From NCBI GenBank assembly GCA_938045315.1, contig CALINM010000012.1:1-49604 (forward strand): a stretch of DNA of 49,604 bases, written 5' to 3'. The translations under genes were made by a program, and so were the position numbers. This stretch comes from an uncultured bacterium. GTDB taxonomy: Bacteria > CALINM01. Below are positions 1 to 49,604 of the stretch, in pieces (positions within the stretch are counted from its first letter, which is position 1; each line of letters begins with the position of its first letter). Under the pieces are notes generated by a model. That model saw only the letters and a program-made list of their open reading frames with translations. It ran no database searches and was not told the origin of the DNA.

Positions 1-567
1 TCTTTTAAGGAGTTCCAGGTCCACCTTTAAGCCATCTTTAATTGCCTCATATATGTCTATTTTATGTTTGCTGAAGCCATTTTCATCGTCGCTCCAGAGC
101 TCATAGAACATGCCTGATTTTCCTGCTGGCGTGGATATTACCCTGAGGGAATAGCCCTTTGATATGGTTGGCTGCATTGCTCTCCAGATAGCCTTTGCAT
201 CACGGTGAAAGGCAAACTCATCAAGGAATACATGACCGCTATAACCCCTCACAGTGGTAGGTGAGGCAGGCAGGGAGATGATCTTTGATTTATTGGGCAG
301 CACAAGTTCGCTTCTTGATTCTCTATGTAGCTCAATTTTTGCAAACTGTCTGAAGGCTCCTATGAGGTTATGGATTTTGTCCATGACTTCAAAGGACTGT
401 CTTTCTGAGGTGGAGAGGATCAGGATATGGCATCTTTTGTCTGTTGCCAGTTTCAATGCCTCAAAGCACAGGGCTGTTGTCATGCCTATCTGTCGTGCCT
501 TAAGGCAGATCTTGAGTCTTGAAGTATCATCGATCCATCTTTTCTGATAGGGATAGAGCCTGAACAT
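1..567 (-). CDS. Phage terminase large subunit (Mu gp28-like), partial, runs off window start
   Basis: Minus-strand translation MFRLYPYQKRWIDDTSRLKICLKARQIGMTTALCFEALKLATDKRCHILILSTSERQSF...GHVFLDEFAFHRDAKAIWRAMQPTISKGYSLRVISTPAG shows ATPase motifs (KARQIGMTT, VFLDEFAF). TGATG overlap with the next gene. Confidence 0.88.
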   Translation of the reverse strand, partial: MFRLYPYQKRWIDDTSRLKICLKARQIGMTTALCFEALKLATDKRCHILILSTSERQSFEVMDKIHNLIGAFRQFAKIELHRESRSELVLPNKSKIISLPASPTTVRGYSGHVFLDEFAFHRDAKAIWRAMQPTISKGYSLRVISTPAGKSGMFYELWSDDENGFSKHKIDIYEAIKDGLKVDLELLKR

Positions 568-956
568 CAGGACTCTCCAATTGTCTCAGATATTGCCTTA
601 AGCAGGTCTTTGAGGTTTGTCTCCTTGCCCTCTGTTTCTTCCTTTATAACCTTGACGCCCTGCCAGAGTTTTATAGCCCCTGCAGTTCTTAAAACTGCAT
701 TGACATTCTGGGCTGAGGGGTTTTTAAGTGCCTCTTTTAGCATGGTTCTAAAGAGTTGTATGAGCTGGTTCTGTATGTCTTCTGTGTCTTTGAGGTAGTT
801 TTTTCGCTTTGTATCCCAGTCTCCAGCCACCTTCCAGTTATAGAGGGTCTTTCTTGATACCTTGCCTCCCAGGATATTGGCTATGGTATCAAGGGAAAGT
901 CCTTCCTGCACATAGAGCCTCTGTGCCTCTTCAAAATAGATGGCCGCTTTAGCCAT
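567..956 (-). CDS. Mu gp27-like / DUF1804-type small terminase-like protein
   Basis: MAKAAIYFEEAQRLYVQEGLSLDTIANILGGKVSRKTLYNWKVAGDWDTKRKNY: N-terminal HTH typical of the DUF1804 family, adjacent to terminase. Confidence 0.8.
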   Translation of the reverse strand: MAKAAIYFEEAQRLYVQEGLSLDTIANILGGKVSRKTLYNWKVAGDWDTKRKNYLKDTEDIQNQLIQLFRTMLKEALKNPSAQNVNAVLRTAGAIKLWQGVKVIKEETEGKETNLKDLLKAISETIGES

Positions 957-1209
957 TTAGTTCTTGCTCCAGTCTTTTTATCTGTGATTTTATCTCCTTT
1001 GCCTCGATCCATATTTTGTAGAAATCTTCAAAAGCAACTCTGGCACGCTCGAGCTCTAACTCTGTGAAATCTTCATCGTAGGCGCTGGCATCAATGATAT
1101 TTCTTATGGTGATTATATGGTTGTTAGCTTTAAGATCAAGCTCTCTGAGTTTCTGTTTTTTCTCTGATATCTTTGCCTTAATAAGCAGGAGTTCATTTCG
1201 AAGACTCAT
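949..1209 (-). CDS. Mu gp26-like small coiled-coil phage protein
   Basis: Position next to the gp27/gp28-like genes, coiled-coil composition, overlap with neighbours. Confidence 0.5.
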   Translation of the reverse strand: MSLRNELLLIKAKISEKKQKLRELDLKANNHIITIRNIIDASAYDEDFTELELERARVAFEDFYKIWIEAKEIKSQIKRLEQELNG

Positions 1210-1477
1210 GTTCCCCCCTTGATATGGGGCATACTACAGGCTTGCTCAGCTTTTCTTCAAGCCTCATGAGAATTCCAGCAAGCATTACCTTGTATTCCTG
1301 TTCGTCTTTAAGTAGCTGAAGCAGGTTTTCTGAGAGTTGAGAGTGTCTGTCAAAGGCCTCTCTGGATATCTCGTTTGATTTTTTGAAGGTGTAATACCAG
1401 ATTACAAAAATTACAAGGGCAAGTCCACCCTGACTTATGATCTGAAGCACGGGCAGTAAGTTTTTCAATTCTTCCAC
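1193..1477 (-). CDS. Small membrane phage protein (one N-terminal TM; DUF2730-like or lysis accessory)
   Basis: TM segment IISQGGLALVIFVIWYYTF followed by a coiled-coil region; part of the minus-strand phage cluster. Confidence 0.45.
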   Translation of the reverse strand: MEELKNLLPVLQIISQGGLALVIFVIWYYTFKKSNEISREAFDRHSQLSENLLQLLKDEQEYKVMLAGILMRLEEKLSKPVVCPISRGEHESSK

Positions 1478-1601
1478 TTTTGCCTCCTGTTATAACAATA
1501 CTTTATATAACAATATTTGTAGCTCTAATATTTTTCTACTGAATGGTTCATTAGAAATCTTTATTACATTTACTTATCATGTGGAAAAGGAGAGGAAGAA
1601 T
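1478..1601. promoter_or_regulatory. Divergent intergenic region with direct repeat TATAACAATA (1491-1500, 1506-1515)
   Basis: AT-rich gap between the minus-strand terminase cluster and the plus-strand head/tail operon; two exact 10-bp repeats, 15-bp period. Confidence 0.5.
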
Positions 1602-2747
1602 ATGAGAGTAGAAATTTTTAAGACCGGTACTCACACTGACTCAGCGGGCAATACCCGCACCTGGACAGAGAAAGACCTGGATACCATTGTGAGTAAATAT
1701 AATCCAGCTGAGCATGAGGCTCCTGTTGTAATAGGACATCCTGTGGATAATGCTCCAGCCTACGGCTGGGTGGAGAAGCTTGAAAGAAGGGGACAGTCTC
1801 TCTGGGCTAAAATTAAGCCCACTGTGCAGGAGTTTGTGGACTGGGTGAAGGCCGGGCTATACAAGAAGGTTTCTATTTCTTTGTATCCAGATCTGAGGCT
1901 CAGGCATGTGGGTTTTCTTGGGGCAATGCCCCCAGCAGTAAAGGGGCTTACCCCGGTGCAATTCTCTGACAGGGAATATGCAGAGTATGAATTCAGGGAA
2001 TGGACAACTGAGGAGAGGGAAAAGCTGGCAAAGGGATTAATAAAGGGAGAGTTTGCTGGACCTGATAGAACTTTTCCCATAGCTTCACCAGAAGATGTGG
2101 CTGATGCCTTCAGGCTTGCAGGGCATGCAGATGATCCCGATGAGGTGAGAAGAAACATTATAAGGATTGCTAAGAAATATGGCTGGACTGATGCTTTGCC
2201 AGAATCAGCTAAAAAATGGGCTGAGGAACACAATATAGAATTAAAGGAGGCAAGAATGGAAGAGTTAAAAGAGCTCGGGTTAAAACTTAAGGAACAGGAA
2301 GAGCTCATGAAAGAGTATAAGGAGCGTGAAATTCAAAAGGATGAGGAGATTGCAAAGCTTAAGGAGAGGATAAGGATGCTTGAGATGGAGAAAAAGAGGG
2401 CTGAGTTTGAATCCTTCTGTGAGGGATTAATCAGAGAGGGAAGGTTAACTCCAGCTGTTAAGCCAGTGGTAATTGATTTTATGGAGATATTAAGTCAGGT
2501 GGGAGAGTTTGAGTTTTCAGAGCCAGAGGGTAAGCTTAAGACAGAGCCACTTGAGAAATTTAAGAGTTTTTTAAGGGGACTGCCCAAACAGGTTGAATTT
2601 GGTGAGGTTGCAACGAAGGATATAGCAGTGGAAGCTAAAGGGTCTACAAAGGATTTAAAGGATTTGAGTGGATGGGATCTACTCAGGATTTATAGGGAAA
2701 GCCCACAGGAGTTTACAGAAATTTTAGAAAAATCAAGGAATAAATAA
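1602..2747 (+). CDS. Phage head maturation protease/scaffold (Mu I-like)
   Basis: MRVEIFKTGTHTDSAGNTRTWTEKDLDTIVSKYNPAEHEAPVVIGHPVDNAPAYGWVEKL..., C-terminal coiled-coil scaffold, followed by capsid. ATG at 1602 has an SD (ggagagg); the 1581 GTG in the ORF track is less likely. Confidence 0.8.
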   Translation: MRVEIFKTGTHTDSAGNTRTWTEKDLDTIVSKYNPAEHEAPVVIGHPVDNAPAYGWVEKLERRGQSLWAKIKPTVQEFVDWVKAGLYKKVSISLYPDLRLRHVGFLGAMPPAVKGLTPVQFSDREYAEYEFREWTTEEREKLAKGLIKGEFAGPDRTFPIASPEDVADAFRLAGHADDPDEVRRNIIRIAKKYGWTDALPESAKKWAEEHNIELKEARMEELKELGLKLKEQEELMKEYKEREIQKDEEIAKLKERIRMLEMEKKRAEFESFCEGLIREGRLTPAVKPVVIDFMEILSQVGEFEFSEPEGKLKTEPLEKFKSFLRGLPKQVEFGEVATKDIAVEAKGSTKDLKDLSGWDLLRIYRESPQEFTEILEKSRNK

Positions 2748-2758
2748 GGAGGTAGAGC

Positions 2759-3583
2759 ATGGCGACAAAGGTAAGTGATATAGTTGTTCCAGAGGTACTT
2801 TCTGCAATGATTTCTGCCCAGATTCCGGGTCAGCTTGCCATTGCTGGCACGGATAGGGTGGTGGTGCTGGATAATCTAAAAGGTAAACCGGGCGATAGGG
2901 TAAAAATACCTCGCTGGGGTGCAGTGGGTGAATTTGACGAGCTCCAGGAAGGTGTGGCCATGACGCCCGTTAATCTTACTGCCCAGTCCGTTGAAGCAGT
3001 GGTGAAGGAATTCGGGAAGTCTGTGGAAATTACAGAGCTTGCGCTTCTCTCCAGTTACGAGGATCCGCTTAAAGAACTTGCTTCTCAGTTTGCAAAATAT
3101 GCAGCAAGAGCTATTGATAAAGAACTTATAGCAGCTGCCAATACAACCACACTTTCCCATTCAGTGAATTCAACTATTAATCTCGATGCGATAGTTGATG
3201 CCCTTAGCCTTTTTCAGGATGAGCAGGAGGATGTGGTGCTTGTGCTTCATCCCAAGGTTTATGGAGACCTAAGAAAGCTTTCTGAGTTTAAAAGCCACAC
3301 TCAGGCAGCCTCTGAAGTTATTTTAAAAGGGTCTCTGGGTACAGTGTATGGTATGCCAGTTGTAGTAAGTAGATTTATCCCGGTGACTTCAGGTACCCCT
3401 CCTACATATACTAATATGCTTTTAAAAAAAGCAGCACTTGGTCTGTGGTATAAGAAGGAGATGGAGGTTAAGACAGATCAGGACATCCTGAAAAGAACTA
3501 CTGTGATTGCAGCAAATTCTATCTTTGCCTGTGCACTATTTCAGCTTGACCCACTGCCTGCTGCAAAGTTAATAACCCAGTAG
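2759..3583 (+). CDS. Major capsid protein (HK97-fold / N4-gp56-like)
   Basis: MATKVSDIVVPEVLSAMISAQIPGQLAIAG...GDRVKIPRWG...AIDKELIAA...VVLVLHPKVYGDLRKL; directly after protease/scaffold. Confidence 0.82.
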   Translation: MATKVSDIVVPEVLSAMISAQIPGQLAIAGTDRVVVLDNLKGKPGDRVKIPRWGAVGEFDELQEGVAMTPVNLTAQSVEAVVKEFGKSVEITELALLSSYEDPLKELASQFAKYAARAIDKELIAAANTTTLSHSVNSTINLDAIVDALSLFQDEQEDVVLVLHPKVYGDLRKLSEFKSHTQAASEVILKGSLGTVYGMPVVVSRFIPVTSGTPPTYTNMLLKKAALGLWYKKEMEVKTDQDILKRTTVIAANSIFACALFQLDPLPAAKLITQ

Positions 3584-3593
3584 GAGGTGTTTT

Positions 3594-3731
3594 GTGGGTA
3601 TAGGGACACTGAGAAGACACTATGAACAAGCTGACAATCCCAAACCTGCAGTCAAGCAAGAGGCTGCAGTTAAGCCAGAGGCAGAGCAAGAGGTTAAGAC
3701 AGAGCAAACAAAAAAGAAGGGTAAGAGCTGA
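3594..3731 (+). CDS. Small GTG-start phage ORF (45 aa), Lys/Glu-rich (gp35-position)
   Basis: VGIGTLRRHYEQADNPKPAVKQEAAVKPEAEQEVKTEQTKKKGKS*; SD AGGAGG at 3583-3588; absent from the ORF track. Confidence 0.6.
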   Translation: MGIGTLRRHYEQADNPKPAVKQEAAVKPEAEQEVKTEQTKKKGKS

Positions 3732-4162
3732 TGCCTTATTGCAGTCTTGAGGATATTAAGCAGGCAATCCCTGAAAAGAATATCATAGAACTTACAGATG
3801 ATGCAGGCACTGGAACGATAGAACAAAACAGGGTCAATGATGCCATCTCATATGCTGATCAGTTGATAGATGGATACCTGAGGGGAAGGTATACTGTCCC
3901 CCTCAATCCAGTACCTGAGCTCATTAAGAGGTTAGCGGCGGATTTAGCGGTGTTTCATCTCTACAGCAGGCGGTTCGAACTTAATATGCCAGAGGCTATG
4001 CTTCAAAGACGAAAGGAGATAATAAGGCTTTTGGAGCAGATACAAAAGGGCTTTATCAAACTGGGTATAGAGACACAATCGGGGCCTGGACAGGGACACT
4101 ATAAAACTAATAAAACTGGAGAGGATAGGGTATTTGGTGAGGATCTCTGGCTGAAATTTTAG
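3731..4162 (+). CDS. Mu gp36-like protein (DUF1320)
   Basis: MPYCSLEDIKQAIPEKNIIELTDDAGTGTIEQNRVNDAISYADQLIDGYLRGRYTVPL matches the DUF1320 signature. Confidence 0.88.
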   Translation: MPYCSLEDIKQAIPEKNIIELTDDAGTGTIEQNRVNDAISYADQLIDGYLRGRYTVPLNPVPELIKRLAADLAVFHLYSRRFELNMPEAMLQRRKEIIRLLEQIQKGFIKLGIETQSGPGQGHYKTNKTGEDRVFGEDLWLKF

Positions 4163-4399
4163 AGGTAAAAGAGCTTTTTAAATAGATTTAAACAGGGTTT
4201 CAGAGGTTTTGAGGGTTTTGAGAGAGAAAAGAGGTGAAATTAAGGGTGATTTAGACTGCAAAAGTACCTGAAAAAGCCCAAAATTGGCTTTTAAGAGGGG
4301 TTTTTTTAAAGAGGTAATATAAATGTATCCCCTAAAGTTTTTAAACGATTGTAAACGAATTTAAACAGGTTTTAAACAGGGGTATTTAAGGAGGTTGGA
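4163..4399 (+). promoter_or_regulatory. Non-coding gap with phased TTTAAACR motifs upstream of the lysis cassette
   Basis: AAAC cores at 4343, 4353, 4363 and 4374 (10-11 bp spacing), plus another TTTAAACAGG at 4187-4196. Confidence 0.4.
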
Positions 4400-4873
4400 A
4401 TGCTTTTAGGGGCAATTTTTGGATTGGTGGGATCTATAATCCCTGAAGGGCTCAAGTTTCTAAAGGAAAGACAGGATCACAGGCATGAAAAAGAGATGTT
4501 TGAGCTTCAGATGAGATATCAGCGGGAGATGGCTGAGGCAAGGATTCAGGAGGCCAGGGCACTGGCCACACTGGAGCTGGACAGAGAATCTTATAAATAT
4601 GCACCTTTAGAGGTGAAGCCCACAGGAAAAACCTGGCTTGATGCCCTGCAGGTGATGGGAGCCATGTATAACCAAACAGTTAGACCTACACTTACTTATT
4701 TGGTTGTGGCTTGCTGGCTTATGGTGAAGTATGCAAACTGGCAGATAGCGGGAGGAGGTCTTGCCAGTCTACCTAATATCTGGACTGAGGCGGACAATGA
4801 GTTTCTCTCCGCAGTGGTGATGTTTTGGTTTGGAGGAAGGGCTTTTAGTAGAACCTTTGGAAGGGCGAAATGA
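4400..4873 (+). CDS. Putative holin (3TM-type phage holin)
   Basis: N-terminal hydrophobic helix, charged coiled-coil, then C-terminal TM helices; overlaps the start of lysozyme (ATGA). Confidence 0.65.
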   Translation: MLLGAIFGLVGSIIPEGLKFLKERQDHRHEKEMFELQMRYQREMAEARIQEARALATLELDRESYKYAPLEVKPTGKTWLDALQVMGAMYNQTVRPTLTYLVVACWLMVKYANWQIAGGGLASLPNIWTEADNEFLSAVVMFWFGGRAFSRTFGRAK

Positions 4874-5313
4874 CAGAGAAAGGAATTGAGCTTGTGAAAA
4901 CCTTTGAAGGCTTTAGCCCAAAGATATATATCTGTCCAGCCGGGTATGAGACTATTGGGTATGGACATGTAATTACTCCAGAGGAGAGGGAAAGATTTGT
5001 AAGGGGTATCACAAAAGAGGAAGCAGAAGGGCTTTTAAAAGCTGATTTAAATAGGTTTGAAAGGGCGGTTAGAGGGCTTTTAAAGGGTTTTCAATTGCAC
5101 GAATACTGTATAGATGCCCTCACCTCTTTCGCATATAACTGCGGAATATACAGCTTCAAAGCATCAACCCTGAGAAGAAAGATACTTTCAGGGGAACTCT
5201 TTGAGGCAGCGGACGAATTCCTGAAGTGGTGCTATGGGGGAGGAAGAAAGCTTGAGGGGCTTGTAAGAAGAAGAAAGGCTGAAAGGGAACTTTTCCTTAA
5301 GGGACTCCTATGA
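4870..5313 (+). CDS. Phage lysozyme (GH24, T4-like)
   Basis: EGFSPKIYICPAGYETIGYGH gives the E-8aa-C-5aa-T triad typical of phage endolysins with Cys in place of Asp. Confidence 0.92.
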   Translation: MTEKGIELVKTFEGFSPKIYICPAGYETIGYGHVITPEERERFVRGITKEEAEGLLKADLNRFERAVRGLLKGFQLHEYCIDALTSFAYNCGIYSFKASTLRRKILSGELFEAADEFLKWCYGGGRKLEGLVRRRKAERELFLKGLL

Positions 5314-5795
5314 TGACTATAGCAGATATGGAAAAAACAATTATTGAAAGGCTTAAGGACAGGATATCAGGGGTAGAGGTTATCGCCTTTCCTGAAAAGC
5401 CTGCTGAGTATAAGTTGCTGCACCATAAGGGGGCAATTCTTGTAAGTTACAGGGGCTCAAGCTTTTCAGAACCACGGGCAACGGATGTGGTGGTGCAGGA
5501 AAGAAAGGTTGAACTGGATATCGTAGTGGTGATGAGGCATCTAAGAAGTCATGAAGGTGCTTATGCCTATCTTGATGCAGTAAGAACTCTACTTACAGGC
5601 TTTCGCTTACCTGGATGCTCAAAGATGTATCCCTTGCGGGAAGAGTTTATAAGTGAAGAGGCTGGTATCTGGCAGTATGCGATAACCTTTGCTTTCACAA
5701 TGCCAGCTATTGAGCTGGTAGAGGAGGAGCAGGTTGTGCTTCTTAAGAAAATTACAGTTATGGATGATTATGGAATAACGGAGGTGTTAAGATGA
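5310..5795 (+). CDS. Mu gp37-like protein (DUF1834)
   Basis: MMTIADMEKTIIERLKDRISGVEVIAFPEKPAEYKLLHHKGAILVSYRGSSF..., located between lysis and sheath genes. Confidence 0.8.
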   Translation: MMTIADMEKTIIERLKDRISGVEVIAFPEKPAEYKLLHHKGAILVSYRGSSFSEPRATDVVVQERKVELDIVVVMRHLRSHEGAYAYLDAVRTLLTGFRLPGCSKMYPLREEFISEEAGIWQYAITFAFTMPAIELVEEEQVVLLKKITVMDDYGITEVLR

Positions 5796-5980
5796 AGTAT
5801 GTGTATGAAGGAGCTTTTTCTGGAGTAACTATAGGAGATAGGGAAATTTTATTAATTCCAAATACTGAAGTGGAATTGCCTGAGGATAATGAGTATGTGC
5901 AAACTTTGTGCTCCCTGGGACTGCTTAAAAAGGTAGAACAGGTAAGTGAGAGCAGGAAGAAGAGGGAGGAAAAGGAATGA
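5792..5980 (+). CDS. DUF2635-like small phage protein
   Basis: Length and position immediately upstream of tail sheath; ATGA coupling with the upstream gene. Confidence 0.55.
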   Translation: MKYVYEGAFSGVTIGDREILLIPNTEVELPEDNEYVQTLCSLGLLKKVEQVSESRKKREEKE

Positions 5981-6016
5981 AAAGAAAACTTTTAAACCTT
6001 TTGAAGGAGGTTGAAG

Positions 6017-7267
6017 ATGCCAGCTAACTTTTTGCACGGTGTGGAAACCATTGAGATTGAAAAAGGACCAAGACCCATAAGGGCAGTAAAGTCTGCGGTG
6101 ATCGGACTTGTTGGAACCGCTCCAATTCATACAGTTGATCCAGAGTTTAGAACGGTGAATGAGCCTGTTTTGATTTTGAATGAGAGGGATGGGGTAAAGT
6201 ACTTTGGTCAGCCTGCTACAGGATATACTATCCCTTACGCACTGGATGCGATTTTTGATCAGGGCGCGGGAATTGTGGTGGTGGTAAATGTTTTTAATCC
6301 AGCAGTGCATAAAGATAACAATAATCAGCCAGACCCTACAAAAGTAATAGCAGCAGACATTATTGGCGGAGTGGATCCCTCAACAGGCAAGAGAAAGGGG
6401 CTTCAAGCCTTTAGAGACTGTTACAACCTTATGGGGTTTTTCCCTAAAATCTTAATAGCTCCTGTGTATGGCACTTTGAACTCGGTGGCAAGTGAGCTCA
6501 ATGCTATGGCACATGCACTTAGAGCTATGGCTATCGTGGATGCTCCTGTTGGGACTACCTTCAGTCAGGTTATAGCTGGAAGGGGTCCTAACGGCACTAT
6601 CAATTTCAATTATTCTTCAGAAAGGATGATACTCTGCTACCCACACCTTAAGGTTTATGATACTGCTACAGATACAGAAAGGCTTGAGCCTTATTCTCAA
6701 AGGCTTGCAGGGGTGATTGCAGCAAAGGATATAGAAAAGGGGTATTGGTGGAGCCCATCCAATACGGAAATAAAGGGCATTGTAGGGGTAGAAAGAAACT
6801 TATCTGCCATGATTAATGACCCAAATTGTGAGGTGAATATTCTTAATGAAAACGGGATTACGACTGTTTTTAACTCCTTTGGCACTGGAATAAGGACCTG
6901 GGGTAATAGAAGCGCGGCATGGCCAACGATAACACATCCAAAGAACTTCATTAATGTAAGAAGGACAGCGGATATCTTGCATGAGTCTATTGAATACTCT
7001 ATGCTCCAGTTTATTGATTACCCTATCAATGATGCTTTGATTGATGCCATCTGTGAGTCTGTGAATTCTTTTATTAGAACCCTTATTGCCAGAGGGGCTT
7101 TAATTGATGGTAAATGTTACTTCACAGAAGCTAAAAACCCACCCACTGAAATAGCTTTGGGGCATCTTACCTTTGATATGGAGTTTATGCCTCCTACTCC
7201 AGCGGAACGCATAACCTTTGAGAGCTTCATAAATATTGAATTCTTAAAGAATCTGGGGGGCAAATAA
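6017..7267 (+). CDS. Phage contractile tail sheath protein
   Basis: MPANFLHGVETIEIEKGPRPIRAVKSAVIGLVGTAP...GIRTWGNRSAAWP...INVRRTADILHESIEYSMLQFIDYPIND is typical of sheath proteins. SD aggagg then ATG 6017. Confidence 0.95.
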   Translation: MPANFLHGVETIEIEKGPRPIRAVKSAVIGLVGTAPIHTVDPEFRTVNEPVLILNERDGVKYFGQPATGYTIPYALDAIFDQGAGIVVVVNVFNPAVHKDNNNQPDPTKVIAADIIGGVDPSTGKRKGLQAFRDCYNLMGFFPKILIAPVYGTLNSVASELNAMAHALRAMAIVDAPVGTTFSQVIAGRGPNGTINFNYSSERMILCYPHLKVYDTATDTERLEPYSQRLAGVIAAKDIEKGYWWSPSNTEIKGIVGVERNLSAMINDPNCEVNILNENGITTVFNSFGTGIRTWGNRSAAWPTITHPKNFINVRRTADILHESIEYSMLQFIDYPINDALIDAICESVNSFIRTLIARGALIDGKCYFTEAKNPPTEIALGHLTFDMEFMPPTPAERITFESFINIEFLKNLGGK

Positions 7268-7506
7268 TGCAGGAGATACGCTTTAAGATAATGAAGGCTA
7301 TCTATGCTGAGATGAGAGCAAACCCTGAGGGCTACGGATTCCCTGAATGGGAACTTCCCAGGCTTGTGGGTGAGGACTATAAGTTTGACCTTCTCTATCT
7401 AATAGAAAAAGGATGGGTAAAAAGGCAATTCGGATATTTAAGATTAACAGCAGAAGGTATAGATGAGATAGAAAAAAATTCAGGAGGTAGAAAATGGCAA
7501 ACATAG
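7267..7506 (+). CDS. Small winged-helix-like protein inserted between sheath and tube
   Basis: MQEIRFKIMKAIYAEMRANPEGYGFPEWELPRLVGEDYKFDLLYLIEKGWVKRQFGYLRLTAEGIDEIEK: wHTH pattern (YLIEKGWV...LRLTAEGIDEIE). Confidence 0.6.
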   Translation: MQEIRFKIMKAIYAEMRANPEGYGFPEWELPRLVGEDYKFDLLYLIEKGWVKRQFGYLRLTAEGIDEIEKNSGGRKWQT

Positions 7507-8015
7507 CTGTAAATAAACTTACTAATGCCAATGTCTATGTGGATGGGGTGAGTTTTCTCGGCAGGGCTGAAGAGGTAACCCTGCCTGCTATTAAGGCAAA
7601 GACCGTGGAACACAAGGGGCTTGGCATGGTGGGGGTGGTGGAGCTTCCAGCAGGTATTGAGAAGATGGAGGCAAAGATCAAATGGAGCAGTCTCTATCCA
7701 GAGGTGCTGTATAAAGTGGCAAACCCCTATAAGCCTGTGCAGCTGCAACTGAGGGCATCTCTTGAGAGCTTTGATTCCTCTGGAAGAATAGCACAGCTGC
7801 CTGTGGTATGCTTTATGACTGCAAGCTTTAAGACATTTCCCGGCATAGGCTTCAAACATCAGGACCCTGCAGAAGTGGAGACAGAGCTTGCTGTTTCATA
7901 TTATAAACTGCAGGTAGGTGGTATGGATGTGGTTGAGGTGGATGCCTTTGCAAATATATGGAAGGTCAATAAGGAAGACATACTGGCAACTTATAAGGCA
8001 AATATTGGAGGCTAA
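7494..8015 (+). CDS. Phage major tail tube protein (P2 FII-like)
   Basis: MANIAVNKLTNANVYVDGVSFLGRAEEVTLPAIKAKTVEHKGLGMVGVVELPAGIEKMEAKIKW is typical of contractile tail tube proteins. Confidence 0.93.
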   Translation: MANIAVNKLTNANVYVDGVSFLGRAEEVTLPAIKAKTVEHKGLGMVGVVELPAGIEKMEAKIKWSSLYPEVLYKVANPYKPVQLQLRASLESFDSSGRIAQLPVVCFMTASFKTFPGIGFKHQDPAEVETELAVSYYKLQVGGMDVVEVDAFANIWKVNKEDILATYKANIGG

Positions 8016-8105
8016 ATGAAAAGGGACCGGGAACTCATAAGGAGAATACTTATGGTGCTTGAAGAAGGAGATATCTATGAAGATAAAAAAGAAGGTAGAA
8101 TCTAA
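8016..8105 (+). CDS. 29-aa ORF resembling the N-terminus of DUF2513 (remnant or leader)
   Basis: MKRDRELIRRILMVLEEGDIYEDKKEGRI*; starts directly after the tube stop codon (TAAATG) and overlaps the next gene start. Confidence 0.4.
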   Translation: MKRDRELIRRILMVLEEGDIYEDKKEGRI

Positions 8106-8379
8106 TGTCCTTACCTTTTCAGAGGTGGAGATAAGGGAGCCCCTTGTGGAGGATCTTATTCAGGCTGAAAGGATAGCTGGCAGTGCTGAGGGACTTAGTT
8201 TTGCCCTTGCTGTGCTTTCTCAGATAGCCACTTTTGATGGGAAAAAGTTACCACCAGAGGACTTAAGACGGCTAAGAGTAAGAGATTTTTTAGCCTTTGC
8301 CAGGGCTATGGAAAGCTTTGGTTTAGAGGAGCTGGCAAGGGAGTTATTGTCCTCACAAGAGAAGCAGGGTTCAGCCTAA
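8077..8379 (+). CDS. Phage tail assembly chaperone (P2 gpE-like)
   Basis: MKIKKKVESNVLTFSEVEIREPLVEDLIQAERIAG...SFALAVLSQIATFDGKKLPPEDLRRLRVRDFLAF; ATG at 8077 preceded by aaggag. Confidence 0.82.
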   Translation: MKIKKKVESNVLTFSEVEIREPLVEDLIQAERIAGSAEGLSFALAVLSQIATFDGKKLPPEDLRRLRVRDFLAFARAMESFGLEELARELLSSQEKQGSA

Positions 8380-8474
8380 ATGAGGTTAGAAAAATGAGTG
8401 TTTCTGAGTTTAGTTTCTGGCTTTCTGCGCTCAAGGAGTTTTTTGAGGAGATAAAGCCCACTTACGAGCCATAG
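8077..8474 (+). CDS. Predicted E/E' -1 frameshift product of the tail assembly chaperone
   Basis: T TTT TTA at 8286-8292 in register with gpE codons (gat ttt tta). The -1 frame is open from 8238 to TAG at 8472-8474 and encodes ...TREAGFSLNEVRKMSVSEFSFWLSALKEFFEEIKPTYEP. Confidence 0.75.
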
Positions 8475-8484
8475 AAAAGGACGG

Positions 8485-8556
8485 ATGAGGAAAAGATATA
8501 GAATAAGCAGGGAAATGGCAAAAAGAGGTAGCAAAAATATTAGGGCGAGGATGTAA
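8485..8556 (+). CDS. 23-aa very basic ORF immediately upstream of tape measure
   Basis: MRKRYRISREMAKRGSKNIRARM*; AAGGA upstream; stop abuts the GTG start of the tape measure gene (TAAGTG). Confidence 0.35.
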   Translation: MRKRYRISREMAKRGSKNIRARM

Positions 8557-10875
8557 GTGAATACACTGTTTTCCATAGGAATAGGATTACATCTTCTGGA
8601 TAAATTGTCAAGCCCTATGAGGGCTGTTACTCAGCAGGTGGATAATCTCACAAAAAGCATGAAGGCAGTCTCTTCTTCAGGACAGCAATTCAGTCGCAGT
8701 TTTGAGATAGTTGCAAAGACTGTGCAAAAGGCAACTGCGCCGTTCCAGCAACTTAGAGAGCAAGCAGATAAGTTTAAAAGCATAGGTCAGGGTATGGCTC
8801 TAAAAGGTGGTGCAGGTATGATGCTTGGGCTTGCTCCCTCTGTTGATGCTGCCGGGTTTGAAAAGGCAATGGCAGAGGTTGCCACACTTACTGATATGGG
8901 GGTTTCTGAGTTTCAAGATAAGTACGGTAAGCAGGTGCTTGAGCTTTCTGTTGAGCTTGGTGAGGACCCCACTACTGTCGTAAAAGGTTTGTATCAGGCT
9001 ATATCTGCTGGCATTGACCCAAAGGATGCTATAGATTTTATGAAAAAGGCGGGTCAGGCTGCTATTGCTGGTGTGTCAGATATATTTACTGCCACTGACC
9101 TTGCAACCTCTATTAAGAACGCCTATAACGTCCCCATGTCTGAGATGGGTAAGGTCAATGATGTGATTTTCCAGACTGTAAGAAAGGGTAAGACTACATT
9201 CACTGAGATTGCCCAGAGCTTTTCTCAGGTTGGAGCTGCTGCTGCAGGTGCAGGCATATCACTTGAGCATGTGCAGACTGCTGTTGCGCAGATGACCCTT
9301 GGAGGTGTAAGGACTGAAAGGGCATATACTTCGCTTAAATATGTGATTGATGCACTTGTGGCACCTTCAAATCAGGCAAAGAAGGCTTTTGAAAGGCTTG
9401 GCATTGAGATTAATGCAGAGACAGTAAGACAGAAGGACCTGCTTGGTGTAATGGATGAGCTTATGGGGGCAATAGGTCAGCTTTCTCTAAAAGAACAGGC
9501 AGAGCTTATCTCAGATATCTTTGGCTCTCAAGAGGCTCAAATGTTTGTTAAGGACTTTGGAACTAACAGAGATAAGTATCTGTCAATGCTAAAGGATATT
9601 AAAAACTCAACGGGCACAACAGAGGATGCTTACAAAAAGATGGCCGAGACATCGGCAAAGCAGTTCGAGAGGATGAAGCAGTCCTTTATGGCAATAAGGA
9701 TTGCTGCTGGCGCAACAATCCTGCCTGTGATTAATGTAATGTTAAAGGTTATTAAGGCGGTTCTTACACCCATTGCAGAGTTTGCTCAGAGGCATAAACT
9801 GCTCTCTGGAATCTTACTTGGTGGGGTTATTGCTATATCAGGGGTGGTTGCTGCACTTGGTGTTATGGGTATAGCAATCGGCATGGCTATTAAAGGATAT
9901 ACAAATATGAAGATAGCAGCATCACTTTTAACCACTCATAAAGGGAGGATGATAACTGCTATAAAAGGGATGACAACGGCACTGATACCTAATATTAGAG
10001 CTATGGCTGCCTGGATTGCCACGATGGCAAGGGCATCCTTTACAGGGGTTCTTTCTGGAATCAGGGCTTTATTATCTGGCATCAGAGCATTTAGCCTTAC
10101 TGCAATTGCAGGGCTCAGGGCTGTAAGTGTGGCTATGCTTACAACACCTGCTGGATGGCTTATTGCTGGCATTGCAGCACTTGTTGCTGCCGGGTATCTT
10201 CTCTGGAGAAACTGGGATAGGGTTAGCAAGGCTTTATCTTCTGTCTGGCAGTGGCTTGGGGAGAAGGGGAAAAAACTCCTTAATGTCTTCTTATGGCTAA
10301 ATCCTATCACTGCACCCGTTAAGGCTATCAATACACTCATTAAGTTTCTCTTTGGAGTGAATCTCTTTGAGGCCGGGAAAAGGATGATTGAAACCCTGTG
10401 GCAGGGGATTCTGGCTTTTGCCATGAAACCCGTTGAAGCAGTAAAAGGGATTGCAGAGAAAATAAGAAATCTCCTTCCCTTTTCACCAGCGAAAGAAGGA
10501 CCTTTTAAGGATTTGCATAGGGTTAAGATAATTGAAACAGTAGCTCGAACCATAAAGGCAACTCCACTAATAGAAGCTGTTTCTAATACTTTAAAACCAG
10601 TGAGGTCAGTGGTTGGACCACTTATACAGCCAGTCAGGCAGGTGCTTGAGCCAGTTAGGTCAGTGGTTGGACCGCTTATACAGCCAGTCAGGCAGGGGGC
10701 TGGAAAAGAAGCAGGAGGGGCTGTAATAACCGTTAATTACAGCCCTACTATTCATATAAGTGGTGTATCAGATAGGACAAAAGAGGAATTTGTAAAGATG
10801 CTTAAACAGCATCAGTATGAACTGATGAAACTCATTGGGGATGCACAAAACAAAATGATGAGGCTTGCCTACTGA
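8557..10875 (+). CDS. Phage tail tape measure protein
   Basis: 772 aa, TP901-type N-terminal core (GFEKAMAEVATLTDMGVSEFQDKYGKQVLELSVELGEDPTTVVKGLYQAISAGID...), long hydrophobic stretches; GTG start. Confidence 0.95.
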   Translation: MNTLFSIGIGLHLLDKLSSPMRAVTQQVDNLTKSMKAVSSSGQQFSRSFEIVAKTVQKATAPFQQLREQADKFKSIGQGMALKGGAGMMLGLAPSVDAAGFEKAMAEVATLTDMGVSEFQDKYGKQVLELSVELGEDPTTVVKGLYQAISAGIDPKDAIDFMKKAGQAAIAGVSDIFTATDLATSIKNAYNVPMSEMGKVNDVIFQTVRKGKTTFTEIAQSFSQVGAAAAGAGISLEHVQTAVAQMTLGGVRTERAYTSLKYVIDALVAPSNQAKKAFERLGIEINAETVRQKDLLGVMDELMGAIGQLSLKEQAELISDIFGSQEAQMFVKDFGTNRDKYLSMLKDIKNSTGTTEDAYKKMAETSAKQFERMKQSFMAIRIAAGATILPVINVMLKVIKAVLTPIAEFAQRHKLLSGILLGGVIAISGVVAALGVMGIAIGMAIKGYTNMKIAASLLTTHKGRMITAIKGMTTALIPNIRAMAAWIATMARASFTGVLSGIRALLSGIRAFSLTAIAGLRAVSVAMLTTPAGWLIAGIAALVAAGYLLWRNWDRVSKALSSVWQWLGEKGKKLLNVFLWLNPITAPVKAINTLIKFLFGVNLFEAGKRMIETLWQGILAFAMKPVEAVKGIAEKIRNLLPFSPAKEGPFKDLHRVKIIETVARTIKATPLIEAVSNTLKPVRSVVGPLIQPVRQVLEPVRSVVGPLIQPVRQGAGKEAGGAVITVNYSPTIHISGVSDRTKEEFVKMLKQHQYELMKLIGDAQNKMMRLAY
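10597..10695 (+). repeat. 54-bp-period tandem repeat within the tape measure gene
   Basis: Near-identical ccagtgaggtcagtggttggaccacttatacagccagtcaggcag units starting at 10597 and 10651, encoding PVRSVVGPLIQPVRQ twice. Confidence 0.9.
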
Positions 10876-11366
10876 TGTTTGCACAGCTTGGAGACATAAG
10901 GTTTGATCTTATCGCATACTTTGAGGGGCTTGAATCAACAAAGATGTTTAATTATGCAGAGCATGCTGTAATTGAGGGGAAGCCAAAACTGCAGTATATG
11001 GGTGAGGCGCTGGAGGAGATCAGGATTAAGATAAATCTACACATGGATTTCTGTAACCCTGAGGCAGAGTATAAAAAGATCATGGAGGCTGCATCAAGAT
11101 ATAAGCCACTTGCATTTATCTTTGGAAATGGTCTCTATAAGGGTGATTATGTGATCGAGGAACTCACAACAATAGAGGTGCAGACATTTAACGATGGCAC
11201 CCTGATGGCAGTGGATATGGAGCTTAAGCTAAAAGAGTGGGTCAGGGATAAGGTGGTAACGATGAAGAGCTCCACTGGAAAAAAGACACTCAGAAGAAAG
11301 GCAAAGCCACAGACACAGGTAGAACCAGGAGATATAAGGAGGCAGAAGATAGTTGGACAGGGTTGA
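10875..11366 (+). CDS. Phage tail protein U (P2 gpU-like)
   Basis: MFAQLGDIRFDLIAYFEGLESTKMFNYAEHAVIEGKPKLQYMGEALEEIRIKINLHMDFCNPEAEYKKI is characteristic of gpU. Confidence 0.92.
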   Translation: MFAQLGDIRFDLIAYFEGLESTKMFNYAEHAVIEGKPKLQYMGEALEEIRIKINLHMDFCNPEAEYKKIMEAASRYKPLAFIFGNGLYKGDYVIEELTTIEVQTFNDGTLMAVDMELKLKEWVRDKVVTMKSSTGKKTLRRKAKPQTQVEPGDIRRQKIVGQG

Positions 11367-11583
11367 ATACTACGAGTATATTACAAAAGAAGGCGATAGG
11401 TGGGACCTGGTGGCCTATGAATTTTATGGAGATGCCACCAGGTATGAGCCCATCGTTAGAGCTAATTTTTTTGATGTGGGCATAAAACCTATACTGCCCG
11501 GTGGACTTAAACTCAGAATACCTGTGCTGGAGTTAAAAAATCACATCCCCCCTGAGGAGCTACCACCATGGAAAAGGGCATAG
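11353..11583 (+). CDS. Phage tail protein X (P2 gpX-like, LysM fold)
   Basis: YEYITKEGDRWDLVAYEFYGDATRYEPIVRANF is characteristic of gpX. Confidence 0.92.
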   Translation: MDRVEYYEYITKEGDRWDLVAYEFYGDATRYEPIVRANFFDVGIKPILPGGLKLRIPVLELKNHIPPEELPPWKRA

Positions 11584-11960
11584 GTAAGAATATAAGAGAG
11601 TTTAACCTTTTTACCGCTGAGCTTTTTTCTCTGCTCTATGATAATTTTCCCAACCCAGTCGTTGTCGCTCCAGAGGAATTTGATGAAAGGGCAGACAGGG
11701 AGGCTATTAAAGTCTATGTCAACACTATGCTATTTTTGAAAGAAGAAGGCTTTATTAGATATGCAAAGGTGACCCCAGACAATGTTTTTATAGATGTAGT
11801 ATTAACTGCTAAAGGCTTAGCCCTGCTTAATCTTATCCCGGAAGGGATAACAGAGGGAAAAAGCCTTATTCAAAGTCTTAAGGAAGTTCTCCAGGAGGGC
11901 TCAAAAGTAGCTCTTAAAACCTTAATAGATACACTTCTTAAAGAGGGGATGAGGCTGTGA
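11568..11960 (+). CDS. Uncharacterised winged-helix-like protein inserted between gpX and gpD
   Basis: FNLFTAELFSLLYDNFPNPV...NTMLFLKEEGFIRYAKVTPDNVFIDVVLTAKGLALLNLIPEGI: helical N-terminus plus FLKEEGFIRY/VVLTAKGLALL wing-like pattern. Confidence 0.55.
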   Translation: MEKGIGKNIREFNLFTAELFSLLYDNFPNPVVVAPEEFDERADREAIKVYVNTMLFLKEEGFIRYAKVTPDNVFIDVVLTAKGLALLNLIPEGITEGKSLIQSLKEVLQEGSKVALKTLIDTLLKEGMRL

Positions 11961-12943
11961 GTGAACAGGTAAGAAAACCCATCTTTTTTCTGGAATATGA
12001 AAGCAGGGATATAACAGCATATATTACACCCTTTGTGCTGTCAGTTACCTATACAGATTATGAGCATGGAAAATCTGATGAGATAGAGATACAGATTGAA
12101 GATAGAGACCATCTCTGGAAATCCTCCTGGTATCCCACAAAAGGGGATGTTATAACCTTGAAAATTGGATATGAAGGAGAGCCTTTACTTCCCTGTGGCT
12201 CCTTTGAGATAGACGAAATTGAGCTATCAGCACCACCAGATATTATTAGCCTGAAAGGACTGGGAACGAATATTAAAAAAGCCTTAAGACAGGAAAACAC
12301 TAAAGCCTTCGAAGGTAAAACCCTAAAGCAGATTGCTCAGGAGATAGCAGGTAAACACGGCTTTGCACTGGTGGGAGAAATAAAGGACATAAAGATTAAA
12401 AGGATTACCCAGAAACAAGAAAGAGATTTAGCCTTCTTGAAAAGGCTGGCTGAAGACTATGGCTATGTCTTTAAGATCGCTGATAACAAGCTTGTCTTTT
12501 ATGAGATAGGAAAACTTGAGAGTGCAGGTACCATCTTTGTCATGGACAGAAAGGACATTATCTCCTTTAGTCTAAGGGATAAAACCCATGAACTTTATCG
12601 TGCCTGTGAGGTCTCCTACCATGACCCGAAGACGAAAAGGTTAATCACTCATACGGTAAAGGCTGAGGGCGTGGTAAAGGGTGATGTTTTGAAACTTAAT
12701 GAAAGATGTGAAAATAAAGAGCAGGCAATAGCTAAGGCTCAGGCAGCCTTGAGACAGAAAAATAGCTTTCAAACCGAGGGAAGTATAATTGTCACTGGCA
12801 ACCCAAAGCTTGTTGCTGGCTCAAATGTTGAGCTTACAGGGCTCCATATCCTTGACGGCAAGTATCATATTGTATCATCCAGACATAATATTGATAGAAC
12901 TTCTGGATATAAAACAGAGCTGGAGGTGAAAAGGGTTGCTTAG
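11957..12943 (+). CDS. Phage late control protein D / tail hub (gpD)
   Basis: FFLEYESRDITAYITPFVLSVTYTDYEHGKSDEIEIQIEDRDHLWKSSWYPTKGDVITLKIGYEGEPLLPCGSFEIDEIELSAPPD. Confidence 0.95.
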   Translation: MSEQVRKPIFFLEYESRDITAYITPFVLSVTYTDYEHGKSDEIEIQIEDRDHLWKSSWYPTKGDVITLKIGYEGEPLLPCGSFEIDEIELSAPPDIISLKGLGTNIKKALRQENTKAFEGKTLKQIAQEIAGKHGFALVGEIKDIKIKRITQKQERDLAFLKRLAEDYGYVFKIADNKLVFYEIGKLESAGTIFVMDRKDIISFSLRDKTHELYRACEVSYHDPKTKRLITHTVKAEGVVKGDVLKLNERCENKEQAIAKAQAALRQKNSFQTEGSIIVTGNPKLVAGSNVELTGLHILDGKYHIVSSRHNIDRTSGYKTELEVKRVA

Positions 12944-13529
12944 GTTTGGAATTGTTACCAATGTGGATGAAAAAAGGGCTATGGTAAGGGTGAATTTTCA
13001 GGATATGGACGGCACTATTTCTTACTGGCTACCTGTGCTTGTGCCTAAAAGTCATAAGGATAGGTATTACTATATGCCTGATATTGGGGAGCATGTGGTT
13101 TGTCTTATGGATGAAACCTGTGAAGAAGGCGTGGTTTTAGGCGCTATCTATTCTGAGGCCGACAACCCTCCTGAAAGAAGCAAAGATAAATATCATATTA
13201 AATTTGCCGATGGCACTACAATTGAGTATGACAGGGCAGAGCACAAACTAAGGGCTGATGTAAAGGGAGATGTAAGCATAAAAGTAACGGGAAGATGCGA
13301 TGTGAATTGCCAGAATCAGATATTTATAAGGAGTGCCACTAACATTACAATTCAGGCACCATCCCTTAATATGAAGGGTGGAAGCCCGGCAGAGGGAGAA
13401 TTTGAGGGAAATTTCAGGATTAGAGGAAATCTATATGTATACGGAAATATCGAAACAGAGGGCAATATAAATGCCTCAGGGAGTATTATCGATGCCGGTG
13501 GTAACACAAATCATCACAACCATTATTAA
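12936..13529 (+). CDS. Phage baseplate assembly protein V (spike)
   Basis: MLRFGIVTNVDEKRAMVRVNFQDMDGTISYWLPVLVPKSHKDRYYYMPDIGEHVVCLMDETCEEGVVLGAIYSEADNPP; C-terminal repeated beta-helix ending HHNHY. Confidence 0.93.
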   Translation: MLRFGIVTNVDEKRAMVRVNFQDMDGTISYWLPVLVPKSHKDRYYYMPDIGEHVVCLMDETCEEGVVLGAIYSEADNPPERSKDKYHIKFADGTTIEYDRAEHKLRADVKGDVSIKVTGRCDVNCQNQIFIRSATNITIQAPSLNMKGGSPAEGEFEGNFRIRGNLYVYGNIETEGNINASGSIIDAGGNTNHHNHY

Positions 13530-13544
13530 GTAGGGGAGTAAAAT

Positions 13545-13901
13545 GTGAAAATTGATGAAATAAAATCTCTATGGTGGCAACCCAAACGGGGAGAGATAGG
13601 AAGCATAGTTGAAGATATTGAGGATATCAATCAATGCATAAGAATAATCCTTGCCACCCCCAAAAGAAGTGATCCCCATAGACCGGAGTTGGGAAGTGAG
13701 ATATGGAAATATGTTGATTTTCCAGTTAACGAAGCTATCCCCCACATTATCAGGGAAGCCATGGAGGCTATTGAAAAATGGGAGCCAAGAATTGAGATTA
13801 AGAGAATTACTGCAATGCCAGAAGGCTCTCAAATCTTCTTAAAAATAGAGTGGGTCCTGAAGGAAACTCAAGAGCCCTACGTAAGTGAGGTAACCCTATG
13901 A
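13545..13901 (+). CDS. Phage baseplate protein W (gpW/gp25 family)
   Basis: INQCIRIILATPKRSDPHRPELGSEIWKYVDFPVNEAIPHIIREAMEAIEKWEPRIEIKRI. Confidence 0.92.
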   Translation: MKIDEIKSLWWQPKRGEIGSIVEDIEDINQCIRIILATPKRSDPHRPELGSEIWKYVDFPVNEAIPHIIREAMEAIEKWEPRIEIKRITAMPEGSQIFLKIEWVLKETQEPYVSEVTL

Positions 13902-15013
13902 AGGAAAAGCTTCCAGAACCAGAGTTTATCGAAAGAGATCCCGTTAAGATAACACAGGAATTAATAGAATTATATGAGAGATTAACCGGTAAAAAACTTT
14001 ATCCAGCACAGGTGGAAAGACTTCTTATAGACCTCATTGCCTATAGAGAAAACCTGCTCAGGATTGCCATTCAGGAGGCAGCAAAGCAAAATCTCGTTGA
14101 GTATGCAACTTTTCCCATGCTTGATTACCTTGGGGAGCTTGTGGGAGTAAAGAGGCTTCCAGCACAGCCTGCAAGAACTACCTTAAGATTTTATCTTTTT
14201 TCTCCTCAAAACTTTGATGTATTAATACCCAAAAGCACTGAAGTGGAGGCCAAGGATGGAAAATGCCTTTTTGAAACAGTAAAGGAGGCAGTGATAAAGG
14301 CTTCCGAGCTTTTTGTTGAAGTAGAAGCTCTTTGTAAAACTGCAGGCACCACAGGAAATGGCTACCTGCCAGGGGAGATAAATAATTTAATAACCCCTCT
14401 TGCTTATGTTGAAAAAGTAGAGAATATAACTACAAGTTTCGGTGGCACAGAGGTGGAAGACGACGGGAGACTGAGGCAGAGAATCAAAGAAGCCCCTGAG
14501 CGGTTCTCCAACGCTGGCTCAAGAGGCGCCTACCGTTTCTTTGCCATGTCTGCCCATCAAGACATGGTGGATGTGGCAGTGTTAAGCCCCCAGCCCGGAA
14601 TAGTTGAGGTTTATCCCCTAACCAGATATGGCACCCCCACCCAGGAGATACTTGACCTTGTATATACTACCCTGAACGCAGAAAAGGTAAGACCACTCAC
14701 AGATTATGTCAGGGTCTTACCACCAGTTCAAATAGATTTTTCCATCACTGCTAATATCACTCTCTATAATTTTGCAGATTCCAGAACGGTTCAGGAGATT
14801 TTGCAGGATAGATTGAGTAAATATATAGAAGAAATGAGAAAATGCCTGGGAAGAGATATAGTAAGAAGCCAGATTATTGCCCTTATAAATAGCGTTTACG
14901 GGATTTATAAAGTGGATTTAATTGAACCTCAGGCAGATAGAGTTTTAGCTGAAAAGGAATGGGCAAACTGTAACAGTATATCTATAAACATAGCAGGAAC
15001 AGTAGATGGCTGA
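13898..15013 (+). CDS. Phage baseplate assembly protein J
   Basis: ...YLGELVGVKRLPAQPARTTLRFYLFSP...GTTGNGYLPGEINNL...DGRLRQRIKEAPERFSNAGSRGAYRFFA is typical of gpJ. Confidence 0.95.
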   Translation: MKEKLPEPEFIERDPVKITQELIELYERLTGKKLYPAQVERLLIDLIAYRENLLRIAIQEAAKQNLVEYATFPMLDYLGELVGVKRLPAQPARTTLRFYLFSPQNFDVLIPKSTEVEAKDGKCLFETVKEAVIKASELFVEVEALCKTAGTTGNGYLPGEINNLITPLAYVEKVENITTSFGGTEVEDDGRLRQRIKEAPERFSNAGSRGAYRFFAMSAHQDMVDVAVLSPQPGIVEVYPLTRYGTPTQEILDLVYTTLNAEKVRPLTDYVRVLPPVQIDFSITANITLYNFADSRTVQEILQDRLSKYIEEMRKCLGRDIVRSQIIALINSVYGIYKVDLIEPQADRVLAEKEWANCNSISINIAGTVDG

Positions 15014-15701
15014 TAAGAGGCTAATACCAGAGGGCATAAGAGATCTTAGCACTGAGGCTTTTAATGAGCTTATAGACCGCCTGGGAAGCATTGACCTAAC
15101 CCCCCTGCTTGTCTATCTCATAGACTATGTTACACCTTCAGCTCTGCCTCATCTGGCAGAGCAGTTCCATGTCACTGGGCTTGAGGGCTGGGAGCTTGCT
15201 GAAACAGAAGAAGAAAAAAGGGCTTTAATTAAAAAAGCTATAGAGCTTCATAGATACAGGGGCACCCCCTGGGCTGTTAAAGAAGCTCTTAAGGCTGTTG
15301 GCTTTGAAGCAGATATATACGAATGGTTTCAGGAGTTGCCCTACCCTTATAATACCTTCTTCGGTGATATTTCTAATGCTCCCTATGAATTTTTTATCGT
15401 TGTAAATTGCTCAAAAATGTTCGGAAAGGATGTGTTATTATCAGGTGAAAATCAGCAAAGGTTAATATCCCTTATCAACGAATATAAAAATTTGAGAAGT
15501 CACTTAAATAAACTTGTTCTGTATCCTAAATATATTTCCAAAACAGGATATACAGATGCAATGACTAAGCCTGTATCTATATGTAATGCATATACTGAGA
15601 CACAAAGCAATTATCTTATTCCAGTGTCACTACCTTATATGACTTCTATGCATAGACCTGTTGCTGTTATTTATGCAGGAGAGGTGATAAATTATGGATA
15701 A
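15006..15701 (+). CDS. Phage tail protein I
   Basis: LTPLLVYLIDYVTPSALPHLAEQFHVTGLEGWELAETEEEKRALIKKAIELHRYRGTPWAVKEALKAVGF. Confidence 0.94.
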   Translation: MADKRLIPEGIRDLSTEAFNELIDRLGSIDLTPLLVYLIDYVTPSALPHLAEQFHVTGLEGWELAETEEEKRALIKKAIELHRYRGTPWAVKEALKAVGFEADIYEWFQELPYPYNTFFGDISNAPYEFFIVVNCSKMFGKDVLLSGENQQRLISLINEYKNLRSHLNKLVLYPKYISKTGYTDAMTKPVSICNAYTETQSNYLIPVSLPYMTSMHRPVAVIYAGEVINYG

Positions 15702-16362
15702 ATTAACACCAGTAATTACTCAAATAGGCAAGCAAAAGGCATTCAATGCCAGCATAAACGGTGTGAAAATAGCAATTAATAGAATAGGAGTTGGGTCCGG
15801 TGCTTATACACCAAACGAAAATAGAACAGCCCTGGTAAATGAAAGGGAGAGACTTCCCATAGTCTCAAGCGTAATAGATCCTGCCAATTCTACTATTGTA
15901 GTACACACCATAATCGAGAGTAACCTGGAATACTGGATAAGCGAAGTGGGATTTTACCTTGATGACGGCACACTCTTTGCAGTATGGAGCCACCCAACCT
16001 ATAAGCTTGGGTATAAAAGCAGGATAAACAGGTTTTTACTTGGCTATACAATAAAGATAGTGGACATACCTTTTGATGTAGTGCAGATTATAGACCAGGG
16101 GCAACCTCTTAATATTTATTATGCAACGGAGTTTGTTAATTTTACTAATTCTATTGTTAACATGGGAAGAGGAATGGTGGAGATAAATGATAAGTTGACT
16201 AACGCTAAAAATGAAATTTCAAGTCTTGACTCCTGGTGCAGGGTCAAATTCTCACACTTAGATAACATAATTAATAGTATGAATAAGATAGAACTTTTAA
16301 ATATTGCCAACACAATAACACTTATTTCAGACGCCATTCTGGCATTAAAATTAAAAAACTAA
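15694..16362 (+). CDS. Tail fibre / phage tail-collar fibre protein (DUF3751-like N-terminus)
   Basis: LTPVITQIGKQKAFNASINGVKIAINRIGVGSGAYTPNENRTALVNERERLPI...; directly follows gpI. Confidence 0.82.
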   Translation: MDKLTPVITQIGKQKAFNASINGVKIAINRIGVGSGAYTPNENRTALVNERERLPIVSSVIDPANSTIVVHTIIESNLEYWISEVGFYLDDGTLFAVWSHPTYKLGYKSRINRFLLGYTIKIVDIPFDVVQIIDQGQPLNIYYATEFVNFTNSIVNMGRGMVEINDKLTNAKNEISSLDSWCRVKFSHLDNIINSMNKIELLNIANTITLISDAILALKLKN

Positions 16363-16381
16363 ATCAAAGGAGGAAAGAAAG

Positions 16382-17128
16382 ATGAGTTTAGAGCAAAGAG
16401 TGACAGAACTAAGTAATAATGTAGCTAACCTGGTGCACAGGGTTACAACCCAGGCTGATCAATGGCAACAGGCAGTAAACCAGGCTCAACAGCAATTTCA
16501 AAACTTTATATCTAATGCACGCTTAGAGACGCCTTTTATTCGCATAAGCAAAAACCAGGCTCTTATAAAGCATCCGAGTGAGAATCGTCCTATTGATTGG
16601 ATAGTGCAGTGGGAAACAGTTGAGTTGCTTGAGTATATACCTGTTTATGATAATAACTCCAACAGAACCAATTGGCATGAAAGATCATTATTAGAACTCC
16701 TCACAGACAACCCCAATACCGCCCATATAAGTATGTCATTTAATATTCTTCATATAGTAACCAAATCAACATTCACAAATTGGAGTTGGGCTTTACAACC
16801 AACTTTTGGAATGAGTGCGAAATGGGAAAGCGTCGTCCCGGTCCAGCCTATGTCTTTTATGTCCTTAGGCAAGATTATTACAGGGTCAGTCAGGATAAGT
16901 CACCCAAGTTATTCTGCTCCTTTGCTACAGGAATATCCTAATTCTGAATGGAAATTATATGGTAGAGTAGTAACGAGCTTGTCCTCTCTAAAATTTACAA
17001 ATTTTCTTTTCTACTTACGACCAAATACCGATATATACATTGCTCTGCCTGCATTGGTCCTGGGTAGATTCCCATACGAAACATACAGGTGGACCTATTT
17101 TGTAAATATATTCAATGAAAGGAGGTAA
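16382..17128 (+). CDS. Putative tail fibre / receptor-binding protein
   Basis: N-terminal coiled-coil (VTELSNNVANLVHRVTTQADQWQQAVNQAQQQFQNF) plus beta-rich C-terminus, located at the fibre position of the tail operon. Confidence 0.55.
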   Translation: MSLEQRVTELSNNVANLVHRVTTQADQWQQAVNQAQQQFQNFISNARLETPFIRISKNQALIKHPSENRPIDWIVQWETVELLEYIPVYDNNSNRTNWHERSLLELLTDNPNTAHISMSFNILHIVTKSTFTNWSWALQPTFGMSAKWESVVPVQPMSFMSLGKIITGSVRISHPSYSAPLLQEYPNSEWKLYGRVVTSLSSLKFTNFLFYLRPNTDIYIALPALVLGRFPYETYRWTYFVNIFNERR

Positions 17129-17131
17129 AAT

Positions 17132-17443
17132 ATGCAGGAGTATATTCCAATAACCCTGTTAAGAGAAATGATTAAAACAAAACTTAGAGACCTCACTATA
17201 GACTTCATAAATTTACAACTACCGCCGGGATATAAAGACTATATAGATGTAGAAGTAACAGCCGCAAATCCAGCTGCACCGCAAGAATGGAGAGAGGAGG
17301 CGATAGGAATTTCACAGTGGTTTTATGGTATTTTTCAACAACTTGAGGCCAAGATAGAAGAAATAGAAAATATGACAGAAGAAGAACTATTAAACTTTCG
17401 TGCAGAAGAGTGGATTGACGCCTTACCACGACTTGAGTTATAG
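17132..17443 (+). CDS. Small phage protein downstream of fibre gene
   Basis: 103-aa ORF with good SD (aaaggaggtaaaat), last intact gene of the late operon. Confidence 0.5.
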   Translation: MQEYIPITLLREMIKTKLRDLTIDFINLQLPPGYKDYIDVEVTAANPAAPQEWREEAIGISQWFYGIFQQLEAKIEEIENMTEEELLNFRAEEWIDALPRLEL

Positions 17444-17460
17444 CATAAAATGATTTTTAA

Positions 17461-17480
17461 AAGGGCAAGTTTTTGCCCTT
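17461..17480 (+). terminator. Possible terminator hairpin after the phage late operon
   Basis: Perfect inverted repeat AAGGGCAA-GTTT-TTGCCCTT 18 bp after the last CDS; no strong U-tract, so possibly bidirectional or weak. Confidence 0.4.
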
Positions 17481-17484
17481 ATTG

Positions 17485-17506
17485 CAAAAATTCTCAAACT
17501 ATCCGT
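17485..17506 (+). repeat. Outlying copy of the 22-bp phage-end repeat
   Basis: CAAAAATTCTCAAACTATCCGT; 19/22 identity to the copy at 17641. Confidence 0.7.
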
Positions 17507-17640
17507 ATACTTTATGACAACAGGGCTGAACTTCATAAAAGAATCAAACAATCAATAACATCATGGCTTGGCCACGCCAAACACGCTAATAGCTCCAATA
17601 TTATCAAGAAGGTTTCAAATATTACATTCAGCCGCACCCG
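17507..17640 (+). pseudogene. Possible C-terminal remnant of a DGR-type reverse transcriptase
   Basis: In-frame YDNRAELHKRIKQSITSWLGHAKHANSSNIIKKVSNITFSR resembles the C-terminal S-x-x-SWxGHxxHA motif of phage/DGR-type RTs; no catalytic domain upstream. Confidence 0.35.
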
Positions 17641-17684
17641 TAAAAAATCTCAAACTATGCGTTAAAAAATCTCAAACTACGCGT
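17641..17684 (+). repeat. Two tandem 22-bp repeats at the prophage right end (putative transposase-binding sites, R1/R2-like)
   Basis: TAAAAAATCTCAAACTATGCGT (17641-17662) and TAAAAAATCTCAAACTACGCGT (17663-17684), one mismatch; 22-bp register and A-rich inner edge as in Mu attR. Confidence 0.8.
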
Positions 17685-17879
17685 TAAGTTATATTTATCC
17701 TTCGTATCCTCTTGATTTGTTGTCACAATTGCCCTTGTATCTCTTTGTACTATCCTTAATGCATTATATAACTCTTTAAACTCCCCTGCGGAAAGATTTT
17801 TTAGATAAGGTGGAGTTACATAAAAATATCCCTTTGAAATATCTTCAGCAAGTTTTTTTGGACTACCTTGTAAAGCCAT
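17685..17879 (-). pseudogene. Host ORF truncated by prophage insertion, translationally coupled to uvrD
   Basis: MALQGSPKKLAEDISKGYFYVTPPYLKNLSAGEFKELYNALRIVQRDTRAIVTTNQEDTKDKYN, then reads into the phage-end repeats (LTRSLRFFNA*). TAATG overlap with uvrD. Confidence 0.7.
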
Positions 17880-20005
17880 TACAAATACCTCAAATAGGAC
17901 TCTGCTATCCTCTTTAAATCCCCATTCTCAAATTGAACTATGCAAATAGGATCTCTACCATTTTCTATTCTTTCAACAACCTTTCCAAAACCAAATACAT
18001 CATGCAAAACCTTAAGACCCTTTTTTGATTTACTCCTGTCAGGATAAGTGTTATTAGCATATCTATTATCCATATCTTTACTCTTAAAAGTGATATTAAA
18101 GCTTATCACATCTATTAAATCATCGGGTATATAATCGAGAAAAGGCGATCTTACCATAATTCTATTATTTCTCATATTACAGTAGCTTAAATATAGCTTT
18201 TCCATTGCCCTTGTAATAGCCACATAAAACAACCTTGTTTCTTCCTCTACATTTTTTTCATCCTTCGAGTATAAATGGGGAAATATATCATCCTCAAGGG
18301 CTGTTATAAAAACAACTGGAAACTCTAAACCCTTCGATGCATGTACAGTCATAAGTGTTACTTCATTTCCTTGCTTTTCCTCAACAATATCATCTAAAAC
18401 GAGCTCATTAATAAAATCTGTATATGTCTTTCCTTCTTTATAATTTTCTACAAGGGCAATTTTAAGTTCCTCCACATTTTTCAACCTTTCTTCCGATTCC
18501 TTATCATCTTTACATTCCTTTAAAATATATTTATCATACCCCGTTAGATTTATAAGGCCATCAATTAAACTATCTGGTGTACCTTGCAGGTACAACTTTT
18601 CTATTTTTTCAAATAAAGCAAGAAAGTTTAACAAATGGGTACTTACTTGTTTTTTAACATTCTGGTTTACAACTTTTTTAATAGCATCAATTACATCATT
18701 TTTTTCATCTACAAAATGAAAAATCTTATCTAAGGTTGTTTTACCCACACCTTCCATGGCGTATGAGGCAAGTCTTGTAAAACTCATTATATCTTTCCTA
18801 TTGCCTAAAAACCTTACAAAAGCTAATATATCTTTAATCTCTTTTCTGTTATAAAATCTAAAGCCCCCATACACCCTATAAGGTATCCTTGCTTTTCGCA
18901 AAGCATCTTCAAAGCGTCGGGATAGTTGGTTTGTCCTATAAAAAATTGCTATATCCTGATATCTATATCCCCTTTCAGTGAGATTTTTTATCTCATTAAT
19001 GATACCTACAGCTTCTTCTTTCTCATCCATATACTTAAATAGTCTGATCTTTTCTCCTAAGCCTTTGGTGGGAATAAGAACTTTTTCCATCCTGTGACGA
19101 TTCGATCTTATAACTGCATTTGCTGCTTCGATAATTATTTTTGAAGAGCGATAATTTCTACCTAATTTTATAATTTTTGCTTCTGGAAAATCTTTTTGAA
19201 AATCATGAATATTTTTTATTTCAGCCCCCCTAAAACTATAAATAGACTGATCATCGTCTCCCACAACTGTTAGATTTCTATGAGTTTTTGTTAGTAATTT
19301 TAAAAGCTTGTATTGTATCGCATTAGTATCCTGATACTCATCTACAAGTATAAATCTATACCTTTCACTGTAAACCTTTGCCAGGCTTTCATCTTTTTTC
19401 AATAAAAGGTATGGCATCCAAAGAAGGTCACCAAAATCTACAAGATTTCTATACCTCTTTATTTGTTCGTATTTATTAAGAATATCCCTGTATTTATCTC
19501 TCAGAAAATCAAAATAAAAAGCTTTGTCAAGAAACTCTTCTAATTCCACCCCCTTATTTTTCCAGTCGTCAATTACTTTTTGTATTGCCTTTGGACTAAT
19601 TTCATCTTTGGGAATGTTTAAATATGTTAAAACTTCCAGCAAAAGCCTTTTTTGGTCTTCTTCGTCCAAAACTTGAAATGTTGGTGTAAAGTCATCAATT
19701 TTATCTGCATTTTCTATTAAAAACCTATGTCCAAAAGAATGGAATGTAGATGCAGTAACATCCCTCAAGAATTTACCATTTGGGAAATTCATAAGTCTCT
19801 GCATCATCTCCCTTGCTGCTTTGTTTGTAAATGTTAGAGCAAGTATAGAACGGTGCGATATATTATAATTTAGAACTAAATAAGCAATCCTGTAAATGAT
19901 GGTCCTCGTTTTGCCAGAACCAGCTCCTGCTAAAATAAGCAGTGGACCTTCATAATGTCTCACCGCTTCCTTTTGTTCTTCATTCAAGTGGGCTAAAATA
20001 TCGAT
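17879..20005 (-). CDS. uvrD: UvrD/PcrA/Rep-type superfamily 1 DNA helicase
   Basis: Walker A GAGSGKTRTI, DEYQDTNAIQY, VGDDDQSIYSFRGA, TVHASKGLEFPVVF; start apparently ATC at 20005 (see findings; ORF track uses TTG at 19987). Confidence 0.95.
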   Translation of the reverse strand: MDILAHLNEEQKEAVRHYEGPLLILAGAGSGKTRTIIYRIAYLVLNYNISHRSILALTFTNKAAREMMQRLMNFPNGKFLRDVTASTFHSFGHRFLIENADKIDDFTPTFQVLDEEDQKRLLLEVLTYLNIPKDEISPKAIQKVIDDWKNKGVELEEFLDKAFYFDFLRDKYRDILNKYEQIKRYRNLVDFGDLLWMPYLLLKKDESLAKVYSERYRFILVDEYQDTNAIQYKLLKLLTKTHRNLTVVGDDDQSIYSFRGAEIKNIHDFQKDFPEAKIIKLGRNYRSSKIIIEAANAVIRSNRHRMEKVLIPTKGLGEKIRLFKYMDEKEEAVGIINEIKNLTERGYRYQDIAIFYRTNQLSRRFEDALRKARIPYRVYGGFRFYNRKEIKDILAFVRFLGNRKDIMSFTRLASYAMEGVGKTTLDKIFHFVDEKNDVIDAIKKVVNQNVKKQVSTHLLNFLALFEKIEKLYLQGTPDSLIDGLINLTGYDKYILKECKDDKESEERLKNVEELKIALVENYKEGKTYTDFINELVLDDIVEEKQGNEVTLMTVHASKGLEFPVVFITALEDDIFPHLYSKDEKNVEEETRLFYVAITRAMEKLYLSYCNMRNNRIMVRSPFLDYIPDDLIDVISFNITFKSKDMDNRYANNTYPDRSKSKKGLKVLHDVFGFGKVVERIENGRDPICIVQFENGDLKRIAESYLRYL

Positions 20006-20067
20006 AAGAAACTCCTTAGTGAAAATGTTTACAGGATATTTTATATTTTTTTACAAGAAAAATAAAG

Positions 20068-20985
20068 CTATGACTTCCACATCTCTTCAACAGTTATAAC
20101 TACGGACTCAGAAAGTGAAGATAAATTATACCCCCCTTCAAGGGAAAATATAATTGGTAATTCTTTTGCAGTATTTAAAATTATTTTTATTATCTCTCTC
20201 AACCCCTCTTTCGTAACATTTAAGGATGCGAGGGGATCTTTATCCCTTAAGTCATATCCAGCTGAAACAAAAAGTATATGGGGATTAAATTTCTTAAAAG
20301 AATTAACGAAATCATTATTATATATTTCCATAAGCTCTTGATCACCAGCCCCGGGTTTTAAAGGCACATTAAGTATCGTACCCTCGGCATTACCATATCC
20401 TTTTTCCGAAGATTTACCGGTTCCTGGATAAAGGGGTGATTGATGAGTACTAAAATAAAATACATCAGGATCATATTCAAATATATGTTGTGTCCCATTA
20501 CCATGGTGAACATCAAAATCAACAATATATATGCGTTCATACCCCTTTTTCTTAGCATAACATGCACCAATAGCAACGTTATTAAAAATACAAAATCCCA
20601 TTGCTTCATTTCTCTCTGCATGATGTCCTGGTGGTCTTACAAGACAAAAAAACCTTTTTCTATCAGAAGATATATTTTCCACAGCAGTGATAACTGCACC
20701 CGCTGCATAAAGAGCTGCTTCTTTTGATCCCTCAGATAAATACGTGTCGCTATCAAGGTATCCCGGTTTACTATTCATTATATAGTCAAAATAAGATGCA
20801 TCATGAACAAGAGTAATTTCCTCCCTTGTTGCTTGTTTTGGTTTTATCCACTCTATGGATTTTTCTAAATCCCTTCGCTCCCTGATAGCTTTAAGAATTG
20901 CCTTTAGCCTATCAACAGATTCGGGGTGAAAAGCAGGAGTATGATGTTGAAGAAAAATGTCATCATAAACAAGTATTACTTTCAT
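20068..20985 (-). CDS. Histone deacetylase / acetoin utilisation family protein
   Basis: RPPGHHAERNEAMGFCIFNNVAIGA..., VDFDVHHGNGTQHIF, SAGYDLRDKDPL: HDAC-family catalytic motifs. Confidence 0.95.
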   Translation of the reverse strand: MKVILVYDDIFLQHHTPAFHPESVDRLKAILKAIRERRDLEKSIEWIKPKQATREEITLVHDASYFDYIMNSKPGYLDSDTYLSEGSKEAALYAAGAVITAVENISSDRKRFFCLVRPPGHHAERNEAMGFCIFNNVAIGACYAKKKGYERIYIVDFDVHHGNGTQHIFEYDPDVFYFSTHQSPLYPGTGKSSEKGYGNAEGTILNVPLKPGAGDQELMEIYNNDFVNSFKKFNPHILFVSAGYDLRDKDPLASLNVTKEGLREIIKIILNTAKELPIIFSLEGGYNLSSLSESVVITVEEMWKS

Positions 20986-21031
20986 AAAAAGATATTTATC
21001 ACAATGAAAATTTATGTCAAGTTAAATATAT

Positions 21032-22932
21032 TTAGTATTTTTCCTCAACCCACATATCTTGAGTAAATCTTACAACCCTATTTCTTCCCTTTTCTTTTGC
21101 CTTATAGAGAGCTACATCTGCGTATTTAATAGCCTGCCAAAAATTTTGTGCATCCCTGGGAAACTCACTTACGCCAACACTTATTGTTTTTTGAATAATA
21201 CCACCTGTTATTTTAATTTTAGTTTCTTCAACTTTCTCTCTTATTTTCTCCCCAACTTTTACTGCTTCATCTTCTCTAATATCAACTAAAATTACAAGAA
21301 ATTCTTCTCCACCAAATCTTATAACAAAATCTGAAGCTCTCACATTTTTTCTAATAACATTTGAAGTTTCTTTTAAAACAACATCACCAACATCATGACC
21401 ATAAACATCATTTATATTTTTAAAGTAATCGAGATCACACATAAGTAGACCTAAAGATTTACCTCTTCTTATAGATCCCGCAGCTATATTTTCATAACTT
21501 TCCTCTAAAAACCTCCTATTATACAGTCCAGTTAAAGCATCTCTTACTGCTGATTCTTTAAGGGTTTGTGTTAGCCTTTTTGTTTCTATTACTGGTTGTA
21601 TCTCTCTTATATATTGTTTTGCCCTACTTATCCTGTTTTGAAAATCCATATCACAATTAATACTTTTTCCACATATGAACTGAACTACTCCACCAACATT
21701 GCCACTTATCATAATAGGAACACAAATATGACTATGTTTATCACCATCCATAAAAAACATTCATATTTCTGGATACTCAAGGGATGAAACTTCATGTCCC
21801 GTTCTCTTTGCTCTACATAAATCACTGTCTAACTGGATATCCATAGAACAATTTGCTTCTATTCCAACTAACTCTTCAGGGTAGACTATTTTCATCCCCT
21901 TTTTATTATTAAAAACCTCGTAAATAACAACATCTTTTAGACCCAGTTCATCAACAAAAACTTTCCCCAATCTATTGTAAACATCCTGTAATGTATCATC
22001 TTCTTCTGCTATCTTTTAAATTGAGCGACATGAGATAGGGTATCCATAAGTTTATTAAACTCCATTGAAAGCTCTCCTAACTCATCCTTAGATGTAACTT
22101 CAAGCTTTTTTGACAAATCGATTTCGCCTGTAGAAAGTGCTCTTAGTTGATGGATAATGTCATTTATTGGCTTTCTTAGAGCTTTAGATATGAGGCTACC
22201 AAAAACAAAATACAAAATCAGTACAACAACAAGGACAATACTCATTAATACTATCGCTAACTTAATTCTTACTGACATATAATTAGAAAAGCTATCCCAC
22301 TCCCTATCCATAATATTTAATAGATCGAGTAGGTTTTTTTCTATTTGAATAACAAGGTAGTCATATTCTATTAATTTTTCTTTGATGTCGTTATTTAAAT
22401 GAGGCTTATTTTTTAAATCCCAAAGGTCATTAATTATTAAATCAAGAGAATCAATTTGTTTACTAATAGAACTAATTAATTTTATTTGTTCTGCATTTCT
22501 CACAGGATGTACCATGAATTCAAAAGAATTGCTTTGATTCATACTTGAGACATGGATAATTTTACCCCCTGATATAAGGGTATTTAAATAATCTTTATTT
22601 TCTTTCAACCTTAAAACTGCTTTTTCATAGTATTTTTTAGCAATCTTTTTATCCTCGATAATGATAATCTTATGAACAGCAACACATATCTCCCTTACAT
22701 TACTTAATAAAAGATTAAGTGTTTTCGAATGGGGAACATTAACCTGCACCATTTTTTTTGAATTGCTATCCATATAGAACATAAAAGTAAGACCTATACC
22801 AGCAACAATCATCAACCAGAATAGAGAACCAATTGAAAATAGAAGAAATTTTTTTTGCAATGGAATATCTCGAAAGGTTATAATATTTATGATCTTTTTG
22901 ACAACTTTATATGAGTTAAAATTTTTTAACAT
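21032..22932 (-). pseudogene. Membrane sensor diguanylate cyclase (4HB-like sensor, HAMP, GAF-like, GGDEF), interrupted by a frameshift and an in-frame TGA
   Basis: Three collinear ORFs 22932-22009, ~22008-21761 and 21760-21032. HAMP in the first (ISKALRKPINDIIHQLRALSTGEID); GGEEF at FVIRFGGEEFLVIL in the last. The reading frame continues across the breaks. Confidence 0.85.
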
Positions 22933-22989
22933 GGGATTTAAGTATATACTTTAAATAAACAAAAAACAATAGATAAATGGTTTTTTTCC

Positions 22990-23400
22990 ATGCCCAAAAT
23001 TAAAATTTTTATCGAAGGTATTGTAATTAATGCTGAGTTATATAATACAGATTGCGGGATGAAAATATACCAATCTCTGCCTATAGAAAGCATTATTAAC
23101 GAGTGGGGGGATGAATTTTATTTTTCAGTTCCTGTGGTTTTCAAAAATGATCATACTGCCACAAAGGTTGTTAAAGCAGGCGATATTTGTTATTGGCCAC
23201 CTGGAAGGGCACTATGTATTTTTTTCGGCCCCACACCAATTAGTACAAATGATGACCCCTTACCTGCCAGTGAAGTAAATATTGTGGGCAGAATATTAGA
23301 TGATCCAAAAATCTTAAAAAAAATGAAGGGTTCAAAAAATATACGTATAGAAGATGCGGAAAATGCATTAATGAAGCAAAATTGCAATTCAAAAGAGTAA
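22990..23400 (+). CDS. Cyclophilin-like fold protein (DUF369/TM1367-like)
   Basis: DEFYFSVPV...ATKVVKAGDICYWPPGRALCIFFGPTPIS. Confidence 0.85.
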   Translation: MPKIKIFIEGIVINAELYNTDCGMKIYQSLPIESIINEWGDEFYFSVPVVFKNDHTATKVVKAGDICYWPPGRALCIFFGPTPISTNDDPLPASEVNIVGRILDDPKILKKMKGSKNIRIEDAENALMKQNCNSKE

Positions 23401-23466
23401 ATTTGATTTTTTATAAAAAATGGGTTAACTTATTATTAAAATTAAAATAACACTTCGGGAGTTATT

Positions 23467-24408
23467 ATGGACAATATTCCACTTTTAATTGCTGGAACTT
23501 CAAACACCAACCTGGCAGAAAAGATTGCACAATACTTAGGGATAAAACTTGCACCTGCAAAGGTAAAAAGATTTTCAGATGGTGAAGTAATGGTAGAAAT
23601 TGATGAGAATGTGAGGAGTAAAGATGTATTTGTAATTCAATCCACCTGCCCACCTGTAAACGATAATCTTATGGAGCTATTAATCATTATTGATGCACTA
23701 AAACGTGCTTCTGCAAGAACCATAGCTGCAGTAATTCCCTACTATGGATATGCGCGGCAGGATCGAAAAGTTGCTCCAAGGGCACCTATATCTGCAAAAT
23801 TAGTGGCAGATCTAATTACTGTAGCAGGAGCCCACAGAGTACTTACGGTTGATCTTCACGCAGGTCAAATTCAAGGTTTTTTTAATATTCCTGTTGATAA
23901 CCTTTATGCATCACCCACATTATTTGAACATTTAAAGATGCTACAGGAAGAAAATCTTGTAATTGTCTCTCCTGATGCGGGTGGCGTAGAAAGAGCAAGG
24001 GCATATGCTAAAAGACTTAATGCTTCCCTTGCAATTATAGATAAAAGAAGAGATAAACCCAATCAATCAGAAGTTATGCATATCATAGGAAACGTGGAAG
24101 ACAAAGTTGCAATCTTAGTAGATGATATTATTGATACTGCTGGAACCCTTTGTAATTCTGCAGAAGCACTTAAAATAAATGGTGCTAAAAAAATATATGC
24201 CTGTGCCACTCATGCTGTCTTTTCTGGCCCTGCAATTGAAAGAATTGTTAATTCTCCTATAGACACTGTTATAGTTACCGATACTATACCTTTAACTGAA
24301 TCAGCAAAAAATTCTGGTAAAATAACAGTGGTTTCCATAAGTGGACTTATAGGTGAAGCAATAAGAAGAATTACTTCTGGTGGCTCTTTAAGTGCCCTGT
24401 TTTTATAA
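23467..24408 (+). CDS. prs: Ribose-phosphate pyrophosphokinase
   Basis: [46 protein letters not shown]..., [11 protein letters not shown]. Confidence 0.98.
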
Positions 24409-24434
24409 AAACTTATTGAAAGGAGGACAGTATT

Positions 24435-25061
24435 ATGGAAACATTGTCTATTACACTAGAAAAAAGGGATGGGGCTGGTAAGAATTATGCTAAAGAGTTA
24501 AGAAAATCTGGAAAAATACCTGTAGTCTTATATAGCTCAAAAAATGAAAATTATCTTGCAATGGTAAGTAGCAAAGAAATAACTAAAAACATAAAAAAGA
24601 GTAAAGCAATTCTATATAATATAGAAAGCAGTGACAGTACACTGAATGGTAAGAGGGTTTTTATAAAAGATATTGATAAATGTCCCATAACAGATAAAAT
24701 TCTTCACATAGATTTTTACATAGTACCAGACAAAGAAATGATAAAAATTGAAATCCCCATTAAATTGAAAGGCAAGCCCGTGGGTGTTTCTAAAGGTGGC
24801 ATTTTAGAACAGGAAAAGCATGAAATTACAATAAAAACATTTCCTGAAAATGTACCAGATTTTATCGAGGTTGATGTATCAAGCTTAGACATTGGTGATG
24901 CTATTCATTTAGGTGACATTACACTTCCTCAAGGTGTAAATCTTGCTGAAAGTCCTTCAATTACAGTTGTAACTGTTGTTCCACCAAAAGAAGTGGTTGA
25001 GTTAACAGAAGAAGAAAAGAAAGCCCAACTGGAAGCAAGTCTGGCTGAGCCTAAAGAATGA
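24435..25061 (+). CDS. rplY: 50S ribosomal protein L25 / CTC family
   Basis: KRDGAGKNYAKELRKSGKIPVVLYS...HIDFYIV; C-terminal TL5-like domain; position between prs and pth. Confidence 0.95.
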   Translation: METLSITLEKRDGAGKNYAKELRKSGKIPVVLYSSKNENYLAMVSSKEITKNIKKSKAILYNIESSDSTLNGKRVFIKDIDKCPITDKILHIDFYIVPDKEMIKIEIPIKLKGKPVGVSKGGILEQEKHEITIKTFPENVPDFIEVDVSSLDIGDAIHLGDITLPQGVNLAESPSITVVTVVPPKEVVELTEEEKKAQLEASLAEPKE

Positions 25062-25621
25062 CATGGCTTATCATTGGATTGGGAAATCCTGGTAAAAAAT
25101 ATGAAAATACCAGGCATAATATAGGTTTTAATGTATTAAATCTATTGGCTGGAAGGATTAATTTTTATTTTCAAATTAAAAATAATTATGAATTAGCAGA
25201 GGGTTACTTATTTGGTAATCCTCTTTTTTTATTAAAACCCTTAACTTATATGAACTTAAGTGGCAAAGCAGTATCTGAATTTGTAAAATATAAAAACTTC
25301 TTAGATTCTTCTAAAACCTTAGTAGTATATGATGATCTTGATTTACCTCCTGGAAAAATAAGGCTTAAATGGAATGGTAGTGGTGGTGGACATAAAGGTG
25401 TAAACTCAATAATACACGAACTGGGAACTAAAGATTTTTTCCATCTTAAAGTTGGTATTGGAAGACCACCTCTCAAGGAGTTGATAGAAAACTACGTTCT
25501 TAGTAAATTTAATAAAGAAGAACAAACAATTATTGATGATGCCATTAGTAAAGCATCAACTTGTATTATAACCTTAATAGAAAAGGGGCCACAAATTGCT
25601 ATGAATCAATTTAATGGATAA
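25058..25621 (+). CDS. pth: Peptidyl-tRNA hydrolase
   Basis: LIIGLGNPGKKYENTRHNIGFNVL, PLTYMNLSGKAV, GGGHKGVNSI. Confidence 0.98.
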   Translation: MTWLIIGLGNPGKKYENTRHNIGFNVLNLLAGRINFYFQIKNNYELAEGYLFGNPLFLLKPLTYMNLSGKAVSEFVKYKNFLDSSKTLVVYDDLDLPPGKIRLKWNGSGGGHKGVNSIIHELGTKDFFHLKVGIGRPPLKELIENYVLSKFNKEEQTIIDDAISKASTCIITLIEKGPQIAMNQFNG

Positions 25622-25624
25622 ATT

Positions 25625-26722
25625 ATGGGATTTTCAATTGGTATAGTTGGTCTTCCAAATGTTGGCAAAACTACTATATTTAATGCCATAACAAGTATAT
25701 GTGCTGAAGCATCTAATTATCCCTTTTGTACTATAGAACCTAATATCGGTGTTATCCCGGTAAAAGATCCAAGACTGGATAAGATTGCAGAAATTATAAA
25801 AACAGAGAGTTACATTCCCACTTCAATAAAATTCATTGATATAGCTGGGCTTGTCAAAGGAGCAAGCGCTGGAGAAGGTCTTGGTAACAAATTTTTATCT
25901 CACATAAGGGAGGTTGATGGCATAGCGCATGTGATTAGATGTTTTGATATTGAAGATATTGTTCATGTTGAAGGTAGTGCTGATCCAGCAAGAGATATTG
26001 AAATAATAAAAACCGAGCTTATATTATCAGACATTGAAATTCTTGATAGAAAAATAGAAAAGCTTGCAAAAAGCCACATACAGGAACAAAGAAAAGCTTC
26101 TGATTCTTATAAAAGATTAAGAGATGCCATAAATTTCGGCAAAATAAGAGATGAGGTTAAACTGATAATTGAAACCTTTACAGAAGATGAAAAAAAAGGT
26201 TTAAAAGAACTAAACTTGATCTCTTTGAAACCCTATTTTTACATCGCCAATGTGGATGAAAAAGAACTTATTAACCCCAAACACCTAACACAGCTTAAAA
26301 ACTATGCCAATCAAGAAAATGTTGAAGTTGTCGTTATATGTGGAAAATTAGAAGAAGAAATTAATGAACTTTCTGAACATGAAAAATATCTTCTTCTCAA
26401 AGAATATGGAATTAAAGACCTTGCTGCAGATAAGATAATTCAAACGGGCTATAAGCTCCTAAATCTAATCACATTTTTCACTACAGCAAGGAAGGAATTA
26501 AAGGCATGGACAATTGAGAAGGGTACTAAAGCTATATCTGCAGCAGGAAAAATTCATACTCATATGGAAAAGGGCTTTATAAGGGCTGAAGTGATTCATT
26601 ATGAAGATCTGTTAAAAGCTGGATCGGAATTAAAGGCTAGGGAGCTTGGATTCTACCATTTAGAAGGCAAAGATTATATCGTACAGGATGGTGATATTAT
26701 ATATTTTAGATTTAATGTTTAA
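25625..26722 (+). CDS. ychF: Redox-regulated ATPase YchF / Obg-family
   Basis: GIVGLPNVGKTTIFNAIT, NYPFCTIEPNIGVIPV, C-terminal TGS domain. Confidence 0.98.
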   Translation: MGFSIGIVGLPNVGKTTIFNAITSICAEASNYPFCTIEPNIGVIPVKDPRLDKIAEIIKTESYIPTSIKFIDIAGLVKGASAGEGLGNKFLSHIREVDGIAHVIRCFDIEDIVHVEGSADPARDIEIIKTELILSDIEILDRKIEKLAKSHIQEQRKASDSYKRLRDAINFGKIRDEVKLIIETFTEDEKKGLKELNLISLKPYFYIANVDEKELINPKHLTQLKNYANQENVEVVVICGKLEEEINELSEHEKYLLLKEYGIKDLAADKIIQTGYKLLNLITFFTTARKELKAWTIEKGTKAISAAGKIHTHMEKGFIRAEVIHYEDLLKAGSELKARELGFYHLEGKDYIVQDGDIIYFRFNV

Positions 26723-27885
26723 TCGGTTCTTAAGGCATCTACTATTTTCTGGCTTGATGCTTTAAGGGCGGGAATAAGTCCACCAATAACGCCCATAATC
26801 AAAGAGAAGATAAGGGACTGTAAAATTATTTTTGGCGTTAATGTAAAAGAAAAAGCTAACTCTGAAAAGGTTTGCCAGTTCATTGTAGAAATGGTATAGA
26901 ATTGTAAAAAGGATGATAAAAAAAGACCACCTATACAACCAGCAAAACTCAATAATAGAGATTCCATAAGGAAAGCAGCCAATATGGTAACTTTTTGAAA
27001 CCCTAAGGCCCTTAATGTCCCAATTTCCCTTTTTCTTTGGGCTACTGCTGAATACATAGTAATCATAGCGCCAAGAATAGCACCTATAGAAAATACTATA
27101 GTCATGGATACTCCTAAAACTTTTATAAATCTCGTCATCATTGCTGATTGGTCTTCATAATATTGCATTTCTTTTTTTACTTCCACCGTAAGTCGCGGAT
27201 CATTTTCCAATCTCATTTTTAAATTTTCAAAATCTTTTAAATCAGATAATTTAAAAATTATAGATGAATATGTAGGTCTTCGAAAAGATTGTTTTAGTTG
27301 TTCTACATCTGCCCATATTTCTGAATTAAAACCGGTAGTGCCGCCATCAAATATGCCTACAACCTGCCATTGTCTCTGACCAAAGGACAAAAAACTACCA
27401 ATCTTTACTCCATCGAAGTTTTCTGCAATTTTACTTCCCACTATTATTTCATTTGTCCCCCATCTTATCATTTTACCTTCTTTTAATCTAACCTGGCTTC
27501 TTAAAGGTAGTGACATCTCCATTACACCCCTTATAACAACATTGGATAATTTATCCGTCCCCTTTTTAGTTAATCCTATGAGCACAACAAGTTCTTTAGC
27601 CACAAGTCTCTTTCCCCTGTCATTTAAACTTATTTCTGGTGATATTTCAATTATATTTGCCTGCTCTTTATCAATACCACTTTGCACTTCAGAACCCGCT
27701 GATTTTCTTATGACAACTACATTATCAGGGCTTCCTGTTTTTATCAAAGTTTTTCTTAAACCCTCTGAAAGCATTAACACAGCTGAAAAAACAAGTATTA
27801 CAAGTGCCATTCCAGATGCTGTTAAAAGGGTTGTTAATTTTCTTCTTATTAGATTTCTCAGGCTATATAACAAAATTAACTTCAT
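26719..27885 (-). CDS. ABC transporter permease (FtsX/MacB family)
   Basis: Four TM topology with large periplasmic domain; YSAVAQRKREIGTLRALGF. Confidence 0.92.
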   Translation of the reverse strand: MKLILLYSLRNLIRRKLTTLLTASGMALVILVFSAVLMLSEGLRKTLIKTGSPDNVVVIRKSAGSEVQSGIDKEQANIIEISPEISLNDRGKRLVAKELVVLIGLTKKGTDKLSNVVIRGVMEMSLPLRSQVRLKEGKMIRWGTNEIIVGSKIAENFDGVKIGSFLSFGQRQWQVVGIFDGGTTGFNSEIWADVEQLKQSFRRPTYSSIIFKLSDLKDFENLKMRLENDPRLTVEVKKEMQYYEDQSAMMTRFIKVLGVSMTIVFSIGAILGAMITMYSAVAQRKREIGTLRALGFQKVTILAAFLMESLLLSFAGCIGGLFLSSFLQFYTISTMNWQTFSELAFSFTLTPKIILQSLIFSLIMGVIGGLIPALKASSQKIVDALRTD

Positions 27886-27886
27886 A

Positions 27887-29044
27887 TCACAAATCCCATT
27901 TCAAACCCTCTGCTAAATTTATCTTTATTGATCTTGCTGCTGGTATGAGCCCTGAGAGAATACCAACAATAAAAGAAATGAATAGAGATTCATAAATTAC
28001 CTCACGATGGAGATTAAAAATGGGAAAATAGACACTCAATATATCTCCCACAACTTTTACGGCAGGAAAGGTTAAGATTATACCTAAAATTGCCCCTGTC
28101 AAAACAATTAGCATTGACTCTCCTAAAATGATACCAAAAATAATTGTGTTACCATAACTAAACATTTTAAACAGCGCGTACTCATTCTTTCTCTCTCTAA
28201 CGGACATATTCATTGTATTTGCCACAACTACAAATATAATCCCTATTACTACAAAGGAAACTAATTTTATGACTATAACAATTGCTTCAGTCATTGCTAC
28301 AAAACTTAATTGAAAGGCCTTTTCTGTCTCTGTAAGGGTTTCAGCAAGGGAGTTTTTAAATAAACTATCAATTTCCCTGGAGATAACTGCAGCATCCTCT
28401 GGATTTTTAATTCCCACTATAAAATAACCCGCCTGATCAGCCCTTGTGGGTGAAGTTTTCTTCAGAGTTTCATTCAAATAATCCCAGTGAAATAAAAACT
28501 GGCTTTCATCAACCGATTTATCTCTACCACGATAGATACCTCTTATTACAAATTCCCAATTGCCCGGGAAAATAGTACCCCTCAAAACAACGTTATTGCC
28601 AATTTTCCAATTAAATCTTTCAACAAGTTTCCTTCCCACTAAACAACCTTTCCTGTCCATTAAAAATGCCTTTTTTTCATTTTCACTTACTATAAATTCA
28701 GGATATAGTTTCAAAAATGTTTCCGAATCAACTGCAAAATTAGCAAAAAAATTCTTTTCTTCAATGTAAATGCCACCAAACCAGTTGCCCTGTGCAACAT
28801 AAGTTATACCACTTATTTGTTTTATCTTTTCCTTATATGAAATAGGCAGGGAAAAAACAAGTGATATAGCATTTCTAACAATCAATCTGTATGCTGAAGA
28901 TGCTGAAACACCAGCATACCATGCAGAAATAATTGTATTTAATAGACAAAAGGAAAGTACTGCTACCGAAACACTTAATATAGTGAGAATGCTTCTTAAT
29001 TTATGCCTGAAAATATTTCTAAATAAATATTTCAGCAGAACCAT
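27887..29044 (-). CDS. ABC transporter permease (FtsX/MacB family)
   Basis: NTMNMSVRERKNEYALFKMFSYGNTIIFGIILGESML...GLIPAARSIKINLAEGLK. Confidence 0.92.
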   Translation of the reverse strand: MVLLKYLFRNIFRHKLRSILTILSVSVAVLSFCLLNTIISAWYAGVSASSAYRLIVRNAISLVFSLPISYKEKIKQISGITYVAQGNWFGGIYIEEKNFFANFAVDSETFLKLYPEFIVSENEKKAFLMDRKGCLVGRKLVERFNWKIGNNVVLRGTIFPGNWEFVIRGIYRGRDKSVDESQFLFHWDYLNETLKKTSPTRADQAGYFIVGIKNPEDAAVISREIDSLFKNSLAETLTETEKAFQLSFVAMTEAIVIVIKLVSFVVIGIIFVVVANTMNMSVRERKNEYALFKMFSYGNTIIFGIILGESMLIVLTGAILGIILTFPAVKVVGDILSVYFPIFNLHREVIYESLFISFIVGILSGLIPAARSIKINLAEGLKWDL

Positions 29045-29723
29045 TAATTAAAACACCCTTATCTAAGTACTTCATTGACTTAGCATATTTTGCTGCCCTT
29101 AGATCATGGGTGACCATAATTATTGTTTTTCCAAATTTCTGGTTTAACTCACTCATTAAATTCAAAACATCCTCCGCTGACTTTTTGTCAAGATCACCTG
29201 TAGGTTCATCAGCAACTATTATAGAAGGATCTGTTACAATAGCCCTTGCTATTGCAACTCTTTGCTGTTGGCCACCAGATAGTTGTTTTGGATAATGATC
29301 TTTTCTGTCATATAAGCCAACAATTGAAAGTGCAAAATCAACATGCTCTTTTCTATCCTTCGCTGATAAATTCATCATCAACAAAGGGAGCTCTATGTTT
29401 TCAAAGGCTGTTAAAACGGGAATTAAATTATAAAACTGGAATATAAAACCCACATGTTCACTCCTCCACCTGGAGAGCGTTCTTTCATCAAGATTTGTAA
29501 TGTCAATTCCCTGAACAAAAATACTTCCCGAATCAGGTTTATCAATGCCAGCTATTAAATTTAACAAAGTACTTTTACCTGATCCAGAGGGACCCATCAG
29601 TGCAAGAAATTCTCCATCCATTATATCAAAGCTAATATTTTGCAAGACAGGTATTATTTGGTTACCTTTTCTAAAAGATTTATAAAGGGACTCAATTTCT
29701 ATTATTTTTTCTAACTTTGCCAT
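29019..29723 (-). CDS. ABC transporter ATP-binding protein (MacB/LolD type)
   Basis: GPSGSGKSTLLNLIAG, LSGGQQQRVAIARAI, IIVADEPTGDLD. Confidence 0.97.
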   Translation of the reverse strand: MAKLEKIIEIESLYKSFRKGNQIIPVLQNISFDIMDGEFLALMGPSGSGKSTLLNLIAGIDKPDSGSIFVQGIDITNLDERTLSRWRSEHVGFIFQFYNLIPVLTAFENIELPLLMMNLSAKDRKEHVDFALSIVGLYDRKDHYPKQLSGGQQQRVAIARAIVTDPSIIVADEPTGDLDKKSAEDVLNLMSELNQKFGKTIIMVTHDLRAAKYAKSMKYLDKGVLINGSAEIFI

Positions 29724-30934
29724 TATTTGGCTTCTACTCTGACTTTTGTTTTATCTTGAAGTTTATCAAGGGGATGTGTGATTATTTTTTCTCCAGCCCT
29801 TATTCCATCTAATACATATAAGAATCCCTTTTCTTCCTTTTCTATTTTTAACACCCTTTTTTCTGCTCGGTCTTTATTTAATACAAATACAATATATTTG
29901 TCTCCTTCAATTCTTGTATGTGAGCTGTTTATTATTAGTCTCCTAGATTTCTCATCTTTTTTCAATGGTCGCTCCAGAAAAGATATTTTTGCACTCATGT
30001 CCGGTAATATTTGATCACTCTTTTCAAAAAATTTAATCTTTACTGTTACAGAAGACTTAGTTCTATCCACTGTTGGTAATATCATATGAACATACCCCTC
30101 AAAAACCTTATTAGGTATTGCATCAAAAGTTATTACACAGTTTTGATTTTTTCTTATTTTATCAAGATACACTTCTGACACATCAGCTTCCACATATAAA
30201 CTATTTAAATCTGCCATCGTTATAACCGCTGCTTTAGCATTTGCAGCTGAGCCTAAGGGAGTAATGATATCACCCACATCGGCATCTTTTGTAAGGATTA
30301 TACCATCAAAGGGTGCCCTTAGTTTTGTATATTCTAATTGTACTTCTACACTTTTTACACCTGCCTTTGCAGCAATATAATTTGCTTCAGAAGAATTTAC
30401 CATTGCAATAGCTTTTTTGTATCTTGATTCTGCAATATCAAGTTCAGATTGTGTTGCAAAACCTCTTTCAAAGAGTATTTTAACTCTTTCAAAATTCTTC
30501 TTCGCCTCTTCCAATTCTGCCTTAGCAAAATTTATATTTTCCTTACTTGCCATTACATTTGCAAGTAATTGCTGGTAACTTGCTTTTAAATCTTCATTCT
30601 CCAGTTCTGCAACAATATCATTTTTTTTCACTCTCATTCCTTCTTCCACATTTACCTTAATTAATCTACCTGTTATTTTTGCACCTACAGCTGACTTTCT
30701 ATCGGCTACAACGTAACCACTGGCATTCAGAATAGTAATGTTTTGATAGGGATATAAGTCATTAACTGTTATAACCTCTACTTTTAAGGGTTTATTATAA
30801 AATAGTCGTATAATCACAGCTAACAATAAAAGCAAAAATATGCTAAAGAGCAAAAATTTTTTATTTCTTTGATTGCTCTTAATATATTCTCCTTTTTTAA
30901 TTTGGAGTTTCTCTAAAGACTCTTTTTCCATCAA
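29723..30934 (-). CDS. Membrane fusion protein (HlyD/AcrA-like periplasmic adaptor)
   Basis: Single N-terminal TM, lipoyl/hairpin and barrel regions (VGAKITGRLIKVNVEEGMRVKKNDIVAELE...LRAPFDGIILTKDADVGDII). Confidence 0.93.
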   Translation of the reverse strand: MMEKESLEKLQIKKGEYIKSNQRNKKFLLFSIFLLLLLAVIIRLFYNKPLKVEVITVNDLYPYQNITILNASGYVVADRKSAVGAKITGRLIKVNVEEGMRVKKNDIVAELENEDLKASYQQLLANVMASKENINFAKAELEEAKKNFERVKILFERGFATQSELDIAESRYKKAIAMVNSSEANYIAAKAGVKSVEVQLEYTKLRAPFDGIILTKDADVGDIITPLGSAANAKAAVITMADLNSLYVEADVSEVYLDKIRKNQNCVITFDAIPNKVFEGYVHMILPTVDRTKSSVTVKIKFFEKSDQILPDMSAKISFLERPLKKDEKSRRLIINSSHTRIEGDKYIVFVLNKDRAEKRVLKIEKEEKGFLYVLDGIRAGEKIITHPLDKLQDKTKVRVEAK

Positions 30935-32838
30935 TTCAGCATTCCATCTAAAATTTGTCTTACTTTTGACAATAGTTCTTTAGGTGTAACGGGTTTTGAT
31001 ATAAAAACAGCTTGTTTTGAAATTCCAACTTCGCTGTCCATAATTTCAGTAGAGTATCCACTAAGAAAAATGACTTTTACAGAGGGATTAATTATCTTTA
31101 TATCATTAAATACCTCTCCACCATTTTTAAATGGCATAATCACATCAAGAATTGCAAGACTTATTTCACCTTTATGTTTTATGAATTCAGATAAAGCCTC
31201 TCTACCATCCCTTGATAGTATAACTTTATATCCCGCATTTGTGAGTATTTGATTTATCACATCCCTCACATAATCATCATCTTCAGCAACTAATATGGTT
31301 TCACATCCCCCTTTTACATCAAGAAAAGCATTTTTAATGTCCTCTTCCGTAGGTTGGTAAACTTGATGTATGGGTATATATAAAAATACTTTTGTTCCTG
31401 TTCCTTCCCTGCTATCAATGCTAATATAACCATTATGCTGCTTAATTATACTGTATACAATAGACATACCAAGACCTGTTCCTTTATTTACATCCTTAGT
31501 TGTAAAAAAGGGATCAAAGATTCTCCTTTTAACTTCATCACTCATACCAATACCATTATCAGAAACCATTATTAAAGCATAATCTCCAGGATAACCAAAA
31601 CCATTTCTTTTAATAAAATCTGCATCAATTTTGAAAAGTTGTGTTTTTATAACTATTTCACCCTTTCCCTCAATTGCATCTTTGGCATTGGATATAAGAT
31701 TTAAAAGGACCTGATCAATTTGCGTTATATCTGCCATTACTGGAAGATCATTTTTAGATAATTCGAAGTTTATCGTGATATGTTCACCAACCATCCTTTT
31801 CAGGAGTGGTTCAACATTTAGAATTAGATTGTTTACATCACATCTTACTGGCTGAAGAGTTCTCTTTCTACTAAATGTAAGAAGATTTCTTATAAGATTT
31901 GCTCCCCTATCGGCTACTTTAAGTATATTTTGAACATAATCCTTTAATGGACTATCTTCCCCTATATGTATATCAATAAAGCTGGCAAAGCCTATGACTG
32001 CAGTAAGGAGATTGTTAAAATCGTGGGCAATTCCAGCGGATAGTTGACCAACTGTTTCCATTTTTTGCAAATAACTAAGCTGGTCTTCTAAAAGTTTTTT
32101 CTCTGTTACATCTATAAATACTCCAATTATAGTATCCACCTCTTCAACAGTAGAAGTCTTTACAGGGTATAGGTGTACATCCACATATCTTGGTTTTGAA
32201 TCATTATCAACTAATTTTATAGTAAGTCTCTGGGTATGTTTATCGTTAAACAGTTGAAACATTACTTCTTCAATGAGCTTTTTTTCCTTTATATATCCCT
32301 TTTCCTCAAATATTTTAAGTAAGTTTTGACCACTTAGATCACCCTTTGAATAATTTACGATTTTATAAAAACCTTTATTTGCATCACGAATTATCATTTC
32401 CCTATTTAAAACAACAATTCCCTCTTCTATACTGTCAAACATAGTTGTATAAACATCATTCTTAATCCTCGATGAAGTAATATCAATAATTGTTCTAAGC
32501 AGGAGTGCTTCATTGTTTACAACAAAGCTTCTTGACTCTTCTCTCAACCACTTTATATTACCATCTGGATATAGAAATCTGTATTCGATAATATTGCTCC
32601 CTTGAGCATTATTTGCCATTAAATATTCATATCTTTCCCTATCTTCCGGGTGAATCCACTTAATCCATTCTTCAGATTTATCCACAAATTCTTTCTCTTC
32701 CAGCCCAAGAATCCTTTTTACATTTGAACTAACATACATAATTTTAAAGGGCTCTTTATTTTTCTGTATAACGTAAATAGTAGAACCCTCTTCTATAACA
32801 TTAACAACTTCGTCTTTACACAGTTGTAATACGTTCAT
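30931..32838 (-). CDS. PAS-domain hybrid sensor histidine kinase with C-terminal receiver domain
   Basis: PAS domains, AGIAHDFNNLLTAVIGF H-box, HATPase (DNGIGMSDEVKRRIFDPFFTTKDVNKGTGLGMSIVYSI), REC (ILVAEDDDYVRDV...LAILDVIMP). Confidence 0.95.
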   Translation of the reverse strand: MNVLQLCKDEVVNVIEEGSTIYVIQKNKEPFKIMYVSSNVKRILGLEEKEFVDKSEEWIKWIHPEDRERYEYLMANNAQGSNIIEYRFLYPDGNIKWLREESRSFVVNNEALLLRTIIDITSSRIKNDVYTTMFDSIEEGIVVLNREMIIRDANKGFYKIVNYSKGDLSGQNLLKIFEEKGYIKEKKLIEEVMFQLFNDKHTQRLTIKLVDNDSKPRYVDVHLYPVKTSTVEEVDTIIGVFIDVTEKKLLEDQLSYLQKMETVGQLSAGIAHDFNNLLTAVIGFASFIDIHIGEDSPLKDYVQNILKVADRGANLIRNLLTFSRKRTLQPVRCDVNNLILNVEPLLKRMVGEHITINFELSKNDLPVMADITQIDQVLLNLISNAKDAIEGKGEIVIKTQLFKIDADFIKRNGFGYPGDYALIMVSDNGIGMSDEVKRRIFDPFFTTKDVNKGTGLGMSIVYSIIKQHNGYISIDSREGTGTKVFLYIPIHQVYQPTEEDIKNAFLDVKGGCETILVAEDDDYVRDVINQILTNAGYKVILSRDGREALSEFIKHKGEISLAILDVIMPFKNGGEVFNDIKIINPSVKVIFLSGYSTEIMDSEVGISKQAVFISKPVTPKELLSKVRQILDGMLN

Positions 32839-32850
32839 TTAGAGTAATCC

Positions 32851-34392
32851 TTAATGTTTGAAATGTCTCATTCCAGTAAAAACCATTGCTATATTGTATT
32901 TATCTGCTAATTCAATTACTTCTCTGTCTCTTATGGATCCACCCGGCTGAATTACAGCTGTAATACCAGCCTCAGCTAAAACTTCGAGACCATCTGGAAA
33001 GGGGAAAAAAGCATCTGAGGCAGCAACACATCCCTTTGTGTCCTGTCGTGCTTTCATTACCGCTATTCTGGCAGAATCCACCCTGCTCATTTGTCCCGCT
33101 CCAATACCAACTGTAACATTTTCTCTTGCAATAAGTATCGCATTTGACTTAACATGTTTAGCAATCTTCCATGCAAAATCAAGAGCCTTCATTTCTCTAT
33201 CCGTGGGTTTTCTTTTTGTTACTACCTTTAAATCTTCCATCTTATATGTTTCTAAGTCATATTCCTGAGCTAACATCCCACCTAACACCCTTCTATATTC
33301 AATTCCCTCTATCTTCATTGGTAACCCTTCCACATCCAATACCCTGAGACCGGGATGCTTCGAAAAAATTTCAAGCGCTTCTTTGTCATACCCCGGGGCA
33401 ATTACTACTTCAACAAAAGTTTCTGCAACCTCTTTTGCAAGCTCTTCATTCACCTTTCTATTTAAAGCTACTATTCCACCAAATGCAGATACTGGATCAC
33501 ACTCTCTTGCCATTTTATAAGCCTCTACAATATCCTCACTTACAGCTGCACCACATGGATTATTATGTTTTACAATGACTGCTGCTGGCTCACTAAACTC
33601 CAATACAATCCTAAAACATGAATCTGTATCTAAAATGTTATTATATGAAAGTTCTTTGCCCTGAATTTTTTTAGCAGAACTTACACATGCAAAATTAACA
33701 TCCTTTTCTTTGTAAAATGCCGCCTTCTGGTGAGGATTTTCACCATATCTACATTCTTGAACCTTGTAGTACTGGAGGTTTATCACTTCAGGAAACAATT
33801 TTTTTTCCTGTCCTTCTAAGGAACTTAAATAACTTGAAATTACACCATCATAATAGGCAGTATGTGTATAGACTTTTCTTGCTAAATAGAATCTATAATC
33901 ATAGGGCACTTCTCCCTTCTCAATATACTCCATAACCCTCTCATAGTCAAAGGGATCTACAACAACTATCACATCTTGGAAATTCTTAGCTGCAGCCCTG
34001 AGCAGTGTGGGTCCACCTATGTCTATATTTTCTATTATCTCTTCAAATGACACATTTGTTTTTTTAATGGTTGCTTCAAAGGGATATAGATTTACAACCA
34101 CAATATCGATAAATGGTATTCCAAGTTTTTGTAAACTTTCCACATGTTCCTTTTTATTTCTAATACATAAAATCCCACCATGGATTTTGGGGTGCAGTGT
34201 TTTAACCCTCCCATCCATAATCTCAGGGAATCCGGTATATTCTGAAACATCAATAACCCTTATACCTTTACTTTTTAAAAAATTTGCTGTTCCACCCGTT
34301 GATAATATTTCAATCCCCTTCTTTGCAAGAAAATTCGCAAAATTATCAATATTTGTCTTATCTGATACACTTATTAAAGCCCTTTGAAACAT
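32851..34392 (-). CDS. purH: Bifunctional AICAR formyltransferase / IMP cyclohydrolase
   Basis: RALISVSDKTNIDNFANFLAKKGIEILSTGGTA, GRVKTLHPKIHGGIL, KHNNPCGAA. Confidence 0.98.
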   Translation of the reverse strand: MFQRALISVSDKTNIDNFANFLAKKGIEILSTGGTANFLKSKGIRVIDVSEYTGFPEIMDGRVKTLHPKIHGGILCIRNKKEHVESLQKLGIPFIDIVVVNLYPFEATIKKTNVSFEEIIENIDIGGPTLLRAAAKNFQDVIVVVDPFDYERVMEYIEKGEVPYDYRFYLARKVYTHTAYYDGVISSYLSSLEGQEKKLFPEVINLQYYKVQECRYGENPHQKAAFYKEKDVNFACVSSAKKIQGKELSYNNILDTDSCFRIVLEFSEPAAVIVKHNNPCGAAVSEDIVEAYKMARECDPVSAFGGIVALNRKVNEELAKEVAETFVEVVIAPGYDKEALEIFSKHPGLRVLDVEGLPMKIEGIEYRRVLGGMLAQEYDLETYKMEDLKVVTKRKPTDREMKALDFAWKIAKHVKSNAILIARENVTVGIGAGQMSRVDSARIAVMKARQDTKGCVAASDAFFPFPDGLEVLAEAGITAVIQPGGSIRDREVIELADKYNIAMVFTGMRHFKH

Positions 34393-34486
34393 ATAAATCC
34401 CCCTCTTATATGAAATTGTAGATTTCTGTTTAAATCCAAAAAACTTTTTTTAGTATATTTTAACACAAAAGATTTATAATAAAAGC

Positions 34487-35806
34487 ATGAAAAGTAAAGT
34501 AGCTATTATTGGTGCTGGTCTTGCAGGTTGTGAAGTAGCCTGGTTATTAGGTAAAAATGGCGTATATATCGATTTATTCGAAATGAAACCACTTAAATAT
34601 TCACCAGCCCATAAATCTCCTTATTTTGCTGAACTTGTTTGTAGTAACTCTCTTAAGAGTATTAATAAATACCATCCCTCATCCATGTTAAAAGATGAAA
34701 TGAAAGCCCTTGGATCTATTATTATGGAATCAGCATACAAAAACAGAGTTCCCGCAGGCGAATCGCTGGCAGTGGATCGAGATAGGTTTTCCAGATACAT
34801 TACCGAAAGATTGAGAACTTTAGAGACTGTAAACATAATTAAAAAAGAAGTACAAGAAATCCCGGAAGGCTATGATTTTATAGTCATTGCCACAGGTCCA
34901 TTGACATCTGAATCGCTCGCAGAATCTCTGAGTAAACTCTTAGGGGATAATTTTTTATATTTCTATGATGCTATCGCACCAATTATCGATGCAGATTCAA
35001 TAGATAAATCTAAGGTTTTTTCTGGTTCCCGATATGAACGTGGTGGTGATGATTTTTTAAATATTCCTTTAACTAAAGAGCAGTATTTTAATTTTATAGA
35101 AGCTTTAAAAGTTGCTGAAAAAGTAGTTTTAAGACCCTTCGAAAAGGAAAAATATTATGAAGGGTGTCTTCCCATCGAAGTATTAGCGCAAAGAGGTGAT
35201 TTAACATTAGCCTACGGTCCTATGAGGCCCGTTGGTTTTGATGATAGAAAGATTGGATTTAAACCCTTTGCTGTTGTTCAATTACGCAAAGAAGATGAGG
35301 AAGGAACAGCTTACAATATCGTTGGATTTCAAACAAAACTGACAATAAAGGAGCAGGAAAAAGTTTTTAGAATGCTTCCGGGGTTGGAAAAAGCTGTTTT
35401 TTTAAGATATGGTTCCATTCATCGAAATACATTTATTTCTTCTCCTAAATATTTATTACCAACTCTAAATTTAAAAGACATGCCCGGTATATATTTTGCT
35501 GGGCAGATTACTGGTGTTGAAGGTTATGTGGAATCTGCTGGATGCGGCATTATGGCAGGATACTTTCTCCTCTGCAAAATTAAAGACATACCAGTTATGA
35601 TACCCAGCTCTAAAACTGCTATTGGAGCCATGCTTTCTCATCTAAAAAGTGAAAACCGTCCATTCCAACCTTCTGGTATTCATTATGGTTTATTTGACAA
35701 AAGGGATATGCCAAAAAACGTTGATAAAAAAATATGGATAAAAAACAACGAAGAGGAGAGCTTTAAAGCCTGGTTTGAAGAAATAACTAAACATTTTATT
35801 TTCTAA
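34487..35806 (+). CDS. trmFO: tRNA (uracil-5-)-methyltransferase, folate/FAD-dependent
   Basis: VAIIGAGLAGCEVAWLLGKNGVYIDLFEMKP, VCSNSLKS, YFAGQITGVEGYVESAGCGIMAG. Confidence 0.98.
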   Translation: MKSKVAIIGAGLAGCEVAWLLGKNGVYIDLFEMKPLKYSPAHKSPYFAELVCSNSLKSINKYHPSSMLKDEMKALGSIIMESAYKNRVPAGESLAVDRDRFSRYITERLRTLETVNIIKKEVQEIPEGYDFIVIATGPLTSESLAESLSKLLGDNFLYFYDAIAPIIDADSIDKSKVFSGSRYERGGDDFLNIPLTKEQYFNFIEALKVAEKVVLRPFEKEKYYEGCLPIEVLAQRGDLTLAYGPMRPVGFDDRKIGFKPFAVVQLRKEDEEGTAYNIVGFQTKLTIKEQEKVFRMLPGLEKAVFLRYGSIHRNTFISSPKYLLPTLNLKDMPGIYFAGQITGVEGYVESAGCGIMAGYFLLCKIKDIPVMIPSSKTAIGAMLSHLKSENRPFQPSGIHYGLFDKRDMPKNVDKKIWIKNNEEESFKAWFEEITKHFIF

Positions 35807-36068
35807 GTAATCTTTTCATTTCAAAAAGATTTTGAAGTATAATACTTTTTTTATTTGTTAGGCTAATCCACAAGTTTTGGTCACCCTCTTCTTTTGCCTT
35901 TTCAATTTCTGAATCTAAATTTTCGATTTCCTTTATTAGAGTAAAATACATATTTTCCAAACTACTATCAACTTCTCTTGTTTCTTCGAGAACCTTTCTC
36001 TTTTCTTTATCAAAAAAATCTTCAAGAATATGTTCTTCTAATTCATCGTCTTTTCTGTCTTCATCCAC
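35796..36068 (-). CDS. Small acidic coiled-coil protein of unknown function
   Basis: 90-aa ORF; overlaps the 3' end of trmFO tail-to-tail by 11 bp; sits directly downstream of the Lon-like gene. Confidence 0.55.
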   Translation of the reverse strand: MDEDRKDDELEEHILEDFFDKEKRKVLEETREVDSSLENMYFTLIKEIENLDSEIEKAKEEGDQNLWISLTNKKSIILQNLFEMKRLLRK

Positions 36069-36072
36069 AATA

Positions 36073-38454
36073 CTACTTCCTCTTTTTTTCTTCCTTTGCT
36101 TCCGCTATTTTTTTTAGTTCCCTTAAATTTTTCAAAATCAAATAATTAGCTGTACCTTCCTCATACTCTCCCAATTCGTTTGGCTTCCCAGCAGGAAGAC
36201 CGGTAAAAAGCTCAAGGGCCTCCTCCGCGTGTTCAATAGCGTAGATATGAAAAAGTCCTTTAGAAATTGCCTCTTGCACCTCTTCATCAAGCATAAGATG
36301 TTGTATATTTGCTTTTGGTATAACTACCCCCTGATCACCAGTAAGACCTCTTTCTTTGCAAACAGCAAAAAATCCCTCTATTTTCTCATTTACTCCGCCA
36401 ATCGGTTGAACCTCTCCATGTTGGTTTAAAGATCCAGTAACAGCTAAATTTTGCTTTAAAGGAATATTTCCTAAAGCCGATTGTAAAACAAGCACCTCCG
36501 CTACAGATGCGCTATCGCCTTCGACCATCTCATAAAGCTGTTCAAAACACAAAGTTGCATTAAAGCTGAGGGGGGTTTTGTTTCCAAATTTGCTATTTAA
36601 ATACGCTGTTATAACCATTGAGCCCTTATCATGAATTTTTCCACTTAGTTTTGCTTCCCTGTCTAAATGAACAACCCCTTCTTTTCCCACGGATACCCTT
36701 GCTGTTATTCTTGAGGGTCTTCCAAAAGAATAATCCCCTAAATCATAAACAGAAAGTCCATTTATAGTGCCTGTTTTTTCACCCTCTGTGGAAATTAAAT
36801 AAATATCTCTCATTATTGCTTCTTGTATCCTTCTCTCTATTTTATTGTGTCTTAATTTTCTTATTTCTATTGCTTTTCTAACATCTTCTCTTTCAACAAT
36901 GTTTTTTTTCTTTTTCTTTGCTACATAGTTAGATTCTCTTATTAACGTAGCTATCTCTTCTATTTTCATAGAGAGTTTTTTCTGATCACTAACAAGCCTG
37001 CCACCATATTCGATAATCCTTTGAATAGCAGAGTCATGAAAGGGAAGTAAGTTTTCCCTTTCCCTAACCTGATCCACAAAAAAGGCATATGATCTTTCTC
37101 CTTCCTCATTCCAATCCATATCTCTTTCAAAATCTGCTTTCACTTTGAAAATTTTAGGAAAATCCTCATCATAGTTATAAAGAATATAGTAAACAAAGGG
37201 GCTACCAATTAATATTAACTTTATATTCAAAGGAATCGGCTCAGGTTTAAGTGTTCCTGAAGCCATGTGATAAGCTTCTAAAGGATCTTCTATCTTAATC
37301 TCCTTATTTTTTATAGCTCTTTTCAAAATATCATAGGAAAAGGGATTTCTGAAAACATCCAGAGCATCAAGGATTAAATATCCGCCATTTGCCTTATGAA
37401 GTGCACCGGGTTTTATTAATGTGAAGTCTGTCACAGCCATACCCATCTGAAATCTATATTCCACCTTTCCCATCAAATTTGAATGGGTAGGATTCGTTTC
37501 GTAAACAATTGGTGCGCCCTTTTGTTCTGTTCTATCTATAAATACATTAACCTGATATCTTAAGAATGATGGTTCTGGTTTAAAAAATCTAAGAGCAATA
37601 TTTGTAGGAACTGGAAGCTCACTTTGCTTAAAATCATCTAAATTGTTCAGTACGTCTTCTTGAACAAGATTCAGATAATCTATTATTTTCTGGTTAAAAT
37701 TGTATTTTTCCTTCAAATCATCAATATGATAAATAATAGCCGAACCGGCTATTCTTTTTTCTAACTCAATAAGTTTTCTCTTTGTCTCCTTTTCAGCTTC
37801 CTTTACCATTTTTATAGCTTCTTTTAATCTTCCTTGAAGTACTTTTATTTTCTCCTGTATGGTTCTTTTTTCAATATCTGAAAGTTTGGAAAACTTTTCA
37901 TCATCCATAACTTCACCATCTTTCATAGGTAGAAAGACAAAACCATCGACCCCTCTTTCCAGAACAAAACCTCTTCCTCTCGCTTCTTCAGCCAGGCTTT
38001 CAAAAATCTGTCTGTCAAATTCCTGAAATTTCTCTATTAATTGATTTTTCTCATTTTCATATTCCTTTGATTCAAAGATTTTGGGTATATCCTTCCTTAA
38101 ATGTTCTATAAGTTCTCTCATATCCTTTGCAAATGCTGACCCCTTTCCTGGTGGGAATTGTAGGTACATGGGCTTATCAGGGTCTTTAAAGTTATAAACG
38201 TATACATAATCATCTGGCGTAGTTTCGCTTAATGCTTTTTCCTTTGCAAGAGTTATTATAAGTTCATGTTTTCCAAGTCCAGGTTCTCCAAGGGCAAATA
38301 TATTATATCCATCAGACCTTATGTCAAAGCCAAATTGCAGGGAATCGGAAGCTGTCCTCTGAGTTTGTTGATATACGCTGTTATCTAAATTATAATTACT
38401 TTTTTTAAATTTGGATATTCTAACTATCTCTTCATAACTCAACTTTTTAATCAT
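36073..38454 (-). CDS. Lon-like ATP-dependent protease (AAA_32/LonB type)
   Basis: GEPGLGKHELIITLA Walker A-like, MVEGDSASVAEVLVLQSALGNIPLKQNLAVTGSLNQHGEVQPIGGVNEKIEGFF with Ser/Lys catalytic dyad. Confidence 0.95.
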   Translation of the reverse strand: MIKKLSYEEIVRISKFKKSNYNLDNSVYQQTQRTASDSLQFGFDIRSDGYNIFALGEPGLGKHELIITLAKEKALSETTPDDYVYVYNFKDPDKPMYLQFPPGKGSAFAKDMRELIEHLRKDIPKIFESKEYENEKNQLIEKFQEFDRQIFESLAEEARGRGFVLERGVDGFVFLPMKDGEVMDDEKFSKLSDIEKRTIQEKIKVLQGRLKEAIKMVKEAEKETKRKLIELEKRIAGSAIIYHIDDLKEKYNFNQKIIDYLNLVQEDVLNNLDDFKQSELPVPTNIALRFFKPEPSFLRYQVNVFIDRTEQKGAPIVYETNPTHSNLMGKVEYRFQMGMAVTDFTLIKPGALHKANGGYLILDALDVFRNPFSYDILKRAIKNKEIKIEDPLEAYHMASGTLKPEPIPLNIKLILIGSPFVYYILYNYDEDFPKIFKVKADFERDMDWNEEGERSYAFFVDQVRERENLLPFHDSAIQRIIEYGGRLVSDQKKLSMKIEEIATLIRESNYVAKKKKKNIVEREDVRKAIEIRKLRHNKIERRIQEAIMRDIYLISTEGEKTGTINGLSVYDLGDYSFGRPSRITARVSVGKEGVVHLDREAKLSGKIHDKGSMVITAYLNSKFGNKTPLSFNATLCFEQLYEMVEGDSASVAEVLVLQSALGNIPLKQNLAVTGSLNQHGEVQPIGGVNEKIEGFFAVCKERGLTGDQGVVIPKANIQHLMLDEEVQEAISKGLFHIYAIEHAEEALELFTGLPAGKPNELGEYEEGTANYLILKNLRELKKIAEAKEEKKRK

Positions 38455-38463
38455 TAAAGCCCC

Positions 38464-41794
<3,331 letters not shown>

Positions 41795-42874
41795 CTATAT
41801 TCTAATTGGCATAACTAATGCTTTATATTTGTTATCCCCTGTTATTATAGTCGCTGTCTGAGAATCTTTAAATGCCATCTCTATAGTGTCACTATCAACA
41901 TTTTTTATTGCATCAAGCAGAAATTCCCCATTAAAACCAATTGTGAGCTTTTCTCCCTCATATCTTGTTTCTATTTCGTCTTCAGCTTCTCCCACTTCAC
42001 TGTTTGTGGTACTCATTTTAATTCTCTTTTCGTCAATATTTAAAATTACACATCTCGTCATTTCATCTGCAATTGTTAATAACTTTTCTAATGAATTTGT
42101 TATTTCATTTTTATTAATGTAAGCTTTCATATTATTGTTTGGTATGACATCCATGTAGTTAGGGAATTTTGCTACGTTCAGTCTGGTTATAAAATTTATA
42201 TCTTCCGTTTCTAAACCTGCCATGTCATTTTCTATACATAAGTAAATGCTCTCAGAACTAGAATCTTTACATATTTTTTTTATGTCATTTATCGCTATTT
42301 TGGGGATTAGTACATTGATATCTTCTCCATCATAATCAATTTCGTTGTATGCAAGTTTATATCCATCGGATGCAACAAATCTTAGTTTTTTATCTATAGT
42401 GTGAATATAAATGCCATATAGACTTAGTCTTGAATCATCATTATGTACTGCATATTCAACCTTTTCTATTGACTTTTGTAGTTCATCTTTTTTTAATGTT
42501 ATTTTTTTAGATAATTCAAGGGTTTTTATTTTTGGAAAGTCTTCTGGTAATTGTGTAAATAGTTTAAAAAGAGATTTTCCCGATTTTATTTTAAGGTAAT
42601 TGTCCTCTAATTTTAGTTCTATTTTGTCTTCGCCAATAAGTTTTACAATTTCGTAAAATTTCTTGGCAGGTATGCATGTTGCACCTTCTTCTATTGTTTG
42701 AGTTTCTATGGAACCGATTATTGACTTTTCCAGGTTAGTTGCTTTTATGTATGTTTTTTCTTTCGCCTCAATCAAGATTGTATTTAGTATTGGCATTGTT
42801 GTTCTTTTTTCTATTATTCCTTGTACGGCTTCAAGAATTTTTTTAACTTTTTCTTTTTCTACTACTAAATTCAT
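41795..42874 (-). CDS. dnaN: DNA polymerase III beta sliding clamp
   Basis: MNLVVEKEKVKKILEAVQGIIEKRTTMPILNTILIEA...ALVMPIRI*. Confidence 0.98.
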   Translation of the reverse strand: MNLVVEKEKVKKILEAVQGIIEKRTTMPILNTILIEAKEKTYIKATNLEKSIIGSIETQTIEEGATCIPAKKFYEIVKLIGEDKIELKLEDNYLKIKSGKSLFKLFTQLPEDFPKIKTLELSKKITLKKDELQKSIEKVEYAVHNDDSRLSLYGIYIHTIDKKLRFVASDGYKLAYNEIDYDGEDINVLIPKIAINDIKKICKDSSSESIYLCIENDMAGLETEDINFITRLNVAKFPNYMDVIPNNNMKAYINKNEITNSLEKLLTIADEMTRCVILNIDEKRIKMSTTNSEVGEAEDEIETRYEGEKLTIGFNGEFLLDAIKNVDSDTIEMAFKDSQTATIITGDNKYKALVMPIRI

Positions 42875-43008
42875 TTATATCTCCTTATAAAGTATTAGTA
42901 TTAGCAACTGTTGAAATGTTGATATAAATCAATAAGTTCTTGTTATTATTATTTTTTTTCATGTTAATAAATTGTTAATAAATTTTGTTTTATCTACATT
43001 TTTTATGT
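42875..43008. promoter_or_regulatory. Candidate oriC-associated AT-rich region between dnaA and dnaN
   Basis: Very AT-rich; TGTTAATAA at 42962-42970 and 42973-42981 and TTATCTACA at 42990-42998 are DnaA-box-like; surrounded by dnaA/dnaN/recF/gyrB. Confidence 0.45.
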
Positions 43009-44322
43009 TCATCTGTTTTTTGTCAACATTTTTTCAATATTGTCTATGTGTTTTTTTATATTATCTTCTGTTTCTATTAGTTTTTTTATTTTATTTATTG
43101 AGTGTATAACTGTGGAATGATCTTTTCCTCCGAATTTATTTCCAATGTCGTTTAAAGAAAGTTGTGTATATTTTCTTGACAGGTAAATTGCTATTTGTCT
43201 GGGTATTGATATAGTTTTTAGCTTTTTTTGGGATTTTAGATCAGTTAATTTTATTTGAAAGTATTCTGACACTGTTTTTTGTATTTGTTCTACTGTGAGT
43301 GTATTTTCTTCTTCGGGAATGAAGTCTTTTGGTATTTCTTTAGCTAAGCTAAGGTCTAAAATTTTTTTAGTTAATGAAGAGTAAGCGAGTAGTTTGATTA
43401 ATGCACCTTCCATTTCTCTTATATTTGAGCAGATATGGGTTGCGATAAATTCTGCAATTTCATCGGGCAGGTCAATATTATGGTAAGAAGCTTTGTTTTT
43501 TAGTATAGCTATTCTTGTTTCATATTCTGGTGGTTGGATATCTACTGTAAGTCCCCATTCAAATCTGTTTTTTAACCTGTCTTCAATATTTTGTAATTGT
43601 TTAGGAAATTTATCGCTAGTAATTACGATTTGTTTTTTTGATTCATAAAGGGAGTTAAATGTGTTAAAGAATTCTTCTTGTGTTGCCGTTTTTCCAGAGA
43701 TAAACTGTATGTCGTCGATGAGTAATAAGTCTACTGTTCTGAATTTCTCTCTAAACTCATGCATTTTTTCAAATCTAATTGAAGAGATTAGTTCGTTCAT
43801 AAATCTTTCTGAACTATAGTAAACAACTTTTTTATCGGGGTATTTTCTGTAAACTTCATGGCCTATAGCCATAATAAGATGTGTTTTTCCCAGCCCAACA
43901 TTACTGTAGATTAAAAGTGGATTGTACAAACCACCTAAGTTATCAACAACAGCTTTTGCTGCAGCATATGCAAATTCGTTAGATTTGCCTTTTATGAAGT
44001 TTTCGAATGTATATCGTTGTATTAGGTCGGGGTGGAGTCTTTCTGAAGGAGATATGAGTATTTTTTTGCTTTTTGAAACAGTTAAATATACCTGAATTTC
44101 TTTATCTAATAAAGAAATAATAATGTTTTTGATCTGTTCAAAGTAATTTTCTTCAAGCCAATCTCTAAAAAATTGGTTAGGGGTTATAACTTGGCAAGAG
44201 TTATCAGTAATTTCTATAGATACTGGTTTTATCCATGTTTCATAAACTTGATCGTCAAAAAGTATTTTTGCTTTTTCATAGAATCTTTTCCTGAGATCTT
44301 CCATGTTAAAGTAATTTATCAA
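43009..44322 (-). CDS. dnaA: Chromosomal replication initiator protein DnaA
   Basis: NPLLIYSNVGLGKTHLIMAIGHEV, LLIDDIQFISGK, GGKDHSTVIHSINKI. Confidence 0.98.
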   Translation of the reverse strand: MINYFNMEDLRKRFYEKAKILFDDQVYETWIKPVSIEITDNSCQVITPNQFFRDWLEENYFEQIKNIIISLLDKEIQVYLTVSKSKKILISPSERLHPDLIQRYTFENFIKGKSNEFAYAAAKAVVDNLGGLYNPLLIYSNVGLGKTHLIMAIGHEVYRKYPDKKVVYYSSERFMNELISSIRFEKMHEFREKFRTVDLLLIDDIQFISGKTATQEEFFNTFNSLYESKKQIVITSDKFPKQLQNIEDRLKNRFEWGLTVDIQPPEYETRIAILKNKASYHNIDLPDEIAEFIATHICSNIREMEGALIKLLAYSSLTKKILDLSLAKEIPKDFIPEEENTLTVEQIQKTVSEYFQIKLTDLKSQKKLKTISIPRQIAIYLSRKYTQLSLNDIGNKFGGKDHSTVIHSINKIKKLIETEDNIKKHIDNIEKMLTKNR

Positions 44323-44442
44323 ATACGGAGCTCATTTGCAAGTTTATAAATTTTTTTTAGAAATAATTATTTATTGACTTTTTTAGAAAAAATTACAAGA
44401 ATAATATGTTCATGTTCTGTAAATTTTGAGGAGGAAACTAAT
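44323..44442 (+). promoter_or_regulatory. Divergent dnaA/rpmH promoter region
   Basis: TTGACT at 44374-44379 with AAGAAT 17 bp downstream (44397-44402); SD gaggaggaaa before rpmH. Confidence 0.5.
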
Positions 44443-44592
44443 ATGAAAAGGACATATCAGCCTTCAAAGATTAAAAGAAAGAGAACACATGGATTTTTAG
44501 AAAGATCAAGTACAAAGGGCGGTCAGAAGGTATTAAAAAATAGAAGAAAAAAAGGAAGATGGCAACTTGTTCCGCAAGTCTCGGGTAAATAA
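44443..44592 (+). CDS. rpmH: 50S ribosomal protein L34
   Basis: [49 protein letters not shown]; true ATG at 44443, not the 44374 ORF start. Confidence 0.98.
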
Positions 44593-44595
44593 AAT

Positions 44596-44895
44596 GTGCT
44601 AACAATAAAAAGTAATAAGAGGATTATTCGTATTTTACGAGAGGGAAGGGTTTACGAAACTGCTTTATTTAAGATACATTATCTTGCGAACGAATCTGGT
44701 GAATCGGGATTTGTTATTACTGTTTCTAAAAAATTAGGAAACGCAGTTAAAAGAAATTATGTTAAAAGGATAGTGAAAAATATAATTAGACATAAAAATC
44801 TAAATTATGATTTAATTATTAGACCGAAATTTTTAGAAATGAATTATAAGCAGGCTAAAGAAGATTTGGAGAATTTCTGGAGTTTATTAGATTGA
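44596..44895 (+). CDS. rnpA: Ribonuclease P protein component
   Basis: GFVITVSKKLGNAVKRNYVKRIVKNIIR RNR-type motif; GTG start; between rpmH and yidD. Confidence 0.96.
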   Translation: MLTIKSNKRIIRILREGRVYETALFKIHYLANESGESGFVITVSKKLGNAVKRNYVKRIVKNIIRHKNLNYDLIIRPKFLEMNYKQAKEDLENFWSLLD

Positions 44896-45116
44896 TTAAC
44901 AAAATTGCCATATTTATTATTAAGGTTTATAAAGTATTTATAAGTCCCCTTTTAGGAAACAACTGTAAATTTTACCCTTCCTGCTCAGAGTATGCCATAG
45001 AAGCTTTCTCAGAATATAATTTTACAAAATCTATTTTCTTTATTACAAAAAGGATACTTCGTTGTAATCCCTGGTCTAAAGGTGGATATGACCCTCTAAA
45101 AGTTAAGGAGAATTAA
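44892..45116 (+). CDS. yidD: Membrane protein insertion efficiency factor YidD
   Basis: VFISPLLGNNCKFYPSCSEYAIEA...RILRCNPWSKGGYDPL. Confidence 0.98.
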   Translation: MINKIAIFIIKVYKVFISPLLGNNCKFYPSCSEYAIEAFSEYNFTKSIFFITKRILRCNPWSKGGYDPLKVKEN

Positions 45117-46658
45117 ATGGAAAAGAGGCAAATTGCTTTTATTGTAATTTCCATATTATTTTTAATATTCTGGGATTATTTTTATGTAAGAAAACAAATG
45201 GTTAGCAATAAAAGTTTTGAAGCCCTGACATCTAAAAAAACTGAATTAAAAGAGGTAAACATTTCAAATAAGCAACAATTTGTCATAGAGCCTCCATTTT
45301 CTACACTTACTGTGAAAAGCTTTGATACTGATCTTTATCATGTTGTATTAGCTCAGGAGAGTGGTTCCTTTAAAAGAATAGATTTAAAAAAATTTAAAAA
45401 AGCACTGAGTGTGGACCAACCCGTTGACATATTAAGAGAAGGAAGAATCGAAATTTATGACCTTATTGAAATTAACGGCAAACTTATTAGAATAACATAT
45501 ACTAGCTCTGATTATAAAGATTTACAGAATGTAATTTTGTTTAATCTTTATGGTAAGATTGAAAATTTAGAAGTTGTCAAAACAATTACACTTTTTAAAA
45601 ATGAATATGGTGGGAAGATAAAGCATTATATTAAAAATAATAATGGAAATTTAGATATCAATCTATATACAGTAATGTCTCACTCCGGAACTGTATTTGA
45701 TACATCTGTTGAGGCAAATCCACAACCTGCCATTTTCTATAATACCACATTTGACATGCCATCAGAAAGAAGTTTGAAAAAGGGTTATATTAGAGAAAAT
45801 GTTTTATATGCTGGTTATGCTGAAAAATATTTTGGTATATTTATTGTGGATGAAAATAAGAAAATTAAGATATATTCAAGGATTGAAAATGGTAAAACAG
45901 AATTAAAAATTAATATTCTTCATGCATCCTTGGGGGAGAACAGTATTATAGAAAGGGAAGTAAAATATTATGCAGGACCTAAAGAAGAGAGGTCTCTTGA
46001 AAAGATTAATAATAAATTAGTTGCAAGTATTGATTATGGATGGTTTCACTTTATTTCAAAACCTCTTCTTGTAATAATGAACTTCTTTTATAAATTCACT
46101 AAAAACTATGGTATTAGCATAATTTTATTGACAATTCTTATTAAAATAATATTTTTCCCTCTAAGTCATAAAAGTTATAAATCGATGAAGGAGATGCAGA
46201 AACTACAACCGAAGGTGGAGGAACTAAGAAAAAAATTTGCTAATAATAGAGAAGCTTTTAATAGGGAGATGATGCTATTATATAGAAGACATGGGGTTAA
46301 TCCTGTAAGTGGGTGTTTACCCATTCTTGTGCAAATACCATTTTTTATAGCCCTTTATCAAGCCCTAATGTATGCAATAGAGCTGAGACATGCTCCATTT
46401 TTTGGTTGGATAAAAGATCTCTCAAGTTACGATCCCTATTATATTACACCTATTTTAATGGGAATAACTATGCTTATTCAGCAGGTAATAACTCCTTCTT
46501 CAGGAGATCCAACTCAGAAGAAAATTATGTATATTTTACCTGTTGTTTTTACCTTCATGTTTTTGAATTTCCCTTCTGGTCTTGTATTATACTGGCTTGT
46601 AAATAATATATTCTCTATTTTACAGCAGGTTTACACTTTAAAAACACAAAAGGCATGA
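45117..46658 (+). CDS. yidC: Membrane protein insertase YidC
   Basis: MEKRQIAFIVISILFLIFWDYFYV; conserved C-terminal insertase core (MLLYRRHGVNPVSGCLPILVQIPFFIALYQAL). Confidence 0.98.
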   Translation: MEKRQIAFIVISILFLIFWDYFYVRKQMVSNKSFEALTSKKTELKEVNISNKQQFVIEPPFSTLTVKSFDTDLYHVVLAQESGSFKRIDLKKFKKALSVDQPVDILREGRIEIYDLIEINGKLIRITYTSSDYKDLQNVILFNLYGKIENLEVVKTITLFKNEYGGKIKHYIKNNNGNLDINLYTVMSHSGTVFDTSVEANPQPAIFYNTTFDMPSERSLKKGYIRENVLYAGYAEKYFGIFIVDENKKIKIYSRIENGKTELKINILHASLGENSIIEREVKYYAGPKEERSLEKINNKLVASIDYGWFHFISKPLLVIMNFFYKFTKNYGISIILLTILIKIIFFPLSHKSYKSMKEMQKLQPKVEELRKKFANNREAFNREMMLLYRRHGVNPVSGCLPILVQIPFFIALYQALMYAIELRHAPFFGWIKDLSSYDPYYITPILMGITMLIQQVITPSSGDPTQKKIMYILPVVFTFMFLNFPSGLVLYWLVNNIFSILQQVYTLKTQKA

Positions 46659-48034
46659 GCAACAATTTAGACACGATTGTAGCCATATCCACACCACCGG
46701 GGTATAGTGGTGTTTCGGTTATAAGACTTTCAGGTAAAGAGGCTCCTGATTTAGCAAAAAAACATTTTAAGCTACCAAAGGGTAATAAATTATTAGAAAT
46801 AATACCTAGAAAGGTTTACTACGGATATTTCATAGATCAAAATGAAGAGGCAATAGATGAATGTTTGATGTTTTATATGAAGTCACCAAACAGTTATACA
46901 GGTGAGGATGTCGTTGAATTTCAATGCCACGGTGGTATTATTATACCTCTTAAAATAGTTGAAGAATTACTTAAAAATAGAGGATTAGTTAGATATGCAG
47001 AACCTGGAGAGTTTACATACAGGGCTTTTCTTAACGGTAAAAAGGATTTAATTCAGGCAGAGGCTGTGGAAAGTATAGTTCATTCAAAAAATACTTTTCA
47101 TCAAAAAAGTGCACTGAAACAATTATCAGGCTTTCTGGGAAAAGCCTTAAAAGATTATTTTAGCTTTTTTGAAGAAAAAAAAATTTTTTTAGAAGCGGCT
47201 ATAAATTTTCCTGAGGAGGTGGGAGATAATTTTGTAAGCATTGATGATAAATTGAGAGAATTTTATTTTTTTATTGAAGAATTAATCCAGTCTTATAGGG
47301 AAATAGAACCTTATGTTATGGGCATAAAAGCAATTATTATTGGAAAACCAAATGTGGGTAAGTCAAGTTTTATGAATCTTTTGCTAAACAATGAAAGAGT
47401 GATCGTAAGTCCCTATCCTGGAACGACAAGGGATATCATAGAAGAGGAGATAATATTAGAAGGAATGCCATTAAGAATTATTGATACTGCAGGCATTAGA
47501 TTTACTGATGATCCAGTGGAAAGTATTGGGATAGAAAAAACAAAAGAAAAACTTTTAGAAGCCCATATAATTTTTTCTATTTTTGATGCATCAGAGCCTC
47601 CTTCAAAGGAAGATATGAACATTATTGATATTATCAAAAATAAACGAAATGTTTTTGTCATTTTGAACAAAATTGACAAGGGAATAAACGGGGATATAGT
47701 AAAGTTATTCGAGGGATTAAACGTAAAAGTAACAAAAATGTCAATTTTAAAAAGGCAAGGATTCGAAGAGTTTAAAAAGATTTTTAAGGATTCCCTAATT
47801 GAGCTATATTCTTTTAGAGAAGATAAGGATTTTTACGTGACTTCTCCAAGACATTATGAAATTTTTCTAAACATGAAAGAGATTCTAATAACAATAATGG
47901 ATAGAAAGCCTCATCAAGAAGAACTACTTTTTGCATTAACTGATTTAATTTCTTTATATGATAAACTTATTGGAAGAAACATCTCTGAGGATGATATCAA
48001 TCAGATTTTTAGTCGCTTCTGCATAGGTAAATGA
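46655..48034 (+). CDS. mnmE: tRNA uridine-5-carboxymethylaminomethyl modification GTPase MnmE
   Basis: DTIVAISTPPGYSGVSVIRLSG, GKPNVGKSSFMNLLL, C-terminal FCIGK*. Confidence 0.98.
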   Translation: MSNNLDTIVAISTPPGYSGVSVIRLSGKEAPDLAKKHFKLPKGNKLLEIIPRKVYYGYFIDQNEEAIDECLMFYMKSPNSYTGEDVVEFQCHGGIIIPLKIVEELLKNRGLVRYAEPGEFTYRAFLNGKKDLIQAEAVESIVHSKNTFHQKSALKQLSGFLGKALKDYFSFFEEKKIFLEAAINFPEEVGDNFVSIDDKLREFYFFIEELIQSYREIEPYVMGIKAIIIGKPNVGKSSFMNLLLNNERVIVSPYPGTTRDIIEEEIILEGMPLRIIDTAGIRFTDDPVESIGIEKTKEKLLEAHIIFSIFDASEPPSKEDMNIIDIIKNKRNVFVILNKIDKGINGDIVKLFEGLNVKVTKMSILKRQGFEEFKKIFKDSLIELYSFREDKDFYVTSPRHYEIFLNMKEILITIMDRKPHQEELLFALTDLISLYDKLIGRNISEDDINQIFSRFCIGK

Positions 48035-48612
48035 TGTTTCACATGAAACAACTTCCCGATAAAACATTGGATTTACTTAATTCTTATATAGAAATTATAA
48101 TGAAGTGGAATGAAAAAATTAACTTAACTTCCTATACAAGAGAAGAGTTAATAGCTATAGGGATAACCGATGCTTATATTTTAAGTGAATTATTAAAACA
48201 TTTGGGTATTAAAGAAATTCTCGATGTAGGTACTGGTTATGGAATGCCTGGTATGTTTATTAAGATATTAAATCCCCAAATTAAAGTCTCTCTTCTTGAC
48301 GGAAGTGAAAAAAAGGTTGCTTTTTTAGAGTATGTGAGTAAAATTTTACACATGCCCACGACAATATATTTTAAGCATCTTCCAGACAAGCATTGGAATA
48401 AAAAATTTGACTGTATAGTTAGTAAAGCTGCGATGAAGGAAAGCAGGCTAATTTCATTAACAAAAGTATTATTAAATAAACAGGGAAAACTAATTTACTT
48501 TTCAAACCAAAAACCTGCTATAGGCGGCGATTTACCTGTATTTGGAGCTATATTTTACAGAAGAAAAATTGGTAATAGTTATATTATCATTCGTGAAAAA
48601 CATGGGGATTAA
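48031..48612 (+). CDS. rsmG: 16S rRNA (guanine527-N7)-methyltransferase RsmG
   Basis: WNEKINLTSYTREEL..., EILDVGTGYGMPGMFIKILNP; between mnmE and parA. Confidence 0.95.
   Translation: MMFHMKQLPDKTLDLLNSYIEIIMKWNEKINLTSYTREELIAIGITDAYILSELLKHLGIKEILDVGTGYGMPGMFIKILNPQIKVSLLDGSEKKVAFLEYVSKILHMPTTIYFKHLPDKHWNKKFDCIVSKAAMKESRLISLTKVLLNKQGKLIYFSNQKPAIGGDLPVFGAIFYRRKIGNSYIIIREKHGD
48035..48050. promoter_or_regulatory. parS-like centromere site
   Basis: TGTTTCACATGAAACA, one mismatch at the centre from the conserved TGTTTCACGTGAAACA palindrome; 0.6 kb upstream of parAB. Confidence 0.8.
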
Positions 48613-48615
48613 AAA

Positions 48616-49383
48616 ATGCATGTCATAGCTGTAACTAATCAGAAGGGCGGAGTAGGTAAAACTACAACAGCAATAAACCTATCCTCTGGAATTGCTCTCA
48701 GGGGAAAAAAAACATTGTTAATTGATATTGATCCACAGGGTAATGCGACAAGTGGTCTTGGTATAGATACAAGAAAGCTCGAGAGAACAGTATACAATGT
48801 TTTATTAAACCCAGAACAAATAAATGATACAATATTGAATACATCAATAGACAATTTGTATATATTACCTTCCAATGCAGATCTTGTGGGAGCAGAAATA
48901 GAATTGGTAACAGTAGAAAAAAGAGAGTTTAGATTAAAGAATGCAATAAATCATTTAATGAATTTTGACTACATAATAATCGACTGTCCCCCTTCACTTG
49001 GAATTTTAACATTAAATGCGATTGTTGCATCTAAAAGCTTACTTGTGCCCATGCAGAGCGAATATTATTCTCTTGAGGGTTTAAGCAGGCTACTTAAAAC
49101 AATTAAAATGGTAAAGAAGGAACTAAATCCCTCAATTGAAATTATAGGGATAGTTCTTACAATGTACGATAGTAGAAACAATTTAGCTAAGTGTGTGTTT
49201 GAAGAGATTAAGAATCATTTTGGTGAAAAGTTATTTAATACAATAATTCCCAGAAATGTAAAACTATCAGAAGCACCAAGTCATGGTCAACCAATATTTA
49301 CCTTTGAGCCAAACTCGCGAGGAAGTATAAGTTATCAGCTTTTCGTTAATGAGTTTCTGGAAAGGAGTAAACATTATGAGTAA
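48616..49383 (+). CDS. parA: Chromosome partitioning ATPase ParA/Soj
   Basis: VIAVTNQKGGVGKTTTAINLSSGIALRGKKTLLIDIDPQGNATSGLGI. Confidence 0.98.
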   Translation: MHVIAVTNQKGGVGKTTTAINLSSGIALRGKKTLLIDIDPQGNATSGLGIDTRKLERTVYNVLLNPEQINDTILNTSIDNLYILPSNADLVGAEIELVTVEKREFRLKNAINHLMNFDYIIIDCPPSLGILTLNAIVASKSLLVPMQSEYYSLEGLSRLLKTIKMVKKELNPSIEIIGIVLTMYDSRNNLAKCVFEEIKNHFGEKLFNTIIPRNVKLSEAPSHGQPIFTFEPNSRGSISYQLFVNEFLERSKHYE

Positions 49384-49604
49384 AAAAGAACCACTGGGCA
49401 GGGGCCTATCTGCACTAATAGACGCAGAGGGAATTAATGAAATACTTGAAATTGAGATAGATAAAATTCAGCCAAATCCCTACCAGCCAAGGAAACAATT
49501 TAATCAAGAAAGGTTAAACGAACTGGTACAATCAATAAAAACTCAGGGAATAATACAACCTGTTGTACTAACCAGGGGAGATAATGATAATAAATATACC
49601 TTGG
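49376..49604 (+). CDS. parB: Chromosome partitioning protein ParB/Spo0J, partial (runs off window end)
   Basis: MSKKEPLGRGLSALIDAEGINEILEIEIDKIQPNPYQPRKQFNQERLNELVQSIKTQGIIQPVVLTRGDNDNKYTL. Confidence 0.97.
   Translation, partial: MSKKEPLGRGLSALIDAEGINEILEIEIDKIQPNPYQPRKQFNQERLNELVQSIKTQGIIQPVVLTRGDNDNKYTL

Follow-up and report, generated by a model that had tools for sequence, protein, structure and literature searches.

The window, that is, the whole stretch of 49,604 nt analysed here, contains the right end of a Mu-like prophage, and fused in frame to one of the end sites lies a short reading frame (17507–17662, + strand) which, judged by its homology, encodes the C-terminal end of a reverse transcriptase (RT) of the type found in diversity-generating retroelements (DGRs). 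Very likely, this stump is the 3' end of a lost DGR RT, the cassette having been deleted or replaced while the tail beside the right end was kept.

Identity of the reverse transcriptase stump

The peptide YDNRAELHKRIKQSITSWLGHAKHANSSNIIKKVSNITFSRTRKKSQTMR* belongs to a 71-codon ORF in the window's ORF list (17450–17665, +), of which the stump, as delimited by PHROG, RT profile and alignment, takes up the C-terminal 40–50 codons (SITSWLGHAKHANS...ITFSR). Its frame continues into the end site R2, with the stop at 17663–17665. The 5' portion of the ORF (17450–17506, +) consists of a hairpin stretch plus an outlying 22-nt site and is not RT-like, the match to the RT profile beginning at about 17495.

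The sequence-only reading had suspected a DGR-type RT C-terminus at 17507–17640 and had proposed a comparison with RT profiles, which bears it out. In the PHROG search, phrog_1423 ('Reverse transcriptase') matched ORF residues 17–68 at E=1.3e-6. Moreover, a profile built from 59 intact RTs, each with a YxDD-type motif and a length of 240 codons or more, and obtained through alignment scans of the genome and of viral contigs (20 and 50 loci returned, respectively), matched the six-frame window at 17444–17662 with E=2.5e-10; the rest of the window gave no match below E=8, and 0.7 was the lowest value reached in the reversed window. Only profile positions 322–371 of 373 are covered. When the phages were searched by tblastn, the weak matches obtained (E 0.01 to 0.2) fell only on the DGR RT C-termini of ACA1/ACA2 and VP58.5, and alignment of the stump with phage RT C-termini showed that they share SWLGHAxHAxS and, close to where the protein ends, a final F.R.

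Pfam and NCBIfam searches of the segment gave nothing significant, as expected of a piece falling outside the RVT_1 domain, and the PADLOC and PDB sequence searches gave nothing useful. A single-sequence scan of the viral contigs with the fragment detected no relatives, and the order-, class- and phylum-level searches, which reached three genomes, left it unmatched outside its own genome. The segment is too short for an RT phylogeny. Using as criterion a 60–250-nt repeat pair with at least 75% of the mismatches at adenines of one copy, A-biased TR/VR pairs were present in 48 of the 51 loci that had an intact, motif-bearing RT and enough flank to be assessed, and in 0 of the 39 RT-less phage loci taken as controls. 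Since the profile is, in addition, specific to the stump within the window, the tail is assigned to the DGR RTs. That it might derive instead from another RT (group II intron, retron or defence RT) could be argued from the shortness of the piece and the variability of RT C-termini, but the lack of a PADLOC match and the DGR nature of 48 of the 51 assessable motif-bearing loci make such an origin very improbable.

Missing parts of the cassette

No further RT piece and no catalytic YxDD domain were detected by the 59-RT profile in the six-frame window. No TR/VR pair was found there either, by the same scan that finds pairs in 48 of 51 RT loci, and no RVT_1 domain was found in the source genome, a fragmented MAG of 92% completeness. 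For Avd there is only a positional candidate, the ORF at 17132–17443, for which Pfam gave no match at E=1 or below. The sequence-only reading, which had seen no catalytic motifs, TR or Avd-like gene and had spoken of a decayed DGR, is supported by the window scans and by the narrow profile coverage of the segment. Because the catalytic domain and the TR/VR pair of a functional DGR are missing from the window, as is an Avd match at the position expected of it, and the genome yielded no RT, the segment is a stump.

A different outcome was obtained for the fibre-like protein of PHROG 8748 encoded at 16382–17128 (+), which had been suggested as the former DGR target. No A-biased repeat partner was found for it in the window and no FGE/C-type-lectin match in Pfam, and a homologue was absent from every fetched DGR-bearing or related phage locus; scans of the viral contigs and of phages with the fibre likewise returned no relatives. 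Its structure, predicted without an alignment, had a pLDDT of 37 and was unusable. The role of former target is therefore not supported. Elsewhere in the genome, an FGE-sulfatase pseudogene with several stops (C122:5378–6047) was weighed as a possible orphan DGR target but set aside, as it adjoins a groEL-like gene and shows no repeat pair.

The prophage and its ends

The block at 1581–17443 (+) contains Mu-like head, tail, baseplate and fibre genes by PHROG and Pfam matches, those of a contractile tail among them. Phage_Mu_Gp36 (5e-35) and Gp37 (6e-48) were both over their cut-offs, whereas Mu-like_Pro (9e-5) remained below its own. The block closes with a tail-collar fibre (15694–16362), the fibre at 16382–17128 and the 103-aa ORF at 17132–17443. 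Just 3' of the latter, a perfect 8-bp hairpin with a 4-nt loop (17461–17480; fold z -1.9) may be a terminator or a DGR-type hairpin.

A 22-nt repeat then follows, with three matches in the window against none expected in shuffles: an outlying, R3-like site (17485–17506, +), with the core seen in the left-end sites on contig C200, and the tandem sites R2 (17641–17662, +), fused in frame to the stump, and R1 (17663–17684, +), both located by repeat search. The sites carry TAAAAAATCTCAAACTA, and the core AATTCTCAAACTAA is common to the window and to the phage locus L122. Comparison with a congener's genome (G001) places the right terminus of the prophage (...TTATA-3') at 17685–17693 (+), followed by the target-site duplication TTTAT (17694–17698, +; ATAAA on the other strand), found again at C200:1914–1918. 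Host DNA matching G001 begins at 17695, and an interrupted host ORF occupies 17699–17879 on the - strand, with an intact 87-aa version in G001; the ORF listed at 17655–17879 is the 5' part of this host ORF running into the phage. The small host ORF that the prophage splits directly adjoins a UvrD-type helicase gene.

Contigs C200 and C12 match opposite sides of one position in G001, with ATAAA at both junctions, so G001 represents the empty site, and the insertion made a 5-bp duplication. The phage side of C200 has three copies of the 22-nt site at the left end, against three at the right end, together with two small helix-turn-helix genes, one of them CI-repressor-like. On account of the shared G001 position, the ATAAA junctions and the 22-nt sites at both ends, C200 and C12 hold opposite ends, left and right respectively, of a single transposable prophage whose termini read TA...TA, and the repeats are putative transposase-binding-like sites. 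What the sequence-only reading called phage-end repeats are hence real, and their nature has been refined to that of Mu-like end sites flanked by a 5-bp duplication. Transposition was preferred to an integrase-type att site, as no more than 5 bp are common to the two junctions. The middle of the prophage, presumably with its transposase, falls outside the window, and the sole Mu-transpos_C match in the genome is on contig C127, beside an AAA-ATPase-like gene, a setting that did not connect it with this phage. PMC8705779 describes transposable prophages whose ends are TA-TA or TG-CA, there with 6-bp duplications, and PMC6199706 and PMC5883640 give duplications of 5 bp for Mu-like DGR phages.

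Relatives with intact cassettes

The sequence-only reading had also pointed to related phages as the place to look for an intact cassette, and one was found in L041, which encodes a Mu-type transposase and whose baseplate proteins are 39–51% identical to those of the window (about 45% for baseplate protein J). Its gene order is tail fibre, FGE-type target with VR, bAvd, TR, RT, an adenine methylase-like gene and the 22-nt tandem, with nine of the ten TR/VR mismatches at A. In L054, which also has bAvd, no gene follows the RT, whose stop codon falls within the 22-nt tandem; in L062, L110 and L111 the tandem follows 40–120 nt after the RT. The RT position thus matches that of the stump in these five loci. 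Among the J relatives that have an RT, L099 is the closest (61%), its contig ending at the RT stop with the right end unreadable; L122, bearing the window's core site, has no RT. No close relative of the window phage was found in which such a right end carries an intact RT. The window looks like an L054-type right end stripped of everything upstream of the RT tail.

Two side observations were made among these loci. In L041 (8250–9017) and L122 (10219–11139), the last gene ahead of the right-end sites encodes an adenine methylase, of the D12 class by Pfam in L122 and similar on visual inspection in L041; in Mu this place is occupied by mom. In L134 (15490–16815) and L135 (5346–6671), an additional RT C-terminal fragment (profile positions 315–367) comes directly after an intact DGR-type RT and is either an independent RT-tail remnant or a duplication.

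A second stump and the fate of the frame

Contig C205 of the same genome carries a second stump, with 78% DNA identity over 133 nt, which runs into degenerate R2-R1 tandem copies and is without the upstream frame seen in the window. Stump against stump, dN/dS was about 0.76 on few sites, a value close to neutral and consistent with decay. The stump is probably without protein function. The 71-aa ORF could also be taken for a small expressed protein merely resembling an RT tail, its frame being open over all 71 codons; nevertheless, the start of the ORF consists of hairpin and end site, the C205 copy does not have the same upstream frame, the dN/dS is near neutral and the RT match is strong (E=2.5e-10), which leaves this reading extremely improbable. 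Over 3.6 kb, the C205 locus shares 98.7% identity with one on contig C46 of G003, the genome of another species, owing to either horizontal transfer or mis-binning; when a 2-kb window query including the helicase side was compared with the G003 genome, only the stump matched.

Proposed history

On the reading that we favour, the loss of a resident cassette, the DGR RT gene would once have been the last gene of a Mu-like phage, abutting or overlapping R2-R1. Target, Avd, template repeat and the catalytic part of the RT would later have been deleted, or the present fibre module would have taken their place. The RT tail would have survived, probably since a longer deletion meant losing the end sites needed for transposition: as an end without R2-R1 presumably cannot transpose, deletion or replacement would have stopped short of them. 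We infer this order of events, and the cause of the tail's survival, around what is observed, namely the homology of the tail, the absences, the Mu-like ends and the relatives' cassettes.

A history in which the phage never had a full DGR, and in which a right-end module (RT tail plus R2-R1) was recombined from another Mu-like phage, draws on the mosaicism of phages. The second stump with the same end on C205 and the fibre genes without relatives among DGR-bearing loci would suit such a passive arrival, but the full cassette occurs at the same place in L041, L099, L110 and L111, so that loss in place is the simpler account and the imported module appears unlikely.

On another reading, the tail would have been kept because it now has a role in the right transposition end, setting the spacing from R3 to R2-R1 or acting as protein-binding DNA. 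The stump exactly fills the interval between the outlying and the tandem sites, and the 78% DNA identity to the C205 copy extends into R1. Nevertheless, no outlying third site was seen near the right ends of L054, L062, L041, L082 and L079, and visual inspection showed none ahead of the C205 copy; such a role, conceivable from the sequence layout, is rather doubtful. It is likewise a tentative and somewhat unlikely generalization that RT tails in Mu-like ends are a recurrent scar, DGRs being repeatedly lost up to the end sites, with some tails now serving as end architecture.

Comparison with known systems

An RT tail fused to right-end transposase sites offers a simple marker of a lost hypermutation system, the scar of a lost means of receptor switching, and counts of such stumps could gauge how often DGRs are lost, a frequency invisible to whole-RT surveys. 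Among the titles and abstracts that our literature searches of open-access papers returned, none described RT stumps at transposition ends. DGRs in Mu-like transposable phages of Firmicutes are known from Toussaint 2013, as cited in PMC5883640 and PMC4406082. Those phages are, like the window phage, transposable and DGR-associated, and Mushu is reported to make a 5-bp duplication (PMC5883640); in contrast, the window keeps the RT tail only, with no TR, VR, Avd or catalytic domain. The Bacteroides hankyphage (PMC6199706) shares Mu-like transposition and 5-bp direct repeats with the window phage, whereas its DGR is an intact cassette with A-specific variation. Vibrio phage VP58.5 and Pseudoalteromonas phage ACA1 have RT C-termini about 40–45% identical to the stump, but they are other phage types with an intact cassette and a TR-like peptide, RGGNWNNGSNAG, at the RT start, and in VP58.5 a tail sheath gene lies downstream. 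A further parallel is L041/L123 (IMGVR_UViG_3300045950_000264), Mu-like as well, with related baseplate genes, 22-nt tandem right-end sites and a post-tail DGR, yet with the cassette intact and an adenine methylase gene standing between it and the right end. Mu-like phages with DGRs are already known, and the stump at a transposition end is a new instance of their decay.
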